This document shows positions 1-64,000 of a DNA stretch of 64,000 bases, piece by piece. The notes under the pieces were generated by a model. That model made no database searches and had not been told where the DNA came from. It saw only the letters and a program-made list of their open reading frames with translations. The stretch is from Bacteroidota bacterium (GTDB taxonomy: Bacteria; Bacteroidota; Bacteroidia; B-17B0; Aurantibacillaceae). The first letter of the stretch is position 1, and every line of letters starts with the position of its first letter. The stretch spans positions 1-64,000 of the forward strand of contig JANYEQ010000054.1 in the NCBI GenBank assembly GCA_025363015.1. The letters are read 5' to 3'. The position numbers were made by a program, and so were the translations under genes.

Positions 1-279
1 ACCATAGCAATTTTGACACTCTTTGTTTCGTGTGAGTATAAACAACCTGGCAAAGAGTTTCCTAAAATCAGCGACCAGACTATTCAAACAATCAGCAAAG
101 TCGTTATTAACAAAATTTGCGCCAACACAAATTTACATTTAAATCACCCTCTATTAATCTCAAACTCTCTTTATCGTTTTCACTTAGCAAAAAACGCCAA
201 CAATGTTAGCGAAAAAAACCTTCTAAATTACTTAATGACAGACAAAGGTTTCTCGACACAATCCCTTTTACAAAAATAA
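1..279 (+). CDS. 5'-truncated small putative lipoprotein (frame open to window start; lipobox-like LFVSC)
   Basis: ORF frame continues upstream to base 1 (TIAILTLFVSCEYKQ...), with a hydrophobic stretch followed by Cys; the true start probably lies outside the window. Confidence 0.4.
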   Translation, partial: TIAILTLFVSCEYKQPGKEFPKISDQTIQTISKVVINKICANTNLHLNHPLLISNSLYRFHLAKNANNVSEKNLLNYLMTDKGFSTQSLLQK

Positions 280-457
280 GACTCTGCCTTCTTAGCTGCT
301 CAATAAAAACAAATTGCAACTAAGACTTTATTCAAATACTTGCGTTCGACTCCGACCAATTAAGAACCTTGAAACGATGCAAGAAAATTATTTAAAGCAT
401 AACAAATTTTATTTTGGTGGCTTTTTTGTTTACAATTATAATTTGTGTGGTATTACA

Positions 458-1492
458 CTAAGGCTTTTTAAATTTGTTACTAAGCACTAAACAACAATAA
501 GCAAGTCCACTAGAAATTAAAACAATAGCTAAAATGTATTTTAATAAATGCATTGGTAATAAAATGGTTTTATAAATTTGAGTAGCCATATTACCTATAA
601 TAAGCCATTGTATAACATATATTAGGGTTACATTTTTACCCAGCCATTTTAAATAATTTATAATACTATTATTATTGGTAATTAAATTAATTGTAAGATT
701 TAAAAAATAAACATAAAATGCTAAAAATACAATTACCCATAAAAAAAACAATATACCATGGTGGTAATAGGCTTGTAAATTAGATGAAATAGCCACAGCA
801 TATTTACCAGTAAATAATAATAAGCAAACAAATAACCCTGCAAAAAGTAATGTAGTTTTAGTGCGCATTAATGCTGTAACAGTATATTTTTGCTGTAGTT
901 GGTAAAATGCAAAACCTACCAAAGGGTATGCCAACCAAGGCAGTAAAGGGAAGTAAGACCAACTAGTACTTCCATAAAGTAAAGCCGAACTGTATTTTAA
1001 TATACTATTGGTAGGTATAGTATTTAAAAATAAATTGCCCAAAGCTGTCAAAATAACACTACTAATTAAAGTAAGCAGTACGTTTTTTTGTAATATATGT
1101 TTAAACACCGCTATTATGATAATGGCCATGCCAGCAAATTGTAAAATATCAATACCAAAAATGTAGGGCAATAAATTAATATGAAGTAAACCTTTATAAA
1201 CTTTAACTATTAAATTAAAATTTAAGGCTATGTTTAATACCATGCCTAAACAAAAAATGCTTAGTCCTCTTTTAATTAATTCAGTCGTTGTTTTATTTGT
1301 TGCTGCTAAAAAATAACCCATTAGCATTACAAATAATGGTGCTACTGGCGGGCCACCAGCAAAAAGTAATATTTTGCCTAAATAACTATTAAAAATTGTA
1401 TCGGTAGCAAACAACTCAATAATATGCACCTGAATCATTAATAAAACAGCAATTCCTTTTAACACATCTATAAATTGAAGCCTGTTTATCAT
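458..1492 (-). CDS. Multi-pass membrane protein, DUF1624/heparan-alpha-glucosaminide N-acetyltransferase-like acyltransferase
   Basis: N-term RLQFIDVLKGIAVLLMIQVH typical of DUF1624-type acyltransferases; many TM segments. Confidence 0.65.
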   Translation of the reverse strand: MINRLQFIDVLKGIAVLLMIQVHIIELFATDTIFNSYLGKILLFAGGPPVAPLFVMLMGYFLAATNKTTTELIKRGLSIFCLGMVLNIALNFNLIVKVYKGLLHINLLPYIFGIDILQFAGMAIIIIAVFKHILQKNVLLTLISSVILTALGNLFLNTIPTNSILKYSSALLYGSTSWSYFPLLPWLAYPLVGFAFYQLQQKYTVTALMRTKTTLLFAGLFVCLLLFTGKYAVAISSNLQAYYHHGILFFLWVIVFLAFYVYFLNLTINLITNNNSIINYLKWLGKNVTLIYVIQWLIIGNMATQIYKTILLPMHLLKYILAIVLISSGLAYCCLVLSNKFKKP

Positions 1493-1643
1493 TTTAAAAT
1501 GTAGCCTAAAGCCTGTTTAAATTTTATCTAATTTAATACATTTATAAAATATAGGCAATGCTGCTTCAACTACTAATTTTAATTAAAAATAATAGTAAAT
1601 AAAATTATTACCTTTAAACGTATTACCTTTATAATTATTTTAT

Positions 1644-2792
1644 ATGCCTTTTTCAACCTTTGGTTTATCTCCTTATTTATTAAAAACACTTGCCGAACAA
1701 GAGTATCAACAACCTACTCCTATTCAAGCTCAGGCCATTCCTGCCATTTTAAATAATAAAGATGTATTGGGCATAGCACAAACAGGTTCGGGTAAAACGG
1801 CAAGTTTTGTATTACCCATTTTACAAAAATTACAACATACTGCCGTTTCAAAAAACCGACATGTATCTGCTTTAATACTAGTTCCCACCCGCGAATTGGC
1901 CATTCAGGTAAACGACGTTTTTAATTTATTTGCCACTGCCTTACCACAAAAAATAAAAACATTAGCCGTGTATGGCGGTGTATCTATTAATCCACAAATG
2001 ATAAAACTACAGGGGGTAGAAGTTTTAGTGGCAACCCCCGGACGTTTATTAGAATTGGTTAGCGCAAAGGCCGTTCATTTATCCGACATACAAATTTTGG
2101 TGTTAGATGAAGCCGACAAAATGTTGAATTTAGGATTTAAAGAAGAAATGAATCAGATATTTTCTTTGCTTCCAAAAAAGCGTCAAAACTTATTATTTTC
2201 GGCTACCTTAAGCAATGATGTAACAAGCATTACCGCTATACTGTTAAGCCATCCTCTCATTATAAAAATTGAAGAAGATGATGAAACAAAAAAATTAGAC
2301 CTTATTAAACAATTGGCTTATTTTGTTTCGGACGAAAGAAAAGGCCCACTATTACGTTATTTAATTAAACACCAAGGCATGCAACAAGTTTTGGTATTTA
2401 CCTCGTCAGTTTTTAAAGCCGATGTAGTGGCCGATAAATTAAGAATTAATGATATTAAAGCCTTAGCCATCCATAGTAAAAAAAGCCAAGGCGCACGCGA
2501 AGAAGCCTTAAATAAATTTAAAGCGGGTAAGTTGCGCGTTTTAGTAGCAACAGATTTAATGGCACGTGGCATTGATATTAAATTTTTACCGCATGTAATT
2601 AATTATGAATTACCACGGTCGCCAAAAGATTATATTCACCGCATTGGGCGCACAGGTAGAGCGGAAGCAAGCGGCGAAGCCATTTCGTTAATTACACCCG
2701 AAGAGCAACATCATTTTAAAATAATTCAAAAAAAAATGGGTAAGTGGGTAACCATGATTGATAGTGTGGATTTAGATTTAAAAGGATATTAG
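1644..2792 (+). CDS. DEAD-box ATP-dependent RNA helicase (RhlE-like)
   Basis: Q-motif, AQTGSGKT, PTRELA, LDEADKML, SAT, HRIGRTGRA motifs. Confidence 0.95.
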   Translation: MPFSTFGLSPYLLKTLAEQEYQQPTPIQAQAIPAILNNKDVLGIAQTGSGKTASFVLPILQKLQHTAVSKNRHVSALILVPTRELAIQVNDVFNLFATALPQKIKTLAVYGGVSINPQMIKLQGVEVLVATPGRLLELVSAKAVHLSDIQILVLDEADKMLNLGFKEEMNQIFSLLPKKRQNLLFSATLSNDVTSITAILLSHPLIIKIEEDDETKKLDLIKQLAYFVSDERKGPLLRYLIKHQGMQQVLVFTSSVFKADVVADKLRINDIKALAIHSKKSQGAREEALNKFKAGKLRVLVATDLMARGIDIKFLPHVINYELPRSPKDYIHRIGRTGRAEASGEAISLITPEEQHHFKIIQKKMGKWVTMIDSVDLDLKGY

Positions 2793-2963
2793 AGTTATTT
2801 ATAAAGCGTAATCATTTTTTTATAAAACTGAATAACCAGCATTATTATGTATAAAAGATAAGATATTAACAAAAAAAACAACAACTTAATTATTTTAAAA
2901 TCTATTTTATTAAAAAATACGTAAGTACATAGTATTACTAATATTATAAACTTAAAAAAAATT

Positions 2964-3260
2964 ATGGAAAAAAATGTTGGATTATTGGCTCGCCTTGTAG
3001 CTAAACCTGGTAAAGAAAACGCAGTGGCCGATTTATTAAAAGGTGCCATATCACTTGCTAATGCTGAACACAATACCGTAACATGGTACGCTTTTCAATT
3101 AGATAGCAACACCTTTGGTATTTTTGATACTTTTCCGAACGAAGCTGGTCGCCAAGCACATTTAAGCGGACCTATTGCTGCGGCCTTAATGGCACATGCC
3201 GATGAATTGTTATCAGAAGCACCAGACATTAAAATGACTACTGTTTTAGCTTCAAAATAA
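2964..3260 (+). CDS. Antibiotic biosynthesis monooxygenase (ABM)-domain protein
   Basis: Short ferredoxin-like ABM protein: LLARLVAKPGKENAVADLL...TWYAFQLDSNTFGIFDTFPNEAGRQAHLSG. Confidence 0.8.
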   Translation: MEKNVGLLARLVAKPGKENAVADLLKGAISLANAEHNTVTWYAFQLDSNTFGIFDTFPNEAGRQAHLSGPIAAALMAHADELLSEAPDIKMTTVLASK

Positions 3261-3282
3261 TACTAAATAGGTATTAAAAAAT

Positions 3283-3313
3283 AAAAAGAGGCACAAAATA
3301 CGTGCCTCTTTTT
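3283..3313. terminator. Bidirectional intrinsic terminator between convergent genes
   Basis: AAAAAGAGGCAC-N7-GTGCCTCTTTTT perfect 12-bp stem with A/T tracts on both sides. Confidence 0.9.
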
Positions 3314-3333
3314 TTATAGTATTAATTATTCAA

Positions 3334-4977
3334 TTACTTTTTATTTAAAACCTCAATTGCTTTATTGATGGCATTATCGTTTTTATCTAAAATAGGATAA
3401 TACGCATCTTTATCAAATAAATTGCGCCCTATTAGCGCCCTAAGTAATTCGGCAAAACCTTTTTCGTTAGGGGATAACACAATACTTGTAACTTTTTTAG
3501 ATAGTAAATAGCTTTTAAACGCTTCCATTTCTTTGCTAGTAATTTTATAATTACTTACAAATGAAGCGGCTGTTTTATATTCGTTTAAAAACTTTATTCT
3601 ATTATTATCGGTAAACTCAAATGCAAAGGTATTTAACACCCCGCTGTAATATAATTTATTTACTATTGAACTATACTTTAAAGTATCTAAGGGTATAAAC
3701 ACGTCGGGTACAATGCCACCACCACCATACACTATTTTACCCGCTGGGGTAGTGTATTTTTTTGTTTTGTCAAACTTAATACTATCGGCATTATACAATT
3801 CGCCACTTTGATAACGTTCGTATTCTTCGTTATAATACTCTTCTAAATTTTTAGTGTAAGGCTTTTGTATGCAACGCCCTGTTGGCGTATAATACCGTGC
3901 AATGGTTAGCCTAACAGCCGAACCATCGGGCAAGTTAATTTGATCTTGTACCAAGCCTTTACCAAAACTTCTTCTACCAATAATAGTTGCTCTATCATTA
4001 TCTTGCAATGCACCAGCCACAATTTCGCTGGCACTCGCACTACCCTCATCTATTAGCACTACTAATTGGTTATTTTCAAACCCGCCTTTACTGGTTGCAT
4101 TGTATATTTTTTTGGGATGCGTTCGCCCCTGTGTATAAACAATTTGTAAGCCATTCATTAAAAATTCGTCGGCTAAATCAACTGCTATTTTTAAAAAGCC
4201 GCCGCCATTGCCTCTTAAATCTAAAATTAATTTATTCATGCCTTTTGCACTTAATTCGTTAAAAGCTTTTATATACTCGTCGTAAGTTGTTTCGGCAAAA
4301 CGGCTAATTTTTATATAACCAATGTGTGGGCTAACAATATAGGCAACATCAATACTAAATAAAGGAATTTTACCGCGTTCAATCGTAAATTCTAGAGGTT
4401 TTTTAACGCCAGTACGAATAATAGTAATATTTACACTGGTGCCACTTTTACCACGTAATTGATTAAAAATTTGTTTATTGCTAATTTTTTTTCCTACAAT
4501 TAATACATTATTTACTTTAATTACTTTATCGCCAGTTTTTATGCCTAATTTTTCAGAAGGTCCGCCAACAATAGGATTTAGTACACGCATGGTATCGTTT
4601 ATAATATTAAACTCTACTCCTATTCCATCAAAATTTCCTTCTAAAGGTTCGTTTACAACGCTAAAATCTGCAGCAGGAATAAAATCGCTATGAGGGTCTA
4701 AACTCTTCATTAACGAGGTTATGGTTTTGTTTTCTAATTGCGTGCGATTAACGGTATCTACATACTGCATTTCAATATACTCCAACAAATTATTTATTTT
4801 ACTTGTAGATGGTTGCTGACTATATTGAGGGTTTAAAAATGTATTTGAACCATTAAATGTTAAATAATACCCTACGCCCACACCAAGCGTCAATACCAAA
4901 GCAAAATATAATGGCATAAAAGGATTGTATTTTTTTTTAGGTTCGGGATTAAAATTATCGTTAGAAGAATTTATCAC
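3334..4977 (-). CDS. S41 family C-terminal processing peptidase (PDZ domain); GTG start as tracked
   Basis: N-term TM, PDZ, LRGNGGG and DEGSASASEIVAGALQD...GRRSFGKGLVQ catalytic motifs. Confidence 0.92.
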   Translation of the reverse strand: MINSSNDNFNPEPKKKYNPFMPLYFALVLTLGVGVGYYLTFNGSNTFLNPQYSQQPSTSKINNLLEYIEMQYVDTVNRTQLENKTITSLMKSLDPHSDFIPAADFSVVNEPLEGNFDGIGVEFNIINDTMRVLNPIVGGPSEKLGIKTGDKVIKVNNVLIVGKKISNKQIFNQLRGKSGTSVNITIIRTGVKKPLEFTIERGKIPLFSIDVAYIVSPHIGYIKISRFAETTYDEYIKAFNELSAKGMNKLILDLRGNGGGFLKIAVDLADEFLMNGLQIVYTQGRTHPKKIYNATSKGGFENNQLVVLIDEGSASASEIVAGALQDNDRATIIGRRSFGKGLVQDQINLPDGSAVRLTIARYYTPTGRCIQKPYTKNLEEYYNEEYERYQSGELYNADSIKFDKTKKYTTPAGKIVYGGGGIVPDVFIPLDTLKYSSIVNKLYYSGVLNTFAFEFTDNNRIKFLNEYKTAASFVSNYKITSKEMEAFKSYLLSKKVTSIVLSPNEKGFAELLRALIGRNLFDKDAYYPILDKNDNAINKAIEVLNKK

Positions 4978-5001
4978 AGTATATTTTTGTAAATTTGAAT
5001 T

Positions 5002-5460
5002 ATGAACGGTAAAGTTAATTATTTAATAGCATTTTGTTTAGTAATTTTTTGTGCGTTAACAATTAATGTAGGCTGTAAAAAAAAGACACAAGCACAAAAT
5101 CCAGCAAATAACCCTGTACCAAATGTAGCGGTTAATATTACGCTTTATCCTAACGACCCTTCAAATTTTAAAATACAAACTATTGGTGGCTGGTTGTATT
5201 ATCCTGGTGGAATAAACGGTGTAATTATTTATCGCAAATCGCAACAAGAGTTTGTGGCACTTGAGCGCACATCCAGTCAATTACCCAATAATACTAATGC
5301 AAAAGCAATGGTACAAAACGATAATTTTACCTGTAAGGATACCATTAGCGGCAGTAAATGGCAAATAATAGATGGCACAATTACACAAGGCCCAGCCACA
5401 TGGCCATTACGCGTTTACGGCACCAGTTATGATGGTAACGTACTTAAAATTGTAAACTAA
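5002..5460 (+). CDS. Putative small lipoprotein
   Basis: Signal peptide with Cys (ALTINVGCKKK); no recognised domain apart from weak Rieske-like character (not asserted). Confidence 0.65.
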   Translation: MNGKVNYLIAFCLVIFCALTINVGCKKKTQAQNPANNPVPNVAVNITLYPNDPSNFKIQTIGGWLYYPGGINGVIIYRKSQQEFVALERTSSQLPNNTNAKAMVQNDNFTCKDTISGSKWQIIDGTITQGPATWPLRVYGTSYDGNVLKIVN

Positions 5461-5477
5461 TTTATTTTAAACTTAAT

Positions 5478-6479
5478 TTATAATAACTCTTTTACGGTAT
5501 TAATTTTAGCAATTAAATTTTCCGATTCCATAAAATTTAAGGTTTGTTGCCCATCACTATAAGCTTCTTCAGGCTTTTCGTGTACTTCGTAAATAACGCC
5601 ATCAGCCCCTGCAAATAATGATGCTAAGGCAATTTTTGGAACATATTCTCTAATACCAATACCGTGAGACGGATCGGCAATAACAGGTAAATGCGATTTA
5701 TCTTTTAATACTTGTATTGCATTTATATCAAAGGTATTTCTATAAATTGTTTCAAAAGTTCTAATTCCACGTTCGCAAATCATGAGGCGCTCGTTACCTT
5801 TACTAAAAATATATTCGGCCGAATGTAATAATTCTTCAATAGTACCACTTACACCGCGTTTAATTAATACAGGTTTATCAATTTCGCCCAAGGCATCTAA
5901 TAAATTATAATTTTGTGAATTACGCGCACCTACCTGAAATATATCCACGTAATCAATCATTTCGTGTATTTGCGATACTTGCATGACTTCGGTTATTATT
6001 TTAATATTATTTTTTTTGCATTGCTGATGCATCATTTTTAATCCATCAATGCCTAAACCACGAAAAGCGTATGGCGAGCTACGTGGTTTAAAAACACCAC
6101 CGCGCATAATGTGAATATTATTTTTTACTAAATGCTCAACTATTTTGCTTACTTGTTCCTCACTTTCAATAGAACAAGGGCCTGCCATCATTGTTGGTGT
6201 GCCGTTACCAATAATAATATTATTACCTAAATCTATTTTTGTATAGTCGGTTTTCCATTTACGACTCACCAGTTTATAACTATCAGATACTCGATGTATA
6301 TCTTTAATACCTTTTAAATGCCCAATATTTCTTATATCAATATCGACTTTACCAATGCATATTAAATAGTTTTCAAACTGTGTATTAACTTTAGTTACCG
6401 AATATTTTTGTGCTTCAAGTGTTTGATAAATAATTTTAATATCAGCACTACTAATATTTTTTTGCAATTGAATAATCAT
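5478..6479 (-). CDS. aroF: 3-deoxy-7-phosphoheptulonate (DAHP) synthase, type I-beta with N-terminal ferredoxin-like regulatory domain
   Basis: MAGPCSIESEEQ, GGVFKPRSSPYAFRG, QVGARNSQN, DPSHGIG motifs; last gene of trp operon. Confidence 0.9.
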   Translation of the reverse strand: MIIQLQKNISSADIKIIYQTLEAQKYSVTKVNTQFENYLICIGKVDIDIRNIGHLKGIKDIHRVSDSYKLVSRKWKTDYTKIDLGNNIIIGNGTPTMMAGPCSIESEEQVSKIVEHLVKNNIHIMRGGVFKPRSSPYAFRGLGIDGLKMMHQQCKKNNIKIITEVMQVSQIHEMIDYVDIFQVGARNSQNYNLLDALGEIDKPVLIKRGVSGTIEELLHSAEYIFSKGNERLMICERGIRTFETIYRNTFDINAIQVLKDKSHLPVIADPSHGIGIREYVPKIALASLFAGADGVIYEVHEKPEEAYSDGQQTLNFMESENLIAKINTVKELL

Positions 6480-6485
6480 ACTTTT

Positions 6486-7262
6486 TTAGTTTTTTATGGT
6501 TGAAATAAATTGTGAAATATCTTTTTCGAAATTTGTTGAATGACCTACTAACGTTATAAACGACGAGCCTATTATGGCACCGTTTACTAATTTACACGCA
6601 GCATCAAATTCGGGTTTACCTTTAATACCAAAACCCATAAGCAATGGATTTTTTAAATGTAGATTTTTAATATCTTCTACCTTTTGTACTAAGGTTGTTG
6701 GTAACTCTTTACCAGAGCCTGTTGTAGAGTTTGATGATACTAAATAAATAAAACCTTTACTCTGTTCGTCAATTACTTTTATGCGCTGTGCCGACGTATT
6801 AGGGCTAATTAAAAACACAACATGAATATTGTATTTTTGAGCATACACTTTATGAACGCTATTGTATTCTTCTAAAGGTAAATCGGGTAATATAAGCCCA
6901 TCAATCCCCACTTCGTTACATTTTTGGTAAAAGGTTTCAATACCAAATTGTAACACCGTATTAATATATCCCATTAATAATACTGGCATTTGCGTTACAC
7001 TACGAAGGTTTTTTAGTTGTTCAAAAATATTTTTTAAGGTAACACCGTTTTCTAATGCAACTTGGCTACTTTGCTGTATAATAGGTCCATCGGCTAAAGG
7101 ATCAGAATACGGAATACCAATTTCTATTAAATCAACTTTACAAGCATCTAATTGTTTTATGATAGCCAATGTATCATCATGTTTAGGATAACCAGCTGTT
7201 AAAAAAATAGAAAGTATATTTTTGTTTTTTTGTTTAAATAAATTATCAATTCTATTTTGCAT
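6486..7262 (-). CDS. trpA: Tryptophan synthase alpha chain
   Basis: [18 protein letters not shown] and LLMGFGI motifs; trp operon context. Confidence 0.96.
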
Positions 7263-8463
7263 GGGTATGTGTGTCTAAATAGTTAATGTATGTTGTTAAA
7301 TCTTTGTCGCCACGCCCCGATAGATTTAATACAACCGTATCGCTTGGCTTAAAGTTTATTTGAGATAGAGCTGCTAAGGCATGAGCACTTTCTAAGGCAG
7401 GAATAATACCTTCTTTTTGAGTAAGATTAATCACTGCATGCATGGCTTCATCATCGGTAACACTTAAATAGTTTGCACGTTTGGTTTCAAATAAATAAGC
7501 GTGTACAGGTCCTACACCGGGGTAATCTAATCCCGCCGAAATACTATATGGCTCGGTAATTTGTCCGTCATTGGTTTGCATTAAATAGGTTTTACTACCA
7601 TGTATAATGCCAGGTGTACCAACGGTTAGCGTAGCAGCCGTGTGTCCAGAATGAATACCTTTACCCGATGCCTCAACACCAATTAACTGTACCTCTAAAT
7701 CATTTAAAAAATGGTAAAATGCACCAGCAGCATTGCTCCCACCACCAACACAGGCAATTACATAATCAGGATTTTGTTTACCAACACAACTTAGTAATTG
7801 TGTTTTTATTTCGGCGCTAATAACCGATTGAAAACGTGCGACCATATCTGGGTAAGGATGTGGACCAACTACGGAGCCTATAATATAGTGTGTATCCTCT
7901 GCATGATTAATCCAATCTCTAATGGCTTCGTTGGTAGCATCTTTTAATGTTTTAGTACCCGATGTTACGGATACTACTTTTGCTCCCAACATTTTCATTC
8001 GGGCAACATTGGGTGCTTGGCGCTCAATATCGGCTTGCCCCATATATACAATACACTCTAAACCCATTAATGCGCAAACTGTTGCGGTAGCTACACCATG
8101 CTGGCCAGCACCAGTTTCGGCAATAATACGTTTTTTACCTAAACGATTGGCTAATAAAATTTGACCTATTGCATTATTAATTTTATGTGCACCTGTATGA
8201 TTTAAATCTTCGCGTTTTAAATAAATAGTAGTGTTAAATTGCTTAGATAAATTTTTTGCTAAATATAAAGGTGTTGGCCGACCTACATAATTTTTTAATA
8301 AATCATCAAACTCTGTTTTAAACGATTGACTATTCATAATCGTTAAGTAGTTATTTTTTAATTCCTCAACATTATTAAATAATATTTCGGGAATGTAAGC
8401 TCCGCCAAACTGGCCATAATAGCCAAATTCATTTACATTAAATTGATTTTTAGTTGCTGTCAT
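7252..8463 (-). CDS. trpB: Tryptophan synthase beta chain
   Basis: [35 protein letters not shown] motifs. Confidence 0.98.
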
Positions 8464-9082
8464 TGTTAGTTAAGGTTGATATAAATGTTTTTATTTTTTC
8501 TGAATCTTTTAATGCGGCATTAATTTCAAATTTTGAATTAATATCAATACCAAATAATTGTGGGTGATGAAACTGTTTTATTTTATCGATAGACTGTTCA
8601 TCAATACCACCACTTAAAAAAAAAGGTGTTTGTAATTGATAATGTTTTAAAATATCCCAATTAAATTGTTGTCCACTACCCCCAAATGCTTTGGTATCAT
8701 TATCAAACAAAAAATAATCAACATAAGGTATATATTTTTGTATATCCTTAAAATTAAACGTATCGTTAATTCTAAAAGCTTTAATAACTTTTGCGTAGGG
8801 TTTTAACTCTTCACACATAACTTCAGTTTCATCGCCATGAAGTTGCACAACATCTAAATTATAATTTGCTACAATATTTTGTATGGAATTGATCGGTTCG
8901 TTAACAAACACACCCACTTTTTTAATATGTTTTGGAAGAGTTTTTATAAAATCAAAATCTAAAACATCATCAACATAGCGTAGGGATTTTTTATAAAAAA
9001 TAAAACCCATATAATTAATAGGCAACAGACTAAGTTGCTTAATATTATCTTGGTATTTTAATCCGCACACTTTAATTTTCAT
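8450..9082 (-). CDS. trpF: Phosphoribosylanthranilate isomerase
   Basis: [26 protein letters not shown] motifs; operon context. Confidence 0.95.
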
Positions 9083-9089
9083 ATTTATT

Positions 9090-9887
9090 TTAGTTTACGC
9101 TTTGTAAATTTAATTGTTTAATAAACGCTTTACAGGCCAAATCGGGCTGCGGGTGTTTCATGAAATTACTACCAATTAAAAAGCCATTGTAGCCATGTGA
9201 TTTTAGTTTAATAATTGTATCAATATCTTCAATACCACTTTCAGAAACTTTTACAATATGTTTGGGTAATAACGTACTCATGATTATTGATTGATTAATA
9301 TCAAGTTTCATCGTATTTAAATTACGATTATTAACGCCTACCACATTAACTCTATCATATACTTTATCTAGTTCCTCTGGGCCGTGCAATTCTAAAAGCA
9401 CTTCCATACCTAATGAGTGTGCCATATCTGTAAACTGCACAATTTTAGCTTGTGTTAAAATTGCAGCTATTAATAAAATAGCATCGGCACCTATTGATTT
9501 TGCTTCAGTAATTTGATATTCATCAATAATAAAATCTTTACGTAAAATGGGGCAAAAATTAAATTTACGAGCCGTTGTTAAGTCTTCGCTCGAACCACCA
9601 AAAAAAGTTTTATCGGTTAATATGGATAAAGCACTTGCACCAGCTTGCATATAACCAATAGATATTTTTTCGACATTGGCATATTTATTAATTATACCAA
9701 GCGACGGTGATTGTTTTTTTATTTCAGCAATAATACCATTTTTATCTGGGCGTAATAAATATTTAGATAATGAAACTGATTGCGCTTTAAAATAAATGCT
9801 ACGTTCTAGTAATGGCTGTGGGTATAAAGCTTTACGTTCTTTTACTTCAATAATTTTATGCTCAACGATATTAGTTAATGTTTTCAT
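9090..9887 (-). CDS. trpC: Indole-3-glycerol-phosphate synthase
   Basis: IAEIKKQSPS, LRKDFIIDEYQI, GVNNRNL, SESGI motifs. Confidence 0.97.
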   Translation of the reverse strand: MKTLTNIVEHKIIEVKERKALYPQPLLERSIYFKAQSVSLSKYLLRPDKNGIIAEIKKQSPSLGIINKYANVEKISIGYMQAGASALSILTDKTFFGGSSEDLTTARKFNFCPILRKDFIIDEYQITEAKSIGADAILLIAAILTQAKIVQFTDMAHSLGMEVLLELHGPEELDKVYDRVNVVGVNNRNLNTMKLDINQSIIMSTLLPKHIVKVSESGIEDIDTIIKLKSHGYNGFLIGSNFMKHPQPDLACKAFIKQLNLQSVN

Positions 9888-9905
9888 TTTTTAGTTTAAT
9901 TTAGT

Positions 9906-10889
9906 TTAAGATACAAGTTGTTTAAATAATAAATACGTTTTTTTCGATTCAATGGTTTCTTTACAAATAGCTATACACTCTATAACACTTAGTTTAGGAC
10001 TAACGCAATTCATTGCAAAAGCACTATTAACAAGCACTACATTTTTTTGTTCGTTGGTACATTCGTTTTTTAATACATTTAAAAATATATCAGCAGCATC
10101 TTTAATGGTTTCTCCACCCGAAATACTTTGTTGGTTTTGTAATTTAAAACCTAAATCAATAGGTTCTATCGTTTTTTCATAAGTAGATGAAATACACTTA
10201 AATGTGGTAGTTAAACTTATTTCGTCATAGCCATCTAAGGTATGTACTAATGTATAATTTGAATTATTTTGTTGTAAAATATAATGGTACAAACGCGCAA
10301 TATCTAAACCATATACCCCCACATAACGGTGGCTTACACGAGCCGGATTTACCAATGGTCCCAGCATATTAAACAACGTTCGTACACCTAGTTCTTTACG
10401 CTGAGTAGCCACAATTTTTAATGCTGGATGAAACAACGGCGCGTGCATAAAACAAATATTGTGCTTATCTAATTCTTTATTTAAATCGTTTGAATTATTT
10501 TTAAACTGATAGCCCAAGTAATTTAAAATATCGCTTGAACCTGATACAGACGATGAACCATAGTTACCATGTTTGGCTACAGTTATGCCTGATGCCGCTA
10601 ATACTAAGGCCGATAAGGTAGATATATTAAAAGTGTTTTTTTGATCGCCACCCGTACCACACACATCAATTGCATTACGTTCAATAGTTACTGGCACACA
10701 TACATCTAATAAGGCGTTTTTAAATCCGTTTAATTCGTTAGCTGTAATAGGGCGAGCGATATAAAAAGTCATAATGGCACTCATTTGCGAAGCATTAAGT
10801 TTACCTTCACAAATATTTTGAAACAGCTGATAAGCCTCTGTTTCAGATAAGTTATGCCCATGACATAATTTTTCAAATGTTGTTTTCAT
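9906..10889 (-). CDS. trpD: Anthranilate phosphoribosyltransferase
   Basis: DVCGTGGDQKNTFNIST, AKHGNYGSSSVSGSSD, RTLFNMLGPLVNPA motifs. Confidence 0.97.
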   Translation of the reverse strand: MKTTFEKLCHGHNLSETEAYQLFQNICEGKLNASQMSAIMTFYIARPITANELNGFKNALLDVCVPVTIERNAIDVCGTGGDQKNTFNISTLSALVLAASGITVAKHGNYGSSSVSGSSDILNYLGYQFKNNSNDLNKELDKHNICFMHAPLFHPALKIVATQRKELGVRTLFNMLGPLVNPARVSHRYVGVYGLDIARLYHYILQQNNSNYTLVHTLDGYDEISLTTTFKCISSTYEKTIEPIDLGFKLQNQQSISGGETIKDAADIFLNVLKNECTNEQKNVVLVNSAFAMNCVSPKLSVIECIAICKETIESKKTYLLFKQLVS

Positions 10890-10952
10890 CTTTATTATAA
10901 TTTATTTTTTCAATCTATATCGCCGGTGCAACGTATCACTATCTATTTATAA

Positions 10953-11522
10953 TTAAGATTCAATCCAATTTTTAATCATCACTTCTCCATATTCCGAAAG
11001 TATAGATTCGGGATGAAATTGCACCCCTCTTACATCAAAACTAGTATGTTGTAACGACATAATATTTTTTTCTGCATCAATAGATGTAATTTTTAAGCTA
11101 TTTGGTAATTGTAAATTATTTACTACCCAAGAGTGATAGCGCCCAACGGTAAAGGAAGTAGGACAATTTGCAAACACAACATCTTGTTTTACAACGGTTA
11201 TAGGTGTTGCAATACCATGGTAAACGGTTTCTAAATTTTTAAGAGTAGCCCCATAAGCCTCGCCAATGGCCTGTAAGCCTAAGCAAACACCCAATATACT
11301 TTTTGTAGCGCCATACTGTTTTATTAATTGGGGCATAATGCCTGCATCTTTTGGCAAACCTGGTCCAGGTGATAATAAAATTTTATCAAAACGATTAACG
11401 TCTTCTACTAAAATTTTATCGTTGCGTATTACTTCAAATTCTATATCGCTTACTTTTTCAATTAAATGAACTAAGTTGTAAGTAAAACTATCGTAATTAT
11501 CTAATACTAATAATTTTTTCAT
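10953..11522 (-). CDS. trpG: Anthranilate synthase component II (glutamine amidotransferase)
   Basis: LDNYDSFTYNLVH, GVCLGLQAIGE, GVQFHPES motifs. Confidence 0.96.
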   Translation of the reverse strand: MKKLLVLDNYDSFTYNLVHLIEKVSDIEFEVIRNDKILVEDVNRFDKILLSPGPGLPKDAGIMPQLIKQYGATKSILGVCLGLQAIGEAYGATLKNLETVYHGIATPITVVKQDVVFANCPTSFTVGRYHSWVVNNLQLPNSLKITSIDAEKNIMSLQHTSFDVRGVQFHPESILSEYGEVMIKNWIES

Positions 11523-11524
11523 TT

Positions 11525-12943
11525 TTATGCTGATTTAATATTATTAAACTTTTCGGCTTGTAAAATGGCTTTTTGTAAGGCCGATACTTTATGATTAATT
11601 TCTTGTAATTCTTTTTCTTCATCCGACGAAATAACAATACCTGCCCCCGCTTGGTAATGTAGCGTATTATCTTTACTTAAAAATGTACGAATCATAATGG
11701 CGTGGTTTAATTGATTATCGTGACTAATTAAACCGATGCAACCTCCGTAAAATTCGCGAGCTACAGGTTCGTAAGTATCAATTAATTGTAAGGCTTTGTA
11801 TTTTGGTGCGCCCGATAATGTGCCTGCTGGAAAAGTGCCAAACAATAATTCAAATGGATGAAACTGCTGTTTTACCTTACCAACTACCTTGCTTACTAAA
11901 TGTATAACATGCGAATAAAACTGTGTTTGTTTTAAAAATTTAACATTAACAGTATTGCAATACTTACTTAAGTCGTTTCGTGCCAAATCAACCAACATAT
12001 TATGCTCGGCATTTTCTTTAGGGTCGTTGAGTAACTCTTTTGCTTTTTCTAAATCGTAATCATCGTTACCTGTGCGCTTGTATGTACCAGCAATAGGGTG
12101 TATTTCGGCTTCTTGTTTGCTAATTACTAATTGTGCTTCGGGCGATGAGCCAAATAATTTAAAATTACCTAAATCAAAATAAAATAAATAGGGCGATGGA
12201 TTAATATTTTTTAAAGCACGATATACGTTAAAATCATCGCCCGTAAATGTTTGTGAAAACCTACGCGACAATACCAATTGAAACACATCGCCATTTTGGC
12301 AATGCCCCTTAGCCTTTTTTACCATGGTTCGGTAATCATCATCTATTAAAGAACTTGTTGTTTGGCTTGTTGTATTAAAATTAAATTGGCAATGAAAGAG
12401 GCATTGTATCTGCTCTTCAACGGTTAATAATTGTTGTTTTGTTTCTTCTTCAGAAATATGATGGCTAATAACCGTTAAGGTATTGGTAGTATGATGAAAC
12501 ACTAAAATAATACCATACACACTATATAATAAATCAGGAATATCAACAGCTTTAGCGCCTTTACTAAGACTAATATCTTCGGCGTAATTAATACAATCGT
12601 AACCCATATAACCAAATATACCTGCGTAACAAAATGGTAAATTTTGTGTATCAAATATAAATTGTTCTTTAAATGCAATTAATTTTTTTAAAATATTTTC
12701 CGAATCGTTAGTAATGGTTTCTTTAATAATGGTACCATTTATTTTTGTTTTAAATACAGATTGATGTAGCGATACCGTTGCTAATGGATTTAAGCAGATG
12801 TACGAATAATGGCCATCTTTACTGTTGTAATCCGAACTTTCTAACAACAAGGGATTTTGATATAAATCTCTTAATGCCAAATATAAGGCCACTGGTGTTT
12901 TAGTATCGGCTAATAGCTGTGTTGTATGTGTGTATAATTTCAT
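11525..12943 (-). CDS. trpE: Anthranilate synthase component I
   Basis: QLVLSRRFSQ, SSPEAQLVISK, HPIAGTYKRT, GTFPAGTLSGAPK, GAGIV motifs. Confidence 0.97.
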   Translation of the reverse strand: MKLYTHTTQLLADTKTPVALYLALRDLYQNPLLLESSDYNSKDGHYSYICLNPLATVSLHQSVFKTKINGTIIKETITNDSENILKKLIAFKEQFIFDTQNLPFCYAGIFGYMGYDCINYAEDISLSKGAKAVDIPDLLYSVYGIILVFHHTTNTLTVISHHISEEETKQQLLTVEEQIQCLFHCQFNFNTTSQTTSSLIDDDYRTMVKKAKGHCQNGDVFQLVLSRRFSQTFTGDDFNVYRALKNINPSPYLFYFDLGNFKLFGSSPEAQLVISKQEAEIHPIAGTYKRTGNDDYDLEKAKELLNDPKENAEHNMLVDLARNDLSKYCNTVNVKFLKQTQFYSHVIHLVSKVVGKVKQQFHPFELLFGTFPAGTLSGAPKYKALQLIDTYEPVAREFYGGCIGLISHDNQLNHAIMIRTFLSKDNTLHYQAGAGIVISSDEEKELQEINHKVSALQKAILQAEKFNNIKSA

Positions 12944-12956
12944 AAAAAAATTTATT

Positions 12957-12992
12957 AAAAAAAAAGCCCGCTGTTTTGTGAACAGCGGGCTT
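12957..12992 (-). terminator. trp attenuator Rho-independent terminator (minus strand)
   Basis: Perfect 12-bp stem AAGCCCGCTGTT/AACAGCGGGCTT, 5-nt loop, followed on minus strand by a 9-nt T tract, just upstream of the trpE ATG. Confidence 0.95.
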
Positions 12993-13020
12993 GGGATATG
13001 CCTTTATAAGAATATAAATC

Positions 13021-13083
13021 TTAGCTACTCACAACAGTTGTTGAAAGCCACCACCAAAATTTATTTACTACTTGAGTTTTCAT
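13021..13083 (-). CDS. trpL: trp operon leader peptide MKTQVVNKFWWWLSTTVVSS (20 aa; three consecutive Trp codons)
   Basis: Read codon by codon on the minus strand: ATG AAA ACT CAA GTA GTA AAT AAA TTT TGG TGG TGG CTT TCA ACA ACT GTT GTG AGT AGC TAA; lies between promoter and attenuator terminator of trpE; below the size cut-off of the ORF track. Confidence 0.93.
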   Translation of the reverse strand: MKTQVVNKFWWWLSTTVVSS

Positions 13084-13092
13084 TTAATGCTA

Positions 13093-13123
13093 CAAATATA
13101 AAAAGTATTTTTTAGTATGCAAA
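13093..13123 (-). promoter_or_regulatory. Putative trp operon promoter (Bacteroidota sigma-ABfr type: TTTG-N19-TATATTTG)
   Basis: Minus strand TTTG (13123-13120), 19-nt spacer, TATATTTG (13100-13093) matching TAnnTTTG; leader ATG begins 9 nt downstream. Confidence 0.8.
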
Positions 13124-13208
13124 TTATATTTTAAAAAAAATATTTGTTCATATTTTGTTAAAGTAATAAAAAAGCATACCGCTATATTTAGTTTTTTAAA
13201 TATAACGT

Positions 13209-14258
13209 ATGATTGATTTTAGTAGAGCGCAATTAACTCATTTTGCAATTAATTTTGTTGGTAATAAAGGTTTAGGTGAAGAACTTACCCTTAGCCAAAA
13301 TCTTATAGAATTTAAAGATGACTTTGTAAAAGAAACCTTATTGCGTTATTTTTTACAACCCTTTAAAACCGATATTTATCATCAATTTAAAGGCAAAGTA
13401 GATATTAGCCTTGCCAGTGTTGCCAATGCTGCCGAAGATTTATTTAAAAGTCAAAGCCAATTTATAAATCACTCACAACAATTGGCACAACATTTATACA
13501 ACCAAAGCAATCACCCAAAAATTAAAGGGGGCGAATTTTATGTCTGTTATTTTAAAGATGCCGTGGTTGATGGAGAATTATGTGATGCCATTGGTTTATT
13601 TAAAACCGAAAATAGAGAAACATTTTTAAAAGTGTTTCAGCATGTAGATACTTTTGATGTAGATTGTGATAACGGTATAAATATTAATAAGTTAGATAAA
13701 GGCTGCCTAATATTTAATACCGATAAAAAAACTAATTACAAGTTAAGCATTATTGATACCAATAATAAAATTGCTGAATGTGCTTTGTATTGGGAAGAAG
13801 ATTTTTTAAACGCAACCATTAAACCAAACGGTTATTATTTTACTAAAAACTTTATAGATGCGTCGCGGGGTTTTTGCGAAGAAATTTTAACAGAAACAAA
13901 TAACGTTGCTAAGCCCGACCAAATGATGATGCTAAACAAAAGTACCTCTTACTTTAAAGATAAAGAAAAAGTAAACGTGGCCGATTTTGAAAAAGATGTA
14001 TTAGTGGAACCCGATTTAATTACTGCCTTTAAAGAGTATAGAAACGATTTTAATAAGCGATTAGATTTAACCGCCGTTGAAGAATTTGATGTAAGTCAAA
14101 CAGCCGTTAAAAAAAACAATAAGTATATGAAAAGTGTAGTTAAACTAGATAAAAATTTTCATTTATACATTCACAGTAGGCACGATTATGTAGAGCGAGG
14201 TTATGATGATGAAAAAGGACTTAAATACTATAAACTATTTTACGTAAACGAAGTTTAG
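13209..14258 (+). CDS. Nucleoid-associated protein, NdpA/37-kDa family
   Basis: Resembles the NA37 family in Bacteroidota (AQLTHFAINFVGNK...FYVCYFKDAVVDGELCDAIGLFK). Confidence 0.75.
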   Translation: MIDFSRAQLTHFAINFVGNKGLGEELTLSQNLIEFKDDFVKETLLRYFLQPFKTDIYHQFKGKVDISLASVANAAEDLFKSQSQFINHSQQLAQHLYNQSNHPKIKGGEFYVCYFKDAVVDGELCDAIGLFKTENRETFLKVFQHVDTFDVDCDNGININKLDKGCLIFNTDKKTNYKLSIIDTNNKIAECALYWEEDFLNATIKPNGYYFTKNFIDASRGFCEEILTETNNVAKPDQMMMLNKSTSYFKDKEKVNVADFEKDVLVEPDLITAFKEYRNDFNKRLDLTAVEEFDVSQTAVKKNNKYMKSVVKLDKNFHLYIHSRHDYVERGYDDEKGLKYYKLFYVNEV

Positions 14259-14267
14259 TTTTTTTTA

Positions 14268-15329
14268 ATGCAAAATACAACCAAAATAGTAAGCACCATT
14301 TTTAAGCTAGGTATTGTAAATGCTTTATTGTGTTTGTTATGTTTTTTGTTAATTTATAGAATTGGTAACTTACAAGTAGATGTTTCGTTTTTAATACTAT
14401 CGGTTTTTATTTGTTTTATTGTAAGTTTTATTGTGCTGTATTATTTTTATTACGTGCAGTTGGCAAACCGTATAAATTTATTAACCGAAAAAATTCGTCA
14501 ACGTTTTTTAACAAAAGAAATTCCGCAAAAACAAAACCAGTTAGAAGAGCCTGATAGCCTTATTTTATTAGAAAATAAAGTAGATTATTTAATTGAATTA
14601 CGCCAAAAAGAATTGAAACATTTTGATAATTTAGATAGTTACCGTAAAGAGTATTTAGGTAATGTGTCGCACGAACTTAAAACCCCCGTATTTAATATAC
14701 AAGGCTATGTTGATACACTTTTAAACGGAGGCTTGGAAGATGAAACCATTAATATGGATTACCTAAAACGTGCCGAAAAAAGTATAGATAGATTAATACA
14801 TATAATTGACGATCTTGAAACCATTACTCAGCTTGAAAGTGGCGAATTACATTTAGATATAGATACCTTTGATATTGCAACTCTTTGTAAAGATATATAC
14901 GCCGCACTAGAATTAAATGCTGCCAAGCGAAATATAAAATTAGAATTATCGAAAAAATACGATAAACCCGTTTACGTTAAAGCTGATAAATTTAGAATAC
15001 GCCAAGTACTGGTAAACCTAATTACCAATAGCATAAAATATGGTAACGATAATGGCACTACCAACATTGCCTTAAACTATTTAAATAACGATGTTGTAAT
15101 TGAAATAAGCGATAATGGCGATGGTATTGAACCCCAACACCTACCCCGATTATTTGAACGCTTTTACCGTATTGATAAAGGGCGCAGCCGCGAACAAGGT
15201 GGCACAGGTTTGGGCTTAGCCATTGTAAAACATATAATTGATGCGCATCAAAAATCAATTAAAGTGCAAAGCCAACCTAAAAAAGGTACTACCTTTACCT
15301 TTTCGCTTAATGCCAGCGAAGAAGGGTAG
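14268..15329 (+). CDS. Sensor histidine kinase (two TM, HisKA + HATPase_c), orphan
   Basis: GNVSHELKTP H-box, NLITNSIKYG N-box, GDGIEPQHLPRLFERFYRIDKGRSREQGGTGLGLAIVKHI. Confidence 0.94.
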   Translation: MQNTTKIVSTIFKLGIVNALLCLLCFLLIYRIGNLQVDVSFLILSVFICFIVSFIVLYYFYYVQLANRINLLTEKIRQRFLTKEIPQKQNQLEEPDSLILLENKVDYLIELRQKELKHFDNLDSYRKEYLGNVSHELKTPVFNIQGYVDTLLNGGLEDETINMDYLKRAEKSIDRLIHIIDDLETITQLESGELHLDIDTFDIATLCKDIYAALELNAAKRNIKLELSKKYDKPVYVKADKFRIRQVLVNLITNSIKYGNDNGTTNIALNYLNNDVVIEISDNGDGIEPQHLPRLFERFYRIDKGRSREQGGTGLGLAIVKHIIDAHQKSIKVQSQPKKGTTFTFSLNASEEG

Positions 15330-15372
15330 ATATTAATTTATTTTTTGTTTCTAATTTTATTACTTTTAAACC

Positions 15373-16332
15373 GTGATAAATATTGGTACAAACATAAACA
15401 CAGCAGCAAATTTTTTAAAGCAAAATAAATTAGTAGCCATACCTACCGAAACTGTATATGGTTTGGCGGCTAATGCTTTAAACGAAAATGCTGTTCTATC
15501 AATATTTAACGTAAAACAACGTCCATTTTTCGATCCATTAATTATTCATTTACCCAATATTGAGCAAATTAATAAGTACGCCGTTTTAAGCGATAAGCGT
15601 TTATTACAATTAGCTACTGCGTTTTGGCCAGGACCTTTAACCTTGTTACTTCCTAAAAAAAAAAATATTCCCAATATTGTCACTTCGGGTTTAAGCCAAG
15701 TAGCCGTGCGTATTCCAAACCACAGCTTAAGCTTACAATTATTAAATTTACTTAACTTTCCCTTAGCAGCTCCAAGCGCAAACCCTTTTGGGTATGTTAG
15801 CCCCACTAATGCACAACATGTTAACAAACAATTGGGTGACAAAATAGATTATATTTTAGATGGTGGTAATTGTAGTATTGGTTTAGAATCTACTATTGTG
15901 GGTATTGAAAATGATATGGTATGTATTTACCGATTGGGAGGGTTAGCTATTGAAGATATAGAAAAACAAATTGGTAAAGTAGGGTTACGAATAAATAATT
16001 CCAGCAACCCCAATGCACCAGGGCAATTAAAAAGCCATTACGCACCCAAAAAACCTTTTTATTTAGGAAATATAACAAAACTTATTACACAACATCACAC
16101 AAAAAAAATAGGTATTATGTGTTTTGGAGACGAGCCCATTAAAACAGAAAATACAATTATCTATAACCTTAGTAAAACAAAAAATATAGATGAAGCCGCT
16201 TTAAATTTATTTAAATTTTTGCGTCAAGCCGATGAAGATGTTATTGATATTTTATTAGCAGAACTACTCCCTAACCAAGGTTTGGGTATGGCTATTAATG
16301 ATAGATTGAAACGAGCGGCAAGTAATGATTAA
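15373..16332 (+). CDS. L-threonylcarbamoyladenylate synthase (Sua5/TsaC); GTG start
   Basis: KLVAIPTETVYGLAANAL, WPGPLTLLL, LAAPSANPFGYVSPT motifs, plus Sua5 C-terminal extension (APGQLKSHYAP). Confidence 0.93.
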   Translation: MINIGTNINTAANFLKQNKLVAIPTETVYGLAANALNENAVLSIFNVKQRPFFDPLIIHLPNIEQINKYAVLSDKRLLQLATAFWPGPLTLLLPKKKNIPNIVTSGLSQVAVRIPNHSLSLQLLNLLNFPLAAPSANPFGYVSPTNAQHVNKQLGDKIDYILDGGNCSIGLESTIVGIENDMVCIYRLGGLAIEDIEKQIGKVGLRINNSSNPNAPGQLKSHYAPKKPFYLGNITKLITQHHTKKIGIMCFGDEPIKTENTIIYNLSKTKNIDEAALNLFKFLRQADEDVIDILLAELLPNQGLGMAINDRLKRAASND

Positions 16333-16339
16333 AAAAACA

Positions 16340-17899
16340 TTATTTATCTAACTTAAACTCTAAATCTTTAGGTGTTTTTTCAAAGGCAGTGGGGTCAATG
16401 TCCAATACCAATGTTTTAAAGCCCTCACACTCTACTATTGCTTTGTAAGATTTTAAAGGGTTCATTACTAAAATAAATTTACCAGTTTTAGGGTTAGAGT
16501 AATATGTACCATTTACTTGGTTACTTTCATTATCTAATAATGTAATTTTTACTTTACCTAACTCACTACCTTTTGTTGCGGTCCCACTTTTTACTTTTAA
16601 ATCGTTATCGCCAAAGCGTGTATCTACTTCGTAAATGTCAATATTACCATAAGTATCCTCCTTGTTTGAGGAATAATAGCCTCTTTGACCGTCAACACTT
16701 AATACAAAAAATATATCATTACCTACATTATTTATTGGGTATCCTAAATTTTCGGCTTTACTAAATTGGTTTGTTTCTTTATCTAATACGCTTTTAAATA
16801 CATCGTAATCACCCATCGTATTATGGCCTTTACTACTAAAATAAAGGCTAACGCCATCGGGGTGCAAATAAGGGGCATCGTCGTCATAAGCCGTATTTAT
16901 ACTTTGCCCTAAATTATACGGCATTGCCCAACGCCCATTTGGTAGGCGTTTTAATCGATATATATCTTTTCCACCATAACCTCCAGGGCGGTTACTACTA
17001 AAATAAATTTCGCTTGTATCGTTACTAAAACAAGCACTAGTTTCTATAAATTGTGAATTAACTTCTTTACTCATTTTTACTAATGGTTCCCATTTATTAT
17101 CGTTACCAATTTTCGTGATGTACAAATCTCCTGTAGCGCCATCGGCACTGGTTCTAAAAACAATCATACGTTGCCCATCTGGGCTAACAGCCACACAAGC
17201 GTCATTTGTTTCGCTATTAATTGGGGCACCTATATTTTCGGCTTTTTTCCATTTACCATTTTCTTTTATTGAAATATAAACGTCTTCTAAATAATTACCA
17301 TATACATCTTTTTTGTTATTAGAACTCCCGGTGCGGCGAGAGGTAAAATACATAGTACTTTCGTCAGGACTTACTACTGGAACAAAATCGGCAAAAGCTG
17401 AATTTATTTCAGGTCCCATATTTTTTATTATTGATCGATGTGGCTTATTAACAAGCTCTACACCACTTTTACAAACGTTTATAAAGTAATTTGTTTCGTC
17501 AAGTCCAATTAATCTTTTCCTAGGATTTTCTTTGTTATAAACTTCCAGTAGTGTAATGGCTTCGTCAAATAATTTTTGTTGATGTTTTATTTTTGCTAAA
17601 TAATATTTTGCATCTATTAACGTTGATGACATTAAATTTGTATTTAAAAACGCAACACTGTCGCTTGAGTAATTTAATTTAACGCTACATATACAGGCAT
17701 TTATACCCGCCAATTCGTTTTTTTCATCTATCGCTAAAACTTCTTTATATAAATTCCAGGCTTTATAATAATCTTCGTTATCAAAATATAATTGTGCTTC
17801 TTTTACAATTACTTTTGCTGTTTTTTTAGTTTGCGCTAAACCAAAAAAACTTGAAATAATTAATAAAAATAAAAAGCTTGTATTTTTTTTAGTAAACAT
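16340..17899 (-). CDS. TPR + WD40-like (PD40) beta-propeller protein, exported
   Basis: Signal peptide, TPR-like N-term, repeated 'PDESTMYFTSRR', 'NDTSEIYFSSNRPGGYGGKDIY', 'DGVSLYFSSKGH' motifs, C-term CarboxypepD-like region; no OmpA domain. Confidence 0.8.
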   Translation of the reverse strand: MFTKKNTSFLFLLIISSFFGLAQTKKTAKVIVKEAQLYFDNEDYYKAWNLYKEVLAIDEKNELAGINACICSVKLNYSSDSVAFLNTNLMSSTLIDAKYYLAKIKHQQKLFDEAITLLEVYNKENPRKRLIGLDETNYFINVCKSGVELVNKPHRSIIKNMGPEINSAFADFVPVVSPDESTMYFTSRRTGSSNNKKDVYGNYLEDVYISIKENGKWKKAENIGAPINSETNDACVAVSPDGQRMIVFRTSADGATGDLYITKIGNDNKWEPLVKMSKEVNSQFIETSACFSNDTSEIYFSSNRPGGYGGKDIYRLKRLPNGRWAMPYNLGQSINTAYDDDAPYLHPDGVSLYFSSKGHNTMGDYDVFKSVLDKETNQFSKAENLGYPINNVGNDIFFVLSVDGQRGYYSSNKEDTYGNIDIYEVDTRFGDNDLKVKSGTATKGSELGKVKITLLDNESNQVNGTYYSNPKTGKFILVMNPLKSYKAIVECEGFKTLVLDIDPTAFEKTPKDLEFKLDK

Positions 17900-17903
17900 A
17901 AAT

Positions 17904-20900
17904 TTAACGCATTAATAAAACATCTCCTGCTTTATTATACGATTTTCCGTCAATAAATGTAGCTGTAATTTTCCAAACATACACATCTTGTGTACACAAT
18001 TTCCCTTTATAATAGCCATCCCAGCCTTCATCAGGGTTTTTAGTCTCAAAAAGCAATTCGCCCCAACGCGAAAAAATACTCATTAAATATTTATTAGTAC
18101 CTCGTATTTGAGGATGAAAAATATCGTTACTTAAATCTGTTTTACCATATATGCTTCCGCCCGAACCATTAACATTTGGCGTAAAAGCATTTGGTACCTG
18201 TACAAATGTTTCTTCTACCGCTATAATTTTTTCGGGCAATGCAAAAGTATCTTTACAGCCATGTATGCTTGTACAAATTAATGTTATTTGGTATTCGCCC
18301 GCAACGGTATATATATGCTCAGGTGAGTAAGTTGTAGATGTACCACCATCGCCAAACTTCCAATTATATTGCACAGCACCGCTTGAAAGATTTGTACATT
18401 GAGTAGGTTGGTTAGGCACAAACACTGTTAATGGATTTGCTTGAAATACTGCAATGGGTTTTGGAAATACTTTTATTTTATAAGTGGGTGTATCGGCACA
18501 ACCATAAATATTTTTTGCAATTAATTGTACTGTAAACGATTTATTACTTGGTGTAATATTTATATATGTATTACTTACGCTACCCGTGCTAGCAGTATTA
18601 CCATCGCCAAAATTCCATTGATAGCTTTGCGCACCCCCAATGGGTGGAAAATAAACCTTTAAAGGTGTACAGCCACTATCAGGCATAGCGGAAATAAAAA
18701 AATGTGCTTTTGGATGTACAATTAAAGGCACTCTTAAAGTATCTTTACAATTACTATTATTAGTAGCAACTAAAGTAACGGTAAAGGTTTGATTGCTAAA
18801 ACCATTATTAATATATTGTTGAGTAGGTGTTGTTTGAGTTGATATAAAAGAGTTTCCAAAATTCCATAAGTAAGATGCAGCGCCTAACGAACCGTTAGTG
18901 AATGTAATTACTTTTGGCGAACATGCAGGTGTATCCAATCCAAAAATAGCTTTGGGCCGAGGCAATAAAGTAATTGATTTTATAATTGAATCGAAACAAT
19001 TATTAGCTGTTCCCACTACTAATTTTACATTAAACGTAGTTCCTGCACTTCCAGTAGCGTTTGTAAATGTTGTACTTGGATTAATTAAGGTAGATGTTTG
19101 CCCATTATTAAATACCCAATTATTAATGGTATTTAATGTGCTTGTATTTGTAAAATTTACTACAAGCGGCGAGCATCCTGAATTAGGAGTTGAACTAAAA
19201 TTAGCAATAGGTTTTGCAAAAATTAGTGGGTAACCAAAGGTGGTATCTTTACAACCAAAAGCATTTGTGGCCATTAAGGTTACCGTGTAGGTTTGATTTG
19301 TAATAGTAGTATTAGTGAAAACGTGGGTTGGATTACTTGCATTAGAAATAGGAGAACCATCACCATAATTCCAAGTATAAGTTACTGCTCCTAGTACAGG
19401 CGGGAAATTAATAGACAAAGGACTACAGCCTTGAGCGGGAATCATTGTAAATGAAAAGAAAGGTTGTGGAAAAATTTGAATGGTGTTTTTTATAGAATCA
19501 ATACAACCGTTGGCATTACTGGCAAATAACGTAATCGTATGGGTTAATAAAGTTAACGAGTTATTAGTGTATGTGTGGCTTGGGTTAATAGTGTTAGAGG
19601 TATTACCATCTCCCAAAGCCCATGTATAGCTGTTTGCCCCTATGGATGTATTAGTAAAAGTTTTTGGTAATGGAGAACAACCACTATTAAAATTACCTGT
19701 AAATGAGGCCACTGGCGAAGGATAAACAGATATAGCTTTTTTAATAGTATCGCTACAACCATTGCCTGTACTGGCAATTAAGCTTACGGTATAATTTAAA
19801 TTTAAACCTGTGGTATTGGTATATGTAAATACTGGGTTTGTAATATTACTAGTATTTGTGGGCGATATACCAAAATTCCATAAATAATTGGTGCCACTTA
19901 CACTAGTGTTTGTAAAGCTTGCTGTAAATGGTGGACAGCCTACAGTGGGAGTAAATACAAAATTAGCAGTTGGTTTTACATTTGCAATTACTATTTGTTT
20001 TATTGAATCAGTACAAAAGGCCGTAGCCACAATTAAACCAACAGTATAACTAGCAGGTGCAGAATAAGTATGCACCGAATTTTGCGAATTAGAGTTTGAC
20101 GAGGCATCACCAAACGTCCATGTATAATTAGTAATGGCATTAGTGCCCGTAACGATAGATGTATTTGTAAAATTAGTAATAGAACCTACACAAGTTGATG
20201 TGGGAGAAAAATTTGCAATAGGGTTTGGATATACTTTAATGGTTGTAGTTTTTGTATTTACACAACTATTAATACTAGTAACCGTTAGCGAAATTGTATA
20301 TGTGCCAGGTGCTCCGTAATTTTGGTTAGGTGGGGCTTGTAGTGTGCTTGTATTTAAGTTTCCAAAATTCCAATTCCAGGCAACAGCGCCAATTGATGAT
20401 TCGTTAAAAATTACATTATTTAACACATTACAACCCGTGGAGGGGTTATTTGTGAAATTAGCTGTTGGTGATGGTAAAATAGTGACGACGACTTGTGCGG
20501 TACTTGTACAGGCAGAACCTGCACCAGGTATATATGCTGCGACTTGAACCGTATAGGTGCCTGCTGATGGAAATGTATTTGTTTTAGGACCATTACCTAT
20601 ATTTACAAAACCACCACCAGTACCAAAATTCCATAAATAAAAATACCCAGACGCACTACTATTAGTAAATGTTAATGGTACGTTTTGGCACAAGGGTCCA
20701 GGTGGAGCTATCACTCCTGCAACAGGTGGATTTACAATAATTACTGTAATTATAGATGTATCAACACCACATAAATTACTATCTCTTAACTGAACTGTAT
20801 AACTACCAACAGATGGATAAGCAATAGAATGGGGTGTTGTAGGTGGCCAAGGCTTCCAATTAAAAATAGAGTCGTGCCCTAAGCCCCAATAATTACCAAA

Positions 20901-21671
20901 GTTCCACCACTCTTGGCGCTGAAAAGTGTTACCTTGTGGCACACAATTTCGAGCCGTAGTATTAGTAAAAGTAAATACATTATCAGGCCAACACCTAATT
21001 GTTTTATCAGGTGTAATGGCCGCCATATCAATATCATAAACCTGAATTGGATTATACGTAGCAATAGTAGTGTTACCTTGGCTACAATAATTCCAAGCTT
21101 TTAAGGTAACTTGCGTTTGACAATTTACAGTGCCTTTATTATATGTGTGAGTTACAGTAGCCCCAACGTTTGTGTAATTAAAATTTACCAAAGGCGAACC
21201 ATCACCAAAATCCCATTGAAAGTGGGTAGTTTGGCTAACATCGGTACTTGAATTAATGAATGAAATAGCCTTAGGAGCACATATTTGCGTTACACCACCA
21301 AGAGGTATTTGTATAGACGCATTTACAGGTTTTTCTTGAACAACAACGCCTGTTAAGGTACAATTTAGCGAGGGAATAATAAGGGTAACCACATGCGTAT
21401 CCACAATAGCAGCATAGTTATGTGTAATAATACTATTGGCTGTATAGCTTGCGCCCACTTGATTAGGAGAAGCATCGCCCCAATTAATAGTGTATGCACC
21501 CCAACTACTATTAGACTGGAAATTTAATAAATATGGGCTAACGGTACCTGTACAACTAATCCAATAAGGGCTAGAAGATAGTACTCCCAAGTAATCATAT
21601 ACTTGAGGACATTGTGCTTTTTTTAGTAAAGGACTAAGTAATATTAAAAATATGAGTAAGCGCTTAATCAT
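17904..21671 (-). CDS. Large multi-PKD-domain secreted protein with T9SS type B (gliding-motility-type) C-terminal sorting domain
   Basis: About 12 'WNFGDG/YxWxFG' PKD-type repeats; C-term PNAFTPNVNGSGG...YLMSIFSRWGELLFETKNPDEGWDGYYKGKLCTQDVYVWKI. Confidence 0.92.
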   Translation of the reverse strand: MIKRLLIFLILLSPLLKKAQCPQVYDYLGVLSSSPYWISCTGTVSPYLLNFQSNSSWGAYTINWGDASPNQVGASYTANSIITHNYAAIVDTHVVTLIIPSLNCTLTGVVVQEKPVNASIQIPLGGVTQICAPKAISFINSSTDVSQTTHFQWDFGDGSPLVNFNYTNVGATVTHTYNKGTVNCQTQVTLKAWNYCSQGNTTIATYNPIQVYDIDMAAITPDKTIRCWPDNVFTFTNTTARNCVPQGNTFQRQEWWNFGNYWGLGHDSIFNWKPWPPTTPHSIAYPSVGSYTVQLRDSNLCGVDTSIITVIIVNPPVAGVIAPPGPLCQNVPLTFTNSSASGYFYLWNFGTGGGFVNIGNGPKTNTFPSAGTYTVQVAAYIPGAGSACTSTAQVVVTILPSPTANFTNNPSTGCNVLNNVIFNESSIGAVAWNWNFGNLNTSTLQAPPNQNYGAPGTYTISLTVTSINSCVNTKTTTIKVYPNPIANFSPTSTCVGSITNFTNTSIVTGTNAITNYTWTFGDASSNSNSQNSVHTYSAPASYTVGLIVATAFCTDSIKQIVIANVKPTANFVFTPTVGCPPFTASFTNTSVSGTNYLWNFGISPTNTSNITNPVFTYTNTTGLNLNYTVSLIASTGNGCSDTIKKAISVYPSPVASFTGNFNSGCSPLPKTFTNTSIGANSYTWALGDGNTSNTINPSHTYTNNSLTLLTHTITLFASNANGCIDSIKNTIQIFPQPFFSFTMIPAQGCSPLSINFPPVLGAVTYTWNYGDGSPISNASNPTHVFTNTTITNQTYTVTLMATNAFGCKDTTFGYPLIFAKPIANFSSTPNSGCSPLVVNFTNTSTLNTINNWVFNNGQTSTLINPSTTFTNATGSAGTTFNVKLVVGTANNCFDSIIKSITLLPRPKAIFGLDTPACSPKVITFTNGSLGAASYLWNFGNSFISTQTTPTQQYINNGFSNQTFTVTLVATNNSNCKDTLRVPLIVHPKAHFFISAMPDSGCTPLKVYFPPIGGAQSYQWNFGDGNTASTGSVSNTYINITPSNKSFTVQLIAKNIYGCADTPTYKIKVFPKPIAVFQANPLTVFVPNQPTQCTNLSSGAVQYNWKFGDGGTSTTYSPEHIYTVAGEYQITLICTSIHGCKDTFALPEKIIAVEETFVQVPNAFTPNVNGSGGSIYGKTDLSNDIFHPQIRGTNKYLMSIFSRWGELLFETKNPDEGWDGYYKGKLCTQDVYVWKITATFIDGKSYNKAGDVLLMR

Positions 21672-21738
21672 TAATAGAGCGAGCAGTTAATAGTTATTGT
21701 TTTAAATTATCAATCTACGTCCATCCATCTATTTTTTT

Positions 21739-22103
21739 GCAAGTTTGTAAGCCGGGTTCTGTTTCATTTTATCTCTCAATAAAATATATCTATCATTTAT
21801 CTTTGCGACCTACCCATTGTAGCTTTCAATAAATTGAAATAAAGCGAGCCGCCTTAATTACTACAACCTATTTGGCCTTTCAACACCCGAGGTTTACCAA
21901 ATTTAATTATCACTAACTAAATTTGTGAGCTCTTACCTCACATTTTCACTATCACCCTTATTACTAAAGGCTACCTTGTCTCTGTGGCACTTTCTGTTGT
22001 ATGGCATTTTGTGCTATACACCCACTTTTTCAAATGGCGGGTTGCCCTATGTTGCCCGGACTTTCCTCTGAAAAAATTAATTAACAGCGATAGACCAACT
22101 TGC
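21739..22103 (-). ncRNA. rnpB: RNase P RNA (bacterial type A)
   Basis: Minus strand contains CAGAGGAAAGTCCGGGCAACATAGGGC (P4 5' half), ACAGAAAGTGCCACAGAGA, GTAAGAGCTCAC, AACCTCGGGTG, ATGGGTAGGTCGC and 3' ACAGAACCCGGCTTA; 5' GCAAGTT pairs with 3' AACTTGC (P1). Ends approximate. Confidence 0.95.
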
Positions 22104-22184
22104 AGCATAAATTTACGAATAATATTGATAAGATTACTAAAAAAAATGTAATTAGGTTTAATTAAATAAACTAAAACATTAAAC

Positions 22185-22898
22185 TTAAATTTTACTCCAT
22201 AAATTTTCAGTTCCCAAAGTTATTTTGCTTTTTAGATTGTATGTTTTGTGTTCCATATTATTTTTTAAAACAATACTTGTGTATTCGTTTTGCTCATATT
22301 GTAAACCATACGAGTGCATTGAAAATAATTTAAAACCATACGGATAACAATTATTTAAAATATCTTGCATACTTAAAGATTGATCTATTATTTGCAATTT
22401 TTCAGGCGCATTTTTACGAATCCAATTTAAGCAATTGGGCTCAGGAATATTAATTAAAATAGTAGCATTTTGAGTACATACTTGGCTAATTACTTTAAAC
22501 AAATTGTTGTGCTGTTCAAGGGGTATATGTTCTAAAACATCTGGTAACACTACAAAATCAAATTTTATAGTATGTGTAAAAGTGCTCATATCATTAGTAA
22601 TAAATTGGGCATTTTTAAAATTAGAATATAATTTATTTGCCATTTCAATACTTTCAGCACTAATATCTACACCTACAAATTTACCATTTGGTATGTTTTT
22701 TAATATTAGTCCACTAACAGTACCAATGCCACATCCCACTTCTAATACGTTAGAATTAGGTTGCAAACCAATTGCTTTAAGATTTTTTAAAATAGTACGG
22801 TGCCTAATGTTTACACCTATTTTTTTTTGTTTTTCTTTATAGGTATTATAAAATTCTTCAACTTGTTGTTTTGAAGCTAAGTTATCTTTTGTTGTCAT
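22185..22898 (-). CDS. Class I SAM-dependent methyltransferase
   Basis: NVLEVGCGIGTVSG, GVDISAESIEMA, DFVVLPDVLEHI. Confidence 0.9.
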   Translation of the reverse strand: MTTKDNLASKQQVEEFYNTYKEKQKKIGVNIRHRTILKNLKAIGLQPNSNVLEVGCGIGTVSGLILKNIPNGKFVGVDISAESIEMANKLYSNFKNAQFITNDMSTFTHTIKFDFVVLPDVLEHIPLEQHNNLFKVISQVCTQNATILINIPEPNCLNWIRKNAPEKLQIIDQSLSMQDILNNCYPYGFKLFSMHSYGLQYEQNEYTSIVLKNNMEHKTYNLKSKITLGTENLWSKI

Positions 22899-22912
22899 TT
22901 AATATATTTTTA

Positions 22913-23629
22913 TTACAAATTTATTTCGTCTTCAAATGAATTGTTTGTTCCTGCCGAACCGCTATAACCTAGTCGTTTTCCAGTTCTTAAGGCATTACTA
23001 TTTGATTTTTCTTGAATTTCCATAACGCTTACTTGTTTAATAGCATCAAAAGGTGGCGTAAATAAATCAAACGTAACAGAGTAAATAATAAGTTCGTTTA
23101 CAATATCAATCATTTGTTCTTTAGTAATTTCTTGTGTACTATAATTTGCGTATTTATACCCTAATTGGGTTTTAGTTTCAATAAAAAATCGTTTTTCGCG
23201 ATTAATAAAAATACGAGCAATTAATTCGCCCATATCGTTTAAACGGTTGTATTTAAAAGAATCGGCCAAAAAATTATAAACGTTTATAATACCACAATAA
23301 GAGTTTAAGTTATTATTTTTTATATAACCACTTTTAAACATTGGGTGGCTACGTTCAAATTCAAATACATTGGTGTGCATGTAAAAATCTAACATATCGC
23401 CAGCCACTTTTAGTTGCACACTTTGTGGCGTAACATCTTTATAATTAATGGTAACACGCTTATCTATATTCGAAATTTCGGTAGAAAGTTGATCGGCTTT
23501 TTGTTTAAGTATTTCTTTAAAATCATTAAAAACAGAAACGGTGTTGCTAAACACATCTTGTTTCATTACCGATTTAATAGATAATAATTTTAAAATAGTT
23601 TCTTTTTGTTTTATTTCTTGTTCACTCAT
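22913..23629 (-). CDS. Conserved hypothetical protein
   Basis: Long ORF next to proS, consistent codon usage; no domain recognised. Confidence 0.75.
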   Translation of the reverse strand: MSEQEIKQKETILKLLSIKSVMKQDVFSNTVSVFNDFKEILKQKADQLSTEISNIDKRVTINYKDVTPQSVQLKVAGDMLDFYMHTNVFEFERSHPMFKSGYIKNNNLNSYCGIINVYNFLADSFKYNRLNDMGELIARIFINREKRFFIETKTQLGYKYANYSTQEITKEQMIDIVNELIIYSVTFDLFTPPFDAIKQVSVMEIQEKSNSNALRTGKRLGYSGSAGTNNSFEDEINL

Positions 23630-23640
23630 AATTTTTAAAA

Positions 23641-25119
23641 TTAATACGCCCTTGCAAATACTACGCGTTGTGTGCTTGGTTTACCACTATAAATACAAAC
23701 GCCTTCTTCTTGCTCATTATTTAGAGGGATACAACGAATGGTAGCTTTAGTTTCTTGTTTTATTTTTTCTTCCGTTTCAGGTGTACCGTCCCAATGTGCC
23801 ATTACAAAACCTGTTTTTTCGTCTAGCACTTTTTTAAATTCTTCGTAAGTATTTACTTTGGTTGTTAGGTTATTTCTACGCTCTAAGGCTTTATTAAAAA
23901 GGTTTGTTTGTATATCTTCTAATAATGTTGAAACGTAATTTTCTACTTCTTCAATCTTAATAACTTGTTTACTTAATAAATCTCTTCGTGCAATTTCAAT
24001 GGTTCCATTTTCTAAATCTCTTTCGCCAATAGCAATACGAATTGGTATACCTTTTAATTCGTGTTCGGCAAATTTAAAACCTGGACGTTGGCTATCTCTA
24101 TTATCGTACTTTACCGAAATATTTTTTTGTTGTAATTTTTGTTTAATTACATTTGCCACTTCACTCACTTTTGCCAAACCTTCTTCGCCTTTATAAATAG
24201 GTACAATTACAACCTGTGTAGGTGCTAATTTTGGTGGAATAACCAAGCCCATATTATCGCTATGACTCATAATTAAAGCCCCCATTAAACGGGTACTAAC
24301 GCCCCAACTTGTGGCCCACACGTAATCTAACTTACCTTCTTTATTTGCAAATTTTACATCAAAAGCTTTGGCAAAATTTTGTCCTAAAAAGTGTGATGTA
24401 CCCGCTTGTAAAGCTTTTCCATCTTGCATTAGTGCTTCAATAGTATATGTATCATCAGCACCAGCAAAACGTTCGTTAGCGGTTTTTACACCTTTAATTA
24501 CGGGCATTGCCATCCAGTTTTCAGCAAAATCGGCATATACCTCTAACATTTGTCTTGTTTCAGCAATGGCTTCATCTTTTGTAGCATGAGCCGTGTGGCC
24601 TTCTTGCCATAAAAATTCGGCAGTGCGCAAAAATAAACGAGTACGCATTTCCCAGCGCACTACATTTGCCCATTGATTGATTAATAGTGGTAAATCGCGG
24701 TAACTTTCTATCCAACCCTTGTAAGTATTCCAAATAATAGCTTCGCTGGTTGGGCGTACAATTAATTCTTCTTCTAATTTTGCTTCAGGGTCAACAATTA
24801 ATTTACCCGGATTTTGAGGATCTGTTTTTAAACGGTAATGTGTAACTACTGCACACTCTTTAGCAAAACCTTCGGCATTTTTTTCTTCGGCTTCAAATAA
24901 ACTTTTTGGTATAAACAATGGAAAATAAGCATTAACGTGCCCAGTATCTTTAAACATTTTATCTAATGTTTGTTGCATTTTTTCCCAAATAGCATAACCC
25001 GTAGGTTTAATTACCATACAGCCACGTACGGCACTATGATCGGCCATATCTGCTTGTATTACAATATCGTTATACCATTTACTATAATCTTGTTGTTGTG
25101 GTGTAATTACTTTACTCAT
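23641..25119 (-). CDS. proS: Prolyl-tRNA synthetase (archaeal/eukaryotic-like type)
   Basis: [71 protein letters not shown]-term zinc-binding-like tail. Confidence 0.97.
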
Positions 25120-25241
25120 AAAATGTGTTAATATTAAAAAACTGCGATAATATATATGTTAAAATTAGAAATTATTCAAATCAAATTTCGTAAATTTACA
25201 TATAATCTCCGTTATTAATTTAACTTAATATAAGATTAATT

Positions 25242-26564
25242 ATGAAAAATTTAGTAATTATTTTAGCCTTTACAAGTTTGTTTTTTAGTGCGTGTAAAAC
25301 TTCGCAACTATCGTCTTATAGCGATGATGTATATACAAACCCATCTGAAGATAAACGTTTAGCAAGATTAGCATACGAAGAGCGTGTTAAAAAAGAAACT
25401 GAGGATAAGCAAAAGAAAGAACAAGAACGTTTTGCCCAAAAAGCAAAAGACGATGCTAATCCATTGTATAAAGACCCTAATTATAATCAAGATGATTATT
25501 ACGATTACCAATACGCATCGCGTGTGCGCCGTTTTAATAAACCCATAAGTGGCGCTGGTTATTATGATAATTATTATACAAATTCTTACTACTACAATCA
25601 AAACCCTACTATGTATGGTAGTAGTATTTATAATAGTTATAATTGCATGCCAAGCAATCAATACAACAATTATAGCAATGGTTTAAGTATGAGTTTAGGA
25701 TATAGTAATGGTTATAATAATTATGGAAGTTATAACCCTTATGGTAATAGTGGTTACAATAATTATGGAAGTTATAACCCATATGGCTACAATAGCTATG
25801 GCAATAATTACGGAGGTTATAGTAGCTACAACCCATATGGTTATAATAGCTATGGTAATAATTATGGGTATGGTAATGGGTATTACGGCAGCTCAAACAG
25901 TAGTGGTTGGGGCTATTTTAATGGGCACGATCCAAATAGTAGTTACGCAACTATGTACAATGGGCCGAGAGGTAGCCATGGTGGAGGCAATGGTGGCAGA
26001 AACACAACTGCAGGAATGGTAGTACCGGAAGATTTACAATATAACGCTCGTACACAATTTTTTAATGAAGTTATACAAAAACAAGAATCAACCCCACGTT
26101 TTACTGAAGTTGCTCAACCTAAAAAAATAAACCAAGAGCAAATAAACGTAAACACTAATACTTCAACGTTTAATAACCCATCAAACAGCAATACAAACCC
26201 AGGGCGTAATGCAACTTTGCAAAACGATAATAATAATCAGCAAAATAATAATACAACCAATACCCCAAAAAGTGGTGGTTTTTGGAATGGTATTTTTAAC
26301 AATAACAATTCAACCTCTACTAACGAACCTACAAACACAACGCCAAATGGCAATTCAAATTCTACCCCAAGAAGTAATACTGGTGGTGGAAAAATTAGTG
26401 GTATAGAAAATAACAATACCAATAACACTAATAGCACTGAAAGAAATAACTCTAACTCAGGTTGGAATAATTTTCCAAGTAATTCGGGTGGAAATACTGG
26501 CAACACTGAGTCGAGTCCACGCGGTGGTGGTGGTGATAGTGGCGGTAGCGGAAGACCTAGATAA
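25242..26564 (+). CDS. Lipoprotein with Tyr/Asn/Gly-rich low-complexity repeats
   Basis: SPII-like signal MKNLVIILAFTSLFFSACKTS; repeated YNNYGSYNPYG/YNSYGNNYG units and an Asn-rich C-terminal half. Confidence 0.85.
   Translation: MKNLVIILAFTSLFFSACKTSQLSSYSDDVYTNPSEDKRLARLAYEERVKKETEDKQKKEQERFAQKAKDDANPLYKDPNYNQDDYYDYQYASRVRRFNKPISGAGYYDNYYTNSYYYNQNPTMYGSSIYNSYNCMPSNQYNNYSNGLSMSLGYSNGYNNYGSYNPYGNSGYNNYGSYNPYGYNSYGNNYGGYSSYNPYGYNSYGNNYGYGNGYYGSSNSSGWGYFNGHDPNSSYATMYNGPRGSHGGGNGGRNTTAGMVVPEDLQYNARTQFFNEVIQKQESTPRFTEVAQPKKINQEQINVNTNTSTFNNPSNSNTNPGRNATLQNDNNNQQNNNTTNTPKSGGFWNGIFNNNNSTSTNEPTNTTPNGNSNSTPRSNTGGGKISGIENNNTNNTNSTERNNSNSGWNNFPSNSGGNTGNTESSPRGGGGDSGGSGRPR
25696..25880 (+). repeat. 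Imperfect tandem repeats encoding (Y/N)NNYGSYNPYG units
   Basis: Repeated 'taataattatggaagttataacccttatgg' / 'tacaacccatatggttataatagctatgg' blocks. Confidence 0.8.
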
Positions 26565-26663
26565 TATGCATGATAGAGGGAAAAGGGCAGATGGAAAATG
26601 TATAATTACATACAACACCTTTACTATTTCCTCTTTTACATTTTCCCTTTTACATTAATAGTT

Positions 26664-28190
26664 ATGTTTCGTTACACAATCATCATTGGTTTCATTTTAA
26701 TTTCGCTGCCTTTCTATTCGCAAAACGATATTGATGCTATTCGCTATTCGCGTAATGGTGTAAATGGCACCTCTCGCTTTGTATCTATGGGTGGTGCTTT
26801 TGGTGCAATTGGTGCCGATTTAACCTGTGGAGCATACAATCCTGCTGGCTTAGGTTTGTTTAGAAAAGGAGATATTGCCTATAGTGGTGCTTTAAGAACA
26901 AGTAATAATACAGCAGTAATCAATAATAAATCAAACACAGTAGTAAGTGGCAACTTTGCTTTTAATAATTTTGGTATAGCAAAAGCGTGGGTAACAAAAA
27001 ATGATGCTCAGAGCAGATATATACTAGCATTTTCTTCTACACAAATGCAAAATTATAGTAACGATACCAAAATGGTAAGTTACACCAACCAAAACTCAAT
27101 AGCAAAAGACATGTTGAATTTGGCCATACAAGCCAAAACACTTCAAGGTACAAATAGTAACTATGAACGCCTAGGTTATAATACTTATTTATTAGATTAT
27201 GATTCAACCAAAGCTGCATTTTTTTCGTTTTTAGATGTTAATAGAACTGTAAAACAATCACGCGAAATACTGACTTCGGGCAAAGTAAAAGATGTAAACT
27301 TTAGCTATGCTTATGCCTATAAAGACCAATTTTATTTTGGTGTAAGTTTAGGTTTACCAAAAGTTGAATATTCATCAACCACCACCCATAGCGAAATAGA
27401 TGATAAAGATAGTATGCGAGTTACTATGACATCAGCGAATACTTTTACGAGTACTTACACTACTCCCTTACCTTTTGTGTACACCGATAAACTAGGTTTT
27501 AATAGCTTAACCTATATCGAATATTTTAAAACTACAGGTAAAGGTTACAATATAAAAATTGGAGGCGTAGTTCGCGTTGGCGAAAGCTTGCGCATAGGGG
27601 CTTATTACCACTCGCCAACAGTTTATAACTTAACTGATGTGTATTATAACGAATTAACCACAACTTGGGATGCGGATATTAAAAAACCAATTACTTCAAG
27701 AGACCCAAAAAATAACGGCACATTTAATTATAAAATAACAACACCTGGCCGTATAAGTTTAAGCGCAGCTTATGTTGTAAAAAAATTGGCCGTTATTGGG
27801 GTAGATTATGAATTAGTAAATTATAGTACTGCAAGTATATCTAGCACAATAACTGGTATTTTTGATGGTGTAAATGCCATTATAAAAAACCAATATAAAT
27901 ATGGGCAAAACCTAAGAGTGGGCACCGAGTTTAATGTAAAACCCGTATTTATTAGATTAGGTTATAACATGCAAGGAAGCCCTTATGGCAATACGTTTTC
28001 AGGCAAGTTAGTGAGGCATACACCAAGTATAGGTATTGGTTTTAAAAGCCAAAGTAATTATTATTTAGATTTAACATGGGCAGGCACTTATACTACCGAG
28101 TATTATTACTTATTTACAACCTTAAATAGTAACTCAAAAATAAATTATAAAAACAGTATGATTGCCGCAACTATTGGTATAAAATTTTAA
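26664..28190 (+). CDS. Outer-membrane beta-barrel protein (OmpP1/FadL-like); start re-assigned to 26664
   Basis: MFRYTIIIGFILISLPFYSQ signal peptide begins at 26664; SRFVSMGGAFGAIGADLTCGAYNPAGLGLFR typical of the family; ORF track start 26598 is upstream of the signal peptide. Confidence 0.75.
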   Translation: MFRYTIIIGFILISLPFYSQNDIDAIRYSRNGVNGTSRFVSMGGAFGAIGADLTCGAYNPAGLGLFRKGDIAYSGALRTSNNTAVINNKSNTVVSGNFAFNNFGIAKAWVTKNDAQSRYILAFSSTQMQNYSNDTKMVSYTNQNSIAKDMLNLAIQAKTLQGTNSNYERLGYNTYLLDYDSTKAAFFSFLDVNRTVKQSREILTSGKVKDVNFSYAYAYKDQFYFGVSLGLPKVEYSSTTTHSEIDDKDSMRVTMTSANTFTSTYTTPLPFVYTDKLGFNSLTYIEYFKTTGKGYNIKIGGVVRVGESLRIGAYYHSPTVYNLTDVYYNELTTTWDADIKKPITSRDPKNNGTFNYKITTPGRISLSAAYVVKKLAVIGVDYELVNYSTASISSTITGIFDGVNAIIKNQYKYGQNLRVGTEFNVKPVFIRLGYNMQGSPYGNTFSGKLVRHTPSIGIGFKSQSNYYLDLTWAGTYTTEYYYLFTTLNSNSKINYKNSMIAATIGIKF

Positions 28191-28222
28191 AGAAATTTTT
28201 AATTCATCTTTTAGATGATTAC

Positions 28223-28753
28223 TTAATTTAATAAGGTAATTTTATCTTTTCCATCTTCTTCTTTCCACTCTACTTTTACGTTTTGAGTTTCAATACTATC
28301 AATGGTAATACCTACATATTTAGCCTGTATTGGCACGTGGCGAGCAAAACGTCTATCTACTAATACCAATAACTCAACGTCGCTTGGCCTACCAAAGGCT
28401 AACATCGCATCTAAACCAGCCCTAATGGTGCGCCCCGTAAATAAAACATCATCTACTAAAATCACATTTTTATCTTCAATACTAAAATCAATATTAGTTT
28501 TGTTGGGTATTAATTCTTTTTTTCTAAAATCATCGCGGTAAAAAGTAATATCTAAAGCGCCGCAATTTATTTTTTTTACTTTTAAAATTGTTTGTAATTC
28601 GTTTTTAATACGATTGGCTAAAAATATGCCCCGCGGTTGTAAACCAATAATAACAGAATTATTAAAATCGTTATGAACTTCAATTAACTGGTGGCAAAGA
28701 CGTTTTAAGGTCACATCAAATTGCTGTTTTTCTAATAATATTTTTGGTTGCAC
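28223..28753 (-). CDS. pyrR: Phosphoribosyltransferase, PyrR-like
   Basis: VIIGLQPRGIFLANRI, NVILVDDVLFTGRTIRAGLDAM, RPSDVELLVLVDRRFARHVPIQAKYVG. Confidence 0.88.
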   Translation of the reverse strand: MQPKILLEKQQFDVTLKRLCHQLIEVHNDFNNSVIIGLQPRGIFLANRIKNELQTILKVKKINCGALDITFYRDDFRKKELIPNKTNIDFSIEDKNVILVDDVLFTGRTIRAGLDAMLAFGRPSDVELLVLVDRRFARHVPIQAKYVGITIDSIETQNVKVEWKEEDGKDKITLLN

Positions 28754-28804
28754 TAGGTTTTAAATTTAAGTGTAAAAATAAGTTAAAGATATAAATAAAT
28801 TTTA

Positions 28805-29269
28805 TTATTCAATTTGTTTGAGGTTTGTTTTACTATCTAAAATAATAGTTACGGGCCCATCGTTAATTAACTCCACTTTCATATCTGCCCCAAACTTACC
28901 AGTTTTGCAAGGTTTTTGTAATAATTTTTCAGTTTCATAGATGAATTTTTCATATAACGGAATAGCTATATTGGGTTTAGCGGCTTTTGTAAACGAAGGC
29001 CGATTGCCTTTTTTAGTATCGGCAAATAAAGTAAACTGACTTACAATTAAAACACAGCCATTAACTTGCTTTACATCTAAATTCATTTTTTCATCTTCAT
29101 CCGAAAAAATTCGCAAGGCCATTAATTTTTGAGTAAGGTATAAAACATCGGTTTCGGTATCTTCTTCTTCAATCCCTAAAAGCACTAACAAGCCTCTATC
29201 AATAGCCGAAACTAATTCGTTATTAATTTTAACACTAGCATTTAAAACGCGTTGAATAACTAATCGCAT
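28805..29269 (-). CDS. dtd: D-aminoacyl-tRNA deacylase
   Basis: MRLVIQRVLNASVKI, LIVSQFTLFADTKKGNRPSFTKAA, GKFGADMKVELINDGPVTIILDS. Confidence 0.96.
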   Translation of the reverse strand: MRLVIQRVLNASVKINNELVSAIDRGLLVLLGIEEEDTETDVLYLTQKLMALRIFSDEDEKMNLDVKQVNGCVLIVSQFTLFADTKKGNRPSFTKAAKPNIAIPLYEKFIYETEKLLQKPCKTGKFGADMKVELINDGPVTIILDSKTNLKQIE

Positions 29270-29302
29270 AATTTTATATCTTTATATCAAAATTAATTAA
29301 AA

Positions 29303-30283
29303 ATGAAGAATATTATAATAGCAAGTGTACTTTTAATGGCGTTTATTTCGTGTAAAAAGAAAAGCACAGCCACTGAGCAACCTGTACCTTCAACCACAGG
29401 CACAACTAATACCTGCCCTACTTGTAATTTTCCAGATACAGTTTATACAAGTACAGCCACTGGGCCAAAACTTATTTTTAAATTTAAGTTTGATAGCACC
29501 CAAACTCGCTTAAATAGTTTTGGGCAACCCACCGTAGTAGCTGCGGGCAATGCCGCACAATCGCCTCGTTTTAATGGTATGAGTGCACATTATGTAGAGT
29601 TAGCAAAAGGCGATTCAACCCAAGTTGGTGCTGGTGCAGTATTATATCGTGCCGAAGAAACAACTTGTGGTGGTAGCAATGCCATTGTATTTTGCAAATC
29701 AATAGTAAGTAAAGAGGGTGATGTATTTTTATCTATTCCTTTAAACCAAATAGCAGCGGGCAGTTATAAATGGATTCGTATTTCGTTAGCGTATCAAAAT
29801 TATGATATTAAAATTAAAACTACTTCAGCTGGTGTAATTGATGGTACAATTGCATCGTTTGTTGGTTTTAATACTTATGTAACCAAGTATAAAATGAAAA
29901 GCGCAGTCATGACACCCACTGCGGGCGGTGGTGCCGGCAACCATTTACAAGGTTATTGGGGATTGTATGGCAAAGTATTTAGTACCGATTTTTTTGCCGA
30001 TGGGCAATCAGCTGGCACTACGGTGGTTAACCCCAATCCTTTATCGCCAATACCAGCGGGTAGTTGTTTAGTTACTGGTAAGTTTTATAATACCCTTGCT
30101 GCTACCAATCAACCATTAATAATTACGGGCAGCGAAACTCAAGATATTATTATTACAGTATCGTTAAGTACTAACAAAAGTTTTGAGTGGAAAGAAGTTG
30201 GTGCATCTGACGGCTTATTTGACCCAAGCGCTAACGAAACCGTGGTAGATATGGGTTTAAGAGGCGTAATTGCTAAGTTTTAG
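29303..30283 (+). CDS. Putative lipoprotein, conserved hypothetical
   Basis: MKNIIIASVLLMAFISCKKKS lipoprotein signal. Confidence 0.75.
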   Translation: MKNIIIASVLLMAFISCKKKSTATEQPVPSTTGTTNTCPTCNFPDTVYTSTATGPKLIFKFKFDSTQTRLNSFGQPTVVAAGNAAQSPRFNGMSAHYVELAKGDSTQVGAGAVLYRAEETTCGGSNAIVFCKSIVSKEGDVFLSIPLNQIAAGSYKWIRISLAYQNYDIKIKTTSAGVIDGTIASFVGFNTYVTKYKMKSAVMTPTAGGGAGNHLQGYWGLYGKVFSTDFFADGQSAGTTVVNPNPLSPIPAGSCLVTGKFYNTLAATNQPLIITGSETQDIIITVSLSTNKSFEWKEVGASDGLFDPSANETVVDMGLRGVIAKF

Positions 30284-30318
30284 TAATTTGTATTTACATG
30301 TTTCTTTATAATTAAATA

Positions 30319-30888
30319 ATGAAAAATTACATAGAAGAGAAAGTAATTTATAAAACAGATTTTACAAAAACCAATTTAACAAAAGGTGATTACGAACACT
30401 GCACCTTTACAAATTGTAATTTTTTAAGTGGCGATATTTCTGCCATAAAATTTTTTGACTGCACATTTATTGCGTGTGATTTAAGTTTGGTAGTGCTTAC
30501 CAAAACAGCCTTTAGCAATTGTTTAATAAAAGATTGCAAATTATTAGGTGTACAATTTAATACTTGTAACGATTTTTTATTTTCTATACAATTTGAAAAT
30601 TGCACCTTAAAACTATCTTCTTTTTACGAACTAAACCTAACAAAAACAACATTTAAAAATTGTAATTTAGAGGAAGTAGATTTTTCTAACGCTGATTTAA
30701 GTGCTATTTATTTTGATACTTGCGATTTAACACGCGCTACTTTTAACAACAGCATATTACAAAAAACCAATTTTACAAGCGCCATAAATTACAGCATTGA
30801 TTTAGAGCTAAATCAAGTAAAAAAAACAAAGTTTGCAAGTGCAGGTTTAGCAGGGCTTTTAAATAAATACGATATTGAAATAGATTAG
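30319..30888 (+). CDS. Pentapeptide-repeat protein
   Basis: Repeated F/L-centred pentapeptides: CTFTNCNFLSGD..., TFKNCNLEEVDFSNADLSAIYFDTCDLTRATFNNSILQKTNF. Confidence 0.85.
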   Translation: MKNYIEEKVIYKTDFTKTNLTKGDYEHCTFTNCNFLSGDISAIKFFDCTFIACDLSLVVLTKTAFSNCLIKDCKLLGVQFNTCNDFLFSIQFENCTLKLSSFYELNLTKTTFKNCNLEEVDFSNADLSAIYFDTCDLTRATFNNSILQKTNFTSAINYSIDLELNQVKKTKFASAGLAGLLNKYDIEID

Positions 30889-30978
30889 TTTTACCATTTT
30901 AAATTAAAACTGTATCGTTTATAACATTTTGTATTATACCCATTTTAAAGCGTTGTATTTATTACTTTAATGGCTTAA

Positions 30979-32346
30979 ATGCGTTATCTATTTTTTATAC
31001 TTTATTTTACTATAAGCGTAAACAGTTTTGCTCAAACAAAAAAAACTGTTAAACTAACCCGTGTGTTATTTGTATTTGATGCTAGTAATAGCATGAAAGC
31101 CATTTACAAAGACATAACACGTATGGAAGGCGCTAAAAATTTATTTTATAAATTTATTGATAGCCTTAGCAAAGATAAAACCATCCAATTTGCTTTGCGC
31201 ATGTATGGGCACACCGTTCAATACCCACCAGGCAATTGTAAAGACAGTAAGTTGGTCGTCCCATTTTCTAATAACAATTTAGCGATTATAAAACAAAAAG
31301 TAAAAGAAGCTAAACCCACTGGTATAACGCCTATAGAACATTCGCTTACCGAAGCAGCCAACGATTTTATTGATAATAAATCTCATAATATTGTAATAAT
31401 AATTACCGATGGTATTGAAGAGTGCGGTGGCGACCCTTGTAAAGCTCGACAAAAATTAATGGAAAAAGGTATTGTATTTAAACCCTTTATTATTGGCATT
31501 GGCTTAACACCCGAACAAATAAAAATGTTTGAATGTGTAGGAACGTATTATGATTACGATAACCAAAATACATTTACCAACATTGCCACCATTATACAAC
31601 AACAAAAATTAAACAAAACCAGTGCACAGGTTAATTTGTTAGATTTAGCGTCGAAACCTAACGAAACAAACGTAAACTTAAGTTTTTATGATGTTGCTAA
31701 AAAAGAATATAAGTACAATTACATTCATACTTTAAATTATAAAAGCAACCCTGATACATTATATATTGATGATTACCCCACCTATAAAGTAATAGCACAC
31801 ACTATACCGCCCGTAGAAAGTAACGAAATAAAATTAAACGTTGGAAAACACACGCAAATACCCATAGATGCGCCCCAAGGTTTTTTAATGGTAAAGCGCC
31901 CCGAAGGAGTTTATAATTACAACGAAAAAGTAAAGTACATCATTAGAAAACAAAATGAAGGCAATACCTTAAATGTGCAAATGCTAAACGTTACCGAAAA
32001 ATACATTGTTGGCACTTACGATATTGAAATATTAACCTTACCACGTATTAGTGTAAACGATAATAAAGTAGAACAATTACAAACCAAAATAATAGAAATA
32101 CCTAATGCAGGTATGTTACAAGTAAAATGCTTAGAGGCGGGTGATGGCTGTATTTTAAATGTAAAAAACAATAAATTACATTGGGTGACTAACTTAACTA
32201 ACCAAACCATACAAACTTATTATTTACAGCCTGGTAATTATGTGGCCACTTGGCGCTCTAAATCATTAAAAGGAAGTATTTATACTATTGAAAAAAAGTT
32301 TACTATTTCTTCCGATTCGCAAACGGTGGTAGAGTTTTATAAGTAG
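30979..32346 (+). CDS. Secreted von Willebrand factor A-domain protein
   Basis: Signal peptide; LFVFDASNSM MIDAS (DxSxS), TGITPIEHSL, IIITDGIEECGGDPC. Confidence 0.88.
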   Translation: MRYLFFILYFTISVNSFAQTKKTVKLTRVLFVFDASNSMKAIYKDITRMEGAKNLFYKFIDSLSKDKTIQFALRMYGHTVQYPPGNCKDSKLVVPFSNNNLAIIKQKVKEAKPTGITPIEHSLTEAANDFIDNKSHNIVIIITDGIEECGGDPCKARQKLMEKGIVFKPFIIGIGLTPEQIKMFECVGTYYDYDNQNTFTNIATIIQQQKLNKTSAQVNLLDLASKPNETNVNLSFYDVAKKEYKYNYIHTLNYKSNPDTLYIDDYPTYKVIAHTIPPVESNEIKLNVGKHTQIPIDAPQGFLMVKRPEGVYNYNEKVKYIIRKQNEGNTLNVQMLNVTEKYIVGTYDIEILTLPRISVNDNKVEQLQTKIIEIPNAGMLQVKCLEAGDGCILNVKNNKLHWVTNLTNQTIQTYYLQPGNYVATWRSKSLKGSIYTIEKKFTISSDSQTVVEFYK

Positions 32347-32356
32347 TATGTAATTA

Positions 32357-32410
32357 GTCAGTAATTTTTAGTCAAGAGTCTTTAGTCGCTGGTCAGAAGT
32401 CGGGAGTACT
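32357..32410 (+). repeat. Degenerate short AGTC-type repeat tract in intergenic region
   Basis: ttagtcagtaatttttagtcaagagtctttagtcgctggtcagaagtcgggagtac: repeated (t/c)AGTC / GGAGT words. Confidence 0.55.
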
Positions 32411-32574
32411 ATTTGTGTAGGAAGCGAAAATATGATTAAATAGGAGAATTAGCTTGTATGCGAAACCGAAGGATTAGTAATACTATTGCCAACACACAAA
32501 ACTATAAGTATAGTGTGTGTGGAACTGAACAGCTAGTTTTGCAAAATCACTGTTAGCAACAGTTATTTTTTGTG

Positions 32575-33162
32575 TTAGAGGTTTCGTTTACAATATTCGA
32601 TTATTTTCTTGTCAAGGTCTAAAAGTAAATTTACGTTTTCTACCAAACTATATGTGTCTAAACATATTTTGAACGCTTTAATTCTAAATTTTTGTCTTGC
32701 TTTTTCAATTGCAATCTTATCAAAACGGATAGTCCTTTCAATAAGAATATTTCGGTCAAGTTCTGAAGTAACAGTCTTTTCAAGCTCTGCAAACTCTTTT
32801 AATTTATTACATTCGCCTCTAAAAAAATCGTCAACTACAAATTCAAAGTCGTGAAGAATTTGCTTAAACCCCTCAAGTCTTTGGTCAGATAAAAAGTCCT
32901 TATGCCATTTTTTATTTTCAAAGCCGAGTTGATTTATATAAAAAGGATGGCTTATTATTGAGTTGTCAAATTTATAAAGAGCTTGCCCGATAGAGAAACG
33001 ATAATCGATAATAAATTGTTTTCGTTCATTTTTAAAGGAAACTATTGCAAAGTCCTCTTCCAAATCTTTCCCACTTAAAAAACCGTCAAGTTCAAAATCG
33101 TGTGTAGTTAAAAATGGAGTTAAAATTTCTAGTCCTTTTTTTATGTCGTTTTTTAATGGCAT
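32575..33162 (-). CDS. Hypothetical protein
   Basis: 195-aa ORF, accessory-looking with long flanking non-coding regions. Confidence 0.65.
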   Translation of the reverse strand: MPLKNDIKKGLEILTPFLTTHDFELDGFLSGKDLEEDFAIVSFKNERKQFIIDYRFSIGQALYKFDNSIISHPFYINQLGFENKKWHKDFLSDQRLEGFKQILHDFEFVVDDFFRGECNKLKEFAELEKTVTSELDRNILIERTIRFDKIAIEKARQKFRIKAFKICLDTYSLVENVNLLLDLDKKIIEYCKRNL

Positions 33163-33191
33163 AATATTAAAATTAGTTATTTCTTCTGTTT

Positions 33192-33239
33192 AGATTATGT
33201 TGGTCTTGCAATTAATGCTACATTCAGCTAACATAATCT
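33192..33239. repeat. Inverted repeat AGATTATGTT...AACATAATCT (10-bp arms, 28-nt spacer)
   Basis: Exact reverse-complement arms 33192-33201 and 33230-33239, upstream of the 32575..33162 gene. Confidence 0.75.
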
Positions 33240-33303
33240 TAAATCTAAATAAGGATTTGTATGCATTTGTAATTGTTTTTAGCCTTTCACAAAAATAAGG
33301 TAT

Positions 33304-33945
33304 TTATACTGTTTTAATTTTTTTTGTCCAATAAATTATATACCCAGTTCCTATTAGTGTGGGTGTTATCCATACCAGTAAGGATCCAATATGAAGTCCC
33401 GCAACCATAAAAGCTGTAACTGAAGCAATTAATGCTCCAATCATTCTTCCTATATGATTTCTTATCCAAGCATTTTTATTTTCTGTAAAAGCTTTAAACG
33501 TTTGAAAGTCTTTTAATGCCATAAACCCACCTAATCCACCAAAGAAAATATACAAAATGCTTTTATCTATTTTATTTACCATTCCGTAAATTCCAATTAC
33601 AATCATCACTATAGAGGCTACTAACATTATTCCAGAAATTAATTTATCAATAGTATCTGCCTTTAATTTAAGTTTACTTTTTAGTGTTAATGCTCTATTG
33701 CCTGAAAAAACCATATAAATTGTAAAAATACCAATTAAAAATAAAAATAAATTTTCGTGATTTGGCATTCTTGCAACAAAAAGAGAAATTAAAGAACTGA
33801 TAACCATTGCATACGAAAATATTTTTCCTGCTTTTTTGTGATTTATACCGCCTTTTTTAACCAGAATACTCATCATTCCAAATATTAAACCCAAGCCGCC
33901 TAAAAAAGCGTGTATGTATATTAGAATTTTTATTGTTTGTTCCAT
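33304..33945 (-). CDS. Multi-pass membrane protein (DUF2306-like); start likely MEQTIK at ~33945
   Basis: KILIYIHAFLGGLGLIFGMMSILVKKGGINHKKAGKIFSYAMVISS; several TM helices; track start 33978. Confidence 0.65.
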   Translation of the reverse strand: MEQTIKILIYIHAFLGGLGLIFGMMSILVKKGGINHKKAGKIFSYAMVISSLISLFVARMPNHENLFLFLIGIFTIYMVFSGNRALTLKSKLKLKADTIDKLISGIMLVASIVMIVIGIYGMVNKIDKSILYIFFGGLGGFMALKDFQTFKAFTENKNAWIRNHIGRMIGALIASVTAFMVAGLHIGSLLVWITPTLIGTGYIIYWTKKIKTV

Positions 33946-34026
33946 ACTTATTATTCCTTTATATATTGGTAATTGCACACATAGTACTGGATAGGTGAAT
34001 TAAAGATATATAAATTACAAATAGAT

Positions 34027-35571
34027 TTAAAACCAACTGCCTTTCTTTTTACCACCAAGACCTAATGCACCTAACAAACCTCGCGCTACTTCTTTAAATA
34101 CGGTACGGCCAACTTGCCTTACCATGGTATTTTCGGAAGCTTTTTGTACAAACGATTTTTCTTCTTTTTCTTTTTTCTTAGGTTTTTCTGGCTCTGCTTC
34201 TTCTTGGTTATCGGTAGCTGTTTTTATTTTTGCATTTAAAATTTCGTAAGCACTTTCTCTATCAATATCTTGATTATACTTTGCTACTAAACTACTGGCG
34301 GCAATTAGTTCCGTTAATTCTTGCGGACTTAACACGCCAATTCTGCTACTTGGGGCTTTTAAATGTACTGCTGCTAATGGGGTTGGCACACCTTTTTCGT
34401 TTAAGGCAGTAATTAACGCTTGCCCAATACCCAAGCTAGTTAATAATTCGTCGGTTTTATAAAACTCAGATATAGGATAATTTTCGGCTGTTTTTTTAAT
34501 TGCTTTTCTATCTTTTTCGGTAAAGGCGCGCAAGGCATGTTGCACTTTTAAACCCAACTGTGCTAAAATAGCATCGGGCACATCATAGGGGTTTTGTGTA
34601 ATAAAATAAATACCTACACCCTTGCTTCTAATTAATTTAATAATTGATTCTATTTGATCTAACAAGGCTTTTGAGGCTTCGTTAAATATTAAATGTGCTT
34701 CGTCAATAAAAATACACAATTTAGGTTTTTCTAAATCGCCCGCCTCTGGAAAAGACGCATAAATTTCGGCTAATAAACTTAACATAAATGTTGAAAATAA
34801 TTTTGGCTTATCTTGTATATCCGTTAAACGAATAATAGAAGCGATGCCACAACCATTACTATCGGTGCGAATTAAATCAGAAACTTCGAAACTTTTTTCG
34901 CCAAAAAATTGTTCAGCGCCTTGGCTTTCTAACTCAATAATTTTACGCAAAATGGTAGAGGTGGTTGCGGTACTTAAATTACCGTATTCTTTTTGTATTT
35001 TTTCTTTTCCATCTTCGGTACTATATCTTAATAGGGCTTTAAAATCTTTTAAATCTAAAAGTGGTAATTGGTTATCGTCGGCATACTTAAATAGCATGGC
35101 CACAACCCCACTCTGCGTGTCGTTTAACTCTAATATTTTTGAAAACAACACGGGACCAAATTCTAAAACAGTAGCGCGTAATTTTACGCCTTGCTCTTTA
35201 CTCAAGGTCATAAACTCAGCACTGGTGCCTTTTGGTAAAAACGGTATGCCAATTAGCTTGTGACGTTCTTCAATTTTAGCATTGCTAAGACCTGCCTTTG
35301 CAATACCACTTAAATCGCCTTTTAAATCCATTAACAAAACGGGTATTCCAGCGACACACATACTTTCGGCAATTACTTGTAGGGTTACTGTTTTACCAGT
35401 ACCTGTTGCGCCTGCAATTAAACCATGCCTGTTTAATGTTTTTAGTGGTAGTTTTACTAAGGCCTCTTTTTGTGGTTGCCCATCTAGCATGGCTACACCA
35501 ATAGTAATGGCATTACCTGTGGCGTTATAACCTGTATTTATTTGTTGTTTAAAAGCGTCTAATTTTTCCAT
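34027..35571 (-). CDS. HerA-like helicase/ATPase, DUF853 (YjgR family)
   Basis: HGLIAGATGTGKTVTLQVIAE Walker A, LCIFIDEAHLIF Walker B, GVGIYFITQNPYDVPD. Confidence 0.92.
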   Translation of the reverse strand: MEKLDAFKQQINTGYNATGNAITIGVAMLDGQPQKEALVKLPLKTLNRHGLIAGATGTGKTVTLQVIAESMCVAGIPVLLMDLKGDLSGIAKAGLSNAKIEERHKLIGIPFLPKGTSAEFMTLSKEQGVKLRATVLEFGPVLFSKILELNDTQSGVVAMLFKYADDNQLPLLDLKDFKALLRYSTEDGKEKIQKEYGNLSTATTSTILRKIIELESQGAEQFFGEKSFEVSDLIRTDSNGCGIASIIRLTDIQDKPKLFSTFMLSLLAEIYASFPEAGDLEKPKLCIFIDEAHLIFNEASKALLDQIESIIKLIRSKGVGIYFITQNPYDVPDAILAQLGLKVQHALRAFTEKDRKAIKKTAENYPISEFYKTDELLTSLGIGQALITALNEKGVPTPLAAVHLKAPSSRIGVLSPQELTELIAASSLVAKYNQDIDRESAYEILNAKIKTATDNQEEAEPEKPKKKEKEEKSFVQKASENTMVRQVGRTVFKEVARGLLGALGLGGKKKGSWF

Positions 35572-35695
35572 GTATTTAGGTTTTAAGTGTGTTTATATTT
35601 AAATGAGTAAACAAAAAGTATTTTATTTTTTTAACCACATAGTTACATAGGTTTTTGTTTAACACTAATAAATAAATATATAGTTTACTGTAGCT

Positions 35696-35716
35696 AACTG
35701 AAGCCTTGCTTCAGTT
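35696..35716. other. 9-bp perfect hairpin AACTGAAGC-ctt-GCTTCAGTT between bdhA and HerA-like gene
   Basis: Exact inverted repeat with 3-nt loop; followed by TT only weakly on plus strand, so terminator status uncertain. Confidence 0.5.
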
Positions 35717-35752
35717 TTATGAGTCTCTATTTTTTTTAATGCTACTTTTAAA

Positions 35753-36523
35753 TTATTGCGCATTCCAACCACCATCAATTGGTAAGGCGGTTCCGGTAAT
35801 TGTACTTGCTCCATCAGATGCTAATAACAAAGCCATTTGTCCTAATATTTCTACAGGTACAAACTCTTTTACGGCTTGTTTTAAAAGCATTACTTTATTA
35901 ATTACATCAGCCTCGCTCATGTTATGTACTTTAGCTTGGTCGGCAATTTGTTTATCTACCAAAGGTGTTTTTACATAACCTGGGCAAATAGCATTACAGG
36001 TAATGTTAAAAGGGGCACCCTCTAAACCTAAGGTTTTAGTAAAACCAACAATGCCGTGTTTACTTGCCACATAGGCACTTTTAAATTCGCTAGCTACCAA
36101 GCCGTGTGCTGATGCTATGTTTATAATTCGTCCAAACTTACGTTCTTTCATTCCCTTCCAAACGGCTTTACTTAAATAAAAAGCTGATGTGAGGTTAATA
36201 CCAATAATGGCATTCCATTTATCGTCCGGAAAATCTTCGATAGGCGATACATGTTGTATGCCGGCATTATTAATTAACACATCAATAGCACCAAATTTAG
36301 CAATGGCATCGTTTACCATTTTGCGTAACTCTTCGGGCATAAGCATATTAGCGTTACTGTACATAGTGGCAATGCCAAAATCTTTGGCTACGCCATCGGC
36401 TATTTCTTGTCCGTTAGGCTCTAAACCATTAAAAACAATATTGTATTGTTTTGTTTTTGCAAACTCGTGGGCTATGCCCAAACCTATGCCACTTGTACTA
36501 CCCGTAATTAATATTGTTTTCAT
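35753..36523 (-). CDS. 3-hydroxybutyrate dehydrogenase (SDR family)
   Basis: ITGSTSGIGLGIA, NNAGIQHVSPIEDFP, YVASKHGIVGFTK, NAICPGYVKTPLVDKQI. Confidence 0.92.
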   Translation of the reverse strand: MKTILITGSTSGIGLGIAHEFAKTKQYNIVFNGLEPNGQEIADGVAKDFGIATMYSNANMLMPEELRKMVNDAIAKFGAIDVLINNAGIQHVSPIEDFPDDKWNAIIGINLTSAFYLSKAVWKGMKERKFGRIINIASAHGLVASEFKSAYVASKHGIVGFTKTLGLEGAPFNITCNAICPGYVKTPLVDKQIADQAKVHNMSEADVINKVMLLKQAVKEFVPVEILGQMALLLASDGASTITGTALPIDGGWNAQ

Positions 36524-36819
36524 GTTAATATTTTTATTTTAATGCCTGCAAATTTATGATTAAACCTTTTAGCAAACAAATGTGTAATTAGTGCAAAGAC
36601 TAATACAAAGTTGGAGAAAGGTTTGCATGCGTCATTTAAGTAAAAAAACTATCCAATGAAAATTTATGGGAATTGACAGACAGATTTCAGTAACAAAGGA
36701 ATACAATAAAAAGGAAAAGTGAAAGTAAAAACAAAAAGCAAATACAAAATTTTTGTACTTTTAATTAAGTTTTATGTTAGCAGATAGTTTAACGATTTTC
36801 AAATCTTCTGCTTCGTCAA

Positions 36820-37482
36820 ATGCAAAACGTTTTAATATTTATGAATAGCTTTTCTACATTTCAAAGATTTTCTTCCACTGAAGCAGCGTCTGATTTAATT
36901 GAATTATTAAAAAATAATGGTATTGAATTTGAAGTTGTAGATAACTCCTTTGCCGTAGATTTAACTTTTGGCGCTAATACACAAATAGAAAAGGAAGTTA
37001 AACTGAAAGAAACAGACTTTGAAAAAGTAAATGTATTATTAGAGAATATAGCTGCTGATAATATAAAAGACCATGATAATACCCATTATTTATTTGATTT
37101 TACTGAGGAAGAATTAATAGAAATTATTAAAAAACCTGATGAATGGAGTAAAGAAGATTATTTAATTACTAAAAAAATTCTTGAAAAAAAAGGTATAATT
37201 TTCTCAACCCAACAATTAATCGAATTAAAACAAGAAAGAATAAACGAACTTGCTAAGCCAGAAAGTGCAGATAAGTTATGGACCATGCTTGGCTATCTTT
37301 TTTCGTTAATTAGCGGTATAATAGGTGTATTTATTGGCTGGCATTTAGCAACATTTAAAAAAACATTACCAAACGGACAAAAAGTATATAATTATACAGA
37401 ACCTACTCGCTTACACGGCCGAATTATTTTTAGTATTGGACTTGTTTATATAATAGGTTGGATGCTATACATAGTGTTCTAA
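36820..37482 (+). CDS. DUF2007-like signal-transducing-domain protein with C-terminal TM hairpin
   Basis: MNSFSTFQRFSSTEAASDLIELLKNNGIEFEVVDNS N-term; two hydrophobic segments at C-term. Confidence 0.6.
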   Translation: MQNVLIFMNSFSTFQRFSSTEAASDLIELLKNNGIEFEVVDNSFAVDLTFGANTQIEKEVKLKETDFEKVNVLLENIAADNIKDHDNTHYLFDFTEEELIEIIKKPDEWSKEDYLITKKILEKKGIIFSTQQLIELKQERINELAKPESADKLWTMLGYLFSLISGIIGVFIGWHLATFKKTLPNGQKVYNYTEPTRLHGRIIFSIGLVYIIGWMLYIVF

Positions 37483-37599
37483 CTAATTGCACTTGCCAAC
37501 TGTTACTAATAGCATAAACAATTAACATATAAAGGTTTTTTTGTTTTATTAATTTATATTAAAGTTTTTAGTAACTTTAATTAATATAAAACTTATAAT

Positions 37600-39738
37600 A
37601 TGCGCCTAATTTATTGTTTATTATTTATTTGGTTAGTTAAACTAAGTACAGCACAAATAAGCACTAGCAACAATTTACTTAAGGTAATGTTAAGTAATAA
37701 AAATAACCAAACGGTAGTACATAGCTTATTAGTAAAAGGCAATGCTACTAAATTAATAGCGTTTCAAAAAACATACAATTACCAACTTAATTATTTTGTA
37801 GGCAATATAGCATCTATTACCTGCCCATTAAATGTAGTAGCAAACCTTATACAAAACAATATTATTTGGTATGCCGAGTTTATTAATAATACTAAAAAAT
37901 TAATGAACGATACCATGGTGGTTAAAAACCGCATTAAACCTGTAAAAATAGGCACTGCACCTTTAACGCAGGCTTACGATGGCACAGGAGTATTAATTGG
38001 AATTATAGATTCGGGTATTGATTTTAACCACCCCGATTTTAAAGATAGCTTTGGTAACACCCGTATAAAATTTTTGTGGGATCAAGTACCCATTTCAGGC
38101 TCTAGCGTGCCGGCTCCCTATAATTATGGTATTGAGTGGACGGCAGCGCAAATAAACGCAAGTGTTTGCACCCATAACGATTTACCATACTATGGGCATG
38201 GCACCCATGTAAGTGGCATTGCAGCAGGTAATGGCTTGGCAAATGGCACCCACGAAGGCTGTGCACCCAAAGCCGATATCGTAGTAGTAGCTTTAGATTT
38301 TAATAAATTTGGCCCCACCATTGCCGATGCTGTAAATTATATTTACAGCAAAGCCACCTTATTAGGTAAACCCTGCGTTATTAATGCCAGCGTGGGCGAT
38401 TATTACGGTAGCCATGATGGTACAGATTTAGAAGCCAAACTCATTGAAGGCATGGTAAAAAATATACCTGGTCGTGTAATGGTAGCTGCTGCTGGTAATG
38501 CGGGTACCTATAAATTTCATGTTAAAACGCAACCGCCCATTGGTGATACCAGTTTTACGTGGATACAAAATACTTCAAGCAATTTATCTTATTGGTGCTA
38601 TGCCGATACTAATAATATAAAAAATGTACAACTAAATATTGGCGCCAATCGCACCAACTTTTTTAACTTAGGTAGTATTGGTTTTAAAAATTATAATTAT
38701 GGTTTAAGCAGTTTAAAAACCGATACTTTAAAATACAATAACAATAGAATTGGTATTGTAAAAACATCGGCTAGTATTAACACCTATGGCGTTTACGAAT
38801 TATTTGTACAAATAGTTGCTGATACTACTGGCCTTTTGTGGCGAATAGAAAGTAAAGGAGTGGGCATACACGATGCTTGGAATTTTGATTTTGTATCGTC
38901 GGGTTTACCAACAGCTACACAGTATCCAAAAATTACAAAATATGCACTACCTAATACTAATAGCAGTATTGTTTCAAGCTTTCAATGTTTAGATGATGTA
39001 ACCACCGTTGCTAATTACGTTAACTTAAATTATTATTACGATGTAAACAATACCTTACAAAACTCTACTACATTTTATCCAACCGAAATTGTAAATAACC
39101 TAGCGCCCAATAGTAGCATTGGTCCCACCCGCGATAATAAAATAAAACCCGACATTTCGGCTACTGGTGCCGAAATTTTTAGTGCGCTGGTAATAAGCAC
39201 GCAAACTGCATTAATAGCAAGCCAACCACAAACTATAGCACAAGGTAGTTTTCATGTGGCGGGTGGTGGCACTTCGGCAGCATCGCCAGTAGTGGCAGGT
39301 TTAGCCGCTTTGTATTTGCAAAAAAATCCAACTGCTACTAGCTTGCAAGTTAAAAATGCAATTATTAATTGTGCATACAGCGATACCTACACTACTAATA
39401 GCCTACCTAATTTTCGTTGGGGCTATGGTAAATTAGATGGAAAGGCGGCTATGCTTTGTAGTATACCAACAGGTATTAACGCTATAACATCAAGCCAAGT
39501 TGTAAATTATTACCCTAACCCATTTACAAATAAAGTACAATTAAATTTTGAAAGCGATGTTTTAAAAACAATTACCGTGTATGCCATAGATGGTAAATTA
39601 ATATATAACGATACCTTTAAAGGGAATAATTACGAATTTAATGCCGATAATTTTTATGTAAATACACATGGCTTACTGTTCGTAAAAATACAAAGCAATA
39701 CTGGCACAAACGTATTTAAATTGATAAAAAATAAGTAA
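37600..39738 (+). CDS. Subtilisin-like (S8) serine peptidase with T9SS type A C-terminal sorting domain
   Basis: GVLIGIIDSGIDFNHPDF (Asp), YGHGTHVSGIAAG (His), GGGTSAASPVVAGLAALYLQ (Ser); C-term NYYPNPFTNKVQLNF...VFKLIKNK. Confidence 0.95.
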   Translation: MRLIYCLLFIWLVKLSTAQISTSNNLLKVMLSNKNNQTVVHSLLVKGNATKLIAFQKTYNYQLNYFVGNIASITCPLNVVANLIQNNIIWYAEFINNTKKLMNDTMVVKNRIKPVKIGTAPLTQAYDGTGVLIGIIDSGIDFNHPDFKDSFGNTRIKFLWDQVPISGSSVPAPYNYGIEWTAAQINASVCTHNDLPYYGHGTHVSGIAAGNGLANGTHEGCAPKADIVVVALDFNKFGPTIADAVNYIYSKATLLGKPCVINASVGDYYGSHDGTDLEAKLIEGMVKNIPGRVMVAAAGNAGTYKFHVKTQPPIGDTSFTWIQNTSSNLSYWCYADTNNIKNVQLNIGANRTNFFNLGSIGFKNYNYGLSSLKTDTLKYNNNRIGIVKTSASINTYGVYELFVQIVADTTGLLWRIESKGVGIHDAWNFDFVSSGLPTATQYPKITKYALPNTNSSIVSSFQCLDDVTTVANYVNLNYYYDVNNTLQNSTTFYPTEIVNNLAPNSSIGPTRDNKIKPDISATGAEIFSALVISTQTALIASQPQTIAQGSFHVAGGGTSAASPVVAGLAALYLQKNPTATSLQVKNAIINCAYSDTYTTNSLPNFRWGYGKLDGKAAMLCSIPTGINAITSSQVVNYYPNPFTNKVQLNFESDVLKTITVYAIDGKLIYNDTFKGNNYEFNADNFYVNTHGLLFVKIQSNTGTNVFKLIKNK

Positions 39739-39740
39739 TT

Positions 39741-40622
39741 ATGCAGGTTGCCAGCAATAAACTAAAAGATAGTTTAAGTTTTTTTTACAATCAATTAAGT
39801 ACTATATACGATGTATCAGAAATAAAAGCACTTTTTGAAACTGCATGCCATTATTATTTAAATTATAATAAAACACAGGTTACTAGTCATTTAAATAATA
39901 ACATTAATCAAAGTGATTTATTAAAGTTATATAATTGCTGTAAGAATTTAAAAAAAAACATTCCCATTCAGTATATTTTAAAACACGCTTGGTTTTATAA
40001 CTTACAATTTATGGTAGATGCGTCGGTTTTGATTCCCAGACCCGAAACAGAAGAGTTAGTAGATTTAATTTTAAAAGAAAATGCTTCACTAACTTCATTA
40101 TTAGATATTGGTACTGGTAGTGGCTGCATTCCAATTTCTATAAAAAAAAACAGACCTGCTGCAGACGTATTTGCTTGTGATATTAGTAACAGTGCTTTAA
40201 AAGTAGCTACAAAAAACGCCATCCAAAATAACTGCACCATTCATTTTTTTAAAACAGACATATTAAACCCAACTAATTTTAATACAACTTTTACACAAAA
40301 AGTAAATGTAATTGTAAGTAACCCACCTTACATTAAAATAAACGAAAAAAACACCTTACATAAAAATGTTATAGATAATGAGCCACATTTGGCGCTATTT
40401 GTAGAAGGAAACGACCCTATTATATTTTATAAAAAAATTATTGATATCTGTAAAACATATTTAAATACGAATGGAATATTATATTTTGAATTAAATAACC
40501 TTACCGCAAACGATGTAAAAAGTTATGCAGAAAAAAGTAAAGAGTTTAGCACAGTAGTTTTATTAAAAGATATAAATACTAATATTCGCTTTTTAAAAGC
40601 AACTAAAAAACAACATGTATAA
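39741..40622 (+). CDS. prmC: Peptide chain release factor N5-glutamine methyltransferase
   Basis: IPRPETEELVDLI, LDIGTGSGCIPISI, VSNPPYI motifs. Confidence 0.96.
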   Translation: MQVASNKLKDSLSFFYNQLSTIYDVSEIKALFETACHYYLNYNKTQVTSHLNNNINQSDLLKLYNCCKNLKKNIPIQYILKHAWFYNLQFMVDASVLIPRPETEELVDLILKENASLTSLLDIGTGSGCIPISIKKNRPAADVFACDISNSALKVATKNAIQNNCTIHFFKTDILNPTNFNTTFTQKVNVIVSNPPYIKINEKNTLHKNVIDNEPHLALFVEGNDPIIFYKKIIDICKTYLNTNGILYFELNNLTANDVKSYAEKSKEFSTVVLLKDINTNIRFLKATKKQHV

Positions 40623-41535
40623 AAAAATTACATTAATTGTAAGTTTAATTTTTTGTTTTATAATTTGTAAAGCACAAAACGATAGTACCTTTAAGCCTAT
40701 GTATTTAAAGGATGTTAACTATGTCGTTACCACAAAAATAGATATTAAGTACATTGGTTTTATAGAAGAAGAAACTGAATACAGTATTACCCTTACCAAC
40801 CGAAATACGAATGTAAAAACACAAATTTTTAAATCAGAAATAAAAACTATAAAATCTTTATCAACTATAAAACGAGGTTCAAAGGGTGTTGAGTTTTATG
40901 AACCAAACGACCATTGTGATTATTATATGCTAGCGTCTAGTAGTTTTTTGTATGAACCACAAACCGTTACTACCACATACCATTGGGGCGCTATAGAAAA
41001 CTTTAACATTCCCATAAATGAAAATGTGGCTATAACAGCCAATGCGCTATTTATTTGTCCTTATAGTTTGGGTATAAAATGTGCCTTTAAGGTATCTGAA
41101 AACGGTTACTTAGGAGGTAATATATTTGGTATGGGTAATATTCTTGGGCAAAAGCCTAGCGACTACTTTTTGGGTTATGGTGCAAAAATAAATTTCACAC
41201 AAGGCACTACAAATAATAATTTTACTTTAGCTGGAGGTATTTTAGGTTTAAATGGTACTTTTTTTACAAATACAACACAAGATTATTTAAATTTATATTA
41301 TGCTAATTTCGACTATTGCAGCCGTATTTCAAGCATGCTAACTATTAACGGTGAGGTTTGGTATTTCCCCGAATCACAAACGGCTTTTGGCGGCTTAGGT
41401 TTAAAATTAGTAAACGATAAAGAAAGTAGTTGGACATTTGGGTGTTACACCATTTTAAATAATTTTAATAATAGTTTTAAACTAAATCTTAAAACTATAC
41501 TAATACCATACATTGGCTATAGCCAAAGCTTTTAA
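40615..41535 (+). CDS. Hypothetical exported protein
   Basis: Signal peptide; overlaps prmC by 8 nt. Confidence 0.7.
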   Translation: MYKKITLIVSLIFCFIICKAQNDSTFKPMYLKDVNYVVTTKIDIKYIGFIEEETEYSITLTNRNTNVKTQIFKSEIKTIKSLSTIKRGSKGVEFYEPNDHCDYYMLASSSFLYEPQTVTTTYHWGAIENFNIPINENVAITANALFICPYSLGIKCAFKVSENGYLGGNIFGMGNILGQKPSDYFLGYGAKINFTQGTTNNNFTLAGGILGLNGTFFTNTTQDYLNLYYANFDYCSRISSMLTINGEVWYFPESQTAFGGLGLKLVNDKESSWTFGCYTILNNFNNSFKLNLKTILIPYIGYSQSF

Positions 41536-41630
41536 ATACCTTTTATTTTTTATTATTTTAACACTATAATCTTTAAAAAAACTGGTTTATTGTTACTTTT
41601 GTTTAATAATAACTATTACGTTTAATAAGT

Positions 41631-42899
41631 GTGAAAAAATATATAATTATACTTTTTTTTGTATGTAGTATTTACGAAAGTAAATCACAAGATACTATCA
41701 GCTCCACTACTGTTGAGCAAAAAAGCTATCAATTGTACCAAGATAAAAATTGGAATGAATTAATTAACTATGGCAAAAAAGCTATTAAAAACGGTTACAC
41801 TTATTTTTATATGCAAATGCGGGTTGGCATAGCTTATTATGAGAAAAAAAATTATAGTCTTGCCGAAGGATATTTTAGAAAAGCCTTAACATATAATTCA
41901 TCAGATGATTTAGCCTTAGAATATTTATATTATTGCTACCTCTTTAATGGAAGAAATGAAGAAGCAAGACTATTAAGTAAACAATTTAGTAAAACGCTTT
42001 CAGAAAAAATAGGCACAGATAAACAATCATCTCTTAACTTTTTTATGTTTGAAGCGGGCACTAAAAGAAGTGATAGCGCTACCTATTACAATAATGCAAC
42101 AAAAGATGGCACTAATTATTTTAATAGCCCTATTTATTTTCAATTAGGCCTTCATCACTCCATTAAAAATTCATTTTCATTATTTCATTCCTTCACCTAT
42201 TTTAATCAACAAACTTTTCTTGTAACCATAAGTCAGCCTCAGTATTATTTAAAAGCTGCTATTCCCATAAAAAATAATTGGTTAATTTCTCCATCCTTTC
42301 ATTGGGTGCATATTAAAAGTACTAAAGATGTGATGCTTCAAGGGCCAACTAATAACAATAATATGGGAAACTCCCCCCCTCGCCCACCATTTAATAATAC
42401 AACTAGTACACTTTCAAATTATTTTGTGGGCTCTTTTATGGTTCAAAAAACTATTAAGAAGATTGCTTTAGGAGTAGGTACCATCTTCTCAAATATGAAT
42501 AGTGTTACGCAATACATTCATAATGGTTTTGCCTCATATTCTGTTTTTGGAAATAGTAAATTAGTTTTTGGTGTCTCAGCATACGTACACACAATTGATA
42601 ATTATTCTACTAATAACTTATCCTTAGCGCCATTTTTATATATTCAACCTACAAAACGTATTTCTTTAAAAGTAACCTACTTAGTTAATAACAAAAATAA
42701 TATTATTGAAGATAATGGCTATTTAGTAAATAACTCTTCGGACTTAACTAAATATAGATATGGTGCCTTAGCTAATTTTTTAGTGAGCAAACACCTAACA
42801 CTATACGTATTGTATCAGTTGGAATTTAAACGAGAAAACGTACAATTGTTTAATTACCGTTATAATGTATTTGTAGGAGGTATAAAAATTACGCCTTAA
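41631..42899 (+). CDS. Exported TPR + outer-membrane beta-barrel-like protein; GTG start
   Basis: Signal peptide, N-term TPR-like (YFYMQMRVGIAYYEKKNYSLAEGYFRKAL), C-term alternating beta pattern. Confidence 0.65.
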   Translation: MKKYIIILFFVCSIYESKSQDTISSTTVEQKSYQLYQDKNWNELINYGKKAIKNGYTYFYMQMRVGIAYYEKKNYSLAEGYFRKALTYNSSDDLALEYLYYCYLFNGRNEEARLLSKQFSKTLSEKIGTDKQSSLNFFMFEAGTKRSDSATYYNNATKDGTNYFNSPIYFQLGLHHSIKNSFSLFHSFTYFNQQTFLVTISQPQYYLKAAIPIKNNWLISPSFHWVHIKSTKDVMLQGPTNNNNMGNSPPRPPFNNTTSTLSNYFVGSFMVQKTIKKIALGVGTIFSNMNSVTQYIHNGFASYSVFGNSKLVFGVSAYVHTIDNYSTNNLSLAPFLYIQPTKRISLKVTYLVNNKNNIIEDNGYLVNNSSDLTKYRYGALANFLVSKHLTLYVLYQLEFKRENVQLFNYRYNVFVGGIKITP

Positions 42900-42928
42900 C
42901 TAATTTATTTTAAGAGCCCGTTTAAATT

Positions 42929-43282
42929 TTAGTTTAGTTTAAAATAATCGGGTGCATCTAATGGTAAAACAATATACATTCTGTGCCATTCATTACCTTC
43001 TATTAATTCCCAGGTATGGCCTTCGCCAGCAAGGTCTTTTGCAATAAGAATAATGCCCGGTTCGATAATAAATGAGGAGCCATCACTAACAGTGAATCTA
43101 AGCTTACCTTTAAGCGTAACAACAAATTGATAACGAGGCGCTGGATGTGCATGACGTTGATATTCTTCAATACTAGTTTGTACAAAAAAATGGCTAACAT
43201 TTATATGCGTTAGTTCAGGTATAGTTCCTTCTTCAAACGCAGATAAATTATTAATGGTGTTTACTAATTTAAAGACTTTCAT
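42929..43282 (-). CDS. Cupin-domain protein
   Basis: HAHPAPRYQFVVTLKGKLRFTVSDGSSFIIEPGIILIAKDLAGEGH. Confidence 0.85.
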   Translation of the reverse strand: MKVFKLVNTINNLSAFEEGTIPELTHINVSHFFVQTSIEEYQRHAHPAPRYQFVVTLKGKLRFTVSDGSSFIIEPGIILIAKDLAGEGHTWELIEGNEWHRMYIVLPLDAPDYFKLN

Positions 43283-43291
43283 TGTGGTTAT

Positions 43292-44092
43292 TTATTGGTA
43301 AAGAAAAAATTTTAAATCTACTTTTTCTTTAAACTCGGATTTAAAAAATACTAGACCAAAATAAAACGTATCAATGGTTAGTGTAACCTGTTTATTTTTT
43401 TTAATTTCTTCCCAAGCATCGGTCATTTGCGGACTCCAATAAATATCGTCGAACACAAAAACGCTATGATTAGTTTTATATTTTAAAGCTAAATTAAAAT
43501 AATTTATAGTTGCTTGGTAAGTATGATTACCATCAATATAAAAAAAATCAACTGCAGGATGCTCTTCAAAAAAACGAGGAAGTGCCTCATCAAATTTGGC
43601 ATTTATAAAATTAATATTGTTACAGGTATTTTGTACTGCTAATTTTTTTGCAAAATCGTAAAGTTGTTCACTTCCTTCAAATGTATGCACCATGCCATTT
43701 TTATTAGCCAGGGCTAAATACAGGGTGTTTAAACCAATACTAGTACCTAGCTCAACACTTACTTTGCAATTTAAATAATTAATTAACTTATAAAATAATT
43801 GCGATTGTAATGCCGTGCTAACACCATGTTTTGCTATTTTATTTACACGTCGGATATTTGTTTTAAAAGTTTTAGAACCAGCTCCAAAATCTTGTATTTG
43901 TAATTTTGTTTTATTTTTTAATAAATTAATTCGTGTTGTATTTAATGCTTCAAAATCATAAAATGCATGTGTGTTATAAAATACTTCTTCGCACAATTGA
44001 AATGCAAATGGCGAATGCACAGCATGCCCTCTACGTTTTGCGGTAACAAAATGTTTTAGGTATGATACTATTTGATGGAAATTAATTATCAA
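43292..44092 (-). CDS. Class I SAM-dependent (O-)methyltransferase
   Basis: SVELGTSIGLNTLYLALA, HTFEGSEQLYDFAKK, VDFFYIDGNHTYQATI. Confidence 0.85.
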   Translation of the reverse strand: MIINFHQIVSYLKHFVTAKRRGHAVHSPFAFQLCEEVFYNTHAFYDFEALNTTRINLLKNKTKLQIQDFGAGSKTFKTNIRRVNKIAKHGVSTALQSQLFYKLINYLNCKVSVELGTSIGLNTLYLALANKNGMVHTFEGSEQLYDFAKKLAVQNTCNNINFINAKFDEALPRFFEEHPAVDFFYIDGNHTYQATINYFNLALKYKTNHSVFVFDDIYWSPQMTDAWEEIKKNKQVTLTIDTFYFGLVFFKSEFKEKVDLKFFLYQ

Positions 44093-45533
44093 TGCAAACG
44101 CTATATAAGTTTTTTTGAATATCTGTAGTTTTATAATTTGGTAAATTTTGTTTACTCATAAAATATAAATTTAAGGTAACTATTTTTTTGTTAGGATGTT
44201 TTTTATTCCATTGTTTTAAAATATATTTTCCATAAAGTGGGTGTAAAAATGTGTAATTAGCACTTTGCATATTTTCGGCCAACTTGCGCCAACGATCGTT
44301 TTTATACATATTTACAATGTGCTTGGGCTTTGTAAAATCTACATAATCTTGGTTTTTACATACATCCCATTGCCTCCCAGCAGAATCAATTCCATAATAT
44401 ACAAACCAACCATCTTTTTTTAATACGTTAGGAGAAAACATACCCCAATATTGATTTAAGCGCAATATATTGATGGGGTAATACAACTCGCTTCGTAACT
44501 CATAATTAAACCATTTTACCGAACTTAAATTTAAAATTAAACAAAGTACAATAACTATAGCAGCAACATAATTTAATACTATTTGTTTTGTTTTACCAAA
44601 CTTTAAAAATGGTTGTCTGCAAAAAATAGTATATTTTATTTTAAAAAAACTTAATTTAGTTTGCCATTTATTTATTATAAAACATGGCAATAAGCCAATT
44701 GCCAAAGCAATACTTATGGCATTAAACAAACCAACATATAATGTTAAGCCAATACCAACGTGCAATAGTGTAATTAAAATAACTGCTATTAAACGTAAAT
44801 ACCCTTTTTTTGTGGGTATTAAAATTAAAAATGGAATGGATAACTCTGTATAAAAAACAAACCAAGTGAGTACTTGCATTAATGCCGGGTATTTATACAA
44901 CCAATCGCCAAAGGGGGATAAACGCATTTGCTCTAAACTTAAAGCATAATAAATAGCGCTGCCTTCGGCATGCCACTCAGTACTCGTTTTTAAATGAACA
45001 GTAAAAAAATATACCGAAGCAATTAATAATAAGTAACCCAAATTAGCAACTGTAAATTGTTTTTTAAAGGTATAGGTTTTTTTACAATCAATAGAATAGC
45101 AATTAGCCCAAGGTAAAAATAAGCCCCAAAATAAAAGCAAGCGCAATAAATCATCGCCACTTTGCAATATAAATAAATTACGATTATGTAACGAAATTAA
45201 CAACAACCAAACGATAAGCGTACTTAATTTAGTTTTATAACCTACTATTAAAAAAATGGCAAATATAAAATGAATAGCAAATAAAAATACTATCCACCAA
45301 TAATTACCACTTAAAGCATGTAAACTCCAGTAACCTGTGTTGTAACCAAAATTTTTAATTACCTCTGTACTCCACATACCCTCGTTGGTATAATGAGCGG
45401 TTAAATCGCTCGCTCTAATTATTAAATCGGTAATTACAATTAAGCCAATGGCAATACGCATTAAAGCTAATGCCCTAACATCTAAGACATAATTTTTTTT
45501 AAAATAAACTAGTATTTTTTTGAGCCTGTACAA
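44082..45533 (-). CDS. HTTM-domain membrane protein (vitamin K-dependent gamma-carboxylase-like N-terminal region)
   Basis: RALALMRIAIGLIVITDLIIR...GDDLLRLLLFWGLFLPWANCYS, multi-TM; 11-nt overlap with downstream methyltransferase. Confidence 0.8.
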   Translation of the reverse strand: MYRLKKILVYFKKNYVLDVRALALMRIAIGLIVITDLIIRASDLTAHYTNEGMWSTEVIKNFGYNTGYWSLHALSGNYWWIVFLFAIHFIFAIFLIVGYKTKLSTLIVWLLLISLHNRNLFILQSGDDLLRLLLFWGLFLPWANCYSIDCKKTYTFKKQFTVANLGYLLLIASVYFFTVHLKTSTEWHAEGSAIYYALSLEQMRLSPFGDWLYKYPALMQVLTWFVFYTELSIPFLILIPTKKGYLRLIAVILITLLHVGIGLTLYVGLFNAISIALAIGLLPCFIINKWQTKLSFFKIKYTIFCRQPFLKFGKTKQIVLNYVAAIVIVLCLILNLSSVKWFNYELRSELYYPINILRLNQYWGMFSPNVLKKDGWFVYYGIDSAGRQWDVCKNQDYVDFTKPKHIVNMYKNDRWRKLAENMQSANYTFLHPLYGKYILKQWNKKHPNKKIVTLNLYFMSKQNLPNYKTTDIQKNLYSVCIDN

Positions 45534-45545
45534 AATGAGAATAAT

Positions 45546-46115
45546 TTACTTACTCATTTCTTTAATATCGCCTTGGGTGAGCAATATATCAATTGTAATA
45601 TTTTTAAACTCGCCACCTTCAATTATAATTGGTGCTAAGCTAGAATTAGAAGCCGAATTTAATTTACCCGAAAACTTACCACTAATTTTTGCCTTTGTAT
45701 CACTAATTTTTTCCCACGCTGTAATTTCTAAAACAAATTCAGTTTTACTGAATGTTTTGGTATCGTGGCCATAAAAATCTTCTTCTTTAGCATTTAATAA
45801 GGTAGCATAGTTTGCTTCAATTTGTTTTGAGTTATAAGCCCCTACTCCCTCATTTACATTAATAATTTGTATTAACAAATTACGTTCATCTGTACTTGAA
45901 ATAAAATTAAACTGAAAAAAAGGTTTTTCAATAAAGCCTTTTATACCTTTTGATAAATAATTAATGGCTTTAGCCGCTGGCTCGCAACTAAAATTTACAC
46001 CATTAATTTTTGCAATGACTGCTACATTTTTTTTTATAGTGGGTATTTGTGCATTGGTTGTTTTGAGACCAAAAATAAAAAATATAAAAACAAAAGGTAA
46101 AATTAATTTTTGCAT
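45546..46115 (-). CDS. Exported hypothetical protein
   Basis: Signal peptide (MQKLILPFVFIFFIFGLKTTNAQ). Confidence 0.7.
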   Translation of the reverse strand: MQKLILPFVFIFFIFGLKTTNAQIPTIKKNVAVIAKINGVNFSCEPAAKAINYLSKGIKGFIEKPFFQFNFISSTDERNLLIQIINVNEGVGAYNSKQIEANYATLLNAKEEDFYGHDTKTFSKTEFVLEITAWEKISDTKAKISGKFSGKLNSASNSSLAPIIIEGGEFKNITIDILLTQGDIKEMSK

Positions 46116-46183
46116 AAAGTTTAATTTAAAATAGTTTATATAACTTAATTTAAAAATACATATTTTTTGTGATTAAGCTAGCA

Positions 46184-48208
46184 TTAGCTCATTTCAATTA
46201 ACTTCTTCTCTAAGGCATACATTTCATCACGTAACTTAGCGGCTTCCATAAAATTCATTTCTTTGGCAGCACGCATCATTGCCGATTTTACTTTACCTAT
46301 TTGCTTTTTTAAATCTTCGGTACTTTTATATTCCACTTCAGATTCGGCAGCCATACTTACTAATAAAGGATCTTCGTACACTTTTACTAATTTACCACCA
46401 ATGGTAACCGTTGTGCCACTCATAGGTTGTGCGTTTGCTTTTTTACCCGCTTGCACTGGTGTAATATTAAATTTATAATTATGTTCTATTTGTTTTTTAC
46501 GGCGGCGTTCGGTTTCATCAATAGTATGTTTCATGCTATCTGTCATTTTATCGGCATACATAATTACACGTCCGTTTACATTACGCGCAGCCCTGCCCAC
46601 CGTTTGTACTAAGCTAGTTATGTTACGTAAAAAACCTTCTTTATCGGCATCTAAAATTGCAACTAAACTTACTTCGGGTAAATCTAATCCTTCCCGCAAT
46701 AAATTAATACCAATTAACACATCAAACATACCAATGCGTAACTGACGTAAAATTTCAACGCGCTCTAAAGTATCCACTTCACTGTGAATGTAACGGCAAC
46801 GTACATTTAATTTTATAAGATATTTAGTTAACTCCTCTGCCATACGTTTGGTAAGAGTTGTTACTAAAATGCGTTCGTCTTTTGCCGCCACTTTATGTAT
46901 TTCATCTAACAAATCATCTATTTGATTGTTGCAAGGGCGTACTTCAATAATAGGATCTAAAATACCTGTTGGGCGAATGAGTTGTTCTACCACAATACCT
47001 TCTGCTTCTTGTAATTCAAACTGAGCTGGGGTAGCACTTATATATATTACTTGGTTTAGCATTGAATAAAATTCTTCAAATTTAAGCGGACGATTATCTA
47101 GTGCTGATGGTAAACGAAAACCATACTCCACCAAATTTTGTTTACGGCTTAAATCGCCTCCAAACATAGCACGCACTTGCGGTAATGTCACGTGGCTCTC
47201 ATCAATCATCATTAAAAAATCGTCGGCAAAATAATCTAACAAACAAAAAGGGCGTGTGCCAGCATTTCTGCCATCAAAGTAGCGCGAATAATTTTCAATG
47301 CCGCTACAATATCCTAACTCTCGCATCATTTCTAAATCGTAATTTACTCGCTCTTCTATGCGTTTTGCCTCTAATACCTTATCTTGTTGTTTAAAAAATT
47401 CAACTTGCTTTTTCATATCCTCTTCAATAAAAAACATAGCTTTTTGCATAGTATCTGGGGCAGTTACAAATATATTAGCAGGATAAATGGTAAAGGCTTC
47501 AAATTTATTTAAAACATAATTATTAGCGCTATCAAAGGTTTCAATACTTTCAATTTCATCGCCAAAAAAACTAATACGTACACAATAATCGGTATAGGAT
47601 AAATGAATATCCACCGTATCGCCTTTTACTCTGAACGTACCACGTGTAAAATCGCCCGTAGTACGAGAGTATAAAGATTGTACAAACTGATGCAATAATT
47701 TGTTACGCGAAATTAATTGTCCAACCTGTATATTGATAATATTTGCTTTAAAATCGCTAGGGTTACCCATACCATAAATACAACTTACAGAACTTACTAC
47801 AATTACATCTCGGCGCCCTGATAATAAGGAAGATGTAGTGCTTAAACGTAGTTTTTCAATTTCATCGTTAATGGCCAAATCTTTTTCAATATAGGTGCCA
47901 GTAGTTGGCAAATAGGCTTCGGGCTGATAATAATCGTAATAACTTACAAAATACTCTACTGCATTTTCTGGAAAAAACTGTTTAAACTCTTGGTATAACT
48001 GAGCTGCCAAGGTTTTATTATGACTTAATATTAACGTAGGTTTATTTATTTGTTGAATAACATTTGCCGCCGTAAATGTTTTACCCGAGCCTGTAACTCC
48101 TAATAATACTTGATGTTTGGTATTTGCTTTTATACCCGCAACCAGTTGTTTAATGGCTTCGGGTTGGTCGCCAGTGGGTGTAAATTCTGATATGAGATTG
48201 AAAGACAT
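46184..48208 (-). CDS. uvrB: UvrABC system protein B
   Basis: LLGVTGSGKTFTAANVI, YYDYYQPEAYLPTTGTYIEKD, DFLMMIDESHVTLPQV, C-term UVR motif AAKLRDEMYALE. Confidence 0.98.
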   Translation of the reverse strand: MSFNLISEFTPTGDQPEAIKQLVAGIKANTKHQVLLGVTGSGKTFTAANVIQQINKPTLILSHNKTLAAQLYQEFKQFFPENAVEYFVSYYDYYQPEAYLPTTGTYIEKDLAINDEIEKLRLSTTSSLLSGRRDVIVVSSVSCIYGMGNPSDFKANIINIQVGQLISRNKLLHQFVQSLYSRTTGDFTRGTFRVKGDTVDIHLSYTDYCVRISFFGDEIESIETFDSANNYVLNKFEAFTIYPANIFVTAPDTMQKAMFFIEEDMKKQVEFFKQQDKVLEAKRIEERVNYDLEMMRELGYCSGIENYSRYFDGRNAGTRPFCLLDYFADDFLMMIDESHVTLPQVRAMFGGDLSRKQNLVEYGFRLPSALDNRPLKFEEFYSMLNQVIYISATPAQFELQEAEGIVVEQLIRPTGILDPIIEVRPCNNQIDDLLDEIHKVAAKDERILVTTLTKRMAEELTKYLIKLNVRCRYIHSEVDTLERVEILRQLRIGMFDVLIGINLLREGLDLPEVSLVAILDADKEGFLRNITSLVQTVGRAARNVNGRVIMYADKMTDSMKHTIDETERRRKKQIEHNYKFNITPVQAGKKANAQPMSGTTVTIGGKLVKVYEDPLLVSMAAESEVEYKSTEDLKKQIGKVKSAMMRAAKEMNFMEAAKLRDEMYALEKKLIEMS

Positions 48209-48310
48209 TAATTTTTTTATAAAGTTACAGCTTTTAGTAATTTAATCCACACAAATCATTCGTTAATTACACATTAAAAACGTAACTTCGCCACTTAAAT
48301 TTTACAAAAA

Positions 48311-50233
48311 ATGATTTCGGTAAACGGTGTTACAGTGAGTTTTGGTGGCTACAATTTGTTTGATAACATATCTTTTTTAATTAACCCAAAAGATAGAATT
48401 GGCTTAGCGGGCAAAAATGGCGCGGGTAAAAGTACACTGTTAAAAATATTGGCTGGCGAACAAAACGCTAGCAAAGGCGAAATAGCCATGCCTAAATCAT
48501 GCACCTTAGGTTATTTACCGCAGGATATGATTCACCAACACGGACGAACGGTGTTTGAAGAAACAGAAAGTGCTTACCAAGAAATCAAACAATTAGAGGT
48601 ACGTATTGAAGAAATTAATAATCAAATAGAAACTCGCACCGATTACGAAAGCGATAACTATATGAAATTAATTGAAGAGCAAACCGATGTATATACACGC
48701 TTGGATATGCTTGGCGCTGGCAATAGAAACGAAGACATTGAAAAAATATTAAAAGGCTTAGGTTTTAGCCGAAAAGATTTTGACCGCCAAACAGCCGAAT
48801 TTAGTGGTGGCTGGCGAATGCGTATTGAATTAGCAAAAATATTACTACAAAAACCCGATATTTTATTGTTAGATGAGCCTACCAATCACTTAGATATTGA
48901 AGCTATTATGTGGCTGGAAGAATTTATGGAAACCTTTCCTGGTGCGGTGATGCTTATTAGCCACGATAAAACATTTTTAGATGCCGTTACCAATCGCACA
49001 ATTGAAATATCTAACCAAAAAATTTACGATTATAAAACTAATTATTCTCGCTATTTGGTTTTAAGACAAGAGCGAAAAGAACAACAGGAAAACGCCGCTA
49101 AAAATCAACAAAAAGTAATTGACCAAACAGAATATTTAATTGATAAGTTTAGAGCAAAAGCCAGCAAATCGGCAATGGCACAATCGCTTATAAAAAAATT
49201 AGATAAAATGGAGCGCGTAGAAGTGGACGATGCCGATAATGTCAGCATGAATTTTAGATTTCCGGCGCCAGCGCACAGTGGTAAAATTGTAATAACCGTT
49301 GAAGATGCGGGTAAAGTATATGGTGAAAAACGTATTTTTGAAGATGCCACATTTATTATTACTAAAGGCGAAAAAATAGGATTGGTAGGGCGTAACGGCG
49401 AAGGAAAAAGTACCATGATGAAAATGATTGCCAAAAAAGTAGAGCACGAAGGATTAATACAATTAGGGCATAGTGTATTAATGGGTTATTTTGAACAAGA
49501 CCAAGAAGAAAAATTAGACCCTAAAAAAACAGTATTTGAAACCATTGATGAAGCTGCTGTGGGTGAAGTACGTAAACAAGTACGTGGTTTATTAGGTTCG
49601 TTTTTATTTAGAGGCGATGATATTGATAAAAAAGTACAGGTATTAAGTGGAGGAGAACGCGGACGATTAGCCCTTTGCAAACTGTTATTAGAACCCTATA
49701 ATTTATTATTAATGGATGAGCCTACCAATCACTTGGATATACGCTCAAAAGATATTTTAAAAAAGGCCTTAATAGATTATGAAGGAACTGTAGTAATGGT
49801 AAGCCACGACAGGGATTTTATGAAAGGCATTTGTAACCGCTTGTTTGAATTTAGAGATGGCCACGTAAAAGAATATCTGTGCGACATTGAAGAATTTATG
49901 CAAATACGTAAGGTAGAGCGGTTAAACGAATTAGATTTAGATAAAACTGGCAGTAAAGCCGAAGTAAAAGAAATTAGTAAAATTTCAATACCAAAGCCAG
50001 AATTAATTGCCAACGATGCCGAAAAAAAACAACTTCAAAATAAATTAAAAAAAATTGAAGAAACGATTGAAAAATTAGAGTTAGAATTAAAAACTTGCGA
50101 CAGTAAATTAGCAAATCCAACGGAGTACGAAAAATTAGTAAACGATACAACTTTTTTTGATAATTATAATAAATTAAAAGTGCGCTTAGATGCCGAAATG
50201 AAAAATTGGGAAGATGTTTCGGGTAAGTTGTAA
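48311..50233 (+). CDS. ABC-F family ATP-binding protein
   Basis: Two ABC modules (GKNGAGKST/GRNGEGKST; FSGGWRMRIELAK/LSGGERGRLALCK), linker, C-term coiled coil. Confidence 0.95.
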   Translation: MISVNGVTVSFGGYNLFDNISFLINPKDRIGLAGKNGAGKSTLLKILAGEQNASKGEIAMPKSCTLGYLPQDMIHQHGRTVFEETESAYQEIKQLEVRIEEINNQIETRTDYESDNYMKLIEEQTDVYTRLDMLGAGNRNEDIEKILKGLGFSRKDFDRQTAEFSGGWRMRIELAKILLQKPDILLLDEPTNHLDIEAIMWLEEFMETFPGAVMLISHDKTFLDAVTNRTIEISNQKIYDYKTNYSRYLVLRQERKEQQENAAKNQQKVIDQTEYLIDKFRAKASKSAMAQSLIKKLDKMERVEVDDADNVSMNFRFPAPAHSGKIVITVEDAGKVYGEKRIFEDATFIITKGEKIGLVGRNGEGKSTMMKMIAKKVEHEGLIQLGHSVLMGYFEQDQEEKLDPKKTVFETIDEAAVGEVRKQVRGLLGSFLFRGDDIDKKVQVLSGGERGRLALCKLLLEPYNLLLMDEPTNHLDIRSKDILKKALIDYEGTVVMVSHDRDFMKGICNRLFEFRDGHVKEYLCDIEEFMQIRKVERLNELDLDKTGSKAEVKEISKISIPKPELIANDAEKKQLQNKLKKIEETIEKLELELKTCDSKLANPTEYEKLVNDTTFFDNYNKLKVRLDAEMKNWEDVSGKL

Positions 50234-50341
50234 AAGGTTAATTGCCCAAATAATTAACGAATATAGTATTTTAAGTAATTTTTGTAAAACTATGTTAAAT
50301 ACTGCTTAAAATAATTGTTATTAAAAATAAATTTGCAATAA

Positions 50342-50379
50342 ACTATAATTAATAGTAATTTTAAACTATAAATTATAGT
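50342..50379 (+). promoter_or_regulatory. Two 15-bp palindromic putative operators in front of the XRE/S24 regulator
   Basis: ACTATAATTAATAGT (50342-50356) and ACTATAAATTATAGT (50365-50379), 13/15 identical, centres 23 bp apart, ending next to ATG at 50381; TAAATTTG -7-like box at 50328-50335. Confidence 0.7.
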
Positions 50380-50380
50380 A

Positions 50381-51142
50381 ATGAGCAAAATATCATCAAA
50401 TATTAGATTTTTACGTCAGCTAAAAGGCTTGTCGCAAGAACAGTTAGCCGACGATTTAAAAGTAACCCGTTCGCGTATTGGCGGATACGAAGAGGCTCGT
50501 AACGAACCTCCTATTGATTTATTAATTAGGCTATCAGAATATTTTCATATAGCTGTTGATGCTTTAATACGTGGCGATTTAACCAAAACAAATTTAGACG
50601 GCTTAATGAAAGTGGGTAAAAACCGTATTCTGTTTCCAATACTTTTAGATCAAGATGGAAACGATATGGTAGAACTTATACCCCTTAAAGCGCACGCTGG
50701 TTATTTACGTGGCTACTCTGACCCTGAATATATTGAGCGTTTACCAAAAATGAAACTACCCTTTTTACCTACTGGTAAGCACAGGGCTTTTCCAATAAAA
50801 GGCGATAGTATGCCACCCATAAAAGAAGGTAGCTTTATTATAGGTAAATATTTAGAGCGTTTTGAAGATATGAAACTGGGTAAAACCTACGTGGTAGTTA
50901 CTAAAGAAGATGGTTTATCTTACAAACGCATTATGAATGCTACTAAAAGAGAATTAGAATTACATAGCGATAATAAATTATACAAACCCTATAAAGTTAA
51001 AACCGAAGATGTGTTAGAACTTTGGGAATACACTTGTTGTATTAATATGAACCAATACAACGATGAAGAACTGAACTTAGGAAGTATAATGAATATGCTC
51101 CGCAGTTTAAAAGTAGAAATTGAACAGATTAAAAAGAAATAA
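50381..51142 (+). CDS. XRE-type HTH transcriptional regulator with LexA-like S24 peptidase domain
   Basis: N-term HTH (LKGLSQEQLADDLKVTRSRIGGYEEARNEPP); C-term AHAG...KGDSMPP...LSYKRI LexA/CI-like signature. Confidence 0.92.
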   Translation: MSKISSNIRFLRQLKGLSQEQLADDLKVTRSRIGGYEEARNEPPIDLLIRLSEYFHIAVDALIRGDLTKTNLDGLMKVGKNRILFPILLDQDGNDMVELIPLKAHAGYLRGYSDPEYIERLPKMKLPFLPTGKHRAFPIKGDSMPPIKEGSFIIGKYLERFEDMKLGKTYVVVTKEDGLSYKRIMNATKRELELHSDNKLYKPYKVKTEDVLELWEYTCCINMNQYNDEELNLGSIMNMLRSLKVEIEQIKKK

Positions 51143-51150
51143 TAAACGCT

Positions 51151-52605
51151 GTGATTAGTAAATCGTTTTTAAAATCATCGCTAATTTTTACTTTGGGTGG
51201 TGCTTTGCCAATGGTGGCAAGTATTATTCTACTCCCTTTTTATACCAATTACTTAAGCGATGTAAATTACACGCAAGTTGCTTTTTACATAAGCATATCG
51301 TTGTTGTTTCAAATACTATTTTCATTTTCTATCGAATCGTATTTTGGCATTAAATACACACAACTACATGAAGAACCCCAAAAGCAAAAAAAATTTATTG
51401 GCACTATTTCTATTCTATTATTAGCAATAGGCTTTGTACTGCTTTTATTTACAGCTTTATTTGGTAATTATTTATTTGGTAAAATATACCGTACTGATTT
51501 ACAAATGCAGTTTTGGCCTTACGGCTTTTACTCAGTACTAACGGCTTTTTTTAACTCGTACTTTAAAGCTAGTACCATTGGTTTAATTTATTTAAAAAAA
51601 GCTAAACTTTTTTTAATAGTAAATTTTATAAATTTTATAGCCACCATTGTTATTTCGGTAGCAGGTATGTATGCTTTTCCTAACACTATTATTGGCCCTA
51701 TATATGGGCGCTTACTTTCAGGCGTAATTATTTTTCTATTAGCCCATTATATTTTTATAAAACAAGGTAATTTTATTTTTGAAAAAACATTTATAAAAGA
51801 TTTAGTTCAGTTTTGTACGCCTTATGTATTTTATGTTATTTGCTGGTGGATATTAGGCCAAATAGATAGGTATATTTTACAATCATACATTGCCAATGCC
51901 GATTTAAACGCCTATGATTTAGTATTAAAATGTTTTTTTGGTATTGAGTTTTTACAAAATAGCCTATCGGCCGTTATTTTTCCTAAACTTTACCAAATCT
52001 GGACAAAAGAAAAAACAAACACCACAACAAAAGAAAGCAACCGATACTTTAATGTATTTACAGCCATAAATATTATACAACTTATATTGTTTTGCGTGTT
52101 TATACCCATTATTTATAAACTAATAATTAATAATACTAATTTTTACCGTAGCCAAGTATATATTGGTATTTTGGCTGCAGGTTATGCATTACGAAGCATT
52201 TTTAATTTTTATTTAAGTACCATTTTGTTTACAAAAAAAATATATGTACTGCTTAAAATATTAGGAATTAGTGCTTTGGTACAAATTATTATTACAATTA
52301 TTGCCGCAAAACATTTTGGTTTAATGGGTGCCATTTATGCTGGTTTAATTACTAAAGTATTACAAATTATTTTATGTATGCTCTTTACCAAAAAAGTGTT
52401 TACTTACCAATTTAACTATTTTAAAATAATTATTGTTCCAATTATATATGTAATTATAAATGTAGCTCAGTTTTTAATATTTAAAAATTATAACATTATC
52501 CTGTACGCTTTACAATTATTGGTTTTTGGAGCTATATTTTTTGTATTATTTAAAAACGAAATAAAACAAACGTTAGTTAGTTTTGGATTAAAAAAACAAT
52601 TTTAA
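51151..52605 (+). CDS. Polysaccharide flippase/export protein (Wzx/MATE-like); GTG start
   Basis: Multi-TM, N-term SLIFTLGGALPMVASIILLPFYTNYLS typical of the oligosaccharide flippase family. Confidence 0.88.
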   Translation: MISKSFLKSSLIFTLGGALPMVASIILLPFYTNYLSDVNYTQVAFYISISLLFQILFSFSIESYFGIKYTQLHEEPQKQKKFIGTISILLLAIGFVLLLFTALFGNYLFGKIYRTDLQMQFWPYGFYSVLTAFFNSYFKASTIGLIYLKKAKLFLIVNFINFIATIVISVAGMYAFPNTIIGPIYGRLLSGVIIFLLAHYIFIKQGNFIFEKTFIKDLVQFCTPYVFYVICWWILGQIDRYILQSYIANADLNAYDLVLKCFFGIEFLQNSLSAVIFPKLYQIWTKEKTNTTTKESNRYFNVFTAINIIQLILFCVFIPIIYKLIINNTNFYRSQVYIGILAAGYALRSIFNFYLSTILFTKKIYVLLKILGISALVQIIITIIAAKHFGLMGAIYAGLITKVLQIILCMLFTKKVFTYQFNYFKIIIVPIIYVIINVAQFLIFKNYNIILYALQLLVFGAIFFVLFKNEIKQTLVSFGLKKQF

Positions 52606-52626
52606 CATAAATTTTGCAATAATTTA

Positions 52627-52669
52627 ACAAATATATGTTGTAACATTAGATGTTATAACATATATTTGT
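52627..52669. promoter_or_regulatory. 43-bp near-perfect palindrome over yceI promoter (putative operator)
   Basis: ACAAATATATGTTGTAACATTAGATGTTATAACATATATTTGT; outer 13-bp arms exact, inner arms one mismatch; TATATTTG (-7 type) at 52661-52668 with TTG 20 nt upstream. Confidence 0.85.
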
Positions 52670-52693
52670 AGCTCAATATTAAAACAAATAAAT

Positions 52694-53287
52694 ATGAAAA
52701 AATTATTATTAACAGTAGCATCGGCATTTGTAATGTTAAGCGCTACAGCACAAACAAATTGGAAATTAGATGCATCGCATTCTAAATTAGGATTTTCGGT
52801 AACCCACATGATGGTAAGCGAAACAGAAGGTAAATTTAAAATTTACGAAGGAAGCGTAGACTCAAAAACGGAAATGGATTTTACCGATGCAAAAATTGAA
52901 TTTAATGCTGATGTAAATTCTATTAACACAGAAGATGAGAAACGTGATGGTCATTTAAAAAGTCCTGATTTTTTTGATGCTGCAAAATATCCAAAAATTA
53001 CGTTTAAAAGTACAAGTATGAAATTAATGGCTAAAACAAAAACAGCTTATGTTTTAGAAGGCGATTTAACTATGCATGGCGTAACTAAAAAAGTAAAATT
53101 AATTGCTATTGGTGCACCTAAAGTTGTAAAAGATCCTTATGGAAATATAAAAAACGGTTTTAAAGTTACTGGTACTATTAATCGTAAAGATTTTGGTTTA
53201 ACTTACAACTCCGTATTAGAAGCTGGCGGTGTTGCTTTAAGCGAGGAAGTAAAATTAGATTTGAATATTGAATTAAATAAAAGCTAA
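52694..53287 (+). CDS. YceI family periplasmic protein
   Basis: Signal peptide; WKLDASHSKLGFSVTHMMVSETEGKF...HLKSPDFFDAAKYPKITFKST. Confidence 0.95.
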   Translation: MKKLLLTVASAFVMLSATAQTNWKLDASHSKLGFSVTHMMVSETEGKFKIYEGSVDSKTEMDFTDAKIEFNADVNSINTEDEKRDGHLKSPDFFDAAKYPKITFKSTSMKLMAKTKTAYVLEGDLTMHGVTKKVKLIAIGAPKVVKDPYGNIKNGFKVTGTINRKDFGLTYNSVLEAGGVALSEEVKLDLNIELNKS

Positions 53288-53303
53288 GAATTATTTTTAT
53301 ATT

Positions 53304-53335
53304 AGTCCCCACCAAAAAAGTGGGGACTTTTTTTT
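53304..53335 (+). terminator. Intrinsic terminator between yceI and marR
   Basis: AGTCCCCAC-N7-GTGGGGACT perfect 9-bp stem followed by an 8-nt T run; marR ATG at 53339. Confidence 0.92.
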
Positions 53336-53338
53336 ATA

Positions 53339-53809
53339 ATGAAATTAGAAGACGAAATACAGCAAAAAAAATTTAAATCGCCACAGCAAAAATTAGCTGT
53401 AAATTTATTATATACAACGCATTGGTTAAACAACCATTATGCTAATTTTTTAAAAGATGTAGATATTACTACACAACAATACAACGTTTTACGCATTTTA
53501 AGAGGCCAACACCCCACTATTTGTAATTTAAAACTAATTAAAGAACGCATGTTAGATAGAATGAGTGATGCCTCACGCATTGTAGATAAGTTAGTTTTAA
53601 AAGGGTTTGTAGAACGTAAAACCTGCCCAAATGATAGAAGAAATGTAAACCTATTAATTTCTAAACAAGGTTTAGACCTATTACAAAGTTTAGATTATAT
53701 TGATGAATCTACTAAAAAAATGTTTAGCGCCTTAACGCAAAAACAAATTGTTGAATTAAATAATTTACTTGATATTTTACGTGATTCAGAATTTATATTG
53801 CATGAATAG
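53339..53809 (+). CDS. MarR family transcriptional regulator
   Basis: wHTH: ITTQQYNVLRILRGQHP...LKLIKERMLDRMSDASRIVDKLVLKGFVERKTCPNDRRNVNLLIS. Confidence 0.94.
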   Translation: MKLEDEIQQKKFKSPQQKLAVNLLYTTHWLNNHYANFLKDVDITTQQYNVLRILRGQHPTICNLKLIKERMLDRMSDASRIVDKLVLKGFVERKTCPNDRRNVNLLISKQGLDLLQSLDYIDESTKKMFSALTQKQIVELNNLLDILRDSEFILHE

Positions 53810-53838
53810 AATAGGCTTTAATACTTCTAATTTAATAA

Positions 53839-55497
53839 TTAATGAGCTGGTAATTTATACTCAAGTATACTATTGTTCCCAACTTTATCCATTACTTCTA
53901 ACCTAAAATTTATTGGGCCTAATGGCGTTTCTTCATCAAAATTATACGTTAATACATCTAATTTAGCATCGTATTCGCCTAATACCCATTTATCATTAGC
54001 GTATAAATTGTATTTGTAAATGCCACTTAAATTATCTGTCATAATAAACACAATTAATTTTGATTTTTTTAAAGCATTTAGTTTATTTTCAGGTAACTGT
54101 GTTTTAAGTTTAGGCGCAAGAGTATCTTGGTCTAACTGAAACCAACCAAAATTACGCACAGTATAAAATACCGAATCGTTTGTATTAATTGGGCTAAGCA
54201 CCGAAGTACCACTTTTTAAAACTAATTTTGTTTTATTTTTTATATATTTTTTGGGTACTTCAAAACCAACAATAGAAGTTGATTTTAAATTTGCTTCGCT
54301 GGGTAAAATAATTAATTTGCCTGTGTTTTCAATGGTATTTTCAAAAATTAAAGCCGTAGAATAATACAATGTTTTTGCCGGAATAAATATTTGTAACTTA
54401 TTTTTACTTATTAAAAAATCTTTATTACAGTTTACATATACATCGCTGTTAATAGTGGGTTTAGCATAATAATTTATTTTTTTTGTTTTAAAATAAAATT
54501 TAATGACACGTTCATTTCCCTGCTCATCATTTGTAGTTAAAGTAAGGTTATGATAATTTGTATCGGTTAATAAAATACGTCCTTTATTTTTACAATTTTC
54601 ATACATTGCCTTAGGATACAATGTTGGCAAAAAACATTTTTGAAACGTTTGTTTTTCTATAGTTTCGCTGTATTCGTTTACATAACGTTGGTCGTCAAAA
54701 TGTATTTCATCTAACTCATGCGAATAAATTAATTTTCCATCAAAATATAATTTGGCACAAAAAATATTATTTTGACTACCTTTTGGTTGAAATACATCGT
54801 AACCGCTATACGCAAAGCCTAAAATACCTTGATTTAAAATAACGGAATCTTTTAAAATAATTAAACTATCTTTTTTAGTTTGTTTAAATTTATAAGCACT
54901 TAAAAACTTTGGGGCACTTGTATCTGCCAAATTATAAAATGCAATTTGTTGTATTATAGGAGCAATACTATCGCTAATTTGATAATACTCTAATGGGTTT
55001 AAAGGCGTTTCGCTTTGCTCGTCTCTAATTTCAAAATGCAAATGCGGACCAGAAGAATTTCCTGAATTTCCCGATAATCCTATCTGCTCTTTTGTTGTAA
55101 ATTTTATATCGTTAGCACTAAGTTTAAAATCAACTTCATAATTTTTTTTTTTATATTGTTCTTTTTTAACAACCTCGGCAATTTTTTTAGAAAAAGCATT
55201 TAAATGGCCATATACACTTACTTTGCCATTTTTATGTGTAATATAAACCGACTTACCGTAACCACTCGAACTTATTTTAATGCGCGATACAAATCCATCA
55301 GCAATACAATAAATAGGCATATTTATTTTTCCGTTGGTGCTAAAATCTAATCCTGCATGAAAATGATTGGGCCGTAACTCGCCATAATTACCTGTAATTA
55401 TTTGTGGGGCATCAATAGGCCATACAAACTCACTTATAGTTTGAGCCTTACACATTATACTAATTAGTATAAAAAATAAAATTATTTTTTTATTCAT
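53839..55497 (-). CDS. M23 family metallopeptidase (LytM-like), exported
   Basis: RPNHFHAGLDFST...GPHLHFEIRDE zinc-site motifs; signal peptide. Confidence 0.93.
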   Translation of the reverse strand: MNKKIILFFILISIMCKAQTISEFVWPIDAPQIITGNYGELRPNHFHAGLDFSTNGKINMPIYCIADGFVSRIKISSSGYGKSVYITHKNGKVSVYGHLNAFSKKIAEVVKKEQYKKKNYEVDFKLSANDIKFTTKEQIGLSGNSGNSSGPHLHFEIRDEQSETPLNPLEYYQISDSIAPIIQQIAFYNLADTSAPKFLSAYKFKQTKKDSLIILKDSVILNQGILGFAYSGYDVFQPKGSQNNIFCAKLYFDGKLIYSHELDEIHFDDQRYVNEYSETIEKQTFQKCFLPTLYPKAMYENCKNKGRILLTDTNYHNLTLTTNDEQGNERVIKFYFKTKKINYYAKPTINSDVYVNCNKDFLISKNKLQIFIPAKTLYYSTALIFENTIENTGKLIILPSEANLKSTSIVGFEVPKKYIKNKTKLVLKSGTSVLSPINTNDSVFYTVRNFGWFQLDQDTLAPKLKTQLPENKLNALKKSKLIVFIMTDNLSGIYKYNLYANDKWVLGEYDAKLDVLTYNFDEETPLGPINFRLEVMDKVGNNSILEYKLPAH

Positions 55498-56704
55498 CTA
55501 ATAATTGTTTCTTCTTTGTTACATTAAACAGGCAATAAAAAAATACAAAAAATAAAGTTCCTGTGGCGGTTTGTAACATACTTTCTACTAAAAAATTTAA
55601 AATAATAAGTAACAAAAAAATAAATAGTAAAAATTGTTTTTGTAGTACGGCATTAATTGCTTGCCAAAATGTAATTAAAAACAAGCTTAAAAAACCAATA
55701 ATACCCAAGCCAATAAATGTTTGTAAAAACTGATTATGTGCATTTAATTTATGTTCAAAAGCTCCTGTTAAACCATTTTGTTGATAGGCAGTGTAAAGCG
55801 CATCGTTAGTATTTCCAACGCCTACGCCCGTTAAAAAATTATGTTTAATTAAATCTAAAGCTTGTTGCCAAATTAAAAAGCGTACCGTCGTACTTTCAGA
55901 TGATGTTTTATTGAGTTGATTAATATTTAATGCCCTTAGAGATTGTAAACGTTCAAAAGCAGTTGGAAATAGTTTAACCGAAAAAATAATAATAACACTT
56001 AAACCAATTATTAAAATTATACTTTTTTTAAAGTTTAAAATTGATTTTAATTTATACATCAATAAAATTGGAAGTATAATAACGAAACTAATTAAACCTA
56101 ACTTACTGGCACATAAAAAAATAGTAGCTCCAAATAGCAAAACAAAAAAATAAGAACTATACACAGTACTTTTTTGATTTTGAAACCATTTTTTATAAAA
56201 TAGAATTACCAACACTACTGCCAAAATTAAGTACATAGAAAAATAAGAAGCATGAATTAAAATTGAAAATTGTGTGTAAAAAAAATACTCTGGATGCCCA
56301 TTAAAGGCATAAATACAAGCTCTAGCAACTAAAAACAAGCATGCAAAAAAACAACCCGATACAAAAGAAACAATACAGCGTTTTATAATTTGAATAGGGA
56401 TGGTAAAACAAAATAATAAATATGGCAAAAAAACAAAACTTAGTTTGCTTTCAACCTCAAAAACTGCCGAGGTTTTATCGGCTGAAAATAAAGCGCTAAT
56501 TAGGGTAACTAAAAAAAACAAAAACAAAAATAATACGGTTTTGTTTTTTAGCCCTTTTTTTAAATCAAACTTATTAATGTTAAATAAGGAAGTAACAAAC
56601 CATAAAACAATAATACCCGAAAGTATAAGCGAACCAAAAGGCAAGCAAAAACAAAACAGAGTAGGAAAAAAATAAAATAATTTTTGTTTTAAGGGTAGTT
56701 GCAT
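55490..56704 (-). CDS. O-antigen ligase-like membrane protein
   Basis: Multi-TM; FLTGVGVGNTNDALY...AHNQFLQTFIGLGIIGF Wzy/WaaL-type motif. Confidence 0.88.
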   Translation of the reverse strand: MQLPLKQKLFYFFPTLFCFCLPFGSLILSGIIVLWFVTSLFNINKFDLKKGLKNKTVLFLFLFFLVTLISALFSADKTSAVFEVESKLSFVFLPYLLFCFTIPIQIIKRCIVSFVSGCFFACLFLVARACIYAFNGHPEYFFYTQFSILIHASYFSMYLILAVVLVILFYKKWFQNQKSTVYSSYFFVLLFGATIFLCASKLGLISFVIILPILLMYKLKSILNFKKSIILIIGLSVIIIFSVKLFPTAFERLQSLRALNINQLNKTSSESTTVRFLIWQQALDLIKHNFLTGVGVGNTNDALYTAYQQNGLTGAFEHKLNAHNQFLQTFIGLGIIGFLSLFLITFWQAINAVLQKQFLLFIFLLLIILNFLVESMLQTATGTLFFVFFYCLFNVTKKKQLLDE

Positions 56705-56706
56705 CT

Positions 56707-57933
56707 TTAAATTATTTTTTGTAATTCATTATAAAAATCATTAGCAATATTTTCTCTATTAAAAAACTCATTTACAAAAACTCTTCCGTTTTTACCAAGT
56801 TGCAAAGCCGTATTTTTATTATTTGTAATTTCTAGTATTTTAGCAATTAAATCGGTCTCATTTTCGGGTTCAAAAAACAAACCGCAATTGCCTTGGGTAA
56901 TAAATAAATTACGCGCTTCGCCATCAACGCCTAATAAAATTGGCACTTCCATGGCTAAATTTTCAAAAATTTTAGAAGGGATAGCACCTAAAAACAAATC
57001 TAATTTTCTAAGCGGAATAATTGCTGCGTTAATAGATTTTAAAACAAAGGGCATTTCTTTTTTTGTTACAGGCTCTAAAAAAACAACATTTACTAAATTT
57101 AATTGGGCTTTTAATTGTTGTAATTTTTCTTTTTCGGGTCCACTACCCATTAATACAAATTTTAAAGAATTATTATATTTAAAATTTTTAGCAGCATTTA
57201 AAATTAATTCTAAACCCTGAGCTATTCCTATAATTCCTGCGTATAAAAAAATAAAATCACTAGCTTCAAAATTATTTTTTTGTCGCCAATTAGTTTCTGT
57301 AATTTCATTTGGATTATAGTACTGTAAATCGACTCCATTTGGTAACCAATAGGTTTTTATTTTAGGGAAGCGTTTATTAATATTTGCACAAATACCTTGG
57401 GTTTGTCCGGTTACTAAAACCGATTTTTTGTATAATCTATCTTCTAAATTATAGGCTAACTTTAATAACCATTTATTAGTTACAACTCCCAATTTTTCGG
57501 CACTTTCTGGCCATAAATCGCTAACATTAAATAGTAGTTTTGCGTTTTTTTTGCGGGCTAAATACATGGCGCTATAACCCAAAAATAGTGGTGGACTTTC
57601 GCACATTAAAAAATCAAAATCTCCTTTTATGTTTTTATGAACCCTGGCACTTGATATAACAAACGAAAAATAATTACGTAAACGATTAAGAATAGATTTA
57701 CTTTTTGATACAAAAATTTTAGAGCGATGTACTTTTAATCCTTCCATCTCTTCGTACACATACTTTTTATTTTTAAACCCCTCGTAAATTTCCATTTGAG
57801 GATAATTAGGCATTGCCGTTAGTATCGTAACTTCTACATTTAATTTTTGTAAACGCACTGCCAGCTCAAACAATCTGTTTTGAGGAGCACCCACTTCGGG
57901 TGGAAAATATTGTGTTACTATTAAAAGTTTCAA
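56707..57933 (-). CDS. Glycosyltransferase family 4, WbuB-like
   Basis: YFPPEVGAPQNRLFELAVRL, NVSDLWPESAEKLGV, LMGSGPEKEKL, IPSKIFENLA. Confidence 0.93.
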   Translation of the reverse strand: MKLLIVTQYFPPEVGAPQNRLFELAVRLQKLNVEVTILTAMPNYPQMEIYEGFKNKKYVYEEMEGLKVHRSKIFVSKSKSILNRLRNYFSFVISSARVHKNIKGDFDFLMCESPPLFLGYSAMYLARKKNAKLLFNVSDLWPESAEKLGVVTNKWLLKLAYNLEDRLYKKSVLVTGQTQGICANINKRFPKIKTYWLPNGVDLQYYNPNEITETNWRQKNNFEASDFIFLYAGIIGIAQGLELILNAAKNFKYNNSLKFVLMGSGPEKEKLQQLKAQLNLVNVVFLEPVTKKEMPFVLKSINAAIIPLRKLDLFLGAIPSKIFENLAMEVPILLGVDGEARNLFITQGNCGLFFEPENETDLIAKILEITNNKNTALQLGKNGRVFVNEFFNRENIANDFYNELQKII

Positions 57934-58029
57934 ACTATAATTTATTGTACTAAAAATATATAATTTTTTTATATTAGTATTGTTTAATACTATTTATTTA
58001 TACACCTTTGATTAGTTAAAAATTAATAC

Positions 58030-58989
58030 ATGAGCGCTATTCTTCAAATAAATAATGTATCCAAAAAATACAGTAACCATGTTGCCTTAAACGATGTCTC
58101 CATTTCTGTAAACGAAAAAGCCGTGTTTGGATTATTGGGGCCAAATGGTGCAGGCAAAACTTCACTTATTCGTATTATTAATCAAATTACTGGGCCCGAC
58201 AGTGGCGAAATTTTATTTAAAGGCGAAAAATTAAATCAAAAACATATTTCGCAAATTGGCTATTTGCCCGAAGAACGTGGCTTATACAAAAAAATGCCTG
58301 TAGGCGAGCAGGTTTTATATTTGGCACAATTAAAAGGTATGAAAAAAACCGAAGCCAAAAAACGTATAAATATTTGGTTCGAAAAATTTGAAATGCAAGG
58401 CTGGTACAAAAAAAAGATTGAAGAATTAAGCAAAGGCATGCAACAAAAAGTACAATTTATTGTTACTGTTTTGCACCAACCCGAATTAATAATTTTAGAC
58501 GAGCCTTTTAGTGGTTTTGACCCCATTAACGCGCAACTTATTAAAAACGAAATTTTAGAGCTTCGTAAAAATGGCGCTACGGTAATTTTCTCAACCCATA
58601 ATATGGGAAGTGTAGAAGAGCTTTGCGATAATATTGCATTGATAAATAAAGCACAAAAAATTTTAGATGGTTCGGTAAAAGAAATTCGTAAAACGTTTAG
58701 AACAAATACTTATAAAATTTCGTTTAAAGGTAACGTAATGGGCTTTACCAATGCCTTGTGGACAGGCGGTGAAATATTAGAAAAACATACCGATGACGAT
58801 GTGCATTTTTTTACTTTAAAAATTGCAAAAAATGTAACCTCAAGCCAAATATTACAAGCAGTATTGCCAACGTGTGAATTATTATCGTTTAACGAAATTA
58901 TACCCAGTATGAACGATATTTTTATACAACAAGTAAGCCAGGGAAATAACGAAAATGTAGTAGGAACAAAAAGTAATTTTACAGAGTAA
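58030..58989 (+). CDS. ABC transporter ATP-binding protein
   Basis: LLGPNGAGKTSLIRII, ELSKGMQQKVQFI, LIILDEPFSGFDP, FSTHNM. Confidence 0.95.
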   Translation: MSAILQINNVSKKYSNHVALNDVSISVNEKAVFGLLGPNGAGKTSLIRIINQITGPDSGEILFKGEKLNQKHISQIGYLPEERGLYKKMPVGEQVLYLAQLKGMKKTEAKKRINIWFEKFEMQGWYKKKIEELSKGMQQKVQFIVTVLHQPELIILDEPFSGFDPINAQLIKNEILELRKNGATVIFSTHNMGSVEELCDNIALINKAQKILDGSVKEIRKTFRTNTYKISFKGNVMGFTNALWTGGEILEKHTDDDVHFFTLKIAKNVTSSQILQAVLPTCELLSFNEIIPSMNDIFIQQVSQGNNENVVGTKSNFTE

Positions 58990-59036
58990 AACTTTTTATT
59001 AAAAACTAATCACTAAAAATTAAGAACTGCGAACAT

Positions 59037-60371
59037 ATGAGCAAAATAGGATTAATAATAACACGCGAATTAAAATCTAAACTATATAACAAAACATTTA
59101 TTGTAATGACCATTTTGGCACCGCTTTTAATAACGGGTTTTATGGCTATGATGATAAAAATGACTCAATCAGAAAAAACAAACCAAACAGTTTTAGTAAT
59201 TGATGATTCTAAATTATTTCAAGATAAATTAATTGGTAACGATTATGTATCACTTACTTTTAGTAATGATAAATTAGAAAAAGCTATTACCGAATTTAGT
59301 AATAAAAATTTTACGTGTTTATTATGGATTTCGCCTAATATTATTGAAGGGGGGGCGGGCGCAACAAAATTATTTTATAAAAAATCGCCAGGTTATGCGT
59401 TTCAAACATTTATTAAAGACCAGATGGAACGCATTATTTATGAAAACAAATTAAAAGCAAATAATATTGATCCCTCCATAATTTCTAATTCAAAAACAAA
59501 TGTAAAATTAATATTAGAAAAAGTAAACGATAAAGGTAATACCGAAGAGCAAAGCAGCTTTGGCTTATTTGGTTTTTTAACAGGCGCTTTAATGTTTGTA
59601 TTTATTTTATTATACGGCATGATGGTGTTTAGAAGCGTAATGGAAGAGAAAACAAACCGCATTGTGGAAGTAATAGTATCAAGCGTAAAACCATTTGAGT
59701 TAATGTTGGGTAAAATTTTTGGAGTAGCTATTTTAGGAATTATTCAATTTATAGTGATGGGTATAATTACCTTAGTGCTTACTACAATTCTATCTACGTT
59801 ATTTTTAAAAGATGCAAAATTACAATTAGAAAAATTTAATACGCAACAAGAATTAGTAAAGAAAAATGGCACGAATGTAAACTTTGAGCAAATGCAAAAG
59901 TTTGATGATAAGTTGGAACTGTTTGATATGTTGAGTAAAATTGAAAAAATTAATTTTGTCGAAGTATTTATTTGTTTTATACTTTATTTTATTGGTGGTT
60001 ATTTATTTTATAGCTCAATAATGGCGGCTGTAGGCAGTGCAGTAGATTCAGAAGCCGACTCGCAGCAATTTATAACACCCATTATGATGCCGCTAATGGC
60101 GGGTTATTTTATAAGTACAAAAACTATTTTAGACCCCGATTCGGCTACGGTATTTTGGGGCTCTATGATTCCATTTACATCGCCAATAGTGATGATGAGC
60201 AGAATTACAAATGGTGTGCCACTATGGGAATTACTGTTATCGCTTTCTATTTTATTTGTATCCTTTATTGGTACAACGTACTTAGCCGGTAAAATTTACC
60301 GCACCGGTATTTTAATGTACGGCAAAAAAACAAGTTGGAAAGAAATTGGGAAGTGGTTATTTTATAAGTAA
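59037..60371 (+). CDS. ABC transporter permease (ABC-2/NatB-like)
   Basis: N-term TM followed by a large soluble loop and clustered TM helices; adjacent ATPase. Confidence 0.9.
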   Translation: MSKIGLIITRELKSKLYNKTFIVMTILAPLLITGFMAMMIKMTQSEKTNQTVLVIDDSKLFQDKLIGNDYVSLTFSNDKLEKAITEFSNKNFTCLLWISPNIIEGGAGATKLFYKKSPGYAFQTFIKDQMERIIYENKLKANNIDPSIISNSKTNVKLILEKVNDKGNTEEQSSFGLFGFLTGALMFVFILLYGMMVFRSVMEEKTNRIVEVIVSSVKPFELMLGKIFGVAILGIIQFIVMGIITLVLTTILSTLFLKDAKLQLEKFNTQQELVKKNGTNVNFEQMQKFDDKLELFDMLSKIEKINFVEVFICFILYFIGGYLFYSSIMAAVGSAVDSEADSQQFITPIMMPLMAGYFISTKTILDPDSATVFWGSMIPFTSPIVMMSRITNGVPLWELLLSLSILFVSFIGTTYLAGKIYRTGILMYGKKTSWKEIGKWLFYK

Positions 60372-60446
60372 AATTTTATAAAAATTTAGTTTATAGGTTT
60401 ATGTAAAGGTGTTTTTTGTTCTATTAAAAAAAAATTTGTTCGCCAT

Positions 60447-61649
60447 CTACAACGTAATACCTAATTTTTTTGCTAAAGTAGTAGATAAAGCTTTTTTATG
60501 AATCATAATGCTTGTGGTTTTATAAAGCACATAACTTTCGCTTGCATAAAAATAACCATCGCATTGGTTAAGGTCGGTACCCCAACTGTTTTTAATAATG
60601 TAATATATGGTGCCATTTTGGTCTTTAGCGGTGCCAATGGCATGCATACCATGGTCGTCTTGGGTTTCGTAATTATCAAATGCTTTTTGGCGCATTTCTT
60701 GTGTAATAGTTAATTGTTTTTGCGGTTGGGTGGATTGCAATTTTTTTTGTTCATCGCTCATCTTTGAATAGGGTATTTCGTTTACTATGGCTAATCCATC
60801 GGCATACATAAACCCTTTTTCGCTCACATCGGCAGCCCAAGCCCACGTATAGCCATTGTTTATAGCACTACTCATGGTTTCTTGCAACTCGTTTAAAGGT
60901 ACGTTATACATTAATTCCCAATTCCAATTATCGGGTACTTCTAAAGCAAATTGGCTATAAAATGGATGATGAGTAAAAGAGGTTAAAAACACATAATCGT
61001 TAGGATTTATACCCATTGCTTCTGAATATGTTTTTGCAGTATAAGATTTACCTTTATACGTAAAGTTTTCGGGTACTTTGCCTAAATACTCATCACAAGC
61101 GGCTTCAATGGTATTGTGTAAAAAATTAAAATCTACTTTTTGTGCTTCGGGCGTGGCAGGTAATAAAATATTTTTAATAGTTGTTTCTAATAATTGATGG
61201 TTATGAGGAGCCGAGGCATCTTTTTTACCAGTATAAGCTTCTTCGGGCACCATACCATATTGTTTTATAACATGCAACACGTCTGGAAAACCTCCACCCT
61301 CGCCCAAATTAGTTTTACCATGCATACGCATATAATTATCGGCTTTTAGAGGGTAAGATTTACGTGCCACAAACATTTCGCTAAGATTAAATTCTTTACC
61401 TTTTCCCATACGAATTAATTCGCTTTCAAAAAAAGATAAGCCCGAAAACGACCAGCAAGTACCCGTCATTCCTTGATTTTGTATGGCAGTACTTTCTAAA
61501 ACTTTAAGTGGTGTAAATTGATATTGGCTACCCGCTTTATTTGTTAAGGGTTGGTTAGGCGATTTTAAATTAAAATTAATGGTAGTTTTATCTTGTGCGG
61601 TTAGTAAAGTAGCACTGGCTAACAAAATAGAGAATAACGTATTTTTCAT
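60447..61649 (-). CDS. Exported C1 family papain-like aminopeptidase (PepC/bleomycin hydrolase family)
   Basis: Signal peptide; IQNQGMTGTCWSFSG (Gln/Cys), DDHGMHAIG (His), IIKNSWGTD (Asn). Confidence 0.92.
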   Translation of the reverse strand: MKNTLFSILLASATLLTAQDKTTINFNLKSPNQPLTNKAGSQYQFTPLKVLESTAIQNQGMTGTCWSFSGLSFFESELIRMGKGKEFNLSEMFVARKSYPLKADNYMRMHGKTNLGEGGGFPDVLHVIKQYGMVPEEAYTGKKDASAPHNHQLLETTIKNILLPATPEAQKVDFNFLHNTIEAACDEYLGKVPENFTYKGKSYTAKTYSEAMGINPNDYVFLTSFTHHPFYSQFALEVPDNWNWELMYNVPLNELQETMSSAINNGYTWAWAADVSEKGFMYADGLAIVNEIPYSKMSDEQKKLQSTQPQKQLTITQEMRQKAFDNYETQDDHGMHAIGTAKDQNGTIYYIIKNSWGTDLNQCDGYFYASESYVLYKTTSIMIHKKALSTTLAKKLGITL

Positions 61650-61790
61650 TTTTATTTATTTTAATGGAAAACAAATATAAAAAACAATATTTATAATTAC
61701 TATTTAACTGCAAATAGGCAATAGGTTAAAACGTATTTAAAAAAGAAGGCGTGTTTAATTGCGAATTTAGTGAGGCGTATAAAAAAATAA

Positions 61791-63830
61791 TTATTCTACA
61801 ATCATAAACTCGGTACGTCTGTTTTTGGCTCTACCATCTTCAGTAGTATTTTGGGCAATGGGTTTACTAGCACCAAAACCTTTGGCTTTAATACGTTTAC
61901 TATCTACCCCCAGCTCTTCTAATATAAATTTAATAGAGTGAGCACGGTTGCTACTTAAGGCTTCATTATCTTTAGGGTTACCCACATTATCGGTATGGCC
62001 TTGTATTTCAATTTTAATATCGGGGTTTTCTTTTAAGTAATTGCTAAACGATTCTAAAACAATCAAACTTTCTTTAGTTAAATCGGCACTATTGGTATTA
62101 TAATAAATATTATTAAGTATAAAACTTTGCCCCGGTGTGGCTTTATTAATTTCTAAGGCTATTGTTTTAAGAGGTACATCTTGTTTATAAATAGGGCTAT
62201 AACTTAAATTTTTTGTACTTACTATTATTGAACTAAAAGCCATGCTATCTTTGGTTGTGCTAATTAAAATATCGGCTATATTTTTTAAATTTATTGCTGC
62301 CATGTAATCGCCAGTAACACTGTCTACTAAAGCATTTGTTTTTTCTTTTGTTTGGGTATTTTTAATTTCAACTACTGCGCCACTTACGGCATTGCCTGCC
62401 TTATCTTTAACGCTACCTTTAATAAAGGCAACAGCTTGTGGGCGAGCTTCGGGGTACAAATCAAAACTAAATAAATCGTAACGCCCAATGCCTTTACCAC
62501 TTACTTTACCTTCGTTAAAACTAAAAAAGTACCCTGTTTTAGTATCCGTGCTTACAAAAAAGCCTGTATCATCGGTACTGCCATTTATAGGCGAGCCAAT
62601 ATTTTCAGGTTCTAACCACTGGCCTTTACTATCTTTACGCACATAAAAAATATCGTAGCCGCCAAAGCCATAATGCCCGTTACTACTAAAGTAAAGGGTT
62701 TCGCTATCGCTATGTATAAAGGGGGTTTTTTCATCGCCTTTAGTATTTACATTTTTACCTAAATTTTGTGGTGCGCTCCAAAGCCCAGTTTTAGGGTCTT
62801 TTTTTGTAAAATACAAATCAATACCACCATAACCACCTGGTCTATCGCTTGCAAAATAAAGTGTTAATCCGTCAGAGGCAATGGTGGGTTGGCTATCCCA
62901 ATACTTAGGGTCGTTAACGGCAGGGCTTAATTTTCTGATATCGCTCCACGTATCATCGCTATTATCGCACACATAAATATCGCAATTGGGCTGTAGGCCG
63001 CCTTCTTGGCGTTGCATGGCAAAATACAAGTGTTTATTATCAATAGATATGGAGCAACCGCCCTGGTTATCGTCGGTTTCGTTAAAGGGCGATGACATGG
63101 GGGCACCACTATTAAACAGGCCTGTTTTATCGCGTTTGCTAACCATAAATACTTCTTTTTCTTTATCGCTGGCGTAAGCTTTATTTAAATCTTTAATGGG
63201 CAAACGGCGCACATAAAAGCAATTGGCATCATCGGGCGAAATATAGGCTAAGTACTCATCCCGCTCTGTACTAACCCCTTTTACAACTACTGGATTAAAA
63301 GGTACACCTTTTTTTAAAGAACTTTCTTTTTTAGCCGATTTTATCATCATTTTAGATTGGTACATTTCGGCTTCATAATCTTTATCAAATTTTTTGATAT
63401 CGTCGTCTTTAAAATCAATAAATTTTTTTAAATATTTAATGGCGCTATCGTTTTTTAGTTCTTCGTAATAACTAAAACCTATGTAATAATATGGGCTGCT
63501 ATGTATTTGCGAACAGCTGGCAATGGCTTTATAAAAGTAAGGTAAAAGGGGTTTAAAAGATAAGTTTTCGAGCTTGGCACGTACAATCATTTCTTGTGCC
63601 ATGTATAGGTTTGCTTCGGCAAAATCGGGTTCAATTTCTAAGCATTTTACCAAAAACTCAATGCGTTCGGGCTTTTTGTATTTTTTTTTGTCTTTGGCTT
63701 TTTCATATAATTTTAAAGCTTTTTTATCAATATTTTCGTTACATAATTTTGAAGTAGTTTCGTCATCCTCTTGTGAAAAAGTAAAGTTTGACATTAAAAT
63801 AAGACTTAATAAAAATATAATTTTTTGCAT
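61791..63830 (-). CDS. PD40 (WD40-like) + carboxypeptidase-regulatory-like + OmpA family protein (PorE-type)
   Basis: YFASDRPGGYGGIDLYF/YFSSNGHYGFGGYDIFYV repeats, then YYNTNSADLTKESLIVLESFSNYLKENPDIKIEIQGHTDNVG...NRRTEFMIVE. Confidence 0.9.
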   Translation of the reverse strand: MQKIIFLLSLILMSNFTFSQEDDETTSKLCNENIDKKALKLYEKAKDKKKYKKPERIEFLVKCLEIEPDFAEANLYMAQEMIVRAKLENLSFKPLLPYFYKAIASCSQIHSSPYYYIGFSYYEELKNDSAIKYLKKFIDFKDDDIKKFDKDYEAEMYQSKMMIKSAKKESSLKKGVPFNPVVVKGVSTERDEYLAYISPDDANCFYVRRLPIKDLNKAYASDKEKEVFMVSKRDKTGLFNSGAPMSSPFNETDDNQGGCSISIDNKHLYFAMQRQEGGLQPNCDIYVCDNSDDTWSDIRKLSPAVNDPKYWDSQPTIASDGLTLYFASDRPGGYGGIDLYFTKKDPKTGLWSAPQNLGKNVNTKGDEKTPFIHSDSETLYFSSNGHYGFGGYDIFYVRKDSKGQWLEPENIGSPINGSTDDTGFFVSTDTKTGYFFSFNEGKVSGKGIGRYDLFSFDLYPEARPQAVAFIKGSVKDKAGNAVSGAVVEIKNTQTKEKTNALVDSVTGDYMAAINLKNIADILISTTKDSMAFSSIIVSTKNLSYSPIYKQDVPLKTIALEINKATPGQSFILNNIYYNTNSADLTKESLIVLESFSNYLKENPDIKIEIQGHTDNVGNPKDNEALSSNRAHSIKFILEELGVDSKRIKAKGFGASKPIAQNTTEDGRAKNRRTEFMIVE

Positions 63831-63916
63831 AGTAATAATTATAACAAATTTAATGCTAAAGCTTACACTTTTGGTATTAAAAAAACATAATTTTTAACAA
63901 TGGCATAGTTAGGCAC

Positions 63917-63953
63917 AAAAAAAACTGTCAAATATAATTTGACAGTTTTTTTT
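63917..63953. terminator. Bidirectional intrinsic terminator
   Basis: AAAAAAAACTGTCAAAT-ATA-ATTTGACAGTTTTTTTT perfect stem with A and T runs on either side. Confidence 0.93.
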
Positions 63954-63972
63954 ATAAGAAAAAAATATATGA

Positions 63973-64000
63973 TTATTTCTTTTTAGAGTAACGGGTGCGG
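63973..64000 (-). CDS. Probable 3' end of a minus-strand CDS (...RTRYSKKK*), truncated by window edge
   Basis: Open basic C-terminal frame ending in TAA, followed by the terminator at 63917-63953; too short for identification. Confidence 0.3.

Follow-up and report, generated by a model that had tools for sequence, protein, structure and literature searches.

The window, that is, the whole 64,000-nucleotide stretch of DNA that was analysed, carries on its minus strand eight same-strand genes, trpEGDCFBA and a gene for 3-deoxy-7-phosphoheptulonate (DAHP) synthase, which are preceded by a predicted leader peptide ORF, trpL, and an intrinsic terminator (Table 1). These eight genes make up the cognate pathway of the leader. 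The best NCBIfam match of trpE is TIGR00564 (trpE_most), with a score of 428 bits that falls below the curated cut-off of 517.7. An earlier note, made from the sequence alone, had placed the leader just before trpE, at the head of an eight-gene operon, and both the placement and the operon were borne out by NCBIfam matches and gene order. The upstream neighbour gene (13209-14258) is located on the plus strand and is divergent. No match to prephenate dehydratase was found in the source genome. Elsewhere in the window, a bacterial RNase P class A RNA (RF00010, 189 bits) is encoded at 21732-22106 on the minus strand.

Table 1. Features of the trp leader region and operon, with window coordinates.
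Feature	Position	Strand	Composition	Basis
Predicted Bacteroidota promoter	13093..13123	-	TTTG (13123-13120), 19-nt spacer, TATATTTG (13100-13093)	Matches TAnnTTTG
Predicted leader peptide ORF trpL	13021..13083	-	ATG (13083-13081), 20 codons encoding MKTQVVNKFWWWLSTTVVSS, TAA (13023-13021)	Conserved in relatives
Three tandem Trp codons (TGG; regulatory codons)	13048..13056	-		WW/WWW in nearly all relatives with trpE
1:2 protector hairpin	13022..13053	-	13053-13041 (Trp codons and following bases) with 13034-13022	RNAalifold consensus, 19 relatives
Region 2	13024..13034	-	UUGUGAGUAGC; last leader codons, antiterminator 5' arm	Duplex, constrained folds, pair counts
Region 3	12976..12986	-	GCUGUUCACAA; antiterminator 3' arm	Overlaps terminator 5' arm and loop
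Intrinsic terminator (3:4)	12957..12992	-	12-bp stem (12992-12981/12975-12964; hairpin 12992-12964), 5-nt loop, U tract of nine T (12965-12957)	Covaries in relatives
trpE	11525..12943	-	Anthranilate synthase component I, first controlled gene	TIGR00564; first of seven trp genes in order
trpG, trpD, trpC, trpF, trpB, trpA, DAHP synthase	5478..11522	-	Rest of operon	NCBIfam

The predicted trpL is a short leader ORF that harbors tandem codons for the amino acid of the pathway, and the 20-codon minus-strand ORF with three TGG codons described in the earlier note is indeed present. The sequence TGGTGGTGG occurs at 134 sites in the genome and is therefore not special alone; its context is. The intrinsic terminator lies between this ORF and the first structural gene. 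Seven of its 12 stem pairs are G-C, and the first T residues of the U tract are also used by the last pairs of the stem. The 12-bp terminator and 9-nt U tract had been described correctly to the base, and among relatives both sides have changed in 4 of the 12 pairs, indicating covariation.

Three further elements, the promoter, the protector hairpin and the antiterminator, had not been identified in the earlier note. Regions 2 and 3 form the 11 pairs of the antiterminator (2:3), and bases 12986-12981 are common to this duplex and the terminator stem, so that the 2:3 and 3:4 structures are mutually exclusive. The 1:2 protector hairpin corresponds to RNAalifold columns 31-43 paired with columns 50-62. 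The leader RNA as a whole folds with an energy of -37 kcal/mol, compared to -24.3 ± 3.2 kcal/mol for shuffled sequences (z -3.9).

Conservation was assessed at trpE loci from two sources, the 35 of 100 searched genomes with a TrpE match (E <= 1e-40) and 80 named loci retrieved by scanning bacterial and archaeal genomes, with records named as Bacteroidota. Among these relatives and named Bacteroidota, 113 trpE upstream regions were long enough to judge, and in 95 of these a terminator follows a leader peptide that carries a Trp pair, a combination found in none of 1130 randomised regions. The figure of 95 is a lower bound, as the automatic terminator rule missed terminators that are visible at four loci (L049, L054, L060 and L134). 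Thus, the TGG codons and terminator, whose conservation in relatives the earlier note had put forward as a check of its proposal, are conserved. Some trpE genes (L093, L132 and L102) have no recognisable Trp-pair leader before them, and at two loci (L057 and L065) the candidate leader contains one Trp codon. These predicted leaders support classical trp attenuation as the ordinary arrangement across the Bacteroidota that keep trpE.

Many of the 100 searched genomes are nearly complete, and most of those within the genus have no TrpE match at this threshold, a distribution that suggests patchy Trp prototrophy among the related genomes. One class-level relative (G047) encodes two trpE genes (L038 and L064) with separate Trp-codon leaders, MKKQFVNNSWWWFSTKVVNG and MILNTNTWRWQVSLS. 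The first of these resembles leaders from the family to which the window belongs and could reflect horizontal transfer of the operon together with its attenuator.

Pairing between the antiterminator arms was examined across the 95 leaders. With the region 3 of the same leader, region 2 pairs at a mean energy of -14.8 kcal/mol, compared to -10.8 kcal/mol with the region 3 of other species. The true partners outdid every one of 20,000 partner permutations, the best of which reached -12.2 kcal/mol, in a comparison that corrects only partly for relatedness. Against composition-matched shuffles of region 2 the mean z was -2.5. Among the 19 closest leaders, 94.9% of the antiterminator cells pair, while at most 48.7% do so when the arms are slid by 1-3 columns. 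In two of the leaders (L046 and L048), a G-C pair of the antiterminator is replaced by A-U, accompanied by a V-to-I change in the peptide. Counts of both-sided changes within the close clade are weak when taken alone, as 117 of 500 shuffles yield at least as many such pairs.

To relate these structures to the position of a ribosome, the leader was folded with the bases that a ribosome would cover blocked. With the ribosome halted at the first, second or third TGG codon, region 2 is free and the predicted fold of the nascent RNA is the 11-bp antiterminator; with the ribosome at the stop codon, region 2 is covered and the terminator alone is left. The full-length leader at equilibrium is predicted to prefer the terminator even with a stalled ribosome, and the nascent RNA folded in the constrained calculations with no ribosome also adopts the antiterminator and not the 1:2 hairpin. 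Attenuation would therefore need kinetic folding, as in the classical model.

From the parts, their geometry and their conservation, which can be read in the sequence, we infer how stalling, termination and the response to Trp would proceed, as well as the exact start of transcription. Transcription would begin approximately 5 nt before the leader ATG. When Trp-tRNA is ample, the ribosome would pass the three Trp codons and reach the UAA directly after region 2, thereby covering region 2; the 3:4 terminator would then form and RNA polymerase would stop at the U tract, releasing a leader RNA of ~130 nt. Under a shortage of Trp-tRNA, the ribosome would stall on the Trp codons, and region 2, left free, would pair with region 3 before transcription reaches region 4. 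This 2:3 pairing would prevent formation of the terminator, and the operon would be transcribed. If the leader is not translated, the 1:2 hairpin could sequester region 2, making termination the default. By far the best account of the locus is a ribosome-mediated transcription attenuator of the trpEGDCFBA-DAHP synthase operon, and this account is very probably correct. The earlier note had arrived at the same reading, and all of its parts that are testable in sequence, including the antiterminator that the note had not picked out, are present and conserved.

Other explanations can be set against this body of data. As 20-codon ORFs are common and TGGTGGTGG occurs often in the genome, the short ORF and the hairpin could stand together by coincidence, or the hairpin could be the terminator of the upstream gene. 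However, the upstream gene is divergent, the same combination recurs before trpE in the large majority of the loci examined but never in randomised sequence, and both stems covary or coevolve. Chance is thus refuted by conservation (95/113 versus 0/1130), and we regard either form of this explanation as exceedingly improbable. In other phyla, T-box and TRAP leaders give rise to terminated leaders ahead of trp operons, and a Trp-sensing leader of that kind, or a Trp riboswitch, would render the ORF incidental. Yet Trp_leader was the sole Rfam match at the locus at gathering score, no T-box or TRAP-type Rfam family was found at E values up to 10, and the relatives conserve the leader Trp codons together with the arrangement of region 2 and the stop codon. 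On the strength of these Rfam scans we rejected T-box, TRAP and other riboswitch types, leaving such a sensor next to no probability.

A different possibility is an arrest-peptide switch resembling TnaC, in which the sequence of the nascent peptide, and not the supply for the Trp codons, would stall the ribosome. The peptide is conserved in the nearest relatives (KKQFVNNSWWWFSTNVVNS type), as this would predict, but over the phylum as a whole the flanking residues vary widely and conservation is confined to the Trp run. The conserved C-terminal VVNS is explained at the RNA level, being encoded by region 2, and the V-to-I change in L046 and L048 accompanies a compensating change in region 3. 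Moreover, systems of the TnaC type activate Trp catabolism at high Trp, which is opposite to the need of a biosynthetic operon. A peptide-sensing switch is therefore very unlikely.

The promoter predicted upstream of trpL bears on how the leader would be translated. A scan with the sigma-70 consensus was uninformative (2 found versus 7.1 expected) and the Bacteroidota TAnnTTTG box was used instead. The 25 nt upstream of the leader ATG contain this box in 77 of 105 leaders, compared to 2.7% of shuffles, and the commonest spacing to TTTG across the leaders is 19 nt. In the window the box ends 9 nt before the ATG, and because the Bacteroidota promoter box is described at -12 to -5 (PMC9723704), the predicted +1 falls near 13088, which would give a 5' UTR of 5 nt. 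In 54 of the 105 leaders the box ends 4-10 nt upstream of the ATG. By contrast, 5' UTRs of this length are uncommon in the phylum: 5.5% leaderless is given for F. psychrophilum (PMC9723704), about 3.7% of the 5' UTRs of B. thetaiotaomicron are shorter than 10 nt (PMC7366714) and leaders exceed 10 nt in 87% of F. johnsoniae transcripts (PMC6847099). We somewhat favor the view that trp attenuators in much of the Bacteroidota are built on a near-leaderless mRNA, with the leader ATG 0-6 nt from the start of transcription; the ribosome loading required for attenuation would then take place at the 5' end with no Shine-Dalgarno sequence, unlike in enterobacterial trpL.

How the window leader relates to known leader families was addressed with two Rfam models. 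It passes RF00513 (Trp_leader, enterobacterial trpL) over the whole model, albeit marginally, with 42.4 bits against a cut-off of 41 (E 2.4e-5 in the window). Of 60 genomes, the source genome alone exceeds this cut-off and near relatives fall below it; as a survey in relatives the model is uninformative, since sub-threshold matches abound in nearly all AT-rich genomes. With the RF00513 leaders it shares tandem Trp codons, regions 1-4, a stop codon beside region 2 and a terminator. The E. coli trp leader has two tandem Trp codons, whereas the window leader has three and is predicted to lie on a near-leaderless mRNA. Given that a single genome of the 60 exceeds the RF00513 cut-off, the features common to the window leader and enterobacterial trpL could be convergent.

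The second model, RF01692 (Bacteroid-trp), comes from the same phylum and likewise includes a leader ORF with tandem Trp codons, a hairpin over the end of the ORF and the start of a terminator 5' arm. In the source genome RF01692 matches nowhere but at the window site, and the 45.0 bits reached there (E 5.7e-4 in the genome) lie below the curated cut-off of 49, which places the site just outside the curated model. None of 18 related genomes passes this cut-off, while 4 of 20 scanned Bacteroidota loci with trpE do, all of them flavobacterial. The latter have terminator and antiterminator elements of the type CUUGUC...GACAAG, in contrast to the GCUGUUCAC type of the window.

Bacteroid-trp was listed among cis-regulatory RNAs of Bacteroidetes by Weinberg et al. 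in 2010 (PMC2864571); a description of its occurrence ahead of the trp operon in F. psychrophilum draws a comparison to E. coli (PMC6414381). Leader-peptide attenuation has also been proposed for amino-acid operons of F. psychrophilum (PMC9723704). The F. psychrophilum leader, also a Bacteroid-trp element before a trp operon, differs from that of the window in lineage and leader sequence, and the available portions of PMC6414381 and PMC9723704 contain no experiment on its response to Trp. The novelty within Bacteroidota that the earlier note had implied is thus not sustained, given the 2010 publication of RF01692 and the description of the F. psychrophilum operon. The predicted mechanism is already known, as is its presence in the phylum, and the window leader would work like a classical trp attenuator.

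The same design may extend to another pathway. Two hisG copies were found in G000, at L168 (C94, hisG 68757-69302, minus strand) and L169 (C57, hisG 1252-1797, minus strand), and upstream of each lies a small ORF with four His codons (MQKFNQIHHHHSTATQVSGGVDAIL and MKNLNQIHHHHSAFTKVSKGVEGIL). At L168, a TACATTTG box precedes the His ORF and a terminator, AAAGGCTTACCAATCGGTAAGCCTTTTTTTT, follows it; GCTTACC in this terminator could pair with a complementary GGTAAGC of the leader. L168 is likely a his attenuator of the same design as the trp leader.

These results leave the attenuation mechanism as it is known unchanged, and in this respect carry little surprise. The new points are modest: a lineage of predicted leaders that lies below the Bacteroid-trp cut-off, and leader mRNAs that are predicted to be near-leaderless. 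The first indicates that the Rfam Bacteroid-trp model, passed by so few of the Bacteroidota trpE loci, misses whole lineages. Should the near-leaderless design be confirmed, it would reveal how attenuation works in a phylum where initiation does not rely on Shine-Dalgarno sequences.

Follow-up and report, generated by a model that had tools for sequence, protein, structure and literature searches.

Organization of the trp leader region

A complete leader region lies upstream of a trp operon on the minus strand of the window, the 64,000-nucleotide stretch of DNA from a Bacteroidota metagenome-assembled genome (MAG) analysed here, at positions 12957-13123 (coordinates read from the sequence; all leader features given below are on this strand). 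The first regulated gene is trpE (11525..12943, ATG at 12943; Pfam PF00425, PF04715), which is followed by trpG, trpD, trpC, trpF, trpB, trpA and then a DAHP synthase gene (5478..11522, minus strand; Pfam PF00117, PF00591, PF00218, PF00697, PF00291, PF00290 and PF00793). The divergent neighbour of the operon encodes a 37-kD nucleoid-associated protein (13209-14258, plus strand; Pfam NA37), and a bacterial RNase P RNA of class A is found at 21732-22106 of the window on the minus strand (RF00010, 189 bits).

The promoter, judged by its sequence, is probably of the sigma-A type, with a -33 element TTTG (13120..13123) placed 19 nt upstream of the -7 box TATATTTG (13093..13100; consensus TAnnTTTG). 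The spacing of the -7 box predicts A13088 as +1 and thereby a 5' UTR of only 5 nt (AUUAA, 13084..13088) without a Shine-Dalgarno sequence. In 100 of 114 leaders a strict TAnnTTTG stands no more than 30 nt from the ATG, as against 2.3% of shuffles, and its spacings to the ATG cluster at 4-5, 7-10 and 15-19 nt. The -7 box has been mapped at -12 to -5 in F. psychrophilum (PMC9723704) and a Bacteroidota -33 motif has been described (PMC7366714). By the F. psychrophilum box position the leaders would have 5' UTRs of ~0-1, 3-6 and 11-15 nt, lengths which are drawn from motif position in leaders that are related, so that the counts are not independent. The published 5' UTRs of F. psychrophilum have a median of 24 nt with 5.5% leaderless (PMC9723704), and in B. 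thetaiotaomicron ~3.7% are under 10 nt (PMC7366714); the predicted trp-leader 5' UTRs (~0-15 nt; 5 in the window) are much shorter than the published medians of the phylum.

The leader ORF MKTQVVNKFWWWLSTTVVSS comprises 20 codons (13021..13083, stop codon at 13023-13021) and carries three sensor codons, UGG-UGG-UGG (13048..13056), of which WW or WWW is kept at the same position in relatives; homologous ORFs were found in 12/12 genus genomes with trpE. Its last sense codons hold the antiterminator strand, region 2, with the core UUGUGAGUAGC at 13024..13034, which is supported by shuffles, cross-family pairing and folding. This is the leader geometry that the original prediction had implied, with the ORF at 13083-13021, the Trp codons at 13056-13048 and region 2 in the final sense codons. 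Adjoining the core is a CUG extension (13035..13037), specific to the window, that can pair with the 3' arm of the terminator. In the MFE fold, region 1 (13053..13064) forms the 5' strand of a 1:2 protector or pause helix, whose 3' strand at 13014..13025 is also consistent with pairing energies in window-type leaders. Downstream is an intrinsic terminator hairpin (3:4), AGCCCGCUGUU-CACAA-AACAGCGGGCU (12965..12991; dG -19.2), which covaries in relatives; its loop CACAA lies at 12980-12976, and it runs into nine T's (12957..12965). Region 3, GCUGUUCACAA (12976..12986), takes in the top of the terminator 5' arm and the loop and is the partner of region 2.

Pairing of region 2 with the terminator and its conservation

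The antiterminator had originally been proposed as a 14-nt pairing between the end of the leader ORF and the terminator, with 12 Watson-Crick pairs, two G-U pairs and one 2-nt bulge. Read directly, minus 13037-13024 is CTGTTGTGAGTAGC and 12986-12971 is GCTGTTCACAAAACAG, and the complementarity is present with exactly this pair count, the bulge being of A's. The position of the bulge is degenerate and can slide, because two U's pair with either of two AA pairs. Pairing of the UU with the AA that adjoins CAC yields a continuous 11-bp helix UUGUGAGUAGC:GCUGUUCACAA (13034-13024 with 12986-12976), beyond which the outer three pairs, CUG:CAG, lie across the AA bulge. The duplex energies were -8.4 kcal/mol for the 9-bp core, -11.0 for the 11-bp helix and -13.1 for all 14 pairs, CUGUUGUGAGUAGC (13037-13024) with GCUGUUCACAAAACAG (12986-12971). 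The best duplex of the stall-freed leader segment with the terminator reached -16.8 kcal/mol (z = -3.9) and was equalled by 0/200 dinucleotide shuffles; this test is a weak discriminator, since the antiterminator of E. coli itself scores only 42/200 in it.

The search of relatives with RF00513 was too noisy, with matches at E <= 1 in 89/100 genomes and above the cut-off only in the window, and it was replaced by TrpE loci and a genus-built model. TrpE was found in 12 of 40 genus genomes and the leader lay directly upstream in all 12, with the Trp run, region 2 and the terminator each present in 12/12. In these leaders the ATG follows the TAnnTTTG box by 8-10 nt, 2-3 Trp codons stand at the same position, the terminator is present and the ORFs mostly end V-N-S-stop. 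A covariance model built with the terminator hairpin only, for the order and class searches, gave strong matches in 28/87 order genomes, the same 87 genomes as in the family search, and in 23/395 of the class sample. TrpE loci were also taken from named genomes of many Bacteroidota genera (Flavobacterium, Aquimarina, Maribacter, Dyadobacter and others), and in 77 of the 80 a short ORF containing two or more Trp codons was found close before trpE. In all, 118 distinct leaders were collected, the E. coli control included. As a separate observation, TrpE at E <= 1e-60 was detected in only 12/40 genus genomes (12/33 good ones), and several near-complete genomes were without TrpE, which hints at frequent tryptophan auxotrophy in the genus.

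Across Bacteroidota the 11-bp antiterminator core recurs at nearly all trpE promoters examined, and between clades it covaries. In the alignment of the genus, both-side changes occur at three pairs of the terminator, and the 9-bp core is paired in 86% of cells, with both-side changes at two pairs, while slid versions of it are paired in 25-48%; the 2:3 helix is mostly invariant within the genus and covariation there is weak. Across families the pairing is kept with changed sequence, as in GAACAGC:GCUGUUC, AGAACGG:CCGUUCU and GAUCGG:CCGAUC, and also AUAAACAGC:GCUGUUUAU, GAUGAACA:UGUUCAUC and CGUGAACU:AGUUCAUG. Covariation in homologues, which had been named beforehand as a possible refutation, thus supports the core pairing, between clades. 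Several leaders have a stop codon that has shifted to the upstream side of the pairing strand and still keep this strand within the shadow of the ribosome; the strand is therefore selected as RNA and not as peptide. For the 1:2 helix of window-type leaders, own pairs had -7.95 kcal/mol vs -4.95 for swapped ones, and the 1:2 covariation was clear in this type and weak in the Flavobacteriaceae type. Swapped 2:3 partners pair nearly as well as own partners within each type, a control which is uninformative because the sequences are near-invariant.

Conservation of the 14-nt pairing as one unit was rejected. The outer CUGUU:AACAG pairs were paired in 46.7% in relatives, which did not exceed the shuffles and was lower than one slid control, and CUGUU in region 2 occurs in the window only among window-type leaders, its pairs not being kept in relatives. 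"14-nt" hence overstates the conserved extent: the pairing exists in the window, but the conserved helix is of ~9-11 bp only. Likewise, of the suggested invasion of both terminator arms, the part that engages the top of the 5' arm and the loop belongs to the conserved core, whereas that reaching the 3' arm is specific to the window.

In the clade to which the window belongs, and in several other families, the partner of region 2 is the 5' arm of the terminator together with the loop. The Flavobacteriaceae type (71 leaders; L099-L177) has instead a conserved strand (G)UCGUGA, usually including the stop UGA, which pairs with UCACGA(C); this partner spans the loop and the start of the 3' arm, and the 5' arm is not the main one. 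Both halves were present in 66/71 of these leaders, in which a segment farther downstream can also pair with the base of the 5' arm. When region 2 and terminator were crossed between the types, the mean energy was ~-10.2 to -10.7 vs -14.2 and -14.65 for own partners. We tentatively put forward, as a reading somewhat short of an even chance, that Bacteroidota trp leaders represent a distinct design, with a near-leaderless ORF (~0-15 nt 5' UTR), no Shine-Dalgarno sequence and a loop-anchored antiterminator, which in the window's clade extends into the 5' arm and in Flavobacteriaceae and the like reaches into the 3' arm. If true, the antiterminator of the Flavobacteriaceae geometry would capture the strand that closes the terminator, and not only the opening strand.

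Computed ribosome-dependent switching and the proposed mechanism

Switching was examined in masked folds, in which the transcript extended to the end of the terminator loop and the part covered by the ribosome, together with everything upstream, was blocked. With the ribosome on Trp1 or Trp2 and a footprint of +10 to +18 nt, the mean 2:3 pair probability was 0.92-0.93, and that of the 9-bp core was 0.98 before region 4 is transcribed. With the ribosome on Trp3, 2:3 likewise formed at footprints of +10 to +14 nt, with a slight loss at +16. The probability drops across codons 14-16 and was 0.00 with the ribosome at codon 17 or at the stop. The same switching behaviour was observed with the E. 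coli trpL control. In these computations, therefore, the two-state switch that had been predicted is borne out in both its positions: a ribosome stalled on UGG-UGG-UGG leaves the pairing segment free, and a ribosome at the stop covers it and abolishes the antiterminator.

Once the complete hairpin of the window is transcribed, the free fold has -36.8 kcal/mol vs -22.9 with 2:3 forced, and at full length the terminator hairpin dominates in every state, as it does in E. coli trpL; two Flavobacterium leaders retained some antiterminator even at full length. An antiterminator unable to compete with the terminator had been named as grounds for abandoning the model; at full-length equilibrium the terminator indeed wins, but in the masked folds 2:3 forms before region 4 is made. 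Equilibrium folding of the full leader would thus mislead here, as for E. coli. Since the full-length terminator is far more stable, the switch would have to be kinetic, with 2:3 already formed before region 4 is transcribed. When no ribosome is present, 1:2 (-16.0) is the first helix to form, and once region 3 has appeared it differs little in energy from 2:3 in the window (-18.8 vs -19.4), so that untranslated basal termination, through protection by 1:2, rests on the order of folding.

The locus thus combines a short ORF that carries tandem Trp codons and immediately precedes trp genes, an intrinsic terminator between this ORF and the first gene and, by computation, an alternative antiterminator that is freed by the ribosome at the Trp codons and covered at the stop, features that mark a ribosome-mediated trp attenuator. 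All parts, their conservation and covariation and the masked-fold switching were computed, and we consider it very probable that the element is a ribosome-mediated transcription attenuator of the trp operon (trpEGDCFBA); the transcription start, the ribosome-polymerase coupling, the response to tryptophan and the kinetic preference are what we infer in drawing its mechanism. RNA polymerase would start at ~13088 and a ribosome would start translating the leader ORF very near the 5' end. Under a shortage of Trp-tRNA, the ribosome would wait on the UGG codons (13056-13048) and leave region 2 (13034-13024) free, which could then pair with region 3 (12986-12976) as it emerges, before region 4 exists; the terminator (12991-12965) would be blocked and trpE-A transcribed. 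When Trp-tRNA is plentiful, the ribosome would reach the stop and cover region 2, the terminator would form and transcription would end at the T run.

It may be argued that nothing more than an intrinsic terminator stands behind a short ORF here, and that the complementarity is a by-product of coding and of the terminator palindrome, as a palindromic terminator always offers complementary sites and the E. coli antiterminator reaches only 42/200 in the shuffle test. The window, however, gave 0/200, the pairing strand is kept even where the stop codon lies upstream of it, and in distant families its changes go along with those of the terminator, which makes this explanation very improbable. Control of the terminator by a trans-acting factor, namely a TRAP-like protein, T-box tRNA sensing or a Trp riboswitch, is known for trp genes in Firmicutes, but here the conserved elements are exactly the Trp-codon run and the alternative helices. 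No T-box or other sensing family was found at cut-off in the window, where no T-box riboswitch match was listed up to E 10 either, and a (G/U)AG repeat array was not apparent in the sequence; we give such control hardly any credence. The T run ends just 13 nt before the trpE ATG, which brings read-through structures near the start and could suggest that the leader controls translation of trpE, by start-site occlusion or reinitiation, and not termination. A G+C-rich hairpin followed by nine T's has, however, the usual make-up of an intrinsic terminator, and hairpin and T run are conserved together, so that this too is a most improbable account. Ribosome-mediated attenuation of transcription is the reading we retain.

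Related leaders and comparison with known systems

In one relative (G029), trpF and trpB make up a separate transcription unit that carries its own Trp leader, MKTHLNTNLFWWPADSYNREHWH (L080 1501-1627, G029:C227), with a terminator and a GUGAACA:UGUUCAC pairing; each part of the split trp operon therefore has its own attenuator. The genome of the window has two hisG genes, each behind a His-rich leader ORF (MKNLNQIHHHHSAFTKVSKGVEGIL and MQKFNQIHHHHSTATQVSGGVDAIL; L190, 1971 to about 1846, minus strand, G000:C57, and L180, minus strand, G000:C94), with a GGCUUACC...GGUAAGCC terminator and the same short promoter-to-ATG spacing. From their sequence, these appear to be his attenuators of the same build as the trp leader, and they are seen also in relatives. 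A search of the same genome for ilvB (TIGR00118) found nothing. Ribosome-mediated attenuation requires a translating ribosome close behind the polymerase. Attenuators in front of trpE across Bacteroidota, and of hisG in the genome of the window, would thus be indirect evidence that transcription and translation are coupled early in this phylum, which has an unusual sigma factor and does not use Shine-Dalgarno sequences.

Structured 5' regions before amino-acid operons of F. psychrophilum have been reported to give 'strong clues' of leader-peptide attenuation (PMC9723704); unlike the present analysis, the main text of that study deals with neither tryptophan nor an antiterminator model. In the part of the literature searched we came upon no study that tests trp attenuation experimentally in Bacteroidota. 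Very short 5' UTRs of the leader mRNA, and the Flavobacteriaceae variant that pairs with the terminator loop and 3' arm, may be less known.

The E. coli trp leader has a longer 5' UTR with a Shine-Dalgarno sequence. The window shares with E. coli trpL the sensor UGG codons, the 1:2, 2:3 and 3:4 helices and an AGCCCGC...GCGGGCU terminator, whereas region 2 follows the stop codon in E. coli and is made of the last sense codons in the window. With the Rfam model RF00513 (Trp_leader) the window scored 42.4 bits against a cut-off of 41, immediately upstream of trpE, a formal match that is marginal, since the close orthologues tested scored only 26.7-32.1 bits, below the cut-off. With RF01692 (Bacteroid-trp), listed by Weinberg et al. 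2010 (PMC2864571), it scored 45.0 bits and fell below the cut-off of 49, although it fits the description of that family, a Bacteroidota Trp leader RNA placed ahead of trp genes; the cut-off was exceeded by relatives from Flavobacterium and Allomuricauda, several of them Flavobacteriaceae. The window resembles Bacteroid-trp in being a Bacteroidota Trp leader RNA with a short Trp-rich ORF, a 1:2 hairpin and a place before trp genes. It differs in that the Rfam model stops inside the terminator 5' arm and leaves the terminator and the antiterminator pairing unmodelled, and in that the window's region 2 has the 5' arm and loop as its partner, against the loop and 3' arm in the Flavobacteriaceae type. 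The original prediction is right in its core and overstated in length, and amounts to a good annotation of a known type of regulator. The element is of a kind already known in the phylum, and the window is a divergent member of it, narrowly inside RF00513 and outside RF01692, that supplies the antiterminator and terminator parts absent from the Rfam Bacteroid-trp model.
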